Below, one piece after another: positions 1 to 64,000 of a stretch of 64,000 nt of DNA; the stretch's first letter is position 1; each line of letters starts with the position of its first letter. A program made the translations under genes and the position numbers. Source of the stretch: Nitrospiraceae bacterium. GTDB taxonomy: Bacteria; Nitrospirota; Nitrospiria; Nitrospirales; Nitrospiraceae. Below the pieces are notes generated by a model. It made no database searches and was not told the DNA's origin. It saw only the letters and a list, made by a program, of their open reading frames with translations. The stretch spans positions 1 through 64,000 of the forward strand of contig CAKKRE010000022.1 of NCBI GenBank assembly GCA_919902505.1, given 5' to 3'.

Positions 1-488
1 TACAGGCCCACCACGTCCTCCAGTTTGTCCTGGAAGTGCGGATCCCGGCTGAGCTTAACGGTCCGCACGCGGTGGGGCTGCAGGCCATGGGCGGTCCAGA
101 CCCGCTGCACGAGCGCCGCATTCGTGTGCAGGTGCCGGGCCAAGGTACGGGTGGACCAGTGTGTGGCCGCCGGCGGGGGGACCTGCGTCGTGGTCTTCAG
201 AATGCGAGCGATGAGCGCTGGGCGAGGCTTGGGGGGCCGTCCGCCGCGGGGCGCATCCTGGGCGAGCCCGAGGAGGCGGTGGGTGACGACGCGGGGCCGC
301 CAGAGGCCCACCGTTTGCCGACTCGTGTGCAAGGCCGCGGCAATGTGCGTGTTGGTGTGGCCCTCGACCGCCAACAAGGCGATCTTGGCGCGGAGCACCA
401 GCCGCGCAGGCGTCCGTCGTCCGCGAGCCCACTGCGCCAATTGCTGACGTTCAGGAGCCGTTAGCTGAAGAGATGGGGCGATACGCAT
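1..488 (-). mobile_element. IS630-family transposase, N-terminal part, runs off the window edge
   Basis: Reverse-strand translation from ATG at 488 (MRIAPSLQLTAPERQQLAQWARGRRTPARLVLRAKIALLAVEGHTNTHIAAALHTSRQTVGLWRPR...) is IS630-like HTH/transposase; open to position 1. Confidence 0.75.
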
Positions 489-564
489 GGGCAGGTCCTC
501 CACTGGCGGAGGACTATACTCGCACGACAGAATAAGTAAAGCTATTTATGCAGCGCTACACTAG

Positions 565-1540
565 GAGCCTGTCCGACATTGGATGGAAGAGAGTCGTGTT
601 CTGCACCGCTAAGTCCGTTCGCGTTCGGCTGTGCCTCGAATGGCACGGAGCTCTCCCGCTATCGCTGTCCTCTCCGGTTCACCGTTCGGCCGCCTCTCAG
701 CGCCCGCAGCCCTTCGCCGGGGCGTCGCCGCCGATGCCGCAGGGCTCTCCAGAGCTTCAGAACATTATTGTGGGTGGTACAGATGAGCGCCCACTCCCCG
801 CGCACGTTCCGCAGGCCGCGCAGCAAGAACTGCCGATAGCCGCGGCCCTGCTTGATCTGTCCGAACACCGGCTCCACAATCGCCTTGCGCTGAGCGTACC
901 GCCGCCGCCCGCGCTTCGTTCGCCACGTGCGCCGCAGACAGTCCCGCCGGCGGCCGGTCCCGCGGCGCGGCCGCCACGACCTGGCCGTGGAGTTGCCGAT
1001 CGGGTGGGATGAGCGGCTCACACCCCAGGGCGGCAAGGGCCTCGACGGTCGCCTCGCTGAAATAGCCTGCGTCCAAGCTCGCGATCCGTGGGACCTGTTC
1101 CGTATTGACTAACACCTGCGTCAGGAGCGGCTGGGCTTGCTGCTTGTCATTGGGGTCATCGGTGACCTCGGCCGCAACAATGATCTGGGCGGTGGCATCC
1201 ACGGCGGCCTGACCGTTGTATCCCTGCACGAAGCTCCCCTTCGCGCTGGGGGCCGGCATGATCCGGCTCTCCGGATCGGTGAAGTTCCGTTGGGCTTCGG
1301 GTGGGGCACCGAGCTGGGGGGCTGCGGCGGCCGACCCCGGCGAGGCCGCTCCGTCTCATGGGCCTCGCGGGCGGCCTGCTGCCCCGCCGCCTCCGCCTGG
1401 GCCTCTTGCTCCAAGACGGTCTTGGCCGCCCGAATCGTCTGGAGCCGCTGCGCGCGGCGCGCCAGCTCGGCCGGCAGCTCATCACCGCGCCGATCGACCC
1501 CATACGTAGCGTCATTTGATAGGCAATGTCGGACAGGCTG
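565..1540 (-). mobile_element. Degenerate IS (IS1182/IS5-like) with terminal inverted repeats and CTAG target duplication
   Basis: Ends AGCCTGTCCGACATTG / CAATGTCGGACAGGCT are perfect inverted repeats (566-581, 1524-1539); CTAG flanks both sides (561-564, 1541-1544); transposase fragments in between. Confidence 0.8.
659..1515 (-). pseudogene. Frameshifted IS1182-like transposase
   Basis: Fragments in different reverse frames: ...SFVQGYNGQAAVDATAQIIVAAEVTDDPNDKQQAQPLLTQ... (765..1259) and ...YAQRKAIVEPVFGQIKQGRGYRQFLLRGLRNVRGEWALICTTHN... (659..1036). Confidence 0.8.
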
Positions 1541-1732
1541 CTAGCCGGACTTTATACCGATCTCCCCCTCGCCAGGACCGAGGCGATTCAAGCCGATAGC
1601 AGACAATAGTTCAGTAAGCTACAGCCGTTCTGTGGGGCTGTCTGCGCGCGCGTGTCATTCCAGGCAAGAGACTGGAACCATAGGTAGGTGACACCTCGGA
1701 GGGGCTGGGCAGGGAATGAATCGGCAATTTCC

Positions 1733-3064
1733 TTATGAGCCTCGGTAGGTGGCTGGGTAGTATGGTCTAAGCGGGATTCCGGTCGGGCAGGCCTGCGTCT
1801 GTGCCCCACGGCGTTTCGCCAAGCAGAGCAGTCCCCACAAGCATAAGGCGCCAAAAACATAATGGGAAAGAAAGAGTTTTCCCAGGGTGCTGCCGGACGA
1901 TGGATTGAGAAACAGCACAGGCAGGGAAGTCGACAGCATGCACGCTACCATGCCGAGGGACCAGGTCCCGGACTGTTGAACAGGAAGTCGTCCGCCTATG
2001 TAGAGGGAGAACGGGATCAACAGAAACAGATAGTAGTGGGTCCATGAAATCGGACTGATGATGAGGGCAAGACACAACACAACGGAGAACTCCAAATAGA
2101 GCATGTCTTTTGAGCCGCCCCTCGAAGCTCCTGCACCCAGCATAATTCCAGACATTGTGAGTAACCCAGCGACCATCCCGGTTCGCACCAATCTCAAGGT
2201 CTCGTCCACAGCAATCGGCGTCCAGTCATAGAGTAGAGCATCGGCCTGCAACCGGAGCAAGAATCCATCGATCGACTGAACATTGAACGCCGCCAACGAC
2301 TTGCTGGAAAACGGGAGAACGGACTCTCGATACCACGTGACATGGCTCTCCCATCCAGCCCATAAGAAGGACGTTCCCACAAGGGCGAACAACGCAATCC
2401 CCAGCCCGGCGACGACTCGCCAGCGTCCCTTCAGTAGAAAATAGACGCCCAGAAGCCCCAACGGTAATTTTATGAGTGCGGCGCAAGCCACCAGCACACC
2501 GGCCCATACGTCTTCGTCCCGCTCAATGCACACGAGTGCCAGCACGAGGAGGAGTAGGACCACGTGTGTGAGATTGCCTTCACGAAAACTATAGAAAAGC
2601 GGGCCATTGGTCACGAACAACGCGGCAATTGCCCATCGTCTCCAGCCTGTGGCTGCCGTGAGCACCATGAGGTAATACAGGCTTGCTGCAATACAACCCA
2701 GAGAGAGCAGCGCGAACGCCATCTGCGCCCGCTCCAGACCGAGGCGCGAAAGAGGGGCGAATAGGAAGGCAATGACGGGGATATTTACAAATCCGCACAC
2801 AGCCGATTCATCGCAACCGGCGACGCGGTCATACAGCCGCGGCACATCCTGGACAATGGCCTGTCCTGCTGGGTAATAGGCCTGAGAATAATCGCTGAAC
2901 AACTCCGGCGGGTCGGACACTCGCCACATAAAAATCATGAACCCGAACAAGACCATGACGTAGAGGGACGACAAGGTTGCCGATCGTAGACGCCCCTGCG
3001 CTTGCAGCGCGAGACAACTGCCCACGATGCCCACGCCGCACAAAAACGCCATGTAGGTCGACAT
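1733..3064 (-). CDS. Multi-TM membrane protein, GT87/DUF2029-like mannosyltransferase family
   Basis: ORF 1733..3199; probable start MSTYMAFLCGVG at 3064; many hydrophobic segments, similar layout to neighbour 3078..4517. Confidence 0.65.
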   Translation of the reverse strand: MSTYMAFLCGVGIVGSCLALQAQGRLRSATLSSLYVMVLFGFMIFMWRVSDPPELFSDYSQAYYPAGQAIVQDVPRLYDRVAGCDESAVCGFVNIPVIAFLFAPLSRLGLERAQMAFALLSLGCIAASLYYLMVLTAATGWRRWAIAALFVTNGPLFYSFREGNLTHVVLLLLVLALVCIERDEDVWAGVLVACAALIKLPLGLLGVYFLLKGRWRVVAGLGIALFALVGTSFLWAGWESHVTWYRESVLPFSSKSLAAFNVQSIDGFLLRLQADALLYDWTPIAVDETLRLVRTGMVAGLLTMSGIMLGAGASRGGSKDMLYLEFSVVLCLALIISPISWTHYYLFLLIPFSLYIGGRLPVQQSGTWSLGMVACMLSTSLPVLFLNPSSGSTLGKLFLSHYVFGALCLWGLLCLAKRRGAQTQACPTGIPLRPYYPATYRGS

Positions 3065-3077
3065 GATTTCTGTTTCG

Positions 3078-4517
3078 TTATCCGTTTGCGGCTGGACGCT
3101 CACGTTGAGGCGTCGTCTCGCTGTGGTGTGCTGAGCCGTGTCGCGAGGGCACGGCGTGCACGGCGCAAAGATTCGTTTGTGCAGGTTCTGCCGGTACATC
3201 TTCAGCGTGTGTCGATTGAATCAGATCAATGAACGTATGCGCGCAGAGCGCAATGACCGTGGCCTTCAGAATCTGTGAGGCCAGCTCCAAATGAAGATTG
3301 AGATCCCAATCAGACAGGGGTTCCGGATGCCCGTGCGTAAAGATGATGGTTGGGAGGATCGCCCCGGCACAAGCGATGCCTTGTCCCATACGGCTTGCCT
3401 GCTCCGACAAGACAACGGCCGCCAGCGGCATCACGAGGATGGCAGCTCCATAAGGATGGCTATGGTAGAGAATTATGATGGTCGCCAAGAGCGTCAGCAG
3501 CATCTTGGCCGGAAAGTCCTCGGCCGACGGATTCCAGGGGCCTCGCCAGACCCAGCCGACGCAAAGCGCTGTGGCGATGCCAAGACAAACCGTCAGAATG
3601 ATGCCGCTCCGCCAATAGATCGATGGGTACCAGTCCAAGACGATCGACCGCCAATTCAACATCACGATCGGCGAATCGCCACGGAATTGCACCATGTCAC
3701 TGAAGGCCTGAGGGTAAGCCAGGAGGGTCTGCATACCCCCGACCCAGAGTGAGCCGAACAGAAGGACCGAACCGGTCAGCGCGACACCCAGCACCGCCTT
3801 CCATCGGCCCTTCCATAGTAAGAGCAATCCGAGCAGGAGGCCGTAATGGGGTTTTACCAGGAGGCATCCAAGCCAGACTCCCGCGCGAAAATCATGGTCG
3901 GCACGAAGGGCCAGATAACACTCCGTCACCACCCACGCGAGAAGAATCTGGATTTGACCCACGTGCAGATTGAGCACGACCGGATACGACCCCAGGAACA
4001 GCAGCATGACGGTGGGTTTATCGGACCCCGGGCAATGCAATGCGACACGCCAACCGATCCACAATGCGAGAAGCGTGTTGGCGCAAGCCCACACAAACAC
4101 ACTCGTCGAAGGGGCTATCCATGTAAGCGGCTGCATGGCCCATGCAAAGATGGGGGGATAGGGCACGTGTGAGGCCCAGTTCCCAGGGGCTGCAGGATCG
4201 TAGTGGGGATCGTGGGCGTATAGGTCTAAGAGGTGTCGATACGCAAGGTTAGTCACGGACTTGTCGTAAATCTTGCTGGGGTCGTCGCCTCCCATCACTG
4301 TCGCCTGAGCGAGGTACAGGCCATAGTCCATCCCGATGCTGATAAACAGTCCGGTTGCTTCATAGACGCGCCACATAAACAAGATCGTGCCGATCACCAA
4401 GGCGAGGGCTAACCCGCGCCCGATCCACAGGCGAACAGTCGTCGAGTTGGGAGGGGCTGACGGCAGCAAGAACCGCGCTCTCTCCTGGCCCGCTTCGATG
4501 GGCAAACTCTCTTGCAT
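3078..4517 (-). CDS. Multi-TM membrane protein, GT87/DUF2029-like
   Basis: Long ORF; probable start MQESLPIEAGQERARF at 4517; GWRVALHCPG...LLLGLLLLWKGRWKAVLG resembles GT87 proteins. Confidence 0.65.
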   Translation of the reverse strand: MQESLPIEAGQERARFLLPSAPPNSTTVRLWIGRGLALALVIGTILFMWRVYEATGLFISIGMDYGLYLAQATVMGGDDPSKIYDKSVTNLAYRHLLDLYAHDPHYDPAAPGNWASHVPYPPIFAWAMQPLTWIAPSTSVFVWACANTLLALWIGWRVALHCPGSDKPTVMLLFLGSYPVVLNLHVGQIQILLAWVVTECYLALRADHDFRAGVWLGCLLVKPHYGLLLGLLLLWKGRWKAVLGVALTGSVLLFGSLWVGGMQTLLAYPQAFSDMVQFRGDSPIVMLNWRSIVLDWYPSIYWRSGIILTVCLGIATALCVGWVWRGPWNPSAEDFPAKMLLTLLATIIILYHSHPYGAAILVMPLAAVVLSEQASRMGQGIACAGAILPTIIFTHGHPEPLSDWDLNLHLELASQILKATVIALCAHTFIDLIQSTHAEDVPAEPAQTNLCAVHAVPSRHGSAHHSETTPQRERPAANG

Positions 4518-4584
4518 CTCTTCTACGTCCCTGTTGTAGTTCGAAGGATTTATTTTCCGTGCAGATCCAACGGTACCCTTAAGT

Positions 4585-5424
4585 CTAGCATTGGATAGAG
4601 TGCCGTCCAGTGAGACCCATGTGGACACCCTCGATCCGTATTCGCGTGTTCCGGCCGTATTCCGAGGGAATCCAGGATCGGGATAGGGACAGGCTGTATT
4701 GCCGTCTTCCCAGGGAGCCTCTCTCTTCTCGCATGCCAGTGGGACAGAACGGGTACGAGTGCTCACAAGTTGCCAATTGAGAGATCGGACGATTGGGCTG
4801 CGCACTAAAGCGGGGAGACTTTCGAGGCATGGATCCCTTGGTTATCCGTTCGGCCCGCACCACGTAGCGCAGCGGCCCACCGGCTTGGATGGCATCGAAG
4901 GGAAAGCAGGTCACCAGCACCAGATCCTCTGTGTCTTGCCCTGTCGGAATGAGCTCCCGCCGTGAATCCATGACCCGCTGTTCGATCACTCGATAGTGGA
5001 GGGTGGTTCCGTCGCGTCCCGTCAGGGCGAGGTGATCGCCCAATTTCACATCTTTCAAGAAACGAAAATGCGTGTCCCGGTGACCGGTCAGCATCACCGT
5101 GCCTTCCTGCCCGGGCAGGGCGCTGGACGTGACATGGCCAGGACCGAATGCCAGGGTCCGGCCGTAGGCGCCGGCGAGGACGATCAGGTCTACCGACGGG
5201 TGCTGCATGCGAAGCCGCGCAACCGGCCAGGTATCGGCCCAGGGCCAGGGTTTCGGCATCGCCTCTCCCGCCAGGGCGCGGCACCAGGCCCGCTGCAGGA
5301 GGAACTGCGCGAGCCTGGCCTTTGCATACATCCACGATCCTTCCCCGACCTGCCAGCAGCCGATAGCGAGAAGTCCCGCCATCAGCATTGTCAGCAGGCG
5401 GGAGCCCGGTCTGGTTCGACTCAT
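4585..5424 (-). CDS. Sortase, proteobacterial-type (class GN), with atypical C-terminal extension
   Basis: TGHRDTHF (His), LVLVTCFPF (Cys), LRYVVRAERI (Arg) sortase signature; ATG overlaps the TGA of the upstream gene (ATGA). Confidence 0.88.
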   Translation of the reverse strand: MSRTRPGSRLLTMLMAGLLAIGCWQVGEGSWMYAKARLAQFLLQRAWCRALAGEAMPKPWPWADTWPVARLRMQHPSVDLIVLAGAYGRTLAFGPGHVTSSALPGQEGTVMLTGHRDTHFRFLKDVKLGDHLALTGRDGTTLHYRVIEQRVMDSRRELIPTGQDTEDLVLVTCFPFDAIQAGGPLRYVVRAERITKGSMPRKSPRFSAQPNRPISQLATCEHSYPFCPTGMREERGSLGRRQYSLSLSRSWIPSEYGRNTRIRIEGVHMGLTGRHSIQC

Positions 5425-7559
5425 GCGACCGCTCGGCGGAATTGCCACAGCAAGCAGGCCAACAGGAGCGCTGCTGTCCCGAGTAGAATCTGCAGTTGTA
5501 CGCCGCTCGCAGTCCTCGGGAGGCTTGCGAGGGCGGTGAGGTTCTGCGCACGCGCCAGGGTAGTCGTCTGGTCGCGGTCAGCCTCCAGGGAGTCCGTCGG
5601 TCTGGACGGGGTCATATCGACAGCGACCAGACTGGTGTATTGGCTGACCAGGTGGTGGGTAAGGGCGACGTCCAGCACGGCCTTTCGGATCGCCTCTTGA
5701 GCGCCGCCCTTGTAAGCTTCATCCATGAGCGCCGAGATCTTTTGTCGGGCCCAGTAGATCGAGAGCCCTCCATGAGCGGTGGCATCGTTGAACGAGACCG
5801 GGAGCGACCAGGGGGTGGTTCCTACTTGTCCATGCAGGACGGCCTGAGGAGGCAGCGAATCGGCTTTCAGTGCGAGCAGGATGGGTTCGCCTTCGTAGAG
5901 GTCGGTGATGGTTGCCGGGAACTGTTCGAGCCCCGACCATCCGGCTGCATCGATGGTGATGTTATTGAGCACCGGATGCTCAAGTTTTCTGAACAGGCCA
6001 TCCAGCTTGTCCTTCACCTCGTTCACGTTGCCGATGTAGGTGAAGGTGCCGCGGCCTGATTCAGCGGCCTTCCGCATCAAATGACTGTTGGGCGTGGAGC
6101 CGATCCCGATGGTGAAGAGGCGTCTGCTGCCCACGCGCTGATGCAGCAGTTCGAACAGTTCCTCTTCATTGCCGACCTGTCCGTCGGTGATGAGAATGAT
6201 CTGCTGGAGCCGCGCGCTGTCCTGCGGGCTCTTGAGGGCCTGTCTCAAGGCCGGAAGTATTTCCGTTCCCCCATCGGCGGTGACGTGTTCGGTGTACCGG
6301 ATGGCTTGTTGCATCGATTTGATCGTCACGGGTTGCGGTATGGGGAACAGCGACCTGACCGTATGATTGAATTGAATGATGTTGAAACGATCCTGTGTGC
6401 TCAGCCGTGAGAGGGCGGCCGCTAATGACCCCTTGGCCTGTTCGATCGACGTGCCGGCCATGGACCCCGATCGGTCGATGATGAAGGTGATGTCCCGCGG
6501 AACCCGCGCCGCCTTCTCATTGTGCTGTGTCGGAGGAACGAGCATCAGCATGGCATAGCTTGCGCCGTCTTTCTGTTCGGTAAAGACGGTGGCCATCGGC
6601 TCGGTGCGTGGCGCCGGATGCCAGATGAGCTGAAAATCCCGATCGGCCGGTACTGCATCTTCCCGGAGACTGATCTGGTATCCACCGTCCTGATCCTGAA
6701 GGCTGATGATCGGGTGAAACGGCGACTCCACCTTGGCAAGAGGAAAGCCCGGGTTGAGTGTGAGCGACAGGCTCAAGGGGTTGATCGCGCCGTCCTCGGG
6801 TTCGTGTATGGGCGGCGTAACCCGTGAGGCATCGGGGACACGATCAGTGTCCGGACTGGTGCCCGCGCCCTGTGGACCCTGTCCTTCGACGATCACCGGC
6901 ACGCCGGGGATGTACCGCGGCCCGACGGCCATGGGGAAGCGGAGTTGAAACTGCTCATTCTCGTAGCGAACCGTGTCCTGATATTCGAGTTCGATCGTCA
7001 CATGTTCACCGGGCCCGATGTTTGCCACTGAAGTGGTAAAGAGATTCGGGCGTTCCTGTTCGACCAGGCTGGTCCGTTTCCCTTCCCGCTTGGCCTGGTC
7101 GTAGACTTGTTTCGCTTCCGTCCGTTCCTTGATCTGGCCCTCGATGATGCGCTCACCGATTCGCATGCGGAGATGATCCACCGCAGCCGTCTCGGGCAGC
7201 GGGAACACGTAGACGCCTTCCAGCCAGTCGCCTTTCTTCCTGCTCGGATTGGTGAACTCCTGCCGGACCGTTGCGCGAGCAATCGTCCCGGTGATCGCGA
7301 TCTGCACGTCAGTCTTGAGAATGGGTGCCGGTGTATAGCGTCCGGCTTGGTCGGTCCTGAACATCAACGTGCCTTCCGTCACCTCGTTGATGCCCATGGT
7401 GGAAACGATGCCGGTATTGAGGGATTCGCCCGGTTCGGCGCAGGAGGTGGCTGGAAGGGGAGCGCCAAGTCCCAATGACAGAAAGAACGCACAGAGCGTG
7501 AGGCGGGCTGCAGAGGTTTTCGCGCGCTGTCGCATAAGCCAGAAGCGGTCATTCAACAT
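5421..7559 (-). CDS. VIT + VWA domain protein, sortase target (marine proteobacterial sortase target type)
   Basis: VIT N-terminus, VWA MIDAS FIIDRSGSMAG, C-terminal LPRTA + TM + FRR sorting-like signal; adjacent to sortase. Confidence 0.88.
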   Translation of the reverse strand: MLNDRFWLMRQRAKTSAARLTLCAFFLSLGLGAPLPATSCAEPGESLNTGIVSTMGINEVTEGTLMFRTDQAGRYTPAPILKTDVQIAITGTIARATVRQEFTNPSRKKGDWLEGVYVFPLPETAAVDHLRMRIGERIIEGQIKERTEAKQVYDQAKREGKRTSLVEQERPNLFTTSVANIGPGEHVTIELEYQDTVRYENEQFQLRFPMAVGPRYIPGVPVIVEGQGPQGAGTSPDTDRVPDASRVTPPIHEPEDGAINPLSLSLTLNPGFPLAKVESPFHPIISLQDQDGGYQISLREDAVPADRDFQLIWHPAPRTEPMATVFTEQKDGASYAMLMLVPPTQHNEKAARVPRDITFIIDRSGSMAGTSIEQAKGSLAAALSRLSTQDRFNIIQFNHTVRSLFPIPQPVTIKSMQQAIRYTEHVTADGGTEILPALRQALKSPQDSARLQQIILITDGQVGNEEELFELLHQRVGSRRLFTIGIGSTPNSHLMRKAAESGRGTFTYIGNVNEVKDKLDGLFRKLEHPVLNNITIDAAGWSGLEQFPATITDLYEGEPILLALKADSLPPQAVLHGQVGTTPWSLPVSFNDATAHGGLSIYWARQKISALMDEAYKGGAQEAIRKAVLDVALTHHLVSQYTSLVAVDMTPSRPTDSLEADRDQTTTLARAQNLTALASLPRTASGVQLQILLGTAALLLACLLWQFRRAVA

Positions 7560-7653
7560 GGGAGCCTCGTTTCATGAGATTCGTGGATGATGTGCGACGG
7601 GCGTCCCCGGGAAGGGCGGGCTGTCGTACCCGGGGACGGTATCCGGCAGTCGG

Positions 7654-8466
7654 TTAGTTGCCGTCAGTCGGTTCAGTCGCGCGTTCTGCCGGTTCGGAGG
7701 GCGTGAGTGGAAGGCCTTCGCTATTCGCTCCGCTCTCCCCGGTTTCAATTGAGGGATCGACACTGTTGGAGAACGGATCGGTCACTGGTTCAACGGCGAT
7801 CATAGGCACGACCATGTGTTCCTGGCCGATCTTGCGCATCTCCACGTGAACCCGTCGGTTCATCCGGCGGCAGACGTCGCTGTGGTCGATGCACAGGGCG
7901 CCCTCTTCACCCAGGCTCACGGTGCGGATCGACGACTCCGGCACACCCAGTACGATCAAGTGTTGTTTGACCGTCTCGGCGCGCTTCAGGCCCAGGATCT
8001 TATTGAAGCTTCTCGACCCCTGTTGATCGGTGTAGCCTTGGAGGAGGATCCCCCAGTCCCGCTCGCTCTTGAGGAATTCCGCGTGGCGCTGCAAGGTGGC
8101 CTTGCCGTCATCGGTCAATCCCTTGCGGCCGATTTCAAAGTGAATATCGTCGTGCAGGATGTCGGTACTTCGGGTCGCCAACGGGGTTCCGTCCACATAC
8201 GTCGTGGGAATCGAGGCTGGAACCGGCGCGTGTTCGGTCGGATCTTTCAGGACTTGCGCCACCTGGGTATTATTCAGGGCTTCTGCCGAGGGGTTGCTAT
8301 GGGCTGCCTCGTCGGCCTGGGAGTAGTACCAGAATGCGGACACGACGACGGCGAGGAAGAACACCAGGCCGCTCATGATATAGACATCCTTCATCTCCCG
8401 GTCCGGTCCGATGATGGTGGGAGTGACTGGTCCTGCGGTAATGCTGGCTGTGGGTGCTTTTTGCAT
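7654..8466 (-). CDS. OmpA-family protein, probable sortase-system associated (PdsO-like)
   Basis: C-terminal OmpA domain (ILLQGYTDQQGSRSFNKILGLKRAETVKQHLIVLGV...RRMNRRVHVEM), N-terminal TM; same strand just upstream of the sortase target. Confidence 0.75.
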   Translation of the reverse strand: MQKAPTASITAGPVTPTIIGPDREMKDVYIMSGLVFFLAVVVSAFWYYSQADEAAHSNPSAEALNNTQVAQVLKDPTEHAPVPASIPTTYVDGTPLATRSTDILHDDIHFEIGRKGLTDDGKATLQRHAEFLKSERDWGILLQGYTDQQGSRSFNKILGLKRAETVKQHLIVLGVPESSIRTVSLGEEGALCIDHSDVCRRMNRRVHVEMRKIGQEHMVVPMIAVEPVTDPFSNSVDPSIETGESGANSEGLPLTPSEPAERATEPTDGN

Positions 8467-9046
8467 GATCGCCTGCTCCTTGTGTTGTGGGCCGGGATGA
8501 TCCCGGTCCCCGGGTTGCTGATTGATGAATAGGCTGCCTGTTCCCGCGGGCCCGGCTCGTCGATGCTCACCTCCTTCCTGCCGGGCTGCCCGCCGTTGGC
8601 CGGTGCATAGAGCAAGGCGGAGGCCAGGCGAAACAACGGGCCTGACGATCAAAAATCGATGGACGAACAAGGACTTCGCGAAATTGTGTTGATGCGAGGA
8701 CTCAGCAGCTCATGCGGGGATCAGCGGGGGGTGCGGGGATGGCCCCGCATCAGGAAGTCTGGTAGATGAGGCGGAACGGGCAGACAGCCTATTACGAGCA
8801 GGTCGCGCAACGCGCGATCCCGGAAGAACCTCGTGGGACGCGCGCAGTTGGCGACCACGCGAGCGGCCTCCTATGAGGGAGCTGGTCTTTGCCTGAGTGA
8901 AGAGCATGTTGCGCGTGGAACGAGCATCCTCCCAATCCTGAATAGAGAGGCCAACCGGGTAGGTTGTTACCTTCCTCCATGATATGAGGCTGGACGCCGA
9001 TACCTGGTGAGTTGACATGTGTTACCGCTCACGGTAACGTTCACGG

Positions 9047-9241
9047 GTGGGGAAGATTCGGCGAGGCGGCTATATCTTTGTGACCTGGAAAGGAGACCAT
9101 TTCCCTCGACATGTGCACGTATACCGCGATGGGAGATTGATTCTTGGGTGGGACTTGGATAACCACAAACCAATGGCTGGTCGGGCAACGCGACGAATTT
9201 GCACCTTGATCGAGGAATTGGAAATTGAGGGGGTCTTATGA
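9047..9241 (+). CDS. DUF4160-like small protein (putative toxin-like partner)
   Basis: GTG start; RRGGYIFVTWKGDHFPRHVHVYRDGRLILGWDLDNHKPM; 4-bp ATGA overlap with next ORF. Confidence 0.6.
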   Translation: MGKIRRGGYIFVTWKGDHFPRHVHVYRDGRLILGWDLDNHKPMAGRATRRICTLIEELEIEGVL

Positions 9242-9720
9242 AGATTCATTCAGTGACGCATAACAATCGCAAGAAAGTGTTTCAAATAAAATCTTCGAAG
9301 AAAACGTTTCAGCTGCCGTACTCAAAGGTCGATCCTCAACCAAGCGTTTCCGATCCGGTAGCTCGACTCTTTGTCGATAGGGAGTTAAGCCGTGAAGGGT
9401 TTACCTATGTCCTGGCATCCGGCAAAGAAGGAACGGTTCACAGTGAGCAGGTCTTGGAGTACAACCAGGATCCGCACTATTTACGGGATGCGCTTCTGTA
9501 CAAGCTCACGATTGAGGCGCAGAAACGAGTTACGGCCAGTCCTCTCTCCAAACGTGAGCTGATCCGACGACTGGGAACATCCGCCACGCAGTTCTATCGT
9601 TTGCTTGACCAAACAAATTACCGCAAGTCCATCGATCAACTCTTGTCCCTGCTGCACGTCCTGGATTGCGATGTGGATCTCCTGGTACGAACCAAGGCCA
9701 CGACAGGAAGAGCCGCCTGA
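9238..9720 (+). CDS. HTH/XRE-like putative antitoxin
   Basis: C-terminal HTH-like region LSKRELIRRLGTSATQFYRLLDQTNYRKSIDQLLSLLHVLDCDV; translationally coupled to the DUF4160-like ORF. Confidence 0.6.
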   Translation: MKIHSVTHNNRKKVFQIKSSKKTFQLPYSKVDPQPSVSDPVARLFVDRELSREGFTYVLASGKEGTVHSEQVLEYNQDPHYLRDALLYKLTIEAQKRVTASPLSKRELIRRLGTSATQFYRLLDQTNYRKSIDQLLSLLHVLDCDVDLLVRTKATTGRAA

Positions 9721-9952
9721 CCCGACGGGCGGCTTGATGGCCCCTGTGCTCGCTTGGCGTACGGTCCTACAGGGAGGAGAAGGGAGCATCGAACCATCCT
9801 TCGAAGACACGGCCGTCTCACTGTCTCGCCGGCCTGCGCAATGTGACGCTGGTTCTTGCTCGCGTCGCGCACCCACACAGTCAGGAGGGAGCAGGAGGCA
9901 ACCTGTGTGGTCTCCTTGCTCGCGCAACGCGCGGGCTCAGAAGGGGAGGTGG

Positions 9953-10071
9953 CGAGGCAGTTGGTATGGTCTCTGTGCTCGCAGACCGCGCGCCTAGAAT
10001 AAATCCGAAATTTTCACATTGAGGGCGGCGCTCGGCCGATGCGCGCAATGGAGACCATACCAACTGCCTCG
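9953..10071. repeat. Perfect 21-bp inverted repeat, 77-bp spacer
   Basis: CGAGGCAGTTGGTATGGTCTC (9953-9973) and GAGACCATACCAACTGCCTCG (10051-10071). Confidence 0.9.
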
Positions 10072-10202
10072 CTTGATATGAGTGAAGGAGCAGAGTCACG
10101 ACTTCACGGGCATCTTATTTTGTCGTTTGGGTAAGCCGCGATAGACTGTTGAGGAGCGCAAGGACCTCATGTGTTGATCATCACTCTTGACGGTAATCAC
10201 GC

Positions 10203-10502
10203 GTGGCGTTACTATTGGAGCCTGTGATTAAGACCTTCAAGTGTCTCGATACGCAGGCGCTATCGAAGGGAGCGCCTGTCGGGCGATTCGCGAGTATTGC
10301 GGCTGTCGCGCGGCGTAAGTTGCGACAGTTGGAGATTGCAGGTCGCCTAAGCGATCTGCGGGTGCCGCCGGGGAATCGGCTGGAAGTTCTGAAAGGTAAT
10401 CGTGTGGGGCAATATAGTATCCGCGTGAACGACCAATTCCGTCTGTGCTTTCGCTGGACGGACACAGGCGCTGCCGACGTCGAGATTGTGGACTATCACT
10501 GA
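10203..10502 (+). CDS. higB: HigB-like RelE/ParE superfamily toxin (module 1)
   Basis: ARRKLRQLEIAGRLSDLRVPPGNRLEVLKGNRVGQYSIRVNDQFRLCFRW; followed by HigA. True start may be GTG at about 10224. Confidence 0.85.
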   Translation: MALLLEPVIKTFKCLDTQALSKGAPVGRFASIAAVARRKLRQLEIAGRLSDLRVPPGNRLEVLKGNRVGQYSIRVNDQFRLCFRWTDTGAADVEIVDYH

Positions 10503-10508
10503 GGGAGC

Positions 10509-10841
10509 ATGACAATGCGCAAGTTCAAGCCCGTCACACCTGGAGAACTTTTGCTGGAAGAGTTTTTGGCGCCGATGGAAATAAGTCAGTATCGACTGGC
10601 GAAGGAGATTGGCGTGCCGGCGCAGCGCATCGGCGACATCGTGGCGGGCAAACGAGCCATTACTGCCGACACCGACTTGCGTCTGTGTCGGTTTTTTGGT
10701 CTTTCGAACGGCTACTGGCTGCGCGCTCAAGCGGCCTGTGACATGGAAGTCGCGGAACGCGAGTTAGGCGCCAAACTCGCAAAAATCACACCGTGGGCGA
10801 AAGTTAAGAAGGTGGGAAGGCGTACGCTCGTCTCCAGATGA
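10509..10841 (+). CDS. higA: HigA-like antitoxin (module 1)
   Basis: TPGELLLEEFLAPMEISQYRLAKEIGVPAQRIGDIVAGKRAITADTDLRLCRFFGLSNGYWLRAQ: typical HigA/XRE. Confidence 0.88.
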   Translation: MTMRKFKPVTPGELLLEEFLAPMEISQYRLAKEIGVPAQRIGDIVAGKRAITADTDLRLCRFFGLSNGYWLRAQAACDMEVAERELGAKLAKITPWAKVKKVGRRTLVSR

Positions 10842-11009
10842 ATGAAACCTTCTATCCAACGACTGAGCGATTAGCCGTAGGCTACCACAGAACATAGTGG
10901 GGAGAGAGGACAGCACTTTGGAGTCATCTTCGGGACAGGCTGCATTCCTAAGTTTCTTGCCAATCTCAATTGGCTGCTCTGAGTTACATGATTCGCTGGT
11001 GCTTTGCGC

Positions 11010-11174
11010 ATGGACGGAACAGCAATTCCTGTCTGGTCCATGCGCGATAGCAAATACAAGACTGTCTATCGAGTTGGCAATAAGACGATTGATCTATCGC
11101 AAGTCCCAGACAAGCAACCCTTCGACTACTCATCGGTGGGTGGTTATGAAACGCTGTGGCTCATCAAGGAATAA
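11010..11174 (+). CDS. Short ORF of unknown function (54 aa)
   Basis: ATG...TAA: MDGTAIPVWSMRDSKYKTVYRVGNKTIDLSQVPDKQPFDYSSVGGYETLWLIKE; no family recognised. Confidence 0.25.
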   Translation: MDGTAIPVWSMRDSKYKTVYRVGNKTIDLSQVPDKQPFDYSSVGGYETLWLIKE

Positions 11175-11358
11175 GCTCGTACGAGCGGGTTGCTGTGAAA
11201 CATCGATGGAGAGAATTTCTCGCCTATAGTGCTCTGTCGAAGCATCTCTTGCCTACCGTATCTTATAGGAATAGTTCTTTGGGAGTTGGTAATGATCAGG
11301 TGTTTATTCGGTTAGTGATCTCACGATCGGTCCCTGCCGCACCCCCAAACGCCAGAGT

Positions 11359-11511
11359 GATGTCATCTCCGCCGCGCGGGCGGCGCGGAGCGGGTCGGCC
11401 TGATCGGAGGCGCGGGGATGATGCGGTCGGATATCGGTCTTGCCGAGGACGACGAGCCCGGCCTGATCGAACATGGCGAGTAACTCTGCCCTGGTTCGCA
11501 ACTCCAGATGT
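11359..11511. repeat. 153-bp perfect direct repeat, copy 1 (methyltransferase 3' part)
   Basis: Identical to 12859-13011 by line-to-line comparison. Confidence 0.95.
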
Positions 11512-11534
11512 ACGGACGAGCCCCTGAGAAGCAG

Positions 11535-11716
11535 ATTCCTAAAATCGCACCCTTGCGATCAACCGGCTGGCTCGCGGCGAGGATCTCGTCCTCCACCTCC
11601 ATGCCTCGAACGACCTCGCTGAAGACGGTGTCGGTTTGGTCCAGCCCACTGTTGTCCGTGACGTCGATATAGAATGGTGAGTCGTTATCGTTGGGACTCC
11701 GTGGCATCTGTGCCAT
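11535..11716 (-). pseudogene. Cyclophilin-type peptidyl-prolyl isomerase remnant
   Basis: MAQMPRSPNDNDSPFYIDVTDNSGLDQTDTVFSEVVRGMEVEDEILA matches the cyclophilin C-terminal half; N-terminal half missing. Confidence 0.7.
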
Positions 11717-11755
11717 CCCGATCGCGCCGCGCTTGCGGGGTAGACTTCACGGAGA

Positions 11756-12085
11756 TTGATCACTATCACGGGTGTCGTTATAATAGAGCCCGTGATACGC
11801 TCGTTCAGGGGACGGGGGACAGAAGACATCTTCGATGGCATCGACAATTCGGTTGCCCGCAGAGTCTGCCCACGGACTTTGTGGCAGGTCGCGAGGAGGA
11901 AGCTCGATCAGATCAATCGAGTCAGAGACCTTAGTGAGCTCGCTGTGCCGCGGGGAAATTGCCTCGAACGGTTGCGTGGCGATCGTGGCGGGCAACATAG
12001 TATCAGGATCGATGATCAATATCGGATTTGTTTCCGATGGGAGGCTGGCGATGCCCACGAGGTTGAAATCGCGGACTATCACTAG
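11756..12085 (+). CDS. higB: HigB-like toxin (module 2)
   Basis: ARRKLDQINRVRDLSELAVPRGNCLERLRGDRGGQHSIRIDDQYRICFRWEAGDAHEVEIADYH. Confidence 0.85.
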   Translation: MITITGVVIIEPVIRSFRGRGTEDIFDGIDNSVARRVCPRTLWQVARRKLDQINRVRDLSELAVPRGNCLERLRGDRGGQHSIRIDDQYRICFRWEAGDAHEVEIADYH

Positions 12086-12443
12086 GAGTCGTGCTACGTC
12101 GGGGCGACGAGGCCATTCGCAAGAGCTTGTCGGTCGCCGCCTGCCTCGCCATCGTCCTCCTACTCGTCCCGGCGAGATGTTGCTGGAGGAGTTTGTGAAG
12201 CCACTTGCCGTTACTCAGTCTGAACTTGCCTCCCGTTTGGGAATTTCGTTCCCTCGGCTGAATGAAATCATTCGTGGCAAACGGGCGATCACATCCGATA
12301 CGGCGCTTCGCTTGGCCCGGGTTCTCGGAATGTCGGCCGATTTCTGGCTCGGGTTACAGTTGGACTGGGATCTCTGGCATGCCATGCGCGGTGCAAAGGC
12401 GAGCGAAATTGAACGGCTTGTCCCTCTACGTCCCTCAGCCTGA
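12070..12443 (+). CDS. higA: HigA-like antitoxin (module 2)
   Basis: C-terminal part of ORF 11835..12443: TRPGEMLLEEFVKPLAVTQSELASRLGISFPRLNEIIRGKRAITSDTALRLARVLGMSADFWLGLQ. Exact start uncertain. Confidence 0.8.
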
Positions 12444-12685
12444 ATAGTACGCACTCCTTCTGATTCTTCGCCCTCCCCACCAGATGACCTTGTTGCGGTC
12501 ATTGAGATAACCCTGTCGACTTGCACCTCCGTTTCTTAACGTAGGCCGGCGGCTCACTGGGCTCACGTCCTCCTCCGTCTGCGTCCAGAAACATATCGTG
12601 GCCATAATTCACCGCGTGCATACTTGATCAGCATGGATCGTCTGAAGGGATATCGATAGGGAAAGTAGGGGGCGAGTGCAGCGAA

Positions 12686-12838
12686 CTATTCGCGATATCG
12701 CATGCGAGTGCCATGCGCGAGGGACAGCATGATTTCTTTAGCAGAGAATTCAGGGGGGAGGTATGAGCCGGAGACCTGTACGTTGTTGATTCGGGCTTCT
12801 TCGAGGGTAACCTCCAGAAAGCAAATCCGGAGATTACC
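12686..12838 (-). pseudogene. Uncharacterised gene remnant truncated at the 153-bp repeat region
   Basis: Open reverse frame without start: NLRICFLEVTLEEARINNVQVSGSYLPPEFSAKEIMLSLAHGTRMRYRE*. Confidence 0.35.
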
Positions 12839-13955
12839 GCACCCCCAATCTCCACAGCGATGTCATCTCCGCCGCGCGGGCGGCGCGGAGCGGGTCGGCC
12901 TGATCGGAGGCGCGGGGATGATGCGGTCGGATATCGGTCTTGCCGAGGACGACGAGCCCGGCCTGATCGAACATGGCGAGTAACTCTGCCCTGGTTCGCA
13001 ACTCCAGATGTTCGGCCAGGTCGGACAGCAGGAGCCAGCCTTCCCCTCCCGGCTCCAGGTGAGCCGTCAGACCGTTGAGAAAGCCGGATAACATGCGACT
13101 TTCCGGATCGTAGATTGCCTGTTCGATCGGGGAGGTCGGCCGTGCCGGCACCCAGGGCGGGTTGCAGACCACGAGTGGCGCCTTGCCTTCAGGAAAAAGA
13201 TCCGCCTGTACGACTTCCACTCGATCGGTCAGTTCCAGCCTGGCAAGATTTTCACGGGCGCAAGCCAGGGCGCGAGGGTCCTGGTCGGTGGCAACGATGT
13301 GTGAGATGCCACGGCGGGCCAGCACAGCCGCCACCACGCCGGTGCCGGTGCCGATGTCGAAGGCGAGGGCACTGGAAGGTAGCGGCGCGTCGGCGACCAG
13401 ATCTACATACTCGCTGCGAATCGGCGAAAACACTCCATAGTGGGGATGGATGCGATCACCGAGGGCAGGGACGACGACCCCGTTCTTCCGCCATTCGTGT
13501 GCGCCGACCAGTCCCAGCAGTTCCCGGAGTGCGACCAGCGCGGGCCCTTCGCAGGGACCATACGCCTCCGCGCAGGCGAGTTGGAGATCGGGGGCGCGGC
13601 GGAGTGGAATTTCGTAGTCGTCCTCAAGTGGTACCAGGAGCATGCCGAGGATGCGGGCGCGGCGAGACTGGGTCTGTCGATGAAAATGAAAGGCCTCTGC
13701 CGGCGAGGTGCCTGGTTTGGGGGGATGGCGGTCGGCACGCCGCGCCATGGCGTTGAGTAACTGTCGGGCATTCTGGAAATCGCCCCGCCAGAGCAGCGCG
13801 GTTCCTTCGCAGGCCAGGCGGTGCGCAGCGTCGGCGGTCATGCTGTCGTCAGCAATGGTCACACGAGCGGGCGGTGGAGCTCCCCATTCCGAGCGCCAGC
13901 GCGCGGAGCAGGGCTGTCCTGACTCGGTCCAATGCACTAAGGCTGTCGGGCTCAT
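12834..13955 (-). CDS. Class I SAM-dependent methyltransferase (PrmC/HemK-like)
   Basis: DIGTGTGVVAAVLARRGI...VEVVQADLFPEGKAPLVVCNPPW: motif I and NPPW; start MSPTALVHW at 13955. Confidence 0.8.
   Translation of the reverse strand: MSPTALVHWTESGQPCSARWRSEWGAPPPARVTIADDSMTADAAHRLACEGTALLWRGDFQNARQLLNAMARRADRHPPKPGTSPAEAFHFHRQTQSRRARILGMLLVPLEDDYEIPLRRAPDLQLACAEAYGPCEGPALVALRELLGLVGAHEWRKNGVVVPALGDRIHPHYGVFSPIRSEYVDLVADAPLPSSALAFDIGTGTGVVAAVLARRGISHIVATDQDPRALACARENLARLELTDRVEVVQADLFPEGKAPLVVCNPPWVPARPTSPIEQAIYDPESRMLSGFLNGLTAHLEPGGEGWLLLSDLAEHLELRTRAELLAMFDQAGLVVLGKTDIRPHHPRASDQADPLRAARAAEMTSLWRLGVR
12859..13011. repeat. 153-bp perfect direct repeat, copy 2 (within methyltransferase CDS)
   Basis: Identical to 11359-11511. 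Confidence 0.95.
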
Positions 13956-14062
13956 GACAGGACCTCGCGAGCGGTGCTTCTTAATTTCGACTGCTCTTTG
14001 CTGAAAGTATCGATCATAGTAATAGCTGTGGCTCCGTGCTGAGAATCCGTGAGCCGGGTCTT

Positions 14063-16768
14063 CTACCGGAAATGTTGTCGTACCAGGGCCTCGACGGATT
14101 TGAAGTGCCGTTCGGGGAGATTCTTGAAGCGCCGTTTGCAATCGAGCAGGGCTTCCTCTGCGGTGGTGAAGGGCTCGATCGTTTCCATCAAGTGGCCATA
14201 GTAGTCCATCAGTTTCAGTTCGACCGTGCGGAGTAACGATGGGTCTCCCGCCAGGGCCGAAGCTGCTTTTGTCTGATCTCTTGCCGACTCCACGAGTGCC
14301 TGAAAACAGAGGCCCTTCAGCCGTTGTGTGACGGTGCTGCGATCCCACCCCAGCGCCTTGGCTGTCGCCTGCATATCGAACCGGTGTTGGCGCAACTGGT
14401 TCAGCACGGCGGTGTCACCGGCCGGATCGGGGAGGAGCGGTTCGGCTCCGGTCACGACGACGGCGGGCGAAGGCCGCCCCGAGAGGCGGAGGTCGGCTGT
14501 TGCGATGATCGGTCCGTCGGAGAGCGCGATCGCTTGTTCGAGACACTGGCGCAGCTCTCGCACGTTGCCTTGCCATGCCTGCTGCTGCAGCGTCGCCAGC
14601 GCTTCTTCCGAGAGCCGGAAGTTCGCGTGCTGCGGCTGCGTCGCGGCTTCCCGCAGAAAGGTTTCTGCGAGGGGCGGAATATCGTCTGGCCGGTCCCGCA
14701 ACGGCGGGAGATGCAGGACGAGACCCTTGAGCCTAAAATACAGGTCCTCGCGGAACCAGCCTTCCGACACGCCGCGCTGAAGATCTTTGTTGGTCGCGGC
14801 CACGATACGGACATCGACCGTGGTGGGAGTCGTCGCGCCGACGCGATAGAAGGTCCGGTCCTGCAGCACTCGCAGCAGTTTGCTTTGATGGTCGAGTCGA
14901 AGGTCGCCGATTTCGTCCAGAAAGATGGTGCCGTGATGCGCCAGTTCGAAATAGCCTTTACGATCCGTCAGCGCGCCGGTGAAGCTGCCGCGCACGTGGC
15001 CGAAGAGTTCACTCTCGAAGAGTTCCGGGGAGATCGCCGCCATGTTCACGGCGATGAACGGTTTCGGCGCCCGCAGGCTCAGACGGTGCAAGGCACGCGC
15101 GAACAACTCTTTGCCGGTTCCCGGCTCGCCGGTGATCAGGACCGTGACGGTGGAACGGGCGCCTTTCTTGAGATCGCGAAACATGGTCAGGATGGCAGGG
15201 GATCTGGTGACGATGCTCATTTGCTCGCATTCCCGGCGGAGTGTTTCCTGTTCTGCATTTCCCAGGGGCGCGGAACTGATGGTTGCGGCCCGCAGGCTCT
15301 GAAGCTGTCGTTCGAGCTCGTTCATGCGCTGCCGCGTCGCTTCCTCCTGCGCCTGGGCATCGGCGATTTTGAGCTGAAGATCGGCGGCGAGTCTCGTCGA
15401 TTCGGCTTCCCTGGAGGCTGAGTGGGACATGCCGGCGCGGGCCGATTCGAGGTCTTCTTCCAGGGATTCCACTGCGGTCTCCCTGAAGATCAGTGCTTCG
15501 CGAACCGCCACCAGGTGTTGCTGAACCTGCAGCATGTCCTGCTCCAGCAAGGCCAGGCGTCGGGTCGCCACGATCTGTCCCAGCAGGCTGGTCGCTACGA
15601 GCACGGTGACGGCTGCGGTGACAGGAATCACACACGGCAGAACCCAATGGGCCGTGGTGAGCGAGACCAGACCGAAGGTCAGATACAGCAGGAGGCTTCC
15701 GGCCCCCAGGAGAAGCCCTTTCCAATCCGGCCATCGTAAGACCAACCAGGCGACACAGAGGCAGAGGGCAAAGGTCAGCAGGAGTCGTTGAATCGGAGAA
15801 AGCTCACGTATCCAGTCTTGGGTGAGTAGTGTGTGGAGCAGGTGCGCCTGGAGGAGCATGTCCGATGTATCGTCGCCTGAAGGGAGCGTGCGGTCCGGTT
15901 GAATGCGTGGTTGGGTGAGCAGCACGACGACTTTGCCGTTGACCAGCGCATTGAGCGCTTCATTGTCCTTCCGGTCGAGGATGCGGGACAGTTCCAACAC
16001 GGTGATGGTGTGGAAGGCGGTGGGAAGTTGCTGTCCGGCGAAGTTGAGCAGGAGTCGGCCCTGGCGGTCGAGCGGGATCGTCAGGGAGCCCGTCGTACCG
16101 CCTGGCCACCGTGCGTTCTGCACTCGAACCTGTCCGGAGCGTCGCTCTACCTGGCTCAATGGAACCTGCCAGAACGTGGTGGCTAAGGAGAAGCCCAGGG
16201 CTGGACGCTCGTCCGTCCCGTTTCCCTGAAAGAGCCCGGCGCGGCGAGCAATGCGATCGAGGTCCAGCAGCGGCTGTAGGGTGCTTCGGCCCGTCGTGAG
16301 GCCCTGTGCGGGCACAGCAACGCCTACCCTATCCTGCTCGACGGGCGCAGTTGGAAATGCGGGGTAGGAGACGGTCCCGGCGGATGTCACTGCTTCCATC
16401 AGCAAGGCGTCGCTGACGGCGCCACCGAGGTTGGGAGGGCTGGGGAAGTCGAGGGGAATATCGAGCCCGATAGCCGCTGCTCCCGCGTCATGCAATCCAG
16501 TGATGAGCCTGGCCGGGAGGCTGCGATCCCAAAGGCCGGCGCCGAACTGTTGTTCGCTGGCCTGCTCTCTCGTGACCAGGAGCAGGTGTGAGTCGGGAGC
16601 CGGTTGCGAGCGGAGCCGCATCCAGGTGTCGTAGGGTGCCCATTCGAGCGCGTGGTAGGTCACAGGCGCCGGCGTCCACATGACCTCGGTGAGGGCGAGG
16701 GACGCCAATGCCATGACGACGGCTTGCAGCCAGACATTCCTGACGAACAGGCGAGTGGCTATGTGCAT
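14063..16768 (-). CDS. CHASE2 sensor + coiled coil + sigma-54 AAA+ activator + HTH
   Basis: CHASE2-like N-terminus, GEPGTGKELFARALH Walker A, GSFTGA loop, FLDEIGDL Walker B, C-terminal HTH. Confidence 0.85.
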   Translation of the reverse strand: MHIATRLFVRNVWLQAVVMALASLALTEVMWTPAPVTYHALEWAPYDTWMRLRSQPAPDSHLLLVTREQASEQQFGAGLWDRSLPARLITGLHDAGAAAIGLDIPLDFPSPPNLGGAVSDALLMEAVTSAGTVSYPAFPTAPVEQDRVGVAVPAQGLTTGRSTLQPLLDLDRIARRAGLFQGNGTDERPALGFSLATTFWQVPLSQVERRSGQVRVQNARWPGGTTGSLTIPLDRQGRLLLNFAGQQLPTAFHTITVLELSRILDRKDNEALNALVNGKVVVLLTQPRIQPDRTLPSGDDTSDMLLQAHLLHTLLTQDWIRELSPIQRLLLTFALCLCVAWLVLRWPDWKGLLLGAGSLLLYLTFGLVSLTTAHWVLPCVIPVTAAVTVLVATSLLGQIVATRRLALLEQDMLQVQQHLVAVREALIFRETAVESLEEDLESARAGMSHSASREAESTRLAADLQLKIADAQAQEEATRQRMNELERQLQSLRAATISSAPLGNAEQETLRRECEQMSIVTRSPAILTMFRDLKKGARSTVTVLITGEPGTGKELFARALHRLSLRAPKPFIAVNMAAISPELFESELFGHVRGSFTGALTDRKGYFELAHHGTIFLDEIGDLRLDHQSKLLRVLQDRTFYRVGATTPTTVDVRIVAATNKDLQRGVSEGWFREDLYFRLKGLVLHLPPLRDRPDDIPPLAETFLREAATQPQHANFRLSEEALATLQQQAWQGNVRELRQCLEQAIALSDGPIIATADLRLSGRPSPAVVVTGAEPLLPDPAGDTAVLNQLRQHRFDMQATAKALGWDRSTVTQRLKGLCFQALVESARDQTKAASALAGDPSLLRTVELKLMDYYGHLMETIEPFTTAEEALLDCKRRFKNLPERHFKSVEALVRQHFR

Positions 16769-16949
16769 GGGTGGTGGTGACGGCTAGCGGGATGGTAACC
16801 AGGTCCGTCGATGTGCCGACACATCGCGCGCCTGGCGCTGTGCGCGGTGTCGGACGGACTGTGCGAACATCCTGCGAGCGGTCCTGCTCCTGACCGTGAG
16901 CCATGCCGGCCGGCATGGCGAGGCGATTGAAACCATGTTCGACAGCTTA

Positions 16950-18224
16950 CTACGGTTTGGGAGTCTCGGGGGTGATTTCGTCGAGAATACGTTTGACCTC
17001 GTCCCGCGGCATGCCCTTGAGATAACTCTTGGCCTTGGCGAGGTCCGGTGCCAGGCCGAGTCCTTTGGCGTAGATGCGGGCCAGGGCCGTACGGGACGGA
17101 ATCGCGCCATCGGCCGCAGTCGATTCCAGGTAACTGAGGATCCACTGGCCATGGGGGGGGAGCTGGCCGTCGAGTCCCTGCTCATAGAGCTGAACCAGTG
17201 CCGCATGTGAGATGTCGTTGAGCGCATAGGCTTCCCGTAACAGAACGGGCAGGGCCTCGCCTGTGCGGCCTTGCGTGAGTAACGTGGTGCCGACGGTTTC
17301 CGTGGCCTGGTCCCCTCGATCCAGATCGGGGAAATCCAGCCAGAGCTGATCGCAATAATTTTTGAAAGCTTCAGCCGCCGCCTTGGATTGTTTGGTTTGC
17401 AGATTGCCCTTGACCGCTGCCAGCCGCCGAAGTTGTGTCAGCGCCTGTGCCGCTTCCGGCAAGCCCTGCTCAAAGGCCCGTGCCCACCAGGTGATGGCCA
17501 TGATCTGGCTCTTCTCCACGCCCTGGCCTGAGCGATAGGCGTTGCCGAGAAAATATTGCGCTTTGGCCAATCCCGCCAGCGCGGCGGCTTCCAGTTCCTG
17601 CGCCGCGTCCTTGTCCCGTCCCGCGACTTTCAAGACCAGTCCGAGGCGGTAGTGGGCTTCTGCAAAGTCCGCTTTGAGCCGCAGGGCTTCCTGATAGGCC
17701 TTGATGGCCGATTGTACATTTCCGCGGGTGTAATGAATCGTCCCCATGCTGTAGTGCGCCTGCACGAGGGTCGGATCCAGGCGGACGGCTTCCTGGAGCT
17801 CCGTCATGGCGCTGCGCCAGTCTTGCTTGGCCATGAGCGCGGTGCCCAAATCGAGATGGGCCTGCGCAACGGTCGGATGGAATCGCAGGGCGGTTCGGTA
17901 TTCGTCGATGGCGCCATCGGTATCGCCCAGCTGGAAGAGGGTTCGGCCCAGCGTGAGGCGTGGCTCCTGGGCATCGGGCTCGAGGTGGAGGGCTTGGCGA
18001 GCCTGGGTCAGGGTCTCCAACAGGCTGAGGGGCACAGGCGCCGGAATCGGCGTCGGCAATGCCGGCTGAGCAATGGATTCAGGGGGGAGCGGCTCTTCTC
18101 GAATCGGTTCCGGGGACGGGATCGCGGAGGGGTCTTCTTGCGCGCCCGCCCAAGCCGGGTGAATGAGCAAAGCCACGGCCAGGATCAAAGGCCACCTTCC
18201 CTTGGTGGCGTGGTGCAGAAACAT
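16950..18224 (-). CDS. TPR / Sel1-repeat secreted protein
   Basis: Signal-peptide-like start MFLHHATKGRWPLILAVALLIHPAWAGA; repeated TPR units, Sel1-like AQYFLGNAYRSGQGVEKSQIMAITWWARAFEQG. Confidence 0.8.
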   Translation of the reverse strand: MFLHHATKGRWPLILAVALLIHPAWAGAQEDPSAIPSPEPIREEPLPPESIAQPALPTPIPAPVPLSLLETLTQARQALHLEPDAQEPRLTLGRTLFQLGDTDGAIDEYRTALRFHPTVAQAHLDLGTALMAKQDWRSAMTELQEAVRLDPTLVQAHYSMGTIHYTRGNVQSAIKAYQEALRLKADFAEAHYRLGLVLKVAGRDKDAAQELEAAALAGLAKAQYFLGNAYRSGQGVEKSQIMAITWWARAFEQGLPEAAQALTQLRRLAAVKGNLQTKQSKAAAEAFKNYCDQLWLDFPDLDRGDQATETVGTTLLTQGRTGEALPVLLREAYALNDISHAALVQLYEQGLDGQLPPHGQWILSYLESTAADGAIPSRTALARIYAKGLGLAPDLAKAKSYLKGMPRDEVKRILDEITPETPKP

Positions 18225-18338
18225 AGGTGCTGGCAATCCTCCACATGAAAAAAGACGTTCCTTTATACACATAGACGAAGCGGAAATTCCACGGGATCTC
18301 GCATGAAACATGTGTCGCGGATGATGTGCGGGAACCTT

Positions 18339-19001
18339 TCAATGAGTGAGCAAGGCCAGTGTGAGGACAATGACGACCATCAGCCCCAGGACGCCCAGGA
18401 TGAGGGAGCGCCACCAGGCCAATTGATCCTGGACCGGCATGAACCCCAGGCTGACGCCTTCCGCCAGCAACCAGTTTCTGAATTCCTGCGGGGCGACGAG
18501 GGTGAGTCCCCGGTCCGTGCAGGAGGTAATGAACCGATCCACGACCACGCCCTGCAGCGTCGCGCGAATCAGCCTTTCCAGCCAGCGCGGGAGTCTCAGA
18601 CGGCCGGCGGTCTGAGTCACGCATCGGTCGACCATGGCCTCGTATTCCTGTCGAGCCGTGGCAAGACTTCGTCCTGCCGAAGTTGACGCCGACTGCATGG
18701 CAGGCAAGGCATGGAGCCAGTCCCGGAGCGTGAACTCCAGCCGCTCCACCGTTCGTTGGGCTGCGCTCAACACTCCCGCAACGGCGCCGCCGACCAGCGC
18801 GCCGACGACGCAGAGGGCCGTCAGCGACCAGCTGCCCACTGCGGCCCATATGCCATGGGAGGATACCGTGCTGCTGTAATAGGCGGCAGCCCCTCCGACG
18901 ACGGCGATCGAGACGAGCACGTGCAACGGCAGTGACCAGAGCAGGGCCCGAAGGAATGTGCGGGGCCCCCTCGCGCTTGGTAGGGAAGGTTGATTCGACA
19001 T
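18339..19001 (-). CDS. Membrane protein of unknown function
   Basis: ORF with several TM segments. Confidence 0.6.
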   Translation of the reverse strand: MSNQPSLPSARGPRTFLRALLWSLPLHVLVSIAVVGGAAAYYSSTVSSHGIWAAVGSWSLTALCVVGALVGGAVAGVLSAAQRTVERLEFTLRDWLHALPAMQSASTSAGRSLATARQEYEAMVDRCVTQTAGRLRLPRWLERLIRATLQGVVVDRFITSCTDRGLTLVAPQEFRNWLLAEGVSLGFMPVQDQLAWWRSLILGVLGLMVVIVLTLALLTH

Positions 19002-19019
19002 CGCGACCAGTCGAGGATC

Positions 19020-19469
19020 TCAGGGTTTCCCGGGGGGCTGGTTGAGATGAGGCGGCCAGATGTTCCTGAGGCGGTCGATTGCTGAAGCGAGTGCGGCCGG
19101 TTCAAGTCGAACCGGTTCATGCGCAATGCGCCACACCGGTTCGAGCGGCGCCGGATCGTGAGGAAGGCGCGGAATCAGATGCCAATGGATGTGGGGAAGC
19201 TGGTTGCCGAGCAACTCATAGTTGATCTTCACCGCCTGCCACTCCTGTGCGAGCATGGCAGCGACCTCGGACACTTCTTCCATGAGGCGACTGCGTTCGT
19301 CTCGAGAGAGGTGAAAGAGTTCCGTGGCGTGGCGTTTGAGGACGAGCACGGTCCAGCCGGTGAAGAACTGGTCGTCATGCAGGTAGGCCCGGGTGAGTCC
19401 GCAATCGGCGATGAAATGACTCCGGTCGGGCCAGGTGCCGACACAGGCCTTGCACGACTGGCTGCTCAT
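19020..19469 (-). CDS. HIT-family protein
   Basis: C-terminal NQLPHIHWHLIPR histidine triad. Confidence 0.85.
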   Translation of the reverse strand: MSSQSCKACVGTWPDRSHFIADCGLTRAYLHDDQFFTGWTVLVLKRHATELFHLSRDERSRLMEEVSEVAAMLAQEWQAVKINYELLGNQLPHIHWHLIPRLPHDPAPLEPVWRIAHEPVRLEPAALASAIDRLRNIWPPHLNQPPGKP

Positions 19470-20074
19470 GGTTGGCTCAGAGACTGGGCTTCTTGCGGCG
19501 TGATCAGGCCCTTCTTGATCAGGAGTTGGATGAGTTTGTCCGTGGTGGCCTTGTTCGGTGCGGCCGCCGTCGGGCTTTTCTGTTTAGGTGCTTCACGTTT
19601 TTGCCCCATCACCCGGAAAGACGGGGTAAAGACCGCGACATAGTCCCGGTTCCGGATGCGGACGGTCACGGGGAGGCTCTCGTTGTTTGGAGTGAGGTCC
19701 GGCCCCGATCCTTGAGGGACACGAAAAAAAGGCCTTCCGTCCTCAGTGGTGCCGTCCTGACCGATGATTTCCATTCTGTTCAGGAGGGATTCGCCGGTCA
19801 GGTTCTCACGATCCTGCCCGCCGATGTTGGTGATGCGATCCAACACGACGATCAAGGAGTCGGCGATGAAGAGTTCCGCGGAATTGTTGCGGACCGTCAC
19901 ATCGTACCGGTATTCGCTCGAAAAATTATCACGGCTACGCAGAGTGACGAATGCGGCGGCTTTGCCGCTCAAATCGATCAGTTCGGCGGCTGCAGCGAAC
20001 AGGGGCGAGAAGGCTTGGGCCAGTAGGAGGCAGGCGCTTCCCACCACAACGTGCATGGACCGCGTCTTCACCAT
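19466..20074 (-). CDS. Secreted protein of unknown function
   Basis: Signal peptide MVKTRSMHVVVGSACLLLAQAFSPLFAAAA; ATGA overlap with HIT gene. Confidence 0.6.
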   Translation of the reverse strand: MVKTRSMHVVVGSACLLLAQAFSPLFAAAAELIDLSGKAAAFVTLRSRDNFSSEYRYDVTVRNNSAELFIADSLIVVLDRITNIGGQDRENLTGESLLNRMEIIGQDGTTEDGRPFFRVPQGSGPDLTPNNESLPVTVRIRNRDYVAVFTPSFRVMGQKREAPKQKSPTAAAPNKATTDKLIQLLIKKGLITPQEAQSLSQP

Positions 20075-20232
20075 AATTCCCTCCCGGTTGTCGGTCAGCC
20101 ACGGCATCAGAATAACAAAGCCCCACAGTGAGTGCGAGGAAATCCTCTGCCCGGGTCGTGGTTTGCTTGACACGTTCTTTTCACGGACGATATTCTGCCG
20201 TTCGGTCATCGACTGCGGCTCATCACCCCTGC

Positions 20233-21120
20233 ATGGCACCTACACGTATGACGTCCCCTCCGCTGCTGGTTCCGCGGACACTCGTTTCTCAACTGCTGCA
20301 TCTCTATGACTATCCCGACCCGCGCCGCCCAGGACGGCTGATTAAGGGGTACGATTGTCCGCATGCCCTCCGAACGGCCCGGATGTGCGCCGCGGTGGCT
20401 CAGCGCATGGGACACCAGCCGGCGCGAGTCAAACAGTATCAGATCGCCTGCATTCTGCATGATTTAGGTCGAGCCGGACTGGATCGACGGCTCTTCGGCC
20501 GGATCTGGTCCTGGGCCCGCGCGCAGGGAATTCCCACCAGGCCGCGTGAATGGCGTGCTCTCCACCCGGAGACCCGTTATGGACGGGAAACCGAGGCTTT
20601 TGTTTCGCGTTATCGAAGCGCAATGGAAGCGGCCGGCATCGAACTGAATCCCTGGGCCTGCGAGCAGGTGGAAATGCGGCTGGGGTATGCCCGCAGATTG
20701 GCCGCCCGATTGCGCGCCGTGAAACCGCGCTTGCGGGAGCTTGCGGTCACCTGGTCGCCGTGGATGAGCCGGATCATGCTGTATTACTACTATCCGGAGA
20801 AGCTGAAAGGCGCGCAGCCCTGGGTGCGGCAATTGGCGGAAATCCTGGTCGCCTGCGAACAGTTCGAGGCCTATAGCAATCAACGTCGCGGGCGCGACTA
20901 TTATGTGCGGCAGCGTGAAGATGTGTCGGAAGCGTTTGCCTATCTGGATGCCCTGCAAGGTGAAGGGATCATCAGTCGTCCCGTCGTGCAGGCCTTGCGG
21001 GCGCTTGCGGCGGAAGGGGTATTCGATCGCGTATTGGAAGAGGCCAGGGGGCGGTCGTTGTCGAAACGCGAGCGTACGTTCCTGCGCCGGGCGGGTCAGG
21101 AGGCGCTACATGCCGGTTAA
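20233..21120 (+). CDS. HD-domain phosphohydrolase-like protein
   Basis: CPHALRTARMCAAVA...QIACILHDLGRAGLD: H...HD motif. Confidence 0.7.
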   Translation: MAPTRMTSPPLLVPRTLVSQLLHLYDYPDPRRPGRLIKGYDCPHALRTARMCAAVAQRMGHQPARVKQYQIACILHDLGRAGLDRRLFGRIWSWARAQGIPTRPREWRALHPETRYGRETEAFVSRYRSAMEAAGIELNPWACEQVEMRLGYARRLAARLRAVKPRLRELAVTWSPWMSRIMLYYYYPEKLKGAQPWVRQLAEILVACEQFEAYSNQRRGRDYYVRQREDVSEAFAYLDALQGEGIISRPVVQALRALAAEGVFDRVLEEARGRSLSKRERTFLRRAGQEALHAG

Positions 21121-21532
21121 AAGTCTTTCGATGCAGGTGAAGATGCAGGGCGATGGCCGGATGGAGAATATTACCGGACAGGTCCAGGCGGCGTTGAAAC
21201 AGACGCAATTGCGTGCCGGTATTCTCACGATTTTTATCAAACACACGACGGCTTCTGTGTTGATCATCGAAGATGAGCCGGGTATCCGCGCCGATACAAA
21301 AGCGCTGTGGGAACGGTTGATTCCGGCCGATCCGTCCTGGCAGCACAATGTGCGCAACGCGGGAGAGGACAACGGCCACAGCCACCTGCGCGGTCAATTG
21401 CAGGGGCAGTCGCTCACCATTCCCTTCAACGACGGGGTGATGACGTTGGGCACCTGGCAGCAGATCGTCGTGTTGGATTTCGATACGCGCGCACGAACCA
21501 GGGATCTGGTACTGCAGGTCATCGGTGAATAG
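21110..21532 (+). CDS. YjbQ-family protein (UPF0047)
   Basis: FIKHTTASVLIIEDEP...NAGEDNGHSHLRGQLQGQSLTIPFNDGVMTLGTWQQIVVLDFD. Confidence 0.88.
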   Translation: MPVKSLSMQVKMQGDGRMENITGQVQAALKQTQLRAGILTIFIKHTTASVLIIEDEPGIRADTKALWERLIPADPSWQHNVRNAGEDNGHSHLRGQLQGQSLTIPFNDGVMTLGTWQQIVVLDFDTRARTRDLVLQVIGE

Positions 21533-21533
21533 G

Positions 21534-22661
21534 ATGCGTCTGAGCGGGGCGATCCGGGAGCGGCGTCGCGAAGAGCGGTTGAGAGTTGGGTTGATAGTGG
21601 CGCTGGTGATGGCAGTGTCCTCGCCGGCCTGGCTTCAGGCCGCCGAGGGCACGAACGGGTTTCCGATCGCGCAATCTGCCGCGCCGACCGAGCTCAGTCC
21701 GGAGGAGCAGGCGACCATCGCCGTGTTCGAACGCGCCACACGGTCGGTGGTGTTCATTGCGAACACAGCGATGCAGCGCGATCCCTGGTCGTTCAACCTC
21801 TTCGAAGTGCCTCAAGGGTCCGGGACGGGCTTCGTGTGGAGCCGGCAGGGCCACATCGTCACCAATTATCATGTCATTTATGGTGCGGATGCGATCACGG
21901 TGACCTTGGCGGATCGCACGGAATTCAAAGCGAAAGTCGTCGGCGCCGATCCCGATCACGATCTTGCGGTGTTGCAGATTCAGGCTCCCGAAGCCGCGCT
22001 CCAGCCGGTCATCATCGGCAATTCCCAGTCGCTGCGTGTCGGACAGAAGGTGTTGGCAATCGGCAATCCCTTCGGCCTCGACCATACCTTGACCACGGGA
22101 GTGGTGAGCGCCCTTGGTCGCACCATTAAGTCGATGAGCAACCGGACGATCGAAGGGGTGATTCAGACCGATGCGGCGATCAACCCGGGCAACTCCGGGG
22201 GGCCGCTGCTGGATAGTGGCGGCCGGTTGATCGGTGTGAATACCCAGATCATGAGTCCAAGCGGGGCGTTCGCCGGCATCGGGTTTGCCGTGCCGGTCGA
22301 TACAGTGAGCCGGATCGTGCCTGAATTGATCAAACATGGAAAGTTGATCCGGCCCGGACTGGGCATTTCGTTGGTGCCGGATGCCATGGCCCGGCGCTGG
22401 GGGGTCAAAGGCGTGATCATCGGAAAGGTCGGCCGGGGGAGTATTGCCGAACGGATCGGTCTGCATGGGGCGCGTGAGACCATCGGAGGCCGTATCGAGT
22501 TGGGCGATATAATTGTCGCGGTGGACGGCAAGCCGGTCGAAACCATCGACGACCTGATGGATCTGATGGAACAGCACAAAGTCGGCGACGAAGTGACGAT
22601 CGAGTACGTCCGCGGCAAACGTCGGCTACAAGTGATCGCGCCGCTGCAGGCGGTCAATTGA
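21534..22661 (+). CDS. Trypsin-like serine protease with PDZ (HtrA/DegP-like)
   Basis: GSGTGFVWSRQGHIVTNYHVI, DHDLAVL, TDAAINPGNSGGPLLDSGGRLIGVNT; C-terminal PDZ. Confidence 0.92.
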   Translation: MRLSGAIRERRREERLRVGLIVALVMAVSSPAWLQAAEGTNGFPIAQSAAPTELSPEEQATIAVFERATRSVVFIANTAMQRDPWSFNLFEVPQGSGTGFVWSRQGHIVTNYHVIYGADAITVTLADRTEFKAKVVGADPDHDLAVLQIQAPEAALQPVIIGNSQSLRVGQKVLAIGNPFGLDHTLTTGVVSALGRTIKSMSNRTIEGVIQTDAAINPGNSGGPLLDSGGRLIGVNTQIMSPSGAFAGIGFAVPVDTVSRIVPELIKHGKLIRPGLGISLVPDAMARRWGVKGVIIGKVGRGSIAERIGLHGARETIGGRIELGDIIVAVDGKPVETIDDLMDLMEQHKVGDEVTIEYVRGKRRLQVIAPLQAVN

Positions 22662-22758
22662 TTGGATCGGACCGGTGTGAACCGGCTCGTGCGACCGCGA
22701 CAGTGGAGTTGTGCTCTGTGTTAGGATGACCGGAGTTGGACCAGCCGGAGGAATTGAT

Positions 22759-24510
22759 ATGAGCGACCATCGAAATCCGGATCAGCCAGAGTCGGGCGGG
22801 CAACAGCCGCCGCGCCGTGAGGCCTCTGCCTCGTCTGATCCGATCGAACTGATAGAAGAATGTCTGGCGGCATTTCCGGACGGCGATCCGCGCCAGAAGC
22901 TCCTGTACAAATTGCGACATGTGATTACGGCCCAGTCGGTTGCCCAGGACCGGCGCGAGACCGAATTGAAGAAGCTCAATGAGGTAGTGGCCAAATTGAC
23001 GGCGCTTGCCAACCGGGTCGGGCTGCTGCTTGAAGTGCCGGCCGAAGCTGTGGCGCGCATCGTCGTCGGAGGGGCGGAGTATTACGCCAACATCGACCCG
23101 CGTCTTCCGGTCGAGGATCTCAAGATCGGTACGCAGATTCTAGTGAATGAGGCCTATACGGTGATCAAGGCCCTCGGATATGACCGCAACGGGCCGGTGC
23201 TGAAGGTGGCCGAGGTGCTGCCGGATGGGCGTATTCGTTTCGAACAGGATATGGGCCGGCAGGCGTTGATTCTGCAGCGGTCCAGCGATTTGCTGGGGGC
23301 CGATCTCAAAGCCGGCGACGAAGTCCGTATCGAGCCGACCCACCGGATCGCCATCGAAAAGTTCGAGAACCGCCAGGCGAGAACGCACCTGCTGGATGAA
23401 GTGCCCAGCGTGACGTGGGAGCAAATCGGCGGGCAGCATCAGGCGATCGAAGCCATTCGGAAAGCCATCGAATATCCGCTGCTCCATGCCGACACCTTCA
23501 CGAAATATCAGTTTACGCAGCCGAAGGGCTTCCTGCTCTATGGCCCACCGGGCTGCGGAAAAACGCTCATCGGGCAGGCCGCAGCCGCCAGCCTGGCTCA
23601 GCTCGTCCGTGAATCACAGGGACAGGCTGCCGCGGATGGCACGTCGAAGAACCCGCCGGTGACAAGCGGCGCCTTCCTGCACATCAAGGGGCCGGAGATT
23701 CTGAACATGTGGCTGGGCGAATCCGAGCGGATCGTCCGGGACCTGTTTGCCAAGGCCCGCGCCAGACGGAAAGAGGGGGCGCTGCCGTTTATTTTTATCG
23801 ATGAAGCCGAATCTGTGTTGGGCACGAGGCGGTCGATGCGGTCGTTCAACATCAACAATACGCTGGTGCCGATGTTCTGCGCCGAGATGGACGGCATTGA
23901 GTCGCTACAGGATGTGGTGATCATTCTAGCCTCCAACCGGCCCGATTTGATCGATCCGGCGGTCCTCAGGCCAGGCCGAATCGATCGGAAGATCAAGGTC
24001 GCGCGGCCGAGTCGGGAGGCGGCCGTGGAGATTCTTGCGGTCTATCTCACGCCGTCGTTGCCGTTCGATCGCGAGTTGCTGGAGCGGAACGGGCAGGACC
24101 ATGAAGCCGCCCGTCGCGCCGTGATTGAGCAGGTCGTCGATAGCCTGTTTGCACGGACGGATCAGAATCGCGTGTTATCCATTCGCCTTCGGAACGGTCA
24201 GAACAAGGTGCTGTATCGCGGCGATCTCGTCAGCGGCGCGATTCTCTCCTCCATCGTCCAGCGGGCGAAGGAGAAAGCGATCGAGCGGGTGGTTGCCGCG
24301 GCAGGGGCGCCCGCCGGCGACGGGATCCGCGCGCAAGATTTGCTCGATGCGGTGCATGAGGAATATCGCGAAGGTGAGATGTTGCCGCCGGACGATGCCG
24401 CCGAAGAATGGCTCAAACTACTGGATCACCATCCTGAACAGGTTGTCGGCGTGTCGTCTTTCCGCCGCGGGCGGCCGATGGAAGAGCGATTGGTCAACCA
24501 GATTATCTGA
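22759..24510 (+). CDS. Proteasome-associated AAA+ ATPase (ARC/Mpa)
   Basis: Coiled coil/OB region then GFLLYGPPGCGKTLIGQAAAASL, FIFIDEAESVLGTRRSMRS; upstream of dop/prcBA/pafA. Confidence 0.93.
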   Translation: MSDHRNPDQPESGGQQPPRREASASSDPIELIEECLAAFPDGDPRQKLLYKLRHVITAQSVAQDRRETELKKLNEVVAKLTALANRVGLLLEVPAEAVARIVVGGAEYYANIDPRLPVEDLKIGTQILVNEAYTVIKALGYDRNGPVLKVAEVLPDGRIRFEQDMGRQALILQRSSDLLGADLKAGDEVRIEPTHRIAIEKFENRQARTHLLDEVPSVTWEQIGGQHQAIEAIRKAIEYPLLHADTFTKYQFTQPKGFLLYGPPGCGKTLIGQAAAASLAQLVRESQGQAAADGTSKNPPVTSGAFLHIKGPEILNMWLGESERIVRDLFAKARARRKEGALPFIFIDEAESVLGTRRSMRSFNINNTLVPMFCAEMDGIESLQDVVIILASNRPDLIDPAVLRPGRIDRKIKVARPSREAAVEILAVYLTPSLPFDRELLERNGQDHEAARRAVIEQVVDSLFARTDQNRVLSIRLRNGQNKVLYRGDLVSGAILSSIVQRAKEKAIERVVAAAGAPAGDGIRAQDLLDAVHEEYREGEMLPPDDAAEEWLKLLDHHPEQVVGVSSFRRGRPMEERLVNQII

Positions 24511-24518
24511 CACGGCCT

Positions 24519-26039
24519 ATGCATCTCTTCGGCATTGAAACGGAGTATGGCATCACCCGCGAGGATCTGGATGCCGTCGACCCCGTCGAGGAATCGATGG
24601 AGCTGGTCCGCGCGCACCTGCCTGGCAAGTTTGAGCGGCGCTGGGACTATCGGGGCGAAGATCCGCATGAGGACGCGCGCGGTTTCCGTGTCTCCGGTCT
24701 GCAACAGGACAAGGAGGAGGATGACTTCGCCAAAGTCGATGCCCATCGTCCATTCTCGTTTCACGAGATGAAGAGCGATCTGGTCCTGCCGAACGGCGCG
24801 CGGTTTTACAACGACCATACGCATCCCGAATATTCCACTCCGGAATGTCGCACGCTCAAAGATTTGCTGGCGCATGATCGGGCCGGAGAGCGCATTGTGC
24901 AGCGGGCCGCGGATCGACGGAATCAGCAACTCGGCGGTGCGCACGTCCAACTCTATAAGAATAACACCGACTTTCACGGGCACAGTTACGGCTGCCACGA
25001 CAATTACCTGGTGTCGCGCTCTCTGCCGTTTGCTCAGCTGGTCAGCGGCCTCTTGCCGTTTTTGGTCAGCCGGCAGCTGGTGGCCGGAGCAGGAAAGGTC
25101 GGGATGGAGGCGCAGGAGTCGGGTTTCGTGCCGGGGCCTTTTCAACTCTCGCAACGGGCCGACTTCATGGAGGCTGAATTAGGCGTCGATACGATGCACA
25201 ACCGGCCCATCCTGAATACGCGAGATGAGCCGCATGCCGACCCGACCAAGTACCGGCGTCTGCACCTGATTCTCGGCGACGCGAACATGTGCGAATATGC
25301 GACTGCGCTCAAGGTCGGCACCACCAGGCTGGTGCTGGATCTTCTCCAGCGTGGCATCGTGCCGAATCTGGAATTGGAACAGCCGGTGGCTGCGATCAAG
25401 CAACTCTCCAGAGATCCTGACTTGAAGACAACGGTGCGATTGAAGGATGGCCGGACGATATCGGGACTGGCGATCCAAGAGGAATATTGGAACGCAGTGA
25501 GTCGATGCTGTGCGGGCAGTGATCCGGACGCCGACTGGGTGTTGCGGGAATGGCAGGAGACTCTCGGTGTGCTTCGTCAGGATCGTACGCAATTAGTCGG
25601 GAAGCTCGACTGGGTGACCAAGCAGTGGCTGCTTGAGACATTCATGCGGGAAGAACGGCTGGCGTGGGAAGATCCATGGCTCGCCAGTTTGGATTTGGAA
25701 TATCACAATGTGAACCCCGACCGTGGCCTGTATCTGGGGCTCGAAGCGGAAGGCAAGACCTGGCGCATGACGAGCGAGCGTGACGTTGCGCAGGCCCTGG
25801 TGGCCGGCCCCTCCGATACCAGGGGCGGGCTTCGCGGATTGTGTGTGAGACGGTTCCCGGAGCAGATCACGGGGATGCAATGGGAGCGGGTGCAGTTTGC
25901 CGGGGGGCTGCGTGCGCGGACGCTTGAGATGGGTGACCTCTTTGAGCCGGACGCGGTGCAGGCCTGTGCCGCGTTGTTGGAAGCTGCGGCGTCTCCAGCC
26001 GATGCGCTGGCGGCGTGGACGAGACGAAAGGACGGGTAA
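24519..26039 (+). CDS. dop: Depupylase/deamidase Dop-like
   Basis: MHLFGIETEYGITRED..., HPEYSTPECRTLKDLLAHDRAGERIV; extra insertion after EYGI region consistent with Dop loop. Confidence 0.88.
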   Translation: MHLFGIETEYGITREDLDAVDPVEESMELVRAHLPGKFERRWDYRGEDPHEDARGFRVSGLQQDKEEDDFAKVDAHRPFSFHEMKSDLVLPNGARFYNDHTHPEYSTPECRTLKDLLAHDRAGERIVQRAADRRNQQLGGAHVQLYKNNTDFHGHSYGCHDNYLVSRSLPFAQLVSGLLPFLVSRQLVAGAGKVGMEAQESGFVPGPFQLSQRADFMEAELGVDTMHNRPILNTRDEPHADPTKYRRLHLILGDANMCEYATALKVGTTRLVLDLLQRGIVPNLELEQPVAAIKQLSRDPDLKTTVRLKDGRTISGLAIQEEYWNAVSRCCAGSDPDADWVLREWQETLGVLRQDRTQLVGKLDWVTKQWLLETFMREERLAWEDPWLASLDLEYHNVNPDRGLYLGLEAEGKTWRMTSERDVAQALVAGPSDTRGGLRGLCVRRFPEQITGMQWERVQFAGGLRARTLEMGDLFEPDAVQACAALLEAAASPADALAAWTRRKDG

Positions 26040-26041
26040 CC

Positions 26042-26236
26042 ATGCGCTATATGTTGATGCCGGAACGTCGTGAGGCACCGGGCGATCCCATGCCGAAACC
26101 ATCGGGGCCGTCGGAAGAAGGCGGAGGACCTCGACGGCCTGAAACGGGCTCGCCGGACAAAGATAATTTGCTGAAGCGGATGCGGAAAGTCGATCCGAAG
26201 CAAGCGGAGCGCTATCGGCAACGCACGGGAGAGTAA
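26042..26236 (+). CDS. UBact / prokaryotic ubiquitin-like protein (Pup-like)
   Basis: 64-aa disordered, charged protein MRYMLMPERREAPGDPMPKPSGPSEEGGGPRRPETGSPDKDNLLKRMRKVDPKQAERYRQRTGE, C-terminal Glu; between dop and prcB. Confidence 0.92.
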   Translation: MRYMLMPERREAPGDPMPKPSGPSEEGGGPRRPETGSPDKDNLLKRMRKVDPKQAERYRQRTGE

Positions 26237-26294
26237 GGCGCGTTCGGGTAAAGAGTCAGGCGTGAGGGGGTAGTTCATCGATCTGGCGGCCCGA

Positions 26295-26317
26295 CGCTTC
26301 ACGTTTCACGCTTCACG
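26295..26317. repeat. Short tandem (CTTCACG/TTTCACG)3 tract
   Basis: cgcttcacgtttcacgcttcacg in UBact-prcB gap. Confidence 0.7.
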
Positions 26318-26330
26318 AGGGGTTTGTGTA

Positions 26331-27104
26331 ATGGGGATGCAAGGGGATTTTTTTCAGCTCTTGAAGGAACAGGGATATCAGTTCGGGAATCCTGTCGCGG
26401 CGGCGGTCGGGATGGAAGTTCCGACGGCCACCACGATTCTGGCATTGAAGTATCGCGACGGTGTGTTGGTTGCGGGCGATCGCCGGGCGACGGCGGGCAA
26501 CATGGTGATGTACGACCGCACCGACAAGGTGCTGGAGATCGATCGCCACAGCGTGATGGCCATCGCGGGGGTGCCGGCCACGGCCTATGAGATGGTACGG
26601 GTGCTGGAGCATTCGTTCAAGTACTACCGGCGCACGCAACTGCAGGAGCTGAGTTTCGAAGGAAAACTGCGGGCGGTCTCCAAGTTGCTCAAGGAGAACG
26701 TGCCCGCGGCGTTGGCAGGGACCGGTGCCGTGGTTCCCGTCTTTGCCGGATATGACCATGAGCAGGAGTCTGCGAAGATTTATTTTTACGATATTCTGGG
26801 TGCGGAGTTTGAAGCTGTGGAGTATGCCGTGTCCGGTTCAGGATCACCGACGATTCGCGGCATCTTGCATTATGTGAACACATGGGGCCCGCAACCATTG
26901 GCGACCCTTCCGGAGGAGCAGGCCACGATCCACGCGCTCCGGTTGCTCTCCAGCGCGGCGGAATTCGATTCGGCCACCGGCGGGGTGAATCGGGAGCTGA
27001 ATCTCTATCCGGTGGTGAAACTCATTAAGGCGTCCGGTGTGCAGACCATTCCGGATGCCGACTTGAAACGATTGCATGAGAGCGAAGTGCTGCGCGGACG
27101 CTAA
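26331..27104 (+). CDS. prcB: 20S proteasome beta subunit
   Basis: Short propeptide then TATTILALKYRDGVLVAGDRRATAGNMV. Confidence 0.93.
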   Translation: MGMQGDFFQLLKEQGYQFGNPVAAAVGMEVPTATTILALKYRDGVLVAGDRRATAGNMVMYDRTDKVLEIDRHSVMAIAGVPATAYEMVRVLEHSFKYYRRTQLQELSFEGKLRAVSKLLKENVPAALAGTGAVVPVFAGYDHEQESAKIYFYDILGAEFEAVEYAVSGSGSPTIRGILHYVNTWGPQPLATLPEEQATIHALRLLSSAAEFDSATGGVNRELNLYPVVKLIKASGVQTIPDADLKRLHESEVLRGR

Positions 27105-27150
27105 CAGATAGACGGCTGGTTATTGACCCCTATGGTGAAGGTGGCACGTT

Positions 27151-27990
27151 ATGTATGAAGAACCCTATCGGTGGATCGAGGCGGTCGGCAATCGACGTCA
27201 GTATCTCGATGAACAATTTGCGAAGGGCTCGCCGGTCGTGGCGCTGGCCTATGCCGACGGCATTCTAATGCTCACCGTCAGTCGCGGGACGCCCAAACTC
27301 TACGAGATTTACGATCGCATCGCTCTCGGCGGAATGGGGCATCCGGCTGATCTGGAAAAACTCCGCTTCTCTCTACTCGAAATGGCCCATGTCGAGGGTT
27401 TCAATCGATCGCCGTCCGATGTCACGGGCGCAAGACTGATGAAGTACGGACTGGCACCGAGCATCAAGCAGGCCTTTGAAGAGATTTACAAAGCGCCCTT
27501 CATCGCCAAAATTCTGCTTGCCGAATTGGGCGTGAAACCCGAGCGAGACCTGTTTCTGTCGATCAACTACGACGGAAATTTCGAGGAGAGCCGGGGTTGG
27601 GCGGCATTGGGCGCGACGTCCTCCGTGCAGGGCCGGATGCGGCGCTATGTTGAATCGCAACCGGCGTTTGCGCAGGCCTCGCTGGCGCAGGCCGTGGAGC
27701 TCGCCCTTTGCACCTGGGCCGTTGGCTCGCTGGCTCAAGCGGCGTCCGACACGTCGTCTGGAGAGTCTTCCGCGGTTCATGCGTCGGAAGAGAAGACGGA
27801 AGGCGACGCGTCAGTTCTACCGGACAAGGCGGCGTTGTTGGCGCATGTGCGTCAGACCGTCGCCGAGAAATCATTGGAATGTGTCCTGCTGGAGCGTCGT
27901 GGCCCTGGTTCGGCCAAATATCGCGCGCTTCGTCCTGAGGAACTGGGCCGTCTGTTGCCTCCGGCTGTCAGCACACCGGCCACCACCTAA
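27151..27990 (+). CDS. prcA: 20S proteasome alpha subunit
   Basis: YEEPYRWIEAVGNRRQYLDEQFAKGSPVVALAYADGILMLTVSRGTPKLYEIYDRIALGGMGHPADLEKLR. Confidence 0.93.
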   Translation: MYEEPYRWIEAVGNRRQYLDEQFAKGSPVVALAYADGILMLTVSRGTPKLYEIYDRIALGGMGHPADLEKLRFSLLEMAHVEGFNRSPSDVTGARLMKYGLAPSIKQAFEEIYKAPFIAKILLAELGVKPERDLFLSINYDGNFEESRGWAALGATSSVQGRMRRYVESQPAFAQASLAQAVELALCTWAVGSLAQAASDTSSGESSAVHASEEKTEGDASVLPDKAALLAHVRQTVAEKSLECVLLERRGPGSAKYRALRPEELGRLLPPAVSTPATT

Positions 27991-27991
27991 T

Positions 27992-29482
27992 ATGTTGAAT
28001 CGTATCTTCGGACTTGAAACGGAATATGGCCTCCTGGTGAATCAGGATCGGCCTGACCATTCCCCGTCCTGGGTGGCGCAGCGCATTCGCGACCACATTT
28101 TTCATGTCGAGCGGCGAGGAGTCCTCGATCTTCACCATCGTGGGCATGACGAGCCGCCGGGCAACGGGGGGTTTCTGACCAATGCGGGCCGTATCTACAT
28201 CGACATGGGGCATCTGGAATATGCCTCTCCGGAGTGCACGACCCTGGCGGATCTTGTGGCCTCGGATCGCGCCGGAGATCGGATCATTCAGAATGCGGTG
28301 ACCGCGCTGGGGCTGGAAGAGACGGTGTCGCTCATCAAGAACAATATCGATCACGAGACCGATGCGACGTTCGGCTCGCATGAGAACTATCTCGTCACGC
28401 GGCAATTCCCCTTTTCCCGGCGCGGCCTCGGTCCACTGGTGACGTTTTTGGTCACCCGTCAGGTGTTCACCGGGGCGGGGCGCATCGGATGCGCGAGCGA
28501 TCCCAACGAGTGGGTGCAAGTCGGGGGGCTCATCCTGCATCGGCCTGGGCTGCGGGATGCGCAGGATCGATCGATTGTGCCGTTCCAAATCTCTCAACGC
28601 GCCGACTACATCGTCAACGACTTTTTCGAGTGGGTGCAACACAACCGGGCGATCGTCAATACACGCGACGAGCCGCTGGCCGATCCGAACCAATACCGCC
28701 GGATTCATCTCCTGTGCGGGGATTCGAACATGGCCGAATTTGCCACGGCGCTCAAGATGGGGACCACCGGCCTGGTGCTGCAACTGATTGAGGCCGGACA
28801 GGCCCCGCGCGGCCTGGGGATCCAGGAGCCGGTCGAGGCGCTGCAGGATATTTCGCGCGACCCGGATCGCCGCTGGATCGTCCGATTGGAGTCGGGACAG
28901 TCGATGTCCGCCATCGATATTCAGGAACAGTTTCTGGCCGCGGCCCAGCGCCATTGCAAGGGTCAGGACGAGGAGACGGATTGGGTGCTGGAGCAGTGGG
29001 AGTCTGTGCTGACCGATTTGCGCGGCGGGTACGAGAAATTAGTCGGACGGATCGATTGGGCCTCGAAACTGTGGTTACTGGAGACCTATCGGGAGGCCGA
29101 GCAGTCTGCGTGGGACGATCCCATGTTGAAGAGCCTCGACCTCGAATATCACAATCTGCATCCCGAACGAGGGCTCTGCTACGGTCTCGAGGAGGAGGGG
29201 CGAGGGCCGCGTCTGACGACCGATAAGATCGTGCATTTGGCGCAGGACCATCCGCCTCGCAACACGCGGGCGTTCGGGCGGGGAGAGTTGGTCAGGCATC
29301 TGCTGGCCAGTGGAGCCACGGGAATCGTGTCGGATGCTCCGCTCGATTTCGAGGAACAGATGGCCTGCGAGTACATCATCAATTGGTCGAATTTCAAGCT
29401 GCGCGGAACGGCGCCGTTTTTCATGGCGGACCCGTTCAAAACCTACGTGCAGGATGTGCGTACCCACCTCGCCGCTCGATAG
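27992..29482 (+). CDS. pafA: Pup-ligase-like PafA
   Basis: MLNRIFGLETEYGLLVNQD..., GRIYIDMGHLEYASPECTTLADLVASDRAGDRII; paralogous to dop. Confidence 0.9.
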   Translation: MLNRIFGLETEYGLLVNQDRPDHSPSWVAQRIRDHIFHVERRGVLDLHHRGHDEPPGNGGFLTNAGRIYIDMGHLEYASPECTTLADLVASDRAGDRIIQNAVTALGLEETVSLIKNNIDHETDATFGSHENYLVTRQFPFSRRGLGPLVTFLVTRQVFTGAGRIGCASDPNEWVQVGGLILHRPGLRDAQDRSIVPFQISQRADYIVNDFFEWVQHNRAIVNTRDEPLADPNQYRRIHLLCGDSNMAEFATALKMGTTGLVLQLIEAGQAPRGLGIQEPVEALQDISRDPDRRWIVRLESGQSMSAIDIQEQFLAAAQRHCKGQDEETDWVLEQWESVLTDLRGGYEKLVGRIDWASKLWLLETYREAEQSAWDDPMLKSLDLEYHNLHPERGLCYGLEEEGRGPRLTTDKIVHLAQDHPPRNTRAFGRGELVRHLLASGATGIVSDAPLDFEEQMACEYIINWSNFKLRGTAPFFMADPFKTYVQDVRTHLAAR

Positions 29483-29490
29483 GCTCCCGC

Positions 29491-30411
29491 CTACCGCTTC
29501 AGTCCCATCCGTTCCAGCGCACCTTTCGACACATCGAACGCGAAGCGCAATTGGACTGCGTAATATTTTTGGACCAAGCCGGACTGGTCCAGTGGCCGGT
29601 CTTCTTCGCGGTAGAAAGCCAGTTCCGTATCCTTCCAGCGGACGGCGATGCCGACGATCCAATCGAGTTCAGAAGGGTTCAGGGTGTTGCTCGCTTCGCG
29701 GTCGGTGAAGAGATTCATGTCTCCGTACAGGACTACCTTGTTCTTGTAGACGTCCAGGTCGGCATGGGCGACGTACCGGAACAACGCGCGGCCCGTATTG
29801 TTGGGGCGGGCGAAGTATTGGCTGTTGTGGAAGAGCCATCCCGCGCCGGCATAGGCCGTGAGATTCTGGTTCGGGAAGGTGCGCCGCCACCAGGTGGAGT
29901 CCTGAATCGCTTGAAACCGGGCTGTCACGAGCGCATCGGCGTAGGCCTGTTTCAGGCCGCGACGGTCCAGCGGGGCATCTCGTTCGTACTGTAGCCGCCA
30001 ATTGAAGCGATCGAGCACGCCGGTGAAGGCAAAGGTGCCGTCCCATTCCGTCAACTTGATCCATCCGTCGGTGCGGTCCGAGAAAAAATTCTGATCGGTG
30101 TAAAACGTGAGGTACTGCTTATAGAGGTCCGTTTCCAAGTGCAGCATGTGGCGCATGCCGACGAGTCCGGTATTGTCAGGCCTGGCGGCGAACGTCGGAT
30201 TCTTTACAAAGGCACCGGTCAACAGATAGCCGCCGAAGAGCGTTTCCTCTTCCTCGCGCGCCTCGTGTTCCGGTTCATCCATCGAAGGGAGCGGGCGTCC
30301 GTACTTTTCCAGCCCGAGCGCCGATTCTGTCCAGGGCATAATTGCCGATAGCAAGCCCATGAAGAACAGCAGCCGGCGCGGGCTAAAGCTGCGGTGTCGC
30401 CGGGCCGTCAT
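29491..30411 (-). CDS. Predicted outer-membrane/exported protein of unknown function
   Basis: ORF with alternating aromatic beta-barrel-like segments (YLTFYTDQNFFSDRTDGWIKLTEWDGTFAFTGVLDRFNWRLQYERD); start MTARRHRSFSPRRLLFF at 30411. Confidence 0.6.
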   Translation of the reverse strand: MTARRHRSFSPRRLLFFMGLLSAIMPWTESALGLEKYGRPLPSMDEPEHEAREEEETLFGGYLLTGAFVKNPTFAARPDNTGLVGMRHMLHLETDLYKQYLTFYTDQNFFSDRTDGWIKLTEWDGTFAFTGVLDRFNWRLQYERDAPLDRRGLKQAYADALVTARFQAIQDSTWWRRTFPNQNLTAYAGAGWLFHNSQYFARPNNTGRALFRYVAHADLDVYKNKVVLYGDMNLFTDREASNTLNPSELDWIVGIAVRWKDTELAFYREEDRPLDQSGLVQKYYAVQLRFAFDVSKGALERMGLKR

Positions 30412-30806
30412 TCCGGGCAATTGGCGAAGATCTCTTCGCAGTCGTTTGAGGCATCGACCGAACTCGGTACGAAACGATACCGCACCTGGTCGACTCGTTG
30501 GTGTTGGATCACGACCGTTGCCCAGCAGCCGTGATGAACGGTAGGACGGCTGCTCTTCGAGGACACCATGGACTCTTCGAGCAGCGGCGCCTCCTGGTAA
30601 TACCGGAGGATGGTGACTACTCCCTCCTCTCGCTCCTGTAGCGGGGCTCCGGCACAGGCCAGCACCTGTGCCCTGCTTTTTCCTTGTAGCGCCTGCTGAT
30701 GAGGATAGCCCTCGGTGATAGGCGGGGTGCTGTGGCAACCGAGCATGATTCCGGCCAGGACGGGGATCAGCATGCCGCGGTGAACACGAATATGAGGTAG
30801 GCGCAT
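30408..30806 (-). CDS. Small lipoprotein
   Basis: Lipobox-like LAGIMLGC; ATGA overlap with downstream gene. Confidence 0.7.
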   Translation of the reverse strand: MRLPHIRVHRGMLIPVLAGIMLGCHSTPPITEGYPHQQALQGKSRAQVLACAGAPLQEREEGVVTILRYYQEAPLLEESMVSSKSSRPTVHHGCWATVVIQHQRVDQVRYRFVPSSVDASNDCEEIFANCPE

Positions 30807-31238
30807 CGTGAGTACTCAGGCTGACCTATCGGGGCCTGTGAGTAGCATACCTGCCTGCTCAAAGCAACCAACCCGGGCTGATTCTCCGATGCCTGCCTTG
30901 TCGTCGAACTAGCTTGCGCTGGGCCACGATGTCGGTCACTGAAGAGGGTCGGCTTCAACCGTCATCGGCGAGCCGGTGCCCCGTGGGGAGGGCAAATTCT
31001 GCCGCGTGAAATTCCTTAATGGCTCGGGCTGTGCTGCGGCGATGAGCGCCTCGCAGGGTGTGCGTCAGGCCTTCGCGCGAAGTGAGGAATCGGCGTCAGG
31101 ATCATGACAGTCGTCATCGTTCTGACTTGCTGGGGCTGCTTCCGCGTCGTGGCGACCCGGTCAACGGTGTCTTGCTGCCCTGTAGCTATCATCTAAGTTA
31201 ATTTTTGTAGGTAACTGCATTTTTTCCATGCGGATGAG

Positions 31239-31266
31239 TTGACAATTATGTCTAATTCCCTAGAAT
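31239..31266 (+). promoter_or_regulatory. Putative sigma70 promoter
   Basis: TTGACA-N16-TAGAAT, about 230 bp upstream of 31497. Confidence 0.5.
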
Positions 31267-31496
31267 AAGCTTCGAACATTGGGTTGTTATGACAGTCGCT
31301 GTGCGCCAACTCTGAGGCCGTGCGTGTCGTTAATCCTGCCCTTGTTAGATCAGCCGACCTCCTCCCGCAGATTTGGAATCGTTCGTGCGCTTGCAAGAGT
31401 CCAGCCTCGCCCGGAGCGAGCTCTGTGAGCGGGCCCACACGTTATTCAATTCGATGCTGTGCAAGACGCAGCACTCACTACGGCGGGAGGGAATGT

Positions 31497-34229
31497 ATGT
31501 CGAAGCACATCGCTGCGCGCAATGAGAGTGTGTCTGTGATCGGCCTGCTTGGCCAGGAGAGCAGCCGACCATCTTCGGTGCCGGACCGGAAGAAAACCAG
31601 CGATGCCTGGTCGCTCTCTGTTGCGGAGCGGCGGGCTTCCCGGCGCCTCGAGACTCGCATCTCGACCGTTCTTCACTTGCAGGATCATACGTGGAACGGT
31701 CGGACGAAAAGCCTCAGTTTAGGCGGGCTTTCGATGGAATTTGCCGAGGACATTCCTGCCATGCTGAACCAGCATATTCTGTTGAGTCTGACTCCCGGGG
31801 CCACGCGGCCCGAAAGTGCCGGAGTTGTGTGCGGGATTCGCGTTTCAGAAAGTGTCCTTGGTTCAGGTCAGACGAAACGAGGGGTGACACTCGCCGTTCA
31901 GTTTGTGCGGTTGAGCCCTGGCGATGAGCAGGTGATAGCCATGTGGATGAGCGAGGGCCGCGCACCGTCGAGCGGCCTGCAGCTTGTCGCCGCATTGGTC
32001 GCCCAAGAGAGTGAGGATGCCCTTATCGACCGCGAGTCCAGGCAGCCGGTTGTGGCTCAGGTCACGCATGCGCGTCTTGCTCGGGTGCCCGAGCGTCCAC
32101 GTCATGAGCGGAGGCGTCAACAGCGGATTACGGTTGGATTGAGCACCGAGGTGAGTCTCAGGCTGAGAGCCGGTGACCGAGTCTTGTCGGGAGCGTTGAC
32201 GACCGACTTGACGTCAAACGGGGCCTGTCTGTGCTTGTCGGCCGAAGAGGATTTGCTGGGTTCAGAATTGGAACTGAGATGGATGTCACCGACTGTCGCC
32301 CAGCGAGTGTCTTCTGTCTCCACGCCGTCTGCCGGCTGTTCCGTGGTGGGCGAAGTGGTATGGACAAGACCGGGAGAGGTCGGCGCTCCTTCCGGCTATC
32401 GGCAGGTTGGGGGGCGGACGGTGTTGGCGGGTGTGCGCTTTCTCCCGGTTGCAAAAGAGGTTGAGGACATCATTGAGCACCTGCTCGGGCAGCAGCAGAG
32501 CGAGGGCGTCGTCGACAGGGCGGAAGGGCCTTCCGTCATCAGTGAGTTCTCGGAGTGTGTCCGCCCGTCCGGTCACCGTATCGCGCTCTGTCACGATCGG
32601 CCTCGAACCGATCTGTCGGCCGACGCACCGATTGTGGTGTTGGCTCCCGGGTATGGGGAGAGCAAACGCGACTATGTGCCGCTGGCCTATTACCTCGCCG
32701 GCAATGGGTTTCATGTCGTGCGCTTCGACAATGTGAATCATGTCGGAGAGAGCGATGGGTTGGTCACACAGTTTCGCCTGGAGGATATGGAGACCGATCT
32801 AGAGACCGTGCTGGACTATGTGGCGGCTCGATGGCCGGGTCGATCCATCGGCCTTGTGGCGACCAGCCTGTCCGGTCGCGTCGCGCTCAAGGTCGCGGGG
32901 CGAGTCCCTCACCTGGGGCTGCTGGCGTTGATCAATGGAATCATGGATGTTCAGCATACGTTGCAGGCCGTCCATCAAGAGGATCTGATCGGCGAACATC
33001 TGGCCGGTGTGCGCAAAGGGGTGGTCAACATTCTCGGCCTGACCATCGATGCGGATCGTTGGCTGGAGCATGCTGTTCAGGGAGGCTATGCCGATCTGAG
33101 CACCACTCAGCAGGACGCCGAGCACCTCCATGCTCCCGTCGTGCTGTTTCATGCCGAGCAGGACGCGTGGGTCGATCCGGCCTCCATCGAGGCAGTCGGC
33201 GCGGCGATGGGTGCGAATCTCCGCCACTCCTATGTGGTGCCGGGCGCGTTGCATCGACTTCAAGAGAGCCCCCGGAAAGCCCGCACGGTCTATCGCCAAA
33301 TTGCTCTCTGCTGCCAGCAGGAGTTGTGGCCGACACGGTCGATGGCGCGGATGGTCGAACCGTCGCATCGGGAAATCGGCGTGCAGAACCGCGCAGAACG
33401 CGAACGTAGCAAGAAGCGTCGGCCGATGGGCAAGTCGGATCATGTGGCGTTCTGGCAGGAGTACTTACAGAATTTCCAGACGATCCCGAACGTGGCCGAT
33501 TTTTGGCGGCTTATGGATCATGTCTATCGCCTGATGGGCGATTGCCATCATGGGGAGCGGATTCTGGATGCCGGGTGCGGCAATGGTAACCTCGGGGTGT
33601 TCTTGCAGCTCAATCAGGCGTTTCGGCAGCGCTATGCCAGGCGCGGAGATTTTCGCTCGCCTGACTATGTCGGGGTGGATTTTGTCCCGACGGCTCTGGC
33701 GCAGGCCATGACCAACTTCGAGCAGGTGGGGGCGGCGCTACAAGGGCAGTTTTATGAGGGGCTGCGAGCCTATGTGCCGATGTCGATGCGGGTCTGCCGG
33801 GCCGACCTGGAGTCTCCGCTGCCGTTTCCCGATCATTCCTTCGACCGGGTCGTGTGCAATCTTGTGATCGGGTACGTGCGCGACCCGCTCTTCACCCTCC
33901 GGGAATATCTGCGCGTGTTGGCTCCCAATGGACGGTTGGTGATTTCCAACCTGAAGCCGTATGCCGATCTCTCGGCGATTTATCGCAGCTTCGTTGAGAC
34001 GGCTCAGACGCCGGATCAAATCGAAGAAGGGCGTCGCCTCCTGGACAATTCTGGTAGAATCAAAGAGCGGGAAGGCGAAGGCATTTTTCATTTCCATTAC
34101 CAGGCGGAACTGGAAAGTTTGTTGCGCGCCGCCGGCGTCACGCATCCGCGGGTCTATTCCACGTTCGGAAACCAAGCGCTCATTGCCGTGGCCGATAAGG
34201 GCCTGGCGAATCTCACAGTGGCGGTATGA
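31497..34229 (+). CDS. Fusion protein: PilZ-PilZ / LuxD-like alpha/beta hydrolase (acyltransferase) / SAM methyltransferase
   Basis: PilZ-like RRASRR..SLSLGG and RRRQQR..DLTSNG; hydrolase NGFHVVRFDNVNHVGESDG...GLVATSLSGRVAL...EQDAWVDP...LHRLQE; methyltransferase ILDAGCGNGNLGVFL. Confidence 0.88.
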   Translation: MSKHIAARNESVSVIGLLGQESSRPSSVPDRKKTSDAWSLSVAERRASRRLETRISTVLHLQDHTWNGRTKSLSLGGLSMEFAEDIPAMLNQHILLSLTPGATRPESAGVVCGIRVSESVLGSGQTKRGVTLAVQFVRLSPGDEQVIAMWMSEGRAPSSGLQLVAALVAQESEDALIDRESRQPVVAQVTHARLARVPERPRHERRRQQRITVGLSTEVSLRLRAGDRVLSGALTTDLTSNGACLCLSAEEDLLGSELELRWMSPTVAQRVSSVSTPSAGCSVVGEVVWTRPGEVGAPSGYRQVGGRTVLAGVRFLPVAKEVEDIIEHLLGQQQSEGVVDRAEGPSVISEFSECVRPSGHRIALCHDRPRTDLSADAPIVVLAPGYGESKRDYVPLAYYLAGNGFHVVRFDNVNHVGESDGLVTQFRLEDMETDLETVLDYVAARWPGRSIGLVATSLSGRVALKVAGRVPHLGLLALINGIMDVQHTLQAVHQEDLIGEHLAGVRKGVVNILGLTIDADRWLEHAVQGGYADLSTTQQDAEHLHAPVVLFHAEQDAWVDPASIEAVGAAMGANLRHSYVVPGALHRLQESPRKARTVYRQIALCCQQELWPTRSMARMVEPSHREIGVQNRAERERSKKRRPMGKSDHVAFWQEYLQNFQTIPNVADFWRLMDHVYRLMGDCHHGERILDAGCGNGNLGVFLQLNQAFRQRYARRGDFRSPDYVGVDFVPTALAQAMTNFEQVGAALQGQFYEGLRAYVPMSMRVCRADLESPLPFPDHSFDRVVCNLVIGYVRDPLFTLREYLRVLAPNGRLVISNLKPYADLSAIYRSFVETAQTPDQIEEGRRLLDNSGRIKEREGEGIFHFHYQAELESLLRAAGVTHPRVYSTFGNQALIAVADKGLANLTVAV

Positions 34230-34262
34230 TGACATGGCCTCGGCTCTACCAGAGTACCTGAG

Positions 34263-37200
34263 ATGAAAGTGCTCGCGTTCAGCGCGCTGGTGAATGCGTT
34301 GGCTGCGACAGGGCTCGGAATGTTCGTCTACTTCCGGGATCCTGCCGCTGCACGCAACCGGATCTACGGGCTGTACTGTCTGAGCATCGCCTTTTGGAGC
34401 GTCTTCTACTGCGGCTGGCAACTCACGGAATCCAAAGACCTCGCGCTGAGTCTGCTGCGCTTGGTGATGGCCGGCGCGTCCCTCATCCCGATTCTGTATT
34501 TTCACCACACTGTCACATTTCTTGACATTACGGCGCGCCACGCCAAAGCCCTGAAGATCGGCTATGGTCTGGCGGCACTGTTTCTGCTGGCCGATACGAC
34601 GCCCTGGTTCGTGGCAGGGGTGCACCCGGCGATGTCGTTCTCTTTTTGGCCGGTTCCCGGCCTCTTCTTCCATCCCTTCCTGCTGTATTTTCTCTGGTAT
34701 GTCGTCTACGCGACCTCGCTCGTCGGGGTCGCCCTTCGGGATGCGAATGGCATCCGGCGCCATCAATATGCGTACATGCTGGTCGCCAGCATCATCGGGT
34801 ATGCGGGCGGGGCTACGAATTTCCCTCTCTGGTATGGCGTGCCGCTGTTGCCCTACGGCACGGTGCTCATCACGATGTATACGGCTCTGATGGCCTACAC
34901 GATCGTTCGGTACCGCCTGATGAATATCAGTGTCGTACTGAACAAGGGGCTCGGCTATGCCATCGTGCTGGCGATTATTGTCGTGGCAACGTCCATCGGC
35001 GCGGTGCTCAGTAATCGCGCGACCGGGCATTCCACGCCACCGTTGTTGGCTGGAACGCTGTTCCTGATATGTGCGCTCTGGGTGCTCAGCAACAATCCCC
35101 GTTCCACGTCGAATACGATCTTCAGCGCCGTGTGCGGGGCTGCCTGCCTCTGGTTATTCGGCTGTTTCATGCTGTTCTCCGCGTCACGCGAGGATGAGGC
35201 GCTCTTTTGGGTGCAGGTGATTTACACCGGAGTGGTCTTTTTGCCCGCGCTGACCTATCACTTTGCGCAGAGTCTCTCCGGCGGGGCTGCGCATGATCGC
35301 CTGATTGTGTGGAACTATGCCGTCGGCGCGCTTTTTTGGAGCCTGTTGTTCACGCCGTATCTGGTAGATGGCCAGTATGTCTATTATTGGGGCCGATATC
35401 CTAAGGCTGGGGTGCTCCATCCCTGGCTGGTGGCATACGTGGTGGCGGGCGGGGGGGTGACGGTCTATCGGCTGTATCAGGGGTATCGGCTCCACCTCAG
35501 TTCATCCCCGCTGCTCGGCGCTCAGCTGAAATACACGGTTGTGGCCCTCGCGCTGGGATTCCTTGCCTCTCTCGATTTCCTCCAGAATTATGGCGTGGGA
35601 TTCTATCCGGTCGGGTACTTACTGGCCGGCCTCTCGGTCACCGTCGTCGCCTATGCCATCGCTCGATACGAGTTGATGGATGTGTCGTTCGTCCCGAGTC
35701 GGCCGAAGGTGATGTTGTCGATCAAGTTGATGGGCCTGATTCCGGCCTACATGATGATCTTGCTCGTCATCCGGATCTTTACCGGGACGTTCCATTATCT
35801 TCTGGCCGGGGTGCTGTTCGGTTTATTTGTGATCGTGTCGAGCGGCTTGGCGAACCTTCAGAAGGGGGTCGAGCGGGCGATCGGGCAGACGCTCTTTCGA
35901 GAGCGCTACGATGCCTACGATACGTTGGTGCAGTTTTCGAAGTCTCTTGTGGCGATCCTTGAACTGAAATCCCTCACAAAAGAAATTGTGCAAACGCTCG
36001 CGCGTGTGATGAACATTAAAACGGCCTCCGTCTATGTTCTCGATAAGGAACAAGGGATCTACAGCTTGACCGCTTCCTACGGGTTCGTGACGCGTGAGGC
36101 CGTCGTGCCTCCGATTAAGATGGAGGGAGAATTTCCCAAGACCTTGTTGCGAACAGAGACCGCCCTTGTCAGGGAGGAAATCGAATACGACAAGGCCGAT
36201 ACGGAACATCTGCGCTTGCTCGACACCTTGAAAGCGTTGGAGTCCGAGGTCTGTATTCAGCTGATCAGCAAGGACCGGCTGGTAGGGTTTTGTAACTTAG
36301 GACGCCGGGCCAATCATGGCATGTATTCGACCGAAGAGTTGGCCCTTCTCAAGACCCTCGCGCAGCATGCGGCGATCGCGATCGACAATGCGCTCTTGTA
36401 TGAGGACCTCCGTCGGTCCCAGTTGTTGATGCGCCGTACCGACCGGTTGCGATCGCTTGAAACCATGGCCGGTGGGTTTGCCCATGAGATTCGAAACCCG
36501 TTGACCTCCATCAAGACGTTCGTTCAGTTGGCCCCCGAACGCCGTGACGATGTGGAGTTTATGGAGCAGTTCAGCCAGGTCGTGTGTGAAGACGTTGAGC
36601 GGATCGAGCGGTTGGTGCATGAAATTCTCGATTACGCGCGCTATATGACGCCGAAGCTTACTCAGGAAAGCTTGAATGATGTGGTGTCTTCCTGCCTCTA
36701 CTTTATCGAGGTGAAGGCGAGCAGCAAGGCCATCACGATTCAGAAGGAACTGGCGAGCGATCTGCCCTACGTGAAACTGGATCGGCAGCAGATCAAGCAG
36801 GTCTTGTTGAACTTGTTTATCAACGCGATGGAAGCCATCGGCGGTGACCAGGGCGGCCGCCTTTCCGTTCGCACTCGCAAACTTGTCAAGCCGGTGAATG
36901 AGCCATGGGTTCAGATCGAAGTCGAGGATAGTGGGCCGGGAATCGACCCCCAGGATCTAGACCATATCTTCGATCCGTTCTATACCACCAAGCACGAGAG
37001 CGGGGAGCGTGAGGGAACGGGGCTCGGCTTGACCATTGCGCACCAGATCGTTCAGGAGCATGGGGGCTATGTGGAGGTAGCCAGTGAGGTGGGCCATGGT
37101 ACGAGATTCATGGTCAATCTTCCCGTGAATCCACCTATCGCGGAGTGGCAGGCTGCGCAGCCTGCCTTCGATGACGGAAGAACGCTGGCCGGAGCGTATC

Positions 37201-37277
37201 TCGCCAGACCTCACCTCGGGTTGGATGAACAGTTCGGGAAGCCACCGTCCCCCATCAAGGCCCGCACCGGAGGATGA
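34263..37277 (+). CDS. Histidine kinase with two N-terminal multi-TM modules, GAF, HisKA, HATPase
   Basis: AHEIRNPLTSIKTF H-box, NLFINAMEAI N-box, DSGPGID and GTGLGLTIAHQIV G-boxes; GAF at about 560-720 aa. Confidence 0.92.
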   Translation: MKVLAFSALVNALAATGLGMFVYFRDPAAARNRIYGLYCLSIAFWSVFYCGWQLTESKDLALSLLRLVMAGASLIPILYFHHTVTFLDITARHAKALKIGYGLAALFLLADTTPWFVAGVHPAMSFSFWPVPGLFFHPFLLYFLWYVVYATSLVGVALRDANGIRRHQYAYMLVASIIGYAGGATNFPLWYGVPLLPYGTVLITMYTALMAYTIVRYRLMNISVVLNKGLGYAIVLAIIVVATSIGAVLSNRATGHSTPPLLAGTLFLICALWVLSNNPRSTSNTIFSAVCGAACLWLFGCFMLFSASREDEALFWVQVIYTGVVFLPALTYHFAQSLSGGAAHDRLIVWNYAVGALFWSLLFTPYLVDGQYVYYWGRYPKAGVLHPWLVAYVVAGGGVTVYRLYQGYRLHLSSSPLLGAQLKYTVVALALGFLASLDFLQNYGVGFYPVGYLLAGLSVTVVAYAIARYELMDVSFVPSRPKVMLSIKLMGLIPAYMMILLVIRIFTGTFHYLLAGVLFGLFVIVSSGLANLQKGVERAIGQTLFRERYDAYDTLVQFSKSLVAILELKSLTKEIVQTLARVMNIKTASVYVLDKEQGIYSLTASYGFVTREAVVPPIKMEGEFPKTLLRTETALVREEIEYDKADTEHLRLLDTLKALESEVCIQLISKDRLVGFCNLGRRANHGMYSTEELALLKTLAQHAAIAIDNALLYEDLRRSQLLMRRTDRLRSLETMAGGFAHEIRNPLTSIKTFVQLAPERRDDVEFMEQFSQVVCEDVERIERLVHEILDYARYMTPKLTQESLNDVVSSCLYFIEVKASSKAITIQKELASDLPYVKLDRQQIKQVLLNLFINAMEAIGGDQGGRLSVRTRKLVKPVNEPWVQIEVEDSGPGIDPQDLDHIFDPFYTTKHESGEREGTGLGLTIAHQIVQEHGGYVEVASEVGHGTRFMVNLPVNPPIAEWQAAQPAFDDGRTLAGAYLARPHLGLDEQFGKPPSPIKARTGG

Positions 37278-37326
37278 GTGGTACGTGCGGGCGGAGGCCC
37301 ATCGTCCGCCTGCATTCTCTCTCGAG

Positions 37327-38337
37327 TTATCCCTGTCGAGGCAACCATTCGAGCAGTCTGTTCTCCACCCAAAAGCGATCTTCCTGCGGGCGCCGCCTCT
37401 GAAAAAATCCGCAGTGCCCTCCATAGCGTAGTATGGCGAGTGTAATGTTGGGATTGTACCGGATCGCCGGGGTATCGAACATGGAGGCAGGAATGAACGG
37501 ATCATCTTGCGCGGTGATGATCAACGTGGGAACGGCGATGTGGTGGAGAACGTGACGGGCTCCTGCTCGGTCGTAGTAATCGGCAACATCCCGATACCCT
37601 CCGTCCCGGGCGGTGTAGGCTTCGTCAAACTGAGTGATCGTTTTCATCGAACCCAACGCCGCCAAGTCCCATGTATCGGGAAAGAGCGCTGCTTTTCTTC
37701 GCATCCTCGCCTTTAAACTCGACAGGAAGTGCCGGTGGTAGAGCCAATTCCTGGGCTGCTCCAGAGCTGCCACACATTGCGTGGGATCAATATTCGGGCT
37801 GACCGCTACCACACCTGCTAACGCCGGATCAGACTGTCCTATCTCTCCTGCCGCTTTTAAAACCAGATTTCCGCCCATCGAATATCCGACCAGCCATATC
37901 TGAGATAGGCGATCGCGCACTCGCAATTCCTCCATAATCGCACGGTAATCGCTGCTGAGCCCGCTGTTGTACAGAGTCGGAGTCAGATGGTCGCTACCGC
38001 CGCAGGTCCGTTGGTTCATACGGATGACGTTAAATCCCGCACGGTACGCTTTGACGGTCATCCCACGCATGTAGTGGGATTCTGCAGAACCTTCAAGTCC
38101 GTGGAGCATGATGAGAGTCCGGGAGCTGTCCGGGTGAGACTGCCAGTGACAGAAGCCCTGCAGCTGGGTTCCCGGCTCGGTGGTGAATCGGCGTATGACC
38201 TGAGGGAGGGATGGCCCTATCGCTTCCCGAGGCCAGTAGCGAGGCACTAAGGTCATGAGATGCGGATTACGGAGCAGGAGTGCGGGAATGAATCCATCTA
38301 GTGAAGTCATATCCGGCTCATCATAAACAAATGTCAT
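37327..38337 (-). CDS. YheT-family alpha/beta hydrolase
   Basis: LLRNPHLMTLVPRYWPR, LHGLEGSAESHYMRGM, GYSMGGN; start at MTFVYDEPDMTSLDG. Confidence 0.85.
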   Translation of the reverse strand: MTFVYDEPDMTSLDGFIPALLLRNPHLMTLVPRYWPREAIGPSLPQVIRRFTTEPGTQLQGFCHWQSHPDSSRTLIMLHGLEGSAESHYMRGMTVKAYRAGFNVIRMNQRTCGGSDHLTPTLYNSGLSSDYRAIMEELRVRDRLSQIWLVGYSMGGNLVLKAAGEIGQSDPALAGVVAVSPNIDPTQCVAALEQPRNWLYHRHFLSSLKARMRRKAALFPDTWDLAALGSMKTITQFDEAYTARDGGYRDVADYYDRAGARHVLHHIAVPTLIITAQDDPFIPASMFDTPAIRYNPNITLAILRYGGHCGFFQRRRPQEDRFWVENRLLEWLPRQG

Positions 38338-38445
38338 TCCCTGCGCACTTTCCATTTTTTGTGGGAGAGAGCCTTCGTCTCTCAAGGGGTGCAGGGGAGG
38401 AACCGATGACAGATACTGGAGAGTTGGTTCCCAACGGAGGCAGGT

Positions 38446-39083
38446 ATGCTGACTGCGATCGGCGATGTGATGAGGAGAGTCTACGAGCGAGGCTGGATTA
38501 CGACCAGGGACGGCAACATCGGCATGCGGAAACGGGCGGGCAAGTATCTGTACGTCACACCGTCCGGATGGCGAAAGACGATTGTCCATCCCGAACGCAT
38601 CGTGCGATTGGAGGTTGTGATTGATCCTGTATCGGCCAATCGGTTCCAACGGTCCGTGATGGGCAGCAGCCATCCGGAGAGCTATGGATGCACTGGGACC
38701 TTCAGAGGGACACGAAGAAGACAAGGACGGTCGTTCACGTCCATGCGACCCACATCGTGGCTGCGATCTATGCCGGAATCGATTTGCAGGCGACGAGTGC
38801 GGAGTTTCCCGAGATCTCACGCTATACGCGTGTGGGCCGCACGGTCCCTGCAGTGCCGGCCTTGTCACGTGATCTGGCGGATGTGACGGCGGAGTGCCTG
38901 GGGTTGAAGCAGGATGGGACGCTGGAATTTGACATTGTCGGGCAGATGAATCACGGTGCGCGCGCCGTCGCAACGGACCCTTGGGGAGCCTATGAACACA
39001 TCGAGCGGCTCGATCATATTTGCGAGATTGTTTTGAAGAGTGGAGTTGTTTCGAAGCCCTTGCCTATACAGTCGCCTTCGTGA
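38446..39083 (+). pseudogene. Class II aldolase/adducin-family gene, single frameshift
   Basis: Frame 1 MLTAIGDVMRRVYERGWITTRDGNIGMRK...YLYVTPSG continues in another frame as SGELWMHWDLQRDTKKTRTVVHVHATHIVAAIYAG... Confidence 0.8.
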
Positions 39084-39112
39084 AGAGGTAGGAAGGATCA
39101 GGGAAAAGAGAA

Positions 39113-39143
39113 GGGGGCTGACGGTATTGTTCCGTCAGCCCCC
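39113..39143 (-). terminator. Intrinsic terminator, likely of tRNA-Asn (possibly bidirectional)
   Basis: GGGGGCTGACGG-tattgtt-CCGTCAGCCCCC; T-rich on minus-strand side (cttctctttt). Confidence 0.75.
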
Positions 39144-39161
39144 GTTATATTGTGTATATTG

Positions 39162-39237
39162 TGGCTCCCCGGGCAGGACTCGAACCTGCGACCAGCCGGT
39201 TAACAGCCGGCTGCTCTACCAACTGAGCTACCGGGGA
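39162..39237 (-). tRNA. tRNA-Asn (GTT)
   Basis: rc: TCCCCGGTAGCTCAGTTGGTAGAGCAGCCGGCTGTTAACCGGCTGGTCGCAGGTTCGAGTCCTGCCCGGGGAGCCA; cloverleaf, CCA encoded. Confidence 0.97.
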
Positions 39238-39301
39238 ACAAAGAGATTCAAAATTATCGTTGGCATTCTAGCAAAACTAAAGAGAGAAGGGGGAGACTTT
39301 T

Positions 39302-39571
39302 TTAGATGCCGAAATCATCAGTCTCGTCTTCGTCTGATGAGGCATCCGTATTTCCTTCCGCCAGCGCGGCAAAATGTTTTGCCCAGGTGAGGTAGAGATT
39401 CCCGCTATCCCGCATTGTATCGGCGGCCTTGATGAGCTTCTCAGCCAGTTCCGGGTCCTTCCCTCCGGCGTATATGGCTGCGGCTTGTCGCTCAATTGCC
39501 TTGGGATATTCATTCAACAGGCCGGCGATATCACGAAGCAGTTCATTGAGTACATTGTCTTCTCGTTCCAT
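39302..39571 (-). CDS. Small acidic-tailed protein of unknown function
   Basis: 89-aa ORF MEREDNVLNELLRDIAGLLNEYPKAIERQ...DEDETDDFGI. Confidence 0.6.
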   Translation of the reverse strand: MEREDNVLNELLRDIAGLLNEYPKAIERQAAAIYAGGKDPELAEKLIKAADTMRDSGNLYLTWAKHFAALAEGNTDASSDEDETDDFGI

Positions 39572-39601
39572 GGGATCCTCTTAGTGCTCAGTTCAAGAAA
39601 A

Positions 39602-39630
39602 AGCCCCATAGCGTGGAACGCTATGGGGCT
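39602..39630 (-). terminator. Intrinsic terminator of the OFOR cluster
   Basis: AGCCCCATAGCG-tggaa-CGCTATGGGGCT followed by TTTTTC on the minus strand. Confidence 0.85.
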
Positions 39631-39648
39631 TTGCGACAACGCAACTTG

Positions 39649-39927
39649 CTAACCTTGGTACGCTTGTCCGAGGCCTGCGGACTCGCCCTTGTGGCTCATC
39701 AGCTGTCCAGTGGCGCTGACTGCCTGCATTTCAATCGCCTCGTGTTTAGCGGCGTTGCAAACAACGACGCAGAGTTCGCATCCCTTGCAACGATCAATTG
39801 TGACTTCCGCCACCATCTTGGTCGAATTAAGGTCCAAGCAATTGGCTTCCGGACAATACATGATGCAGAGGCGGCAGCCTTTCTTGGCCACGCACTTCTC
39901 GTCGATCACTTGCGCTACGTTATACAT
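39649..39927 (-). CDS. 2-oxoacid:ferredoxin oxidoreductase, 4Fe-4S ferredoxin-like subunit
   Basis: Two 4Fe-4S motifs: CRLCIMYCPEAN and CKGCELCVVVCNAAK. Confidence 0.88.
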   Translation of the reverse strand: MYNVAQVIDEKCVAKKGCRLCIMYCPEANCLDLNSTKMVAEVTIDRCKGCELCVVVCNAAKHEAIEMQAVSATGQLMSHKGESAGLGQAYQG

Positions 39928-39950
39928 GCGACGTGGTTCCTTCTCTCTCG

Positions 39951-40658
39951 TTAAGCTGCAACGGCAGGATTGCCAACCCGCAACTCGACCTTGTTCTTGT
40001 CAGCCCATTCGCTTGCGATTTCGTAGGCTCGCTTGACTGTTGCAAGGTTCTTCGCCAATAGCATTTCTTTCTTGGCGAATTTTTTCTTGATCGCTTCGTC
40101 CAAGGAGGCGGTACCACCGGATGCCACGAACTTCTTGCCGAATCGTTCTTGCAAGGCGCCGTCGAGAGCTTCCATTGAGACGCATTTGGTAATACCTGCG
40201 ACCGAACCGATCATCGACATATTCGTCGAGAGCTCGGTGCCGGCGACTTCGATCGCGAGCTCAGTTCCCGCAATGTAGAACAAGGACACGTTCAGATCCT
40301 TAAGGCGATTGATATCTTCTTCTGACAAGAGGGGCTGGGCCGAGTTGATGATGACGACTCCGCCCTCTTTGACACCGGAGTAGAAGGGCATGGTGTAGCT
40401 CTTGCCCATCGTAATCACCTGGGGGTGAAACACTTCGATCACATCGGGAAATACCAGTTCACCTCGGTCATAGATCCGCTCAATCCCGATCCGACAGTAA
40501 CTTTCTGCCGGCGCCATTCGCTTTTCGGCGCCGAAGAATGGATTTGAAATGGAAAACTTTCCGTCCCGGTTGGCGGCCATGGCCATGACATGCGCTGCCG
40601 TCACGGCGCCCTGCCCACCCAACCCGGACATGCGAATATTGAGTCTCTTCTTGATCAT
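39951..40658 (-). CDS. 2-oxoacid:ferredoxin oxidoreductase gamma subunit
   Basis: IRMSGLGGQGAVTAAHVMAMAANRDGKFSISNPFFGAEKRMAPAESYCRIG. Confidence 0.9.
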   Translation of the reverse strand: MIKKRLNIRMSGLGGQGAVTAAHVMAMAANRDGKFSISNPFFGAEKRMAPAESYCRIGIERIYDRGELVFPDVIEVFHPQVITMGKSYTMPFYSGVKEGGVVIINSAQPLLSEEDINRLKDLNVSLFYIAGTELAIEVAGTELSTNMSMIGSVAGITKCVSMEALDGALQERFGKKFVASGGTASLDEAIKKKFAKKEMLLAKNLATVKRAYEIASEWADKNKVELRVGNPAVAA

Positions 40659-40675
40659 GAGCGACCTCCGATTCC

Positions 40676-41578
40676 TTAAGCTTTTCCCGCTAACTGTTTT
40701 GCGGCGGCTTTGCGTTCCTTGTCCTTAGCAGCCAGTTCAGCCAGGAGCTGCTTCGCCGGCTCGCTGACATACTCTTTATAAGCAAATCGCTCAGTTGGCT
40801 TTTCAGAGTCACGCATTTCCTGGAGGCCTTCCATGCTGTTCTTGCCGATTTCAAGGATGCATGGCGTGTACAGCTGGATATACGTAGGTCCAATTTCACG
40901 TGCAATGAGGACGGAATTCCGAATCACTTTTTCCACAAGTGACGGCTTGCTCACTGTGCAGTTAACGACGTAGTGACAGCCGGACTCTCGGGCAATTTCA
41001 GGCAAACGGACTTTGTCGAACAGTTTTCCAACCGGGGCCATTTTGGCAACGAAGCCTTTTTGCATCAGGCCGCTCTCCTGGCCACCGGTATTGGCGTACA
41101 GTTCATTGTCGAAACAGATGGTCGTGAACTTTTCCTGGCGGAACCAGGCTTGCAGGGTCATGTCCAAGCCGATATCCACCGTCGCACCATCGCCTGCCAA
41201 GACGACTACGTCTTTCACTCGGTCGGGGAATCTCACGCTCAGGGCTCGCTTCAGCCCGGATGCAATGGCGTTTTGATTGCCAAAGAGGGAGTGAATGTTG
41301 TGTACAGCCACCATAGGAAACACGAGGCTGGTACAGCCCGTGGAACCAACCATCACCGTATCCTCAGGGTTTGGAAGTGAGGCTAGGATATAGCGGAAGG
41401 CCATGGATTCAGGGCAACCGGCGCACAAGGAGTGCTGCTCAATCAGTTCTTTAGAGGTTCCGATATCTTTCCAGCCACGGTCTTCTTTCCCATAAGTCGC
41501 GCTTTGAACGAGGTCCTGATAGTCCGACGGCATGATGTCATATAGGTCCGGCGAAATTTTGATTCGCTCTTTGCTCAT
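40676..41578 (-). CDS. 2-oxoacid:ferredoxin oxidoreductase beta (TPP) subunit
   Basis: CAGCPESMAFRYI, VLAGDGATVDIGLDMTLQAW...FDNELYANTGGQESG. Confidence 0.93.
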   Translation of the reverse strand: MSKERIKISPDLYDIMPSDYQDLVQSATYGKEDRGWKDIGTSKELIEQHSLCAGCPESMAFRYILASLPNPEDTVMVGSTGCTSLVFPMVAVHNIHSLFGNQNAIASGLKRALSVRFPDRVKDVVVLAGDGATVDIGLDMTLQAWFRQEKFTTICFDNELYANTGGQESGLMQKGFVAKMAPVGKLFDKVRLPEIARESGCHYVVNCTVSKPSLVEKVIRNSVLIAREIGPTYIQLYTPCILEIGKNSMEGLQEMRDSEKPTERFAYKEYVSEPAKQLLAELAAKDKERKAAAKQLAGKA

Positions 41579-41647
41579 GTATGCCTCCTCAAGGCTTGGC
41601 TATCGCGTAATGATGGCTGAATGGATGGTGTCACAACTCAGCTACTA

Positions 41648-42859
41648 TCAGCTACCTCTTCCAGCGAGTGACTCGGAGCGCAAGCCTAGAGCCGTTTTGA
41701 TCTCTGAGGCAATGATTTCTGGCGGCATTGTCATTCCGCCACACACATGTGGGCCGGCATGAACACGCTCGCTGTTAGGGATAGTGGATTTGATTTCTTT
41801 CGCCAACCAGCCCGTCACGTTAAACTCGGGCACAAAAATGTGTTTCGCATTCTTGGTGGCCTCGCGAATTTCCTCTCCGGGCCAGGGACGGAGTGACTTC
41901 ACCTTCACCAGTCCGCAACGCACGCCTTCGTCTTCGAGCAGGCGGATAGCTTCTCGCCCCTGTGAGACCGCAGTGCCTGACGCAACAATCACGACCTCAG
42001 CATCGGTGTTTTCCGTATCGATCAGGCCATTGATCCACTTGATGGTGTGTTTGCGCGAGCGTTCAACCGCCGCCCAAATTTCTTGTTGCCAGGACGCGTG
42101 GGTGGCATAGCTGATGTAGTTGCTCTTCATAATGAACGGGTCACGCATCATTCGGACCGGCGGACACTCCATGTCCATGCAAGGCACGGGTGAGCGGTAG
42201 GGATCGTAAGGTGGCAGGCACATATCTGCTGGAGTGAGGTTCACGACGTCTTTCGTATGGGTCACAAAGAAGCCGTCACAGCATAGCGCCAGAGGTAAAT
42301 GCACTTCCGGCTCTTCCGATACAATGAAGCCTTTGAGGATCCAATCGAAAAAGTCCTGTGCCGTTTCTGCATGCCAAACCAGCATGCCCGTATTTAACAG
42401 GTAGGAAATCTCAATGGTATCCGGCTGAATCGACAACGGGGAGTTGATGCCGCGACACGTGACGATCATTTGAATCGGCAGACGCGCACCTGCCCACATA
42501 GGAAAGTTTTCCATCGCGCGCATGGTGCCGGGTCCTGCGGTCGTAGTGAACACCCGTGCGCCACCAAAGGCAGCGCCGGCACATTGGGACATAACGGCAA
42601 ACTCGCTCTCTCCTCGGAAATAGTCGCCGATATAGCCTTCAGCAAACAATTCGCCGATGAGGGCAGCAGCTTCGCTTTGAGGGGTGATGGGATAGGCAAT
42701 CATCACGTCGCAGCTTGCACGCCGCAAGGCTTCTTTAATAACCTCGCTGCCGGTATAAAAGGACGGGTTGCGAGGGGCCTCGTGCATCATCTTCCACGCA
42801 TCTGTATACGTCTGGCCCTTTTTATTCTGTGTCCCGATGTGGGATTTGATTTCCGCCAT
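41648..42859 (-). CDS. 2-oxoacid:ferredoxin oxidoreductase alpha subunit
   Basis: GSEVIKEALRRASCDVMIAYPITPQSEAAALIGEL...AGAAFGGARVFTTTAGPGTMRAMEN. Confidence 0.93.
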   Translation of the reverse strand: MAEIKSHIGTQNKKGQTYTDAWKMMHEAPRNPSFYTGSEVIKEALRRASCDVMIAYPITPQSEAAALIGELFAEGYIGDYFRGESEFAVMSQCAGAAFGGARVFTTTAGPGTMRAMENFPMWAGARLPIQMIVTCRGINSPLSIQPDTIEISYLLNTGMLVWHAETAQDFFDWILKGFIVSEEPEVHLPLALCCDGFFVTHTKDVVNLTPADMCLPPYDPYRSPVPCMDMECPPVRMMRDPFIMKSNYISYATHASWQQEIWAAVERSRKHTIKWINGLIDTENTDAEVVIVASGTAVSQGREAIRLLEDEGVRCGLVKVKSLRPWPGEEIREATKNAKHIFVPEFNVTGWLAKEIKSTIPNSERVHAGPHVCGGMTMPPEIIASEIKTALGLRSESLAGRGS

Positions 42860-42901
42860 GGACTCGGCCTCCTTTTAATCGTTAGAAGTGCTTGAAGCCA
42901 C

Positions 42902-43537
42902 TTAGTTTGACGCGCTGGTCTTTGCTGTGGTCAGCCGCGGTTTGACCGTCCCCTTGAGTTTACGGATCCATTCGCCGAGCTTGATGATTTTCTCCACAGA
43001 GGCATCTCTAAAGGAGAGCATGGCATCTTCATGCCCTGCCTGAGCGCACATCGCGACGGTATAGCAGGACGTTCCGCCCCGGATGATCTTAAGCGACAGA
43101 TTCGCCTGGTGGCAGTGCACGCCGATGAACATGCAGCAGTCAATCTTGTTATGCCAGATGGTCAGGTTCGGGTGGTTGGGATTGATTTCCACTTCGGGAT
43201 TGATCTTCGGATACTTAGGACGATAGTCCGGCATCGGAATCAGCATCGGTTTCTGCCCGGGCTGAACGCACTCCTTCAAAATTTCGTACAGTTTTCTGAC
43301 GGCAGCGGCTTTCTTGGCGGCCTTTTCGTTCCAGGCCCACAAGACTAAGGGGCCCGGGAAAATGGTCGGTACCTGTGCCATCAGGAACTGGCGTGCTGCT
43401 TCCTCGTATGCTTTTTCCTCAGGAACGATCACGCCGTTGATATGTGCCTCGCCTGGATTGGGGAGGTAGATCCCCATGGAGGCTGCTGCCGGTGGCAGGA
43501 AGTGCTCTGGGCCTGGTAACACGCGATACTGAGTCAT
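42902..43537 (-). CDS. Probable additional subunit of the five-gene OFOR cluster
   Basis: Conserved position at the start of the cluster; Cys/His-containing IDCCMFIGVHCHQANLSLKIIRGGTSCYTVAMCAQAGHEDAML. Confidence 0.65.
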   Translation of the reverse strand: MTQYRVLPGPEHFLPPAAASMGIYLPNPGEAHINGVIVPEEKAYEEAARQFLMAQVPTIFPGPLVLWAWNEKAAKKAAAVRKLYEILKECVQPGQKPMLIPMPDYRPKYPKINPEVEINPNHPNLTIWHNKIDCCMFIGVHCHQANLSLKIIRGGTSCYTVAMCAQAGHEDAMLSFRDASVEKIIKLGEWIRKLKGTVKPRLTTAKTSASN

Positions 43538-43871
43538 TCGAACCTGCTCTCTTTTTGGGGTTAACAACTTGGAGAAGGGGCACCCTCGGTTAAAGCGTGG
43601 GGTCAGGTCACTCTATGCTTTCTCGATGTTTCTCTGCAACACGGCAGAAGGCCCACTGTGGGGAAATTTAGGGCCAGCGCTGGAGAAAGCTGTTAGGTCT
43701 TTTGAACTAGAGTGATGTGGCCTTCACAAACGGCGCTAAGTGCGCATTATAGGTGGCGATCTTTCGGGTTGTCAATCTGAGGGATATGCGGGACGGCTAC
43801 GCAGTGTTAGTGGGACGTAGGTGCTCACTCTAGCTACGAGCAACTGACCTCCGATCCCGGAAGAACGTTAA

Positions 43872-44168
43872 TTATGTGTACGATTGTGAAGCGGGAAATA
43901 CCTGTTTGAAGGGATGAACTTCCACGCGTTCAAAAATTCCGTGCACTGTATAGGGGTCTTCTTGGGCGATCCGCTTCGCTTCTTCGAGAGAATCTGCCTC
44001 TATGATGATCAGACTCCCTGCCTGGTCAGTGAACGGGCCGGCTAGGAGCACTCGCCCTGCGCGATTCAATGGCTCCAGTCCGGCCAGATGAGCGGTACGG
44101 TGAATTTTGCGTTTTGCTTGGCCGTCGGGCCCATCAAAGCCAAGGATGACGAATGTCATGGAGGGCAA
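43872..44168 (-). CDS. YciI-family protein
   Basis: RTAHLAGLEPLNRAGRVLLAGPFTDQAGSLIIIEADSLEEAKRIAQEDPY. Confidence 0.85.
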   Translation of the reverse strand: MPSMTFVILGFDGPDGQAKRKIHRTAHLAGLEPLNRAGRVLLAGPFTDQAGSLIIIEADSLEEAKRIAQEDPYTVHGIFERVEVHPFKQVFPASQSYT

Positions 44169-44177
44169 AGTCCTTTG

Positions 44178-44591
44178 CTATCTGGTGGTTTCGTCAAGCG
44201 GATGGCGATCTTTGTATCCGCAGGACGTTTCGTGCCACCATCGAATTTCATGCTCACCAAACTTCCAACACAGGTAGACCACATGACCTTCGAGTTGATA
44301 TGGAAAGTCACATAGCCCGAGATCGACGTCTTTGATGACCACGCCGAGTTCATGAATCGTCTGGAGGCTTCCGCTGATCTCGTGGAGGGCTCGAATATAG
44401 AGCGCTCCAACAGGGCTTCCGCCGCCTGACGCGGCCTGCGCACTGGCTTTACTCACCTCTTCCTTCGTGCTCGCGATGACGGTTTTGGCTCGACGTACCG
44501 CGGCAAATCGCTGATTGAGTTGAGGGAGGAGTTCGTTGGCTTCGGCCAACGTAAATATGCGATCCGGTGTGTCGTTGTCTGATTTGGCCAT
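44178..44591 (-). CDS. DUF2203-family protein
   Basis: RIFTLAEANELLPQL...LGLCDFPYQLEGHVVYLCWKFGEHEIRWWHET. Confidence 0.85.
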   Translation of the reverse strand: MAKSDNDTPDRIFTLAEANELLPQLNQRFAAVRRAKTVIASTKEEVSKASAQAASGGGSPVGALYIRALHEISGSLQTIHELGVVIKDVDLGLCDFPYQLEGHVVYLCWKFGEHEIRWWHETSCGYKDRHPLDETTR

Positions 44592-44763
44592 GAAAATTTC
44601 CCCGCGCGATCTTTAACATATCACTCTACGGCCTGCAACCGAGACGCCAGTCCACACTTGGGTTTTACTTATTAGGGAGACCGGTATGTGACGATCGGAG
44701 CGTTATGGGGCTAGGAAGAAGGTGTGTTGTGGTTCGAAGGACGACGGACCAGACGTTAATGTA

Positions 44764-44792
44764 TTGACAATGTTCGGGGTCGGCGCTAAGAT
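44764..44792 (+). promoter_or_regulatory. Putative sigma70 promoter of rho
   Basis: TTGACA-N17-TAAGAT; about 280-nt leader before rho. Confidence 0.6.
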
Positions 44793-45079
44793 CAGCTCAA
44801 CTTCGCGATTTGTAGAAATTGCTTTACCTTCTGTGCATCAGCTTCCGAGACCCATCTCAAGCATAAATTCCCAAGGGCAGTGCAGCAGCAGTTGTGCAAT
44901 AGTGGGTTGTTTTCATTTCCGCAAAATTTAAATCGACAACACCTTCATCGAACCATCCTGCCGTAGACAACCAGCAGGTCGACATCTAGACAATCACTTC
45001 CGTGAATTCGTTCATGACCACTAAATCGTTTTTCTCATTTTGGGGAGCTGTCGGGTTGAGAGCCCGATAGGGAAGAGGT

Positions 45080-46351
45080 ATGACACAGGTTAAAGGGGAA
45101 GTTATGCATCTCGCGGAACTCAAGCAGAAGTCGATTGCCGACCTGAATGAGGTGGCGCGGGATCTGAAGATTGAGGGGGCGGCAAACCTGCGCAAGCAGG
45201 AGCTCATTTTTGCCATTCTCCAAGCACAGACTGAGAAAAACGGTGTTGTGTTTGGCGAAGGAGTGCTGGAGACCTTGCCGGATGGTTTTGGGTTTCTACG
45301 CGCACCTGACTCGAATTATCTCCCCGGGCCTGACGATATCTATATCTCCCCCTCACAGATTCGCCGATTCAACCTCCGGACGGGCGATATTGTGTCGGGG
45401 CAAATACGTCCGCCCAAGGAGAGTGAGCGTTATTTCGCTTTGCTCAAGGTGGAGAAGGTTAACTATGAGGATCCTGAAGTCGCGCGTGACAAGATCCTGT
45501 TCGATAACCTGACCCCCCTCTATCCTGAAGAGCGCCTCAATCTTGAATTCGACCGGGAAGAGTACTGCACACGTGTAATGGATCTCACGACGCCGATCGG
45601 CAAGGGGCAGCGCGGCCTGATCGTCGCCGCACCGCGAACCGGAAAAACCATGCTGCTCCAGGCGATCGCCCGCGCGATTCTGAAAAATCACAAGGAAGTC
45701 ACGCTTATCGTCCTGCTAATTGATGAGCGACCTGAAGAAGTCACAGATTGGCAGCGACAAGTGAAAGCTGAAGTGATCAGTTCTACATTCGACGAACCGG
45801 CACAGCGCCATGCTCAGGTTGCGGAAATGGTGCTGGAAAAGGCAAAGCGGCTGGTCGAGCATAAGAAAGATGTCGTGATCCTCCTCGATAGCATCACCCG
45901 CTTGGCCAGGGCCTACAATACGATTGCCCCTCCGAGCGGGAAGGTGCTCTCGGGCGGATTGGATTCCAACGCCTTGCAGCGTCCGAAACGATTCTTCGGC
46001 GCCGCCAGAAACATTGAAAACGGCGGGAGCTTGACGATCATGGCGACTGCGCTAATCGATACCGGCAGCCGCATGGACGATGTGATCTTCGAAGAATTCA
46101 AGGGAACTGGTAACATGGAAGTGCACTTGGATCGTCGCCTGGCCGACAAGCGTTTGTTCCCGGCGATCGATATCAGTCAGTCCGGGACCCGCAAGGAAGA
46201 GTTGTTGGTCGACCGCGATCGATTGAACAAGATGTGGATCCTACGGAAGGTGTTGAGCCCATTGGGGACGATGGAAGCCATGGAATTCTTAATGGACAAG
46301 ATCGGCGGCACCAAAACCAATCAGGAATTTTTGCAATCCATGAATCGTTAG
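45080..46351 (+). CDS. rho: Transcription termination factor Rho
   Basis: [48 protein letters not shown]; 45104 is an alternative start. Confidence 0.97.
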
Positions 46352-46451
46352 ATGTCGCGCTTGCCAGTGCAGGTCACTCCAGTGTAAAGTCGTGCACCCT
46401 GGCGAGCAGGACCGGGCGAGTCAACGAATCAAGGGTAGTAGAGGAGCACGC

Positions 46452-46658
46452 ATGCAAAAGGGAATTCATCCAGTCTACCGTGAAGCGACTGTGCATTGTG
46501 CTTGCGGGAACACGTTCAAGACACGATCCACCATTGGCAACATCAAGGTCGACATCTGTGCCGGGTGCCATCCCTTCTTTACGGGAACCCAGAAAATCGT
46601 CGATACCGAAGGGCGTGTCGAACGGTTCAAGAAGAAGTACGCCAAAAAAGATAAGTAG
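46452..46658 (+). CDS. rpmE: 50S ribosomal protein L31
   Basis: [63 protein letters not shown]. Confidence 0.97.
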
Positions 46659-46678
46659 GCTTCAGTCAGGACATCATG

Positions 46679-46718
46679 GAGACCCTGCTTCCTTTTGGGG
46701 CAGGGTCTCTTGTTTTTT
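46679..46718 (+). terminator. Intrinsic terminator after rpmE
   Basis: GAGACCCTGC-N11-GCAGGGTCTC followed by TTGTTTTTT. Confidence 0.9.
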
Positions 46719-46753
46719 GGGGTCAAGCGGGCTACGGCCGGAATGGGCGGGAC

Positions 46754-47836
46754 ATGGAAGATGGGCTGATCAAGAAGTGGGAAGGCATGGCTGCGCGCTT
46801 CCAAGAGTTGACCAATCAGCTCATGGATCCGGCTGTCCTCAATCAGCCGGGTATGATCCACAAGCTGAACAAGGAGCGGACAGAGTTGGAAGAGCCGGCG
46901 CTTCAATTCGTCGCCTACTGCGAGGCGAAGCAGCAACTAGACGAGGTATCTGCCATGCTCCAGGACGCCTCGACAGGGGCGGACATGAAGCAGCTGTTTG
47001 TAGAAGAGAACGAGCAGCTGAAGCAACGGGTGCTGGATCTCGAAGAACAGGCCAAAGACTTTCTCACCCCGAAGGACCCACGGGACGAGAAGAATATGTT
47101 TCTCGAAATTCGAGCTGGAACGGGTGGGGATGAGGCAGCCCTGTTTGCCGGAGACCTGTTCCGGATGTACCTCAAGTATGCCGAGCGCAACCGGTTGAAG
47201 TTGGAAGTCGTCGATGCGTCTGAGACCGGAATTGGTGGTTATCGGGAGGTGATCGCTCTACTCGAAGGGAAGGGCGCGTACGGTCGTCTCCGGTACGAAA
47301 GTGGAGTGCACCGTGTGCAGCGGGTGCCGACCACGGAAGCCAGTGGGAGAATTCATACCTCGACCGTGACGGTGGCGGTCATGCCGGAGGTGGACGAAGT
47401 CGAGGTGCATATCGATCCGAAGGATTTGCGTATCGACACGTTTTGTTCGTCAGGTGCGGGCGGGCAGAGTGTCAATACGACCTATTCGGCGGTCCGTATT
47501 ACCCACATTCCAACCGGTGTGGTCGTCAGCTGCCAGGATGAACGGTCGCAGCTCAAGAATCGAACCAAAGCCATGCGGAATTTGCGGGCTCGTATCGTCG
47601 AAGCCGAGCGTGAAAAACAGGATGCGGAAATCGCGCAAAACCGGAAATCGCAGGTGGGAACGGGTGATCGAAGCGAAAAGATCCGCACCTACAACTTCCC
47701 TCAGAACCGTGTGACCGATCATCGCATTGGCCTGACGGTCCATAAGCTCGATCAAGTCTTGGCCGGTGATCTGGAAGAGATTGTTCAGGCGCTACGCGCG
47801 CACTATGAGCATGTAGCTTCCTTGGAAGCCACATGA
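46754..47836 (+). CDS. prfA: Peptide chain release factor 1
   Basis: [45 protein letters not shown]; start [12 protein letters not shown]. Confidence 0.96.
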
Positions 47837-48798
47837 GTACGGAGCAGCTCGGCATTGCCGCCACTCCCGCAGCCACCATCCGTTCCTTGCTGGCTGAAGC
47901 TGAGCGGCGTCTGCATGCGGCCGGTATCGAGCAGCCGGCATTGGAGGCTGCCTGGCTGTTGGAGCATGTGCTGCATCTCTCGCCGCTCATGCAGCGGGTA
48001 AAGGCCGAGCGTCCGGTGCCGGCGCTGGACTATGCGAGGGTGCAAGCGCTGGTCGCACGGCGCGCCAACCGTGAGCCGCTGCAGTATCTGCTGGGTACGC
48101 AAGAGTTTTGGGGGCGGGAATTCCGTGTCACGTCCGCGGTCCTTATTCCACGGCCGGAGAGTGTCTTATTGGTTCGAGAGGCGATCCGCCGGTGCGGGCA
48201 GAATCCCGCCGCGATAGTGGTAGATGTGGGGACCGGGTCCGGCTGTCTGGCCGTGTCGGTGGCGTCGGCCCTGCCTGCCGCGCGAGTGCTGGCGATCGAT
48301 GCCTCGGCTGACGCATTGGCTGTGGCGCGGGCCAACATGGAACAACACGGACTCGATGCACGAATTGAATGTATGCAGGGAGATCTCCTTACGCCGTTGG
48401 TCGAACGTGGGTTCGCGAGTCAAATTGACGTGATGGTGTCGAATCCTCCTTATATCCCCGACCTCGACCTGATGACGCTCCAGCCTGAAGTGCGATGTTT
48501 CGAGCCGCGTTTGGCGTTAGCCGGCGGGCCCGATGGAATGGACGTGCATCGTCGGCTTCTCCAGCAAGCGCCGATCTATTTGAAAGCGGGTGGTACGCTG
48601 CTGATGGAAGTGGGCCTTGGTCAGGCGGCGTCGGTCTGCCGCGAGGCCGAGGAAAGCGGATGGTTTCGCACCTACGATGTTCTGCGGGACGAAGGTGGCA
48701 TTGACCGCGTGGTCTGTTTCGAGAAAAAAGAAGAGGAGACGAATCCTCAGAGCGGTCAACCAAGCATCCAAACGGCAACGAGCAGATCGTCTTCTTAA
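47833..48798 (+). CDS. prmC: Release factor glutamine methyltransferase
   Basis: [27 protein letters not shown] overlap with prfA. Confidence 0.95.
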
Positions 48799-48803
48799 TT
48801 CTC

Positions 48804-50060
48804 ATGGACCAAATCATTATCCAGGGTGGCAGGCCGTTACGAGGGGAAGTTCGCACCAGCGGGGCGAAAAACGCCGCATTGCCGATTCTCGCGTCGACCA
48901 TTCTTGGCGGCGGGGAATGTGTGCTGTCGAATATGCCTCGGGTCGTCGATGTCCTGACGATGGGGAAGTTGCTCGGCATGTTGGGCATCGCGGTCACCCA
49001 GGAAGGTGAGCACACGGTGGTACAGGCCCACACCGTGGGTTCCACCGAAGCGCCGTACGATCTTGTTCGAACCATGCGGGCCTCCGTCTTAGTGCTGGGA
49101 CCCCTGGTGGCCAGGTTGGGTGAGGCGAAGGTGTCGCTTCCAGGCGGTTGTGCGATCGGGTCTCGCCCGGTCAACTTCCACCTCGCCGGCTTGGAAAAAA
49201 TGGGCGCGACCGTCGAAATCGAGCACGGCTATATTAAGGCGACCGCACGTCGTTTGAGAGGAGCGCGTATTTACTTCGATACGCCCAGCGTGACCGGTAC
49301 TGAGAACCTCATGATGGCAGCCGTCCTGGCCGAGGGAACTACGGTGCTCGAAAACGCGGCGAAAGAACCCGAAATCACCGATCTGGCCGCCTTTCTCATC
49401 AAACGCGGCGCGCGCATCACCGGGGCGGGCACGGACATGATTACGATTGAGGGTGTGACGGAGCTGCACGGCGCGGATCATACCGTGATCCCCGACCGGA
49501 TTGAGGCGGGTACCTATCTTATCGCCGGAGCCATTACCGGCGGTGAGGTGGTGGTTGATTGCTGTCGCCCGGAGCACATGGAGCCGCTGTTGGTGAAACT
49601 GCGGGAGAGTGGCGTGGAGTTGATCGAGGAAAAGGAACGGATTCGCCTCACGGTCACCGGGCGCTTGAAAGGGACGAATGTCCGGACCAGCCCGCATCCT
49701 GGTTTTCCTACTGATATGCAGGCACAGTTTGTCGCGCTCATGTCGGTGGCCGAGGGAACCAGCGTCGTCACGGAAACGATTTTCGAAAGCCGGTTCATGC
49801 ATGTGGAGGAGTTGCGCCGTATGGGCGCGGATATTCGAGTCGAAGGGAACCGGGTGGTCATTACGGGCAAAGAACGGTTAACAGGTGCTCCGGTCATGGC
49901 CTCGGACCTTCGCGCCAGCGCCGGACTGATCGTGGCCGGGCTCGCCGCCGAGGGCACGACGGAAGTCTCGCGGGTCTATCACCTCGATCGAGGCTACGAG
50001 CGTCTCGAAGAGAAGTTCAGAGCGTTGGGCGCCAGTGTCGAGCGGAGAAAGGGGAAGTGA
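48804..50060 (+). CDS. murA: UDP-N-acetylglucosamine 1-carboxyvinyltransferase
   Basis: [60 protein letters not shown]. Confidence 0.97.
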
Positions 50061-50758
50061 CCGTGGGGGCGACGAAATCGCACAGCAAGAAGTCGCAGGG
50101 GCTGACCATTGCGCTGTCCAAGGGCAAGTTGTTGGGACCGGTGCTGTACCTGCTGAAGCAAGCCGGCTACTATAGCCCCGGCCTGTCGACGGAGAGCCGT
50201 AAGTTGGTGTTTGCCTGTTCGTCCAACGATGCCACCTTTCTCATCGTCAGGCCAACCGATGTGCCCACCTATGTTGAGCACGGAGCGGCGGATGTCGGAG
50301 TGGTGGGCAAAGACGTGTTACTGGAGCAGGGCAGCGACGTCTATGAGCCGTTGGATTTGAAGGTCGGAGCGTGTAGAATCTCGGTCGCCGCGCTGCAGGG
50401 GCAACCCTCGCCGGACCGGTGGTCGTCGAAGATTCGGGTGGCGACGAAGTACCCCAACGTCACCGAGCGGTATTTCAATCAGCGCGGGGTGCCGGTCGAA
50501 ATTGTGAAATTGTACGGGTCTATCGAACTCGCGCCGATTGTCGGATTAGCCGATCGGATCGTCGATTTGGTTGAAACAGGCAGCACCCTCAAGGCGCATG
50601 ACCTGGCAGAGGTTGAGGTGATCACGCACTCGACTGCCAGGCTGATTGTGAATCGAGCCAGCCTCAAATTGAAACATGAACCGCTCAAGGTGTTGATCGA
50701 GCGGTTGCGCGCCGCGGTGGGGCAAGAAGATAGCGGCCGGGCCGCATCGGGCGCATAA
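50057..50758 (+). CDS. hisG: ATP phosphoribosyltransferase
   Basis: [14 protein letters not shown]...[30 protein letters not shown] start overlapping murA stop. Confidence 0.95.
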
Positions 50759-50809
50759 GACATAAGTCTCTGACTTTGTGGCGGGTGTCGAAGTAGCGGA
50801 ACGGATGAT

Positions 50810-52093
50810 ATGACCATTCTGGCGAGCACCGATCGGGCGTATGGCAAGGCGTTGCGAAAAATCGTGACCCGCTCGCGCACTCAAGGCGCAGGTGTGGAGA
50901 AGAGCGTGCGCACGATTCTGAAGGCCGTGGAGCGGGGCGGAGATCGTGCAGTCCTCCGGTATACGAAGAAGTTCGATCGGCTGTCCTTGAAGCTCGATCA
51001 CATGCGTGTAACCCCCGAAGAGATCAAGGAGGCCTACTACCACATTCGCAAGGATGAGGGGGACTCCTTGCGCTATGCCGCAGAACGTGTACGACAATTC
51101 CATGAGCGTCAGCGCACCAAAACCTGGATGTATCAGGAACAGAACGCCACACTCGGTCAGATGGTCACGCCCCTGGACGCCGTCGGCGTGTATGTGCCGG
51201 GCGGCAAGGCCGTCTATCCCTCGTCGGTGCTGATGTGTGCGATTCCCGCAAAAGTGGCTGGTGTTCGGCGCATCGTCATGTGCACCCCGACCCCGAAAGG
51301 GGAGATCAATCCCTATCTATTGGTGGCCGCGGATATTGCCGGTGTCGATGAAATCTATCGCGTAGGCGGTGTGCAGGCAATCGGCGCGATGGCGTTCGGG
51401 ACGAAGACCATCGCCAAGGTCGACAAAATTGTGGGTCCCGGGAATATTTTCGTCGCCACGGCCAAGCGGCTACTCTATGGCACCGTCGGTATCGATATGG
51501 TGGCCGGTCCCAGTGAGTTGCTAGTCGTAGCGGATGATGACGCCAAGCCGGCACATGTGGCGGCGGATCTGCTCTGTGAGGCGGAACATGACGAAGATGC
51601 GCAGGTGTATCTGGTCACGACCTCCGCCTCGCTGGCCAAAGAGGTGGTGCGATTGATCCAGGTGCAATTGAAGGGCTTGCAGCGAGAAAAAATTGCGGCG
51701 AAGTCGATTGCCCGGCATTTTGTAGCATTCGTCGTTCCTACCATGGATGAAGCCATTGAGGTGGCGAATGCGATTGCGCCCGAGCATTTGACCCTCTCGG
51801 TTGATCGGCCGTTCGATTATTTGGAGCAGGTGCGGCATGCCGGGGCCCTGTTTCTTGGCCGCTACACGCCACCTGCGGTGGCGGATTACGTCGCCGGTCC
51901 GAACCACGTGTTGCCGACCGGGGCGACGGCCCGCTTCTTTTCGCCGTTGTCGGTCGGCGATTACGTGAAGGTGAGCAACATCGTGCATTACACCAAGGAA
52001 GAGTTGACGAAAGCCAAGGATCATATCGTCCGACTGGCGCATATCGAGGGCTTCGATGCGCACGCCAAATCAGCCCAAAGCAGGTTCGCATGA
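50810..52093 (+). CDS. hisD: Histidinol dehydrogenase
   Basis: [79 protein letters not shown]. Confidence 0.97.
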
Positions 52094-52695
52094 AAAAGAA
52101 CGACGCTCCAAGGCAGGCCTCGCTTCACCGCGCCACGAAGGAAACGGATATCCGCGTTGACTGGAGTCTGGACGGCACCGGGCAGGGGGCGGTCGACACC
52201 TCCATCCGGTTCTTCGACCACATGCTCGATCTCCTCGCCAAGCATGGGTTCTTCGACCTGACGGTTCAGGCCAAGGGCGATATCGAAATCGACGAACACC
52301 ACACCGTAGAGGATGTCGGGATTGTCATGGGGAAGGTCCTGCACCAGGCGTTGGGTGAAAAGGCGGGGATCAAGCGATTCGGATTCGCCTCGGTCCCGTT
52401 GGATGAAACCCTCGCGCAGGTGACGGTTGATTTGAGCGGGCGCCCCTACCTCGTGTACAACGTCAATTTGCCGGATCGAAAGATTAAGACCTTCGATCTC
52501 GGCCTGTTCGAGGATTTTTTTCAGGCCTTCGTGACCCACGGTGGGTTGAATCTGCACGTGAATCTCCAATACGGACGCAATCCGCACCACATCATGGAAG
52601 CTATCTTCAAGGCGTTGGCCCGAGCGTTGGATCAAGCCACCACGTTGGAAGAGCGTTTGTCAGGGGCCGTCCTCTCCACGAAGGGAAGCCTGTAA
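52090..52695 (+). CDS. hisB: Imidazoleglycerol-phosphate dehydratase
   Basis: [52 protein letters not shown]. Confidence 0.97.
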
Positions 52696-52782
52696 GTGAT
52701 ACCGGTGGCGTGAGAGGGGGCAGTGTCTGCCATCCTGTCTGTCGTCCACCAAGTCCCCACGGGCTGTCTCCGAACGCAATAT

Positions 52783-53391
52783 ATGATTGCCATCATCGAT
52801 TACGGCATGGGTAATTTGCGGAGTGTCTCCAAGGCCTTTGAGGCGATGGGGCATCACGCGGTGGTCACGCGCGAGGCCCGTGTCGTTGCTGATGCCAGTC
52901 ACGTGGTGTTGCCCGGCGTGGGGGCCTTCGGGGATTGCATGGCGAATCTGGAGCGGTATGAATTAATCGCGCCGATTCACGCCGCCGTTCAATCCGGAAA
53001 ACCTTTTCTCGGTATTTGCCTGGGGCTGCAATTGCTGTTCACGGAGAGTGAAGAGTTCGGGGTGCACGCAGGTCTCGGCATCATTCCGGGTCGGGTGAAA
53101 AAATTTGTGCTGGAACCGTCGCTGAAGGTGCCGCATATGGGGTGGAACGACATTCACATCGTGCGGTCCGCCCCTCCGTTTGCAGGCATCGCGACCGGCA
53201 GCTATTGTTATTTTGTGCATTCCTACTACGTTGAGCCGGTTGAGCCCTCGGTGATCGCCACCGTGACCGAGTACGGGCGGTCCTTTGCGTCCGCCGTGTG
53301 GAAAGACAATGTCGTCGCCTGCCAGTTTCATCCTGAAAAAAGCCAAGCTGTCGGACTTCAAGTGATCAAGAACTTCGGGGCCTGGACGTGA
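52783..53391 (+). CDS. hisH: Imidazole glycerol phosphate synthase glutaminase subunit
   Basis: MIAIIDYGMGNLRSVSKAFEAMG, FLGICLGLQLLF, QFHPEKSQ. Confidence 0.97.
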   Translation: MIAIIDYGMGNLRSVSKAFEAMGHHAVVTREARVVADASHVVLPGVGAFGDCMANLERYELIAPIHAAVQSGKPFLGICLGLQLLFTESEEFGVHAGLGIIPGRVKKFVLEPSLKVPHMGWNDIHIVRSAPPFAGIATGSYCYFVHSYYVEPVEPSVIATVTEYGRSFASAVWKDNVVACQFHPEKSQAVGLQVIKNFGAWT

Positions 53392-54122
53392 GAGGCTGGT
53401 CTGTGCGGGCGCTATTGATTCCGATGACGCTGCTGCTTCTGACGGGCTGCAGCGGGACGAAAGTCACGTCCAAAGCTTCGTCGCAGCTAGGCAAGTATCA
53501 GGTCCGCACCATCGCTCTCATTCCATTTGAAACCATGGCGACTCCTCAAGCGATCGAGGCGTCCGGGCCCGCGTTTCCCGTCCCGTCCGGCGCACGACGG
53601 TCTGATATGGCTGTCGGGGTCCCTCCGACGACCGATCAAGCCGTGCGCCAGACTCATCGCGTGCCGGCCTCCGCTGGTGAGAAAGTCACCGATCTGATGT
53701 GGGCGAAACTCAAAGCCCGATCCGGGTTACAACTGCTCTCCCCCAACGAATCGGCAAGGGTTGCGCGGGAAGTTTCCGGGGGGACCGCGACGGACACAAT
53801 GCCGGCCCACAAGATTGCTCAACGACTCGGAGCCGATGCGGCACTCAGCGGCAAGGTGCTTGTCTATCAGGAACGTGTCGGCAGTCGGCTTGGCGCGGAC
53901 CCACCGGCCGCCGTGGGATTCGAGGTGAAGCTGGTAGCGCCCGACGGCATGGTCCTGTGGGAGGGCAACTACTATGAAAAGCAACGGCCGATGACGGAAG
54001 ACTTTTTAGGCTTTGTCCAGCGCTATGGCGTGTTTGTCACTGCCGAAGAGTTGGCCGCGTATGGAGCGGAGGAATTGGCGGATGCGTTTCCATATGGCGG
54101 CGCAGCAGGCGGGGGAAAATGA
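53388..54122 (+). CDS. Lipoprotein of unknown function within his operon
   Basis: LLLLTGCSGTK lipobox; GTG start overlaps hisH stop. Confidence 0.75.
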   Translation: MRGWSVRALLIPMTLLLLTGCSGTKVTSKASSQLGKYQVRTIALIPFETMATPQAIEASGPAFPVPSGARRSDMAVGVPPTTDQAVRQTHRVPASAGEKVTDLMWAKLKARSGLQLLSPNESARVAREVSGGTATDTMPAHKIAQRLGADAALSGKVLVYQERVGSRLGADPPAAVGFEVKLVAPDGMVLWEGNYYEKQRPMTEDFLGFVQRYGVFVTAEELAAYGAEELADAFPYGGAAGGGK

Positions 54123-54144
54123 ACGTGTTGCGACAGGTGCTGTC

Positions 54145-54870
54145 ATGCGTGTGATTCCGGCGATTGATCTCAAAGACGGCCGCTGTGTCCGATTGCGGCA
54201 GGGCGACATGGCCGCTGAAACGGTGTACTCAGAGGACGTGCCTTCGGTGGCCGGCCGCTGGCAGCAGCAAGGCGCCGATCTCATTCATGTCGTCGATCTG
54301 AACGGAGCCGTCGATGGGGAGCCGAAGAATCTTCCCCAGATCGAAGCGGTGATGAAGACAGTCAGCGTGAAGGTGCAAGTGGGGGGTGGGATCCGGACCA
54401 TTGAGACCGTGCGGCGATATCTCCATGCGGGTGTGGCGCGCGTGGTCCTGGGGACGGCCGCCCTTATGGATCGAACGTTTCTGGCGCAGGCCTGTCAGGA
54501 GTTCCCTCGGCGTATTTTGTTGGGACTCGACGCGCGAGACGGGAAGGTCGCGGTGAAGGGCTGGACGGCGGTGTCCGAGACCAAGGCCATCGATCTTCTC
54601 AAAGAACTTGCTGGTCTTGAACTGGGGGCCGTCATTTATACCGATATTGCGCGGGATGGAATGCTGAATGGGCCGAACCTGACGGCGTTGCGAGAAGTCG
54701 TCGATTGTTCGTCGTTTCCCGTCATCGCGTCCGGTGGCATCACGCGTGTGGAAGATCTGCGGGCGGTGCACGCGCTCGGTCCTCGCGTGGAGGGCGCCAT
54801 CGTCGGCAAGGCCCTCTACGACGGGAAATTGGACTATGCAGCAGCGGTTGCAGCCATCGGGAAACGTTGA
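54145..54870 (+). CDS. hisA: HisA isomerase
   Basis: MRVIPAIDLKDGRCVRLRQGDMAAETVYSEDV, VQVGGGIRT, TDIARDGMLNGPN. Confidence 0.97.
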   Translation: MRVIPAIDLKDGRCVRLRQGDMAAETVYSEDVPSVAGRWQQQGADLIHVVDLNGAVDGEPKNLPQIEAVMKTVSVKVQVGGGIRTIETVRRYLHAGVARVVLGTAALMDRTFLAQACQEFPRRILLGLDARDGKVAVKGWTAVSETKAIDLLKELAGLELGAVIYTDIARDGMLNGPNLTALREVVDCSSFPVIASGGITRVEDLRAVHALGPRVEGAIVGKALYDGKLDYAAAVAAIGKR

Positions 54871-54923
54871 GGACCTTGCATGCGGCTGGACGAAAATAGC
54901 ACCGGCTCGTTTCACGAACCTCT

Positions 54924-55694
54924 ATGCTGACTAAGCGCATCATTCCCTGTTTGGATGTGAAGGATGGTCGAGTCGTCAAAGGCGTGAGCTTCGTGAATTT
55001 GCGGGATGCCGGCGATCCGGTCGAGGTGGCTACCATCTATGATCGCGAAGGTGCGGACGAATTGTGTTTTCTGGATATCACCGCCTCACACGAAAACCGC
55101 AAGACCATCATCGATGTAGTGGAGCAAACCGCCGCTCGTGTGTTTATGCCGCTCACGGTCGGAGGCGGGGTGCGTACGCTGGATGACATTCGGACCTTGC
55201 TCAATGCCGGGGCCGACAAAGTCAGCATCAACACCACGGCGGTGCAGCAGCCGGAATTTGTTCGCGAGGCCGCCCAGCGATTCGGTACGCAGTGCATCGT
55301 GGTGGCGATCGACGCCAAACAGTCCGGTCAGGCGGCTCGCTGGGAAGTGTTCACCCACGGCGGACGAAAACCGACCGGCCTGGACGCAGTCGAGTGGGCG
55401 CAACGGATGGAAGGCTACGGGGCCGGAGAGATCCTCCTGACCAGCATGGACCAGGACGGTCGCCAGAACGGGTATGATTTGGCGTTGACTGCGGCGGTTT
55501 CGGAGCGTCTCTCGATTCCGGTGATCGCCTCGGGCGGGGTGGGGACCTTGGAGCATCTCTACGACGGGTTGGTGCAGGGGAAAGCGGATGCCGTCCTGGC
55601 CGCCTCGATCTTCCACTATCGTACCCATACCATTCAGGAGGCCAAGGCCTATCTACGAGACCGCGGGGTGCCGGTTCGACTGGGACCAGCCTAG
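54924..55694 (+). CDS. hisF: Imidazole glycerol phosphate synthase cyclase subunit
   Basis: [50 protein letters not shown]. Confidence 0.97.
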
Positions 55695-56393
55695 ATGGAG
55701 CAGCATGTGATGTCGAAAGAGAATCGGGGCATGACGTTTGACGGACAAGGGTTGATTCCCGCCGTGATTCAAGATTGGTTGGATGGCACCGTGTTGATGG
55801 TCGGGTACATGAATCAGGAGGCCATCACCAAAACGATTCAGACGAGATCCGTTCACTTTTGGAGCCGGTCTCGCCGAAAGTTGTGGGAGAAGGGCGAAAC
55901 GTCCGGGCATTTCCTCAAGGTGAAGGATCTCTTTGTCGATTGTGATCGTGACACGATTCTCGTGAAGGCCGAACCTGTCGGGCCGACCTGCCATACCGGT
56001 GAACGCGCCTGCTTTTTCGCCCGGATGACGGAAGAGGGGCAGGCCGGTGAGGAGAAGACCCAGGATGCCGGTGGGGGGATCTTGGATCGGGTGTACCAGA
56101 CCATACTGACGCGCAAGGCCAGTCCGCAGCCCGACTCCTATGTGTCGAAATTATTGCAGGGCGGAGCCGATCGCATTCTCAAGAAGGTTGCAGAAGAGGC
56201 GGGAGAGGTGATTATCGCCGCAAAGAATCAGAAGCGGGAAGAGATCATCTATGAGACAGCCGATCTGCTCTTTCACACCCTGCTGGTGCTGGGGTACCAC
56301 GATGTGACGCTGAATGAGGTGTACCGTGAACTAGGGACTCGCTTCGGAAAGTCCGGGATACGGCCCTCGCCTGAGGGGGGATCGCGTGGATAA
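55695..56393 (+). CDS. hisIE: Bifunctional HisI/HisE
   Basis: MVGYMNQEAITKTIQTRSVHFWSRSRRKLWEKGETSG + C-terminal RILKKVAEEAGEVIIAAKN. Confidence 0.95.
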   Translation: MEQHVMSKENRGMTFDGQGLIPAVIQDWLDGTVLMVGYMNQEAITKTIQTRSVHFWSRSRRKLWEKGETSGHFLKVKDLFVDCDRDTILVKAEPVGPTCHTGERACFFARMTEEGQAGEEKTQDAGGGILDRVYQTILTRKASPQPDSYVSKLLQGGADRILKKVAEEAGEVIIAAKNQKREEIIYETADLLFHTLLVLGYHDVTLNEVYRELGTRFGKSGIRPSPEGGSRG

Positions 56394-56730
56394 CTGTATC
56401 TTTTGTCGCATTGTCGAAGGCGGTATTCCGGCCAAAATTGTGTGTCAGGATGATCAGGTTCTGGCATTCGAAGACATCAATGCGCAGGCCCCGGTCCATA
56501 TCCTGGTCATTCCGAAACGCCACGTGGCCGCTGTCCAAGACTGTCGAGAGGGAGACCGGGCGCTATTGGGGCATCTGCTATTGACCTGCTCAAAAGTCGC
56601 CGGCATGAAGAACCTGACCGAATCCGGCTATCGGATCGTCACGAACACGGGCGCGGAGAGCGGGCAGACCGTGTTTCATCTCCATCTTCATGTGCTCGGC
56701 GGGAGGCACATGGCCTGGCCTCCGGGATAA
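56386..56730 (+). CDS. HIT-family (HinT-like) hydrolase
   Basis: CIFCRIVEGGIPAKIVCQDDQVLAFEDINAQAPVHILVIPK...VFHLHLHVLGGRHMAWPPG; GTG start overlapping hisIE. Confidence 0.93.
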   Translation: MDNCIFCRIVEGGIPAKIVCQDDQVLAFEDINAQAPVHILVIPKRHVAAVQDCREGDRALLGHLLLTCSKVAGMKNLTESGYRIVTNTGAESGQTVFHLHLHVLGGRHMAWPPG

Positions 56731-56861
56731 TCCGCTCCTCTCCTCGATTGACACTCATGCAGACCGTTTGTTAGGGTGAACGGTCAACTTTCAATCGCGC
56801 TCAATGCACTCCAGCCGGCTGCAGTCTGGTTGGATCCCTGCGGGCACAAGCGAGGACCGCC

Positions 56862-58706
56862 GTGGGCCAAGGCCTGATTTCGGACGACGTCATCAACCAA
56901 ATCAGAGACCGAGTGGACATCGCGGAGATCGTGGGTCAACACGTGGCATTGACCCGAGCCGGGCAGAATCTCAAGGGGCTCTGTCCGTTTCATCAAGAAA
57001 AGTCTCCCTCCTTTACGGTCAGCTCGTCGCGACAGATTTTTCACTGCTTCGGCTGCGGCGCCGGCGGCAATGTGTATACGTTTCTGATGAAATTGACCGG
57101 GGCCGGCTTTCCTGAGATTGTTCGTGATCTGGGTCGCAAGGTAGGGGTGGATGTTCCGGAGTCGGCCGGTGGATATTCCAGCGAGGCGCGCACGCAGCTG
57201 GGTCGGCTGGAGCGGCTCAATGCTGCGGCCGGTGCCTATTATCAGCGCATGCTACTGGATCACACCGCCGGTGCTCCTGCCCGTGCTTATCTCGACGGGC
57301 GCGGCATTCAGCATAACACGATTGCGCAGTTTCAAATCGGCTATGCCCTGCCGGAGTGGGATGGATTGACCAAAGCGATGTTGAAAGAGGGATTCGCCCC
57401 TGCGGATCTGGTTGCGGCGGGCTTGTCCATTCCGCGAGATCAGAGCGGACAACAGAAAACCGCCGTGTCAGGCCACTACGATCGATTCCGCGCCCGGGTT
57501 ATGTTTCCGATCATGGATCTGCGCAAGCGGGTGGTGGCGTTCGGCGGACGTATTCTCGGAGAGGGGCTGCCCAAGTATTTGAACTCCCCCGAGACGCCGC
57601 TCTTTAAGAAGGGGCACACCTTGTTCGCCCTGGAAGCAGCTCGTGAGGCGGCGGGGCAGCAACACACACTGATCATTGTGGAGGGATATTTCGATGCCGT
57701 GGCGTTGCACCAGGCCGGCATCCGCCATGTGGCCGCCACACTGGGCACAGCTCTGACCGCCGAACACATCACCGTGATCAGGCGCTTTGCCTCCAATGTC
57801 GTGCTGTTGTTCGATCCCGATCAGGCCGGGGTGCGGGCTGCACTGAGGACGTTGGATTTGTTCGTCAACAGTGGGTTGAGTGTCAAGGTTGTCTCGCTGC
57901 CGGAGGGGGATGATCCCGATACGTACGTGAGGAAATACGGCGCCGAAGGGTTTACGGCTTTACACGAAGCGGCCCCGAGTCTGCTGGATTTTGCCGTGGA
58001 GCACAGTCTGCGAACGGCTGAGTCCGGAACCGTGGAAGGCCGGATCCGCGCGGTGGATGCGGTGTTGCGGATTCTGCAGAAAAGCGCCCATCCCATCGAG
58101 CGAGAGGAACGGATTCGTTTAGTAGCGGAACGGTTGGGACTCAGCCAGCAACGATTGATCGATCGCTATCCGACGCTGGCATCCGAGGAGACACGCCGGC
58201 CTTCTTCCCGGCCCACGGCCCCGCCCGCTGCGGCGGCGTCGAAACCGAAGGGCAATCCGGAGGAGCGTGATCTGGCACATTTCTTAGTGCAGGGAAGTCT
58301 GTCGGCCGAGGATCTTCGGAAGTTGTCGCCGGACGCCTTTTCCACGCCGGCCTATCGCCGACTGATTGAAGGCGCGATGCAGCATCTTGAGCAGGATGGA
58401 CGGGTGTCCGTTCGGGGCCTGTTGGATGCTCTGATCAATGACGAGGACTGTGGCTCGTTGGTGTCTGAGTTGTCGATGCTGGAGCAGCATTATGATGATG
58501 TCCCGGCACATATTGCCGGATGTTTGGACACGCTGGAGCGGAGAGGCCGTGAGCGGACCATGGGGGCCCTGATTCAGGAGTTGAAGGCCGCCGAACGGGA
58601 GCGGCGTGAAGCGGATGTGCACCGCCTGAACGGATTGATTAACGAGATGCGGATTCGGAAGGCCGGCGTGATGCCGGCTGCGCTGACGTCTGCGGTGAAG
58701 GAGTAG
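56862..58706 (+). CDS. dnaG: DNA primase
   Basis: [31 protein letters not shown] Zn-binding, Toprim [17 protein letters not shown] start. Confidence 0.96.
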
Positions 58707-58708
58707 GT

Positions 58709-60514
58709 ATGCCGAAACAAGAATTACTCGGCGAGGTGAAGAAGCTCATCAATCTGGGCAAAGAGAAGGGCTTTCTCACCTACGACGATCTCAACAGCAC
58801 GTTGCCGGCCGATGTCGTGTCATCGGACCAGTTCAGCACGATCATGACGATGTTCGGGGAAATGGACATTGAGATTGTGGAGTCTGCTGAGACCGAACGC
58901 GCCCCGAAGGCCGCTGAAGGCGAAGAGGCCATCGAGGAAAGCGAAGAAGCCGAGGCGTCCGAGGAAAATGAAAAAGAAATCGATCTGACCCCTGGGGCCC
59001 TCAGCCGAACCGACGATCCCGTCAGGCTCTACCTGAAGGAGATGGGAAGCGTCGCGCTGCTGAGCCGCGAGGGCGAAATCGAGATTGCCAAGCGGATCGA
59101 AGAGGGCAAGAAAGATATCGCCACGGTCGTCTACGGCCTCCCGATGACTCTGGAGTTCGTCCTCAATCTGCGGGATCAGCTGAAGAACGGCAAGATCGAT
59201 GTGCGAGAGATCGTGCCGGTGGTCGAGACGGAAGAAGACTTTGAAGAAGAAGCCGTCGAGAAGGACTACGAAGAGCTGCGGGTCAAAACGCTGGATTCTC
59301 TCAATGCGGTCCGTAAGGTCTCGGCCTCGCTGAAAGACTTGTACGACAAGGCCCGCCATGTGGGCGCCGATCCTGAGAAGCAGAAGAAACTGCGCAAACA
59401 GATCGATACGGTGCGCGGGCAAGTCGTCGACAAGATGGAGTCGGTCAATCTGCACGGCGTGTTGAAAGACCGGATGACGCAGCGGGTTCGGGACCTCAAT
59501 CTGCTGTTTCGCCAAGCAGAGCGTGAAGTCACGAGCTGTCAACGTCGTTTGGGCGTCGGCGGTGAAGCCGGTGCGGAGCTCTTGCGGCGGTTGTGCCGGA
59601 CACACAAGGATCTTCTGGCGGTCAAACGGCGGACCAGCCTCTCTGAAGAGGTGCTGCAGGACATCAAGAAGCACTATCAGGCAGCCAAGGGCCGGATTCG
59701 CCAGCTTGAGACGGAAGAGGCCCTGATTTCTGCCGAAGAAATTAAGGACGCGGTCAAGCATCTCGATGTGGCCGAAGAAAAGGTGAAGCGAGGAAAGGCG
59801 GAGCTTGTCGAAGCCAACCTGCGGTTGGTCGTGAGTATCGCCAAGAAGTACACGAACCGGGGTCTGCAGTTTCTGGATCTGATCCAAGAGGGGAACATCG
59901 GCCTCATGAAGGCGGTCGACAAGTTCGAGTATAAGCGCGGGTATAAATTCAGCACCTACGCCACTTGGTGGATCCGGCAGGCGATCACTCGTGCCATTGC
60001 CGACCAAGCCCGGACCATCCGCATTCCAGTCCATATGATCGAAACGATCAACAAGCTGATCCGGACCTCACGCCATCTGGTGCAGAAGCTCGGTCGCGAA
60101 CCGACCCCGGAAGAGATCGCCGAACGCATGGACTTGCCGCTCGACAAGGTTCGAAAAATCCTGAAAATTGCGCGCGAACCGATTTCCCTCGAAACCCCGA
60201 TCGGCGAGGAAGAAGATAGTCACTTGGGGGACTTTATCGAGGACAAGAAGGCGGTCTCGCCGTTGGAAGCGGCCATTCGGTACGATTTGCAGCGCCAGAT
60301 CAACGGCGCGCTGGAGACCCTCACCCCTCGCGAGGAAAAGGTCTTGCGTAAGCGGTTCGGGATCGGCGAGGCCACCGATCATACGCTTGAGGAAGTGGGG
60401 CAGGACTTCGAGGTGACACGCGAGCGCATTCGGCAGATCGAAGCGAAGGCCTTGCGCAAGCTCCGACATCCGAGTCGCAGCAAGAAGTTGCGCAGTTTTG
60501 TGGAGAGTCTCTAG
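58709..60514 (+). CDS. rpoD: RNA polymerase sigma factor RpoD (sigma70)
   Basis: [70 protein letters not shown]. Confidence 0.98.
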
Positions 60515-60519
60515 GCGCG

Positions 60520-60550
60520 CCGGGCAGGCGGTTTGACTCTGCCTGCCCGG
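60520..60550 (+). terminator. Stem-loop after rpoD (weak terminator candidate)
   Basis: CCGGGCAGGC-N11-GCCTGCCCGG; no good T-tract. Confidence 0.5.
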
Positions 60551-60662
60551 GAGCCTAGAATCGCGCTCGCTCGAACCAGGTGCGGACGGCGTGCGTTGTT
60601 GATGACCGACGGTACTGGTCATCCCTGATGCGAGCTGTGCCGGATCTTCGGCTCGCGAGGCT

Positions 60663-60739
60663 GGGCCCATAGCTCAGGTGGTTAGAGCGGCTGACTCATA
60701 ATCAGCTGGTCCTAGGTTCAAGTCCTAGTGGGCCCACCA
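60663..60739 (+). tRNA. tRNA with CAT anticodon, probable tRNA-Ile2 (lysidine-modified)
   Basis: GGGCCCATAGCTCAGGTGGTTAGAGCGGCTGACTCATAATCAGCTGGTCCTAGGTTCAAGTCCTAGTGGGCCCACCA; CTCATAA loop as in ileX. Confidence 0.92.
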
Positions 60740-60816
60740 GCTTGAGCGCCTCACGATGAATTCGGTGCGAACGGTGTCCGATCGACATCGGTATCGCATA
60801 ACCCCCAAGGAGCCCG

Positions 60817-61593
60817 TTGAACCTACAGCTTTCCCCCCTCATTGAATTGCAAAAACTCGATCTTCGGATCGCCGATCTGAAGGAACAACGGCGAAAAATC
60901 CCCGAGCGGCTTGAAGAAAATGAGGCGCCCCTTCGGGAGGCGAGACGGTTGTTCCAGGAGGCGTCCGCTTCTGTCGACGTGCTGGTGAAGGATCGCCGTG
61001 GCCACGAGAAGGATCTCGAGGCGCATGAGGATCGTATCGCCAAAATGAAAGACCGCGCCGCCCAATTAAAAACGAACCAGGAATACCAGGCGCATCTCTT
61101 CGAAGTGGAACTTGCCAATAAGAAGAGGGGCGAGATTGAAGAGGAAATTCTGCTGGCGATGGAGCAGGTCGAGCAGACGCAGCGAACCATCGTCGATGTG
61201 CAGGCACGGCTGAAGGAGTCCGAAGTCCTTTTCACGAAAGAGAAGGCAAAGCTGGACGAGAAGGACCGGGTGCTTGCCACCGAGCTGGCCGAATTAGAGG
61301 TCAAGCAAAAGCACCTGTCGGGACAAGTTGAGAAATCACTCCTGGCTCGATACAACAAGCTGAAAACCACGAGGAAAGAGCAGGCGCTGGCACTCATCAA
61401 GGACGGCATTTGCGTAGGGTGTCGTCTCCAATTACCGCCGCAGTTAGTTTCCCAGGTTAAGCGTGGAGACGATGTCCATACCTGCCCCTATTGCTACCGG
61501 ATGTTGTATTGGGAAGGGGACCAGGCCGCTGAGGTGAAGGGGGCCGTGGATCACGATCAGGTTAAGAATCTGGAAGTCGGTGAATCCTTCTAG
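60817..61593 (+). CDS. Coiled-coil / C4 zinc-ribbon domain protein
   Basis: Long coiled coil then CVGCRLQLPPQLVSQVKRGDDVHTCPYCYRMLYW; likely TTG start. Confidence 0.85.
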   Translation: MNLQLSPLIELQKLDLRIADLKEQRRKIPERLEENEAPLREARRLFQEASASVDVLVKDRRGHEKDLEAHEDRIAKMKDRAAQLKTNQEYQAHLFEVELANKKRGEIEEEILLAMEQVEQTQRTIVDVQARLKESEVLFTKEKAKLDEKDRVLATELAELEVKQKHLSGQVEKSLLARYNKLKTTRKEQALALIKDGICVGCRLQLPPQLVSQVKRGDDVHTCPYCYRMLYWEGDQAAEVKGAVDHDQVKNLEVGESF

Positions 61594-62249
61594 GCTTCTC
61601 CCAGGACCTGCCTCGTTGTCTTGAAGTGCAGCTTGGCGACGGTCCCTAGCCGGTCACGCCCGTATTTCTTGACCACCATTCGCCCGGCCAGTTCCACGGC
61701 AGCCGACGCGCCCTTGGGCAGTGTGGTGCTCAGTTCTTGAGAGAGTCGATCGAGGCGCTGAAGAAACTCCGCCCGAGCCAGGATTGAGGCCGCTGCTACA
61801 GCCAGGTCGGACTCCGCCTTCGTCCGCTGAACCAACCGGATCTGTTTTCCCTTTTCTTGCAGTGCATTCACGATCAATCGCTCGTCCCCGAACTGGTCTG
61901 CGATCGCGAGGTCGCACTCGACTTGCTGAAGCAGATTTTCCAGCGCGCGGGCGTGTCCCCAGGCCAAGAGTCGATTCAAATTCTTAATCTTGGCATACAG
62001 CTCGTTGTATCGCTGCGGCCCGATGGCTACGAGGCTATGCGGGCAGAGCAGGCGGATGTCTGGCGCCATCTCAAGAATCCGTCCATCGGAGATTTTCTTG
62101 CTGTCCCGGACCTGCATCAGGGCTAGGTCCTGCTCCAAGGCCGGTGTGACGAACACAGCGGCGATCACTAACGGACCGAAATAGTCCCCCTTGCCGGACT
62201 CGTCGATTCCGATGCGATTGAGCGATGAGAGGCTGGTGGCGGCAGGCAC
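61590..62249 (-). CDS. rnhC: Ribonuclease HIII
   Basis: IGIDESGKGDYFGPLVIAAVFV is the RNase HIII signature; KAESDLAVAAASILAR. Confidence 0.9.
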   Translation of the reverse strand: MPAATSLSSLNRIGIDESGKGDYFGPLVIAAVFVTPALEQDLALMQVRDSKKISDGRILEMAPDIRLLCPHSLVAIGPQRYNELYAKIKNLNRLLAWGHARALENLLQQVECDLAIADQFGDERLIVNALQEKGKQIRLVQRTKAESDLAVAAASILARAEFLQRLDRLSQELSTTLPKGASAAVELAGRMVVKKYGRDRLGTVAKLHFKTTRQVLGEA

Positions 62250-62330
62250 TCGGTGAAACTCCCAGGTAGCAACTGGCCGGGCGGCGCGGTAATCTAGCAG
62301 AGCTCACCGGACTGGTCAATTTGCGGAGGC

Positions 62331-63224
62331 GTGATGGAGGCTCAACGGGAGATGGGCAGGATGCGGACGTCCATGATGCGATCAAACATGCTGTGTCTGG
62401 CAGGCGCTGTGCTCGCGATGCTGCCGACCACAGGCTGCCAAACCAACCCCTACACCGGACGCTGGCAGTTGATGATGATGCCGATGTCTCAGGAAACGCA
62501 GATGGGCGCCCAGGCTTATGCCGAAGTGAAGAATGATCCGAAGATGAAACCGTCGACGGATCCGCGGGAGATCGACCCGGTCAAGCGGGTCGCCGCGCGG
62601 GTGATCGAGGCCGCCAAGCGATCCAAATACAGCGAGATGGCGAATCAATTCGAGTGGGAAGTGACCGTCATCAAGGATGACAAGACAATGAACGCGTTTG
62701 CGTTGCCGGGCGGAAAGATCGCCGTCTACACCGGTATTTTCCCGGTGGCCAGGACCGAGGCCGGACTGGCGGCCGTGATGGGCCATGAGGTCGTGCATGC
62801 GTTGGCACGGCACGGCGGGGAACGGATGAGTCAGAATACCTTGGCGCAGACGACACTGCAGGCGATCGGCATCGCGCTCGGCGTGAGTGGCGCCAATCCG
62901 GTGGTTTCGCAAGGAGCGATGGCAGCATTGGGTGTCGGTGCACAAGTCGGGGTGTTGCTCCCGTTCAGCCGCAAGCATGAGTCGGAGGCCGACTATGTCG
63001 GCGTGTTGCTCGCAGCGGATGCCGGGTACGATCCACGGGAATCGATTCAGCTGTGGACGCGAATGGGCGAACTGTCCGGCGGTAAATCGGCGTCGGAATT
63101 CATGTCGACCCACCCCAGCCACGAGACGAGAATCGAACAGCTGGAGGAATGGATGGCGGAGGCCATGCCGATCTATCAGTCGAAGCCACCGGCGCCCAAC
63201 CACGAGCTTCCAGCGTTGCGTTAG
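62331..63224 (+). CDS. M48-family metallopeptidase lipoprotein (LoiP/YggG-like)
   Basis: VMGHEVVHALARHGGERMSQ HExxH, SRKHESEADYVGVLLAADAGYDP; LPTTGC lipobox. Confidence 0.93.
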   Translation: MMEAQREMGRMRTSMMRSNMLCLAGAVLAMLPTTGCQTNPYTGRWQLMMMPMSQETQMGAQAYAEVKNDPKMKPSTDPREIDPVKRVAARVIEAAKRSKYSEMANQFEWEVTVIKDDKTMNAFALPGGKIAVYTGIFPVARTEAGLAAVMGHEVVHALARHGGERMSQNTLAQTTLQAIGIALGVSGANPVVSQGAMAALGVGAQVGVLLPFSRKHESEADYVGVLLAADAGYDPRESIQLWTRMGELSGGKSASEFMSTHPSHETRIEQLEEWMAEAMPIYQSKPPAPNHELPALR

Positions 63225-63277
63225 TGCCGGAGGGCTCGCCGCTTGAATCCCTATTGGGCGGCTCGTATACTTTCGTT

Positions 63278-63718
63278 GCGCGCTGGGGGGACACGGGTGC
63301 TCGCTCGTTGAGCGTGCTCGACGGGAGGAAAGTCCGGACTCCAAGGGCAAGGACGCTGGATAACGTCCAGGCGGAGCGATCCGACACCAGCACCACAGAG
63401 AACAAACCGCCGATGGCCGGTGCGGGAGACTTCGGTCGATTGCGCCGGCTCAGGTAAGGGTGAAACGGTGGGGTAAGAGCCCACCGCGGTGATGGCGACA
63501 TCAACGGCACGGTAAGCGTCGTCCGGAGCAAGACCAAATAGGGGAACGCCTGTGGGCTCGCGAGAGCTCGGCAGAAAGGCCGGCCCGGCCGAGGTTCCCG
63601 GGTAGGTTGCTTGAGGCTCGAGGTAACTTGAGTCCCAGAGAAATGATCACCCCCGTGTGAGCGCAAGCGTCACGCGGGACAGAATCCGGCTTATAGGGTT
63701 TCTCCAACGCGCTTTTTT
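63278..63718 (+). ncRNA. rnpB: RNase P RNA (class A)
   Basis: GACGGGAGGAAAGTCCGGACTCC and AGAATCCGGCTTAT conserved regions; P1 helix GCGCGCTGGGG/CTCCAACGCGC; ends in TTTTTT. Confidence 0.93.
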
Positions 63719-63967
63719 AATCGCTTCACGCAGCTCTCCGCCGGTCACCTTGCCGGAGAACGTTTCCCGATCATTGATCAACAGCACCGGTACGCGGTCG
63801 CTGTATTGCTTGCGGAGGCGCTCGTCACTGTCGATATCGACTGTGATGAGCTCAAAGGGAAGGTCTTGCTGCACTTGCCTGGCCACCCGAGTGACCACCC
63901 GACAGAGATGGCATTCATGGCGGGACATAATCGTGACGCGTAGAGGATTCATAGGCAACAGGATCAA
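63647..63967 (-). CDS. Glutaredoxin-like (DUF836-type) protein
   Basis: MSRHECHLCRVVTRVARQVQQDLPFELITVDIDSDERLRKQYSDRVPVLLIN; CxxC. Confidence 0.85.
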   Translation of the reverse strand: MILLPMNPLRVTIMSRHECHLCRVVTRVARQVQQDLPFELITVDIDSDERLRKQYSDRVPVLLINDRETFSGKVTGGELREAIKKARWRNPISRILSRVTLALTRG

Positions 63968-64000
63968 TGGGTCGTGAGACTCCCTATACCACGTGGCATG

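Follow-up and report, generated by a model that had tools for sequence, protein, structure and literature searches.

Analysis of the window, the whole 64,000-nucleotide stretch taken from a Nitrospiraceae genome, revealed a gene pair that, judged by its domains and their evolution, looks like an unrecognized chemical-signaling system and may be a class of its own. The first gene encodes a putative lipid-signal synthase fusing two PilZ domains, a LuxD-like hydrolase and a methyltransferase, and a histidine kinase with two 7TM domains starts 33 bp downstream (Table 1). Across related genomes, the enzyme is exchanged for unrelated lipid enzymes, and the first 7TM domain of the kinase is exchanged along with it. 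We consider it probable that the pair is a signal-synthase/receptor cassette, in which a lipid ligand from the synthase is read by the cognate 7TM kinase, with probable gating by c-di-GMP. The initial annotation of this DNA had covered the enzyme gene; it lacked the adjoining kinase as probable receptor, the enzyme swapping and a REC-PAS-PilZ paralogue with a dead hydrolase.

Table 1. Features of the synthase-kinase region of the window and enzymes occupying the slot beside the 7TM kinase at other loci
Feature	Position in window, or loci	Strand	Basis or remark
Synthase gene, PilZ-PilZ-LuxD-like hydrolase-methyltransferase	31497..34229	+	910 aa plus stop
PilZ domain 1, residues 44-149	31626..31943	+	Pfam PF07238; AF2; Foldseek
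PilZ domain 2, about residues 200-335	32094..32501	+	Second PilZ stretch in Pfam; invariant motif residues
LuxD-type alpha/beta hydrolase, residues 360-604	32574..33308	+	PF02273 88.6 bits; 1THT E 1.8e-17
Codon of catalytic Ser457	32865..32867	+	On LuxD Ser114; invariant among orthologues
Codon of catalytic Asp556	33162..33164	+	On LuxD Asp211
Codon of catalytic His586	33252..33254	+	On LuxD His241
Class I SAM methyltransferase, residues 684-890, motif I ILDAGCGNGN	33546..34166	+	PF13847/PF08241; motif I conserved
7TM-7TM-GAF-HisKA-HATPase histidine kinase, 1004 aa	34263..37277	+	Pfam PF16927 x2, GAF, HisKA, HATPase_c
First 7TM domain, proposed ligand receptor, co-swaps with enzyme	34290..34928	+	PF16927; co-swap analysis
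Second 7TM domain, does not swap	35043..35684	+	PF16927; 72% identical to G042
DNA with no match at the G042 locus (L164), which is syntenic apart from this block	30742..34875	+	blastn matches stop at 30741, restart at 34876
Slot: PilZ-KAS III	L052, L057, L098, L099
Slot: UndA-like oxidase, PilZ-fused or stand-alone	L164, L168, L187, L189, L190		UndA PDB 6p5q E 4.3e-28
Slot: acyl-ACP reductase	L166, L179, L184, L185		6jzu E 1.3e-19
Slot: PilZ-HMG-CoA reductase	L165		370 bits
Slot: PilZ-methyltransferase	L175, L178
Slot: FabF-type KAS + ACP operon with LuxD-methyltransferase	L102, L103
Slot: FabF-type KAS + ACP operon with thioester reductase	L180, L183; L181		L181 without ACP in view
Slot: KAS + ACP operon with aldehyde dehydrogenase	L182; L176		L176 without KAS/ACP in view

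Domains and catalytic residues of the synthase

Domain content was assessed with Pfam profiles, and the two PilZ domains, the LuxD-like hydrolase and the methyltransferase called in the initial annotation were all recovered over cut-off; the ORF it reported stands as well, its 911 aa being 910 plus the stop. PilZ (PF07238, cut-off 22.5 bits) matched two stretches at 61 bits, and Methyltransf_31 and Methyltransf_11 matched the methyltransferase segment at 54 and 52 bits. For the hydrolase segment, the Acyl_transf_2/LuxD profile (PF02273, cut-off 20.3 bits) scored 88.6 bits, above Hydrolase_4 at 62.8 bits, bearing out the proposed likeness to LuxD rather than to a generic hydrolase. Alignment to the V. 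harveyi LuxD thioesterase (PDB 1THT) placed Ser457, Asp556 and His586 on LuxD Ser114, Asp211 and His241, which we take, from known biochemistry, to be the catalytic residues; by this alignment, the triad is intact. Assignment as LuxD proper was rejected: the NCBIfam LuxD equivalog gave 89 bits where its cut-off demands 420, and a profile search of this genome, agreeing with the earlier statement that no luxCE is nearby, returned no match for LuxE (PF04443) and a weak, below-cut-off match for LuxC (PF05893).

More than 20 Nitrospira genomes carry collinear, full-length orthologues with 66-96% identity; the one in N. defluvii, a cultured species, shares 92% (L002). Because the domain order is kept full-length in these same-genus genomes, the ORF is neither a chance nor a frameshift joint, ruling out the artefactual fusion of separate genes that had been raised as a concern. 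In L012:7209-10072 and L037 (Nitrospira MAG S0bin1_add/G010), the synthase is found in two ORFs of 488 and 465 aa, reflecting a frameshift or assembly error. Upstream of the synthase in the window, a divergently oriented, conserved 415-aa ORF (29491-30738, minus strand) is without any Pfam match.

The second PilZ domain had been described as close to the c-di-GMP-binding pattern. It indeed carries R206xxxR210, followed by D237xTxxG242 in place of DxSxxG; the canonical motif, with Ser for Thr, is present in several orthologues, and R206, R210, D237 and G242 are invariant in 12 of them. PilZ1 keeps RxxxR and has Ser in place of the D/N of (D/N)xSxxG (SLSLGG). AF2 prediction of the full-length synthase, based on a shallow alignment of 12 closely related rows, reached a mean pLDDT of 40.7 and, apart from PilZ1 and an unspecific alpha/beta-hydrolase match, yielded nothing usable. 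The expected PilZ fold was recovered for PilZ1 (block 50-170, mostly pLDDT 60-85; Foldseek match to the YcgR PilZ 5y6g, prob 1.00), and the PilZ2 model was poor (43.6).

From these motifs, c-di-GMP gating of the synthase is plausible, most likely via PilZ2. Versions of the enzyme built on KAS III or HMG-CoA reductase have canonical PilZ motifs, as read from their sequences. In several relatives, PilZ is degenerate or absent, and some of these keep the enzyme-kinase pair; c-di-GMP would therefore be a common rather than a constant input, and the gating initially proposed would not be universal. At two loci (L035 and L036; G001 and G007), residues 246-340 are unmatched in the synthase and PilZ2 has a damaged motif, so that c-di-GMP control may be lost there.

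The adjoining 7TM kinase and the enzyme slot

The kinase is the sole HisKA_7TM (PF16927) protein in this genome, and a synthase gene adjoining a membrane sensor kinase is the arrangement of a quorum-sensing pair. Among same-genus genomes, synthase and kinase are either both present or both absent (absent from G002, G017 and G020), the exception being G010, in which the contig stops next to the synthase. In some 16 genera, intact-triad loci have the 7TM kinase after the synthase; in one exception (G078), an intact synthase and its kinase lie on separate contigs. Outside the genus, the same kinase type follows the synthase gene in families f1, f2 and f3 and in other classes. In G206, both are joined in one 1641-aa ORF (L108:8383-13308, plus strand), which is either a true fusion or owed to the loss of a stop codon in a MAG.

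These observations bear on the reading favored in the initial annotation, namely a stand-alone, c-di-GMP-gated lipid enzyme next to which a kinase would be incidental. The fusion of PilZ to enzyme domains suits such a reading, but the kinase is conserved next door, tracks the presence and absence of the gene, is joined to it in G206 and, as described below, co-swaps its first 7TM domain with the enzyme, leaving a stand-alone enzyme very unlikely. The alternative role named there, that of a membrane modifier, is possible.

This genome also holds a second copy (L044, contig C23), a 1428-aa REC-PAS-PilZ-PilZ-hydrolase-methyltransferase protein in which Asp takes the place of Ser457 and conservation of the triad is also lost around its Asp and His. 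Next come genes for a TM-less GAF kinase and for regulators of the NtrC and REC-HD-GYP types, and recN adjoins. Across the order, nucleophile-less paralogues (mostly Ser to Asp) are accompanied by a TM-less kinase, by no kinase or by a PilZ-KAS III gene that adjoins the 7TM kinase. Loss of the nucleophile is confined to one clade of the tree and happened essentially once; we therefore kept the correlation between an intact triad and a 7TM kinase, but down-weighted it because it reflects few events. Methyltransferase motif I is often degraded, too, at the dead-triad loci (L044, L047, L059, L113 and others), which are still conserved by recN with the TM-less kinase and the two regulators.

Several relatives encode REC-PAS ahead of PilZ in the synthase, as well as NtrC-type and REC-HD-GYP regulators after the kinase. 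The HD-GYP motifs are intact in several REC-HD-GYP regulators; a pattern search did not find them in others, among these, in part, the regulators of this genome. By family, the REC-HD-GYP regulator would lower c-di-GMP.

Throughout Nitrospirota, the slot beside the orthologous kinase is occupied by unrelated lipid enzymes, often fused to PilZ (Table 1). Their genes either lie between the synthase site and the 7TM kinase or take the place of the synthase. Slot enzymes were labeled by family profiles, many of the genomes being MAGs, and by family annotation they handle fatty-acyl or isoprenoid substrates. KAS and ACP operons continue with the 7TM kinase and, in most cases, with a second kinase plus a regulator of the REC-HD-GYP or REC-kinase type. 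More distant hydrolase-methyltransferase proteins (L104, L105) are located between an acyl-CoA dehydrogenase (before) and another membrane kinase (after). The FabF-like KAS in one of the operons (L103:10927-12177, minus strand; G459) keeps its active-site Cys, has SAYGNST versus NAHGTST at the first catalytic His motif and is perhaps not an ordinary condensing enzyme.

An esterase-type hydrolase and a SAM methyltransferase in a single polypeptide beside a sensor kinase would also fit CheB/CheR-like protein modification, in which the two domains remove and add methyl groups on the adjoining kinase. Yet the hydrolase scores as a LuxD/acyltransferase, KAS and ACP adjoin the LuxD-methyltransferase in L102 and L103, and KAS III, UndA, acyl-ACP reductase and HMG-CoA reductase fill the same slot. 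We regard this explanation as highly improbable, because none of these swapped enzymes modifies a protein.

Joint exchange of the enzyme and the first 7TM domain

The exchange is visible in G042, where the locus is syntenic with the window on both flanks and contains a PilZ-UndA type gene and another 7TM domain instead. The block without DNA match comprises the enzyme gene and kinase residues 1-204, with similarity restarting inside the kinase gene at residue 205. At the protein level, the two kinases share 16-36% identity per 25-residue block over residues 1-200, then 60% and 92%; their first 7TM domains are 40% and their second 72% identical. The same break separates G032 (LuxD-methyltransferase) from G082 (KAS III), with 92% identity for the kinase and 90% for GAF, versus 37% for the first 7TM. 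One genome (G065) contains both a LuxD-methyltransferase and an UndA system, the kinases of which are 90% and the first 7TM domains 30% identical. Conversely, the UndA-linked first 7TM domains of G042 and G065 are 60% alike, and their kinases 68%. Overall, three genus-level comparisons gave 88-92% identity for the kinase versus 30-40% for the first 7TM, and two independent swaps showed a sharp break near residue 205-225 of the kinase.

Complementarily, we evaluated 41 kinases jointly. Given kinase identity, same-enzyme pairs were 17.5 points more identical in their first 7TM domain, a difference reached in 0 of 2000 label shuffles, the pairs not being independent; the GAF control showed an effect of 0.0 points (951 of 2000 shuffles). 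In the same vein, KAS III, UndA and LuxD-methyltransferase kinases group by enzyme on the first-7TM tree, whereas the kinase domain sorts by genus, and 8 enzyme changes are needed on the former versus 17 on the kinase tree. Although the kinase pairs are not independent, at least three genus-level swaps are separate. By sequence, the sensor domain tracks the synthase, as sensor specificity would in a quorum-sensing pair. In G062, a second 7TM kinase (L186:4073-6316, minus strand) has a first 7TM domain of the LuxD-methyltransferase type and no adjoining enzyme, making it a possible orphan receptor.

Matching of enzyme and sensor would also fit the main rival explanation, cell-autonomous sensing, in which the enzyme alters a membrane or storage lipid or consumes a metabolite, and the 7TM domain reads the product in the same cell as feedback, with no message passing between cells. 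The co-swap shows that enzyme and 7TM match, not that a product leaves the cell; moreover, PilZ and HD-GYP link the system to internal c-di-GMP, and the slot enzymes are intracellular types. On the other hand, the products of the swapped enzymes are chemically unlike and mostly small lipids (alkene, aldehyde, keto-acyl, methylated acyl, mevalonate); exchangeable signals account for this variety better than a single homeostatic lipid of the membrane would, and the locus layout resembles the Phc, Rpf and Cqs synthase-receptor loci. Taken together, we consider purely cell-autonomous sensing unlikely. For the signaling reading, in turn, the HMG-CoA reductase in the slot fits a diffusible lipid less directly.

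Proposed circuit and relation to known systems

In the signal-synthase/receptor cassette that we favor, the LuxD-type domain would take an acyl group from acyl-ACP, by hydrolysis or by transfer via Ser457, and the fused methyltransferase would methylate the acyl product to yield a small lipid, which may be the methyl ester or a methoxylated form of a fatty acid. Acyl release from ACP followed by methylation is suggested by the domains and the KAS-ACP operons; naming the exact product is guesswork. The tandem PilZ domains, most likely PilZ2, would tie the synthase to cellular c-di-GMP. Binding of the lipid to the first 7TM domain of the adjoining kinase would alter phosphorylation of the NtrC-type and REC-HD-GYP regulators, both encoded at the second locus (contig C23) in this genome, beside the dead-hydrolase paralogue. 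As REC-HD-GYP proteins are of the c-di-GMP phosphodiesterase type, the loop would feed back on c-di-GMP. The second 7TM domain and GAF could sense other things. Computation establishes the domains, the triad, the gene adjacency, the swapping of the enzyme and of the first 7TM, the lipid enzymes and ACP in the slot and the regulators of relatives; substrate, product, export, c-di-GMP binding and phosphotransfer partners are parts of the circuit that we infer. The lipid signal surmised in the initial annotation gains support from the adjoining 7TM kinase and the swapped lipid enzymes.

More broadly, we lean toward an unrecognized signaling class that is widespread in Nitrospirota: c-di-GMP-gated synthase and 7TM sensor would form one exchangeable cassette before a constant kinase chassis, lineages would change their signal by swapping both, and output would run via an HD-GYP phosphodiesterase-type regulator. 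Nitrospira are the dominant nitrite oxidizers and include comammox organisms. If true, such a conserved lipid-signal circuit, with its link to c-di-GMP, would matter for biofilms, for the formation of flocs and for how nitrification is controlled. Since the natural swaps reveal matched enzyme-receptor pairs, ligands of HisKA_7TM kinases become directly testable.

The quorum sensing described for Nitrospira is exclusively AHL-based; a survey of Nitrospirales, restricted to AHLs, reported LuxR homologues and no LuxI in many lineage I genomes (PMC12342949). In this genome, the LuxI profile (Autoind_synth, PF00765) had no match, its controls being silent too. Our literature search found no published description of PilZ + LuxD + methyltransferase, of a PilZ + methyltransferase architecture or of PilZ + quorum sensing + ACP + kinase, and the HisKA_7TM kinases that we found in the literature were named for archaeal (and eukaryotic) kinases only.

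Among known systems, Phc of Ralstonia uses the SAM methyltransferase PhcB to produce a fatty-acid methyl ester signal that is sensed by the membrane histidine kinase PhcS (PMC8578825). The likeness would lie in a methyltransferase-made lipid signal, proposed for the window, read by a membrane histidine kinase. Unlike in Phc, the window methyltransferase shares its polypeptide with a LuxD-type hydrolase and PilZ, the kinase is 7TM-7TM-GAF, and the enzyme class swaps together with the first 7TM. RpfF, the synthase of the Rpf/DSF system in Xanthomonas, is of the crotonase type. DSF binds RpfC (PMC5391125), and RpfG is an HD-GYP protein (PMC3609779). A fatty-acid signal (again, proposed for the window), a membrane histidine kinase and a REC-HD-GYP regulator would be shared, whereas window-type synthases are LuxD-methyltransferases and others, fused to PilZ, and relatives add an NtrC-type regulator. 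CqsA/CqsS of Vibrio pairs a lipid-derived signal synthase with a membrane histidine kinase receptor of matched specificity (PMC3285556). CqsA/CqsS systems differ in chain length within one enzyme class, whereas here the exchanged block takes in entire enzyme classes along with the first 7TM, and PilZ domains are present.

V. harveyi LuxD shares with the hydrolase its fold, the Ser/Asp/His triad and a PF02273 match over cut-off; the synthase differs in its sub-cut-off equivalog score, its genome's lack of above-cut-off LuxC and LuxE matches and its fusion to PilZ and a methyltransferase. PrsK and PrsR (XrtA/PEP-CTERM) are among the nearest curated models for kinase and regulators. Membership was rejected, as both fall under the curated cut-offs (PrsK, 144 bits for the window kinase versus 300; PrsR, 417-440 bits versus 502.6 for the regulators encoded at the second locus and by a relative). 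To our knowledge, no known system joins PilZ-fused synthases with block exchange of enzyme class and sensor domain. Lipid signals read by membrane kinases of matched specificity are already known from Phc, Rpf and Cqs; the interchangeable synthases and the probable c-di-GMP gating look like the new elements.
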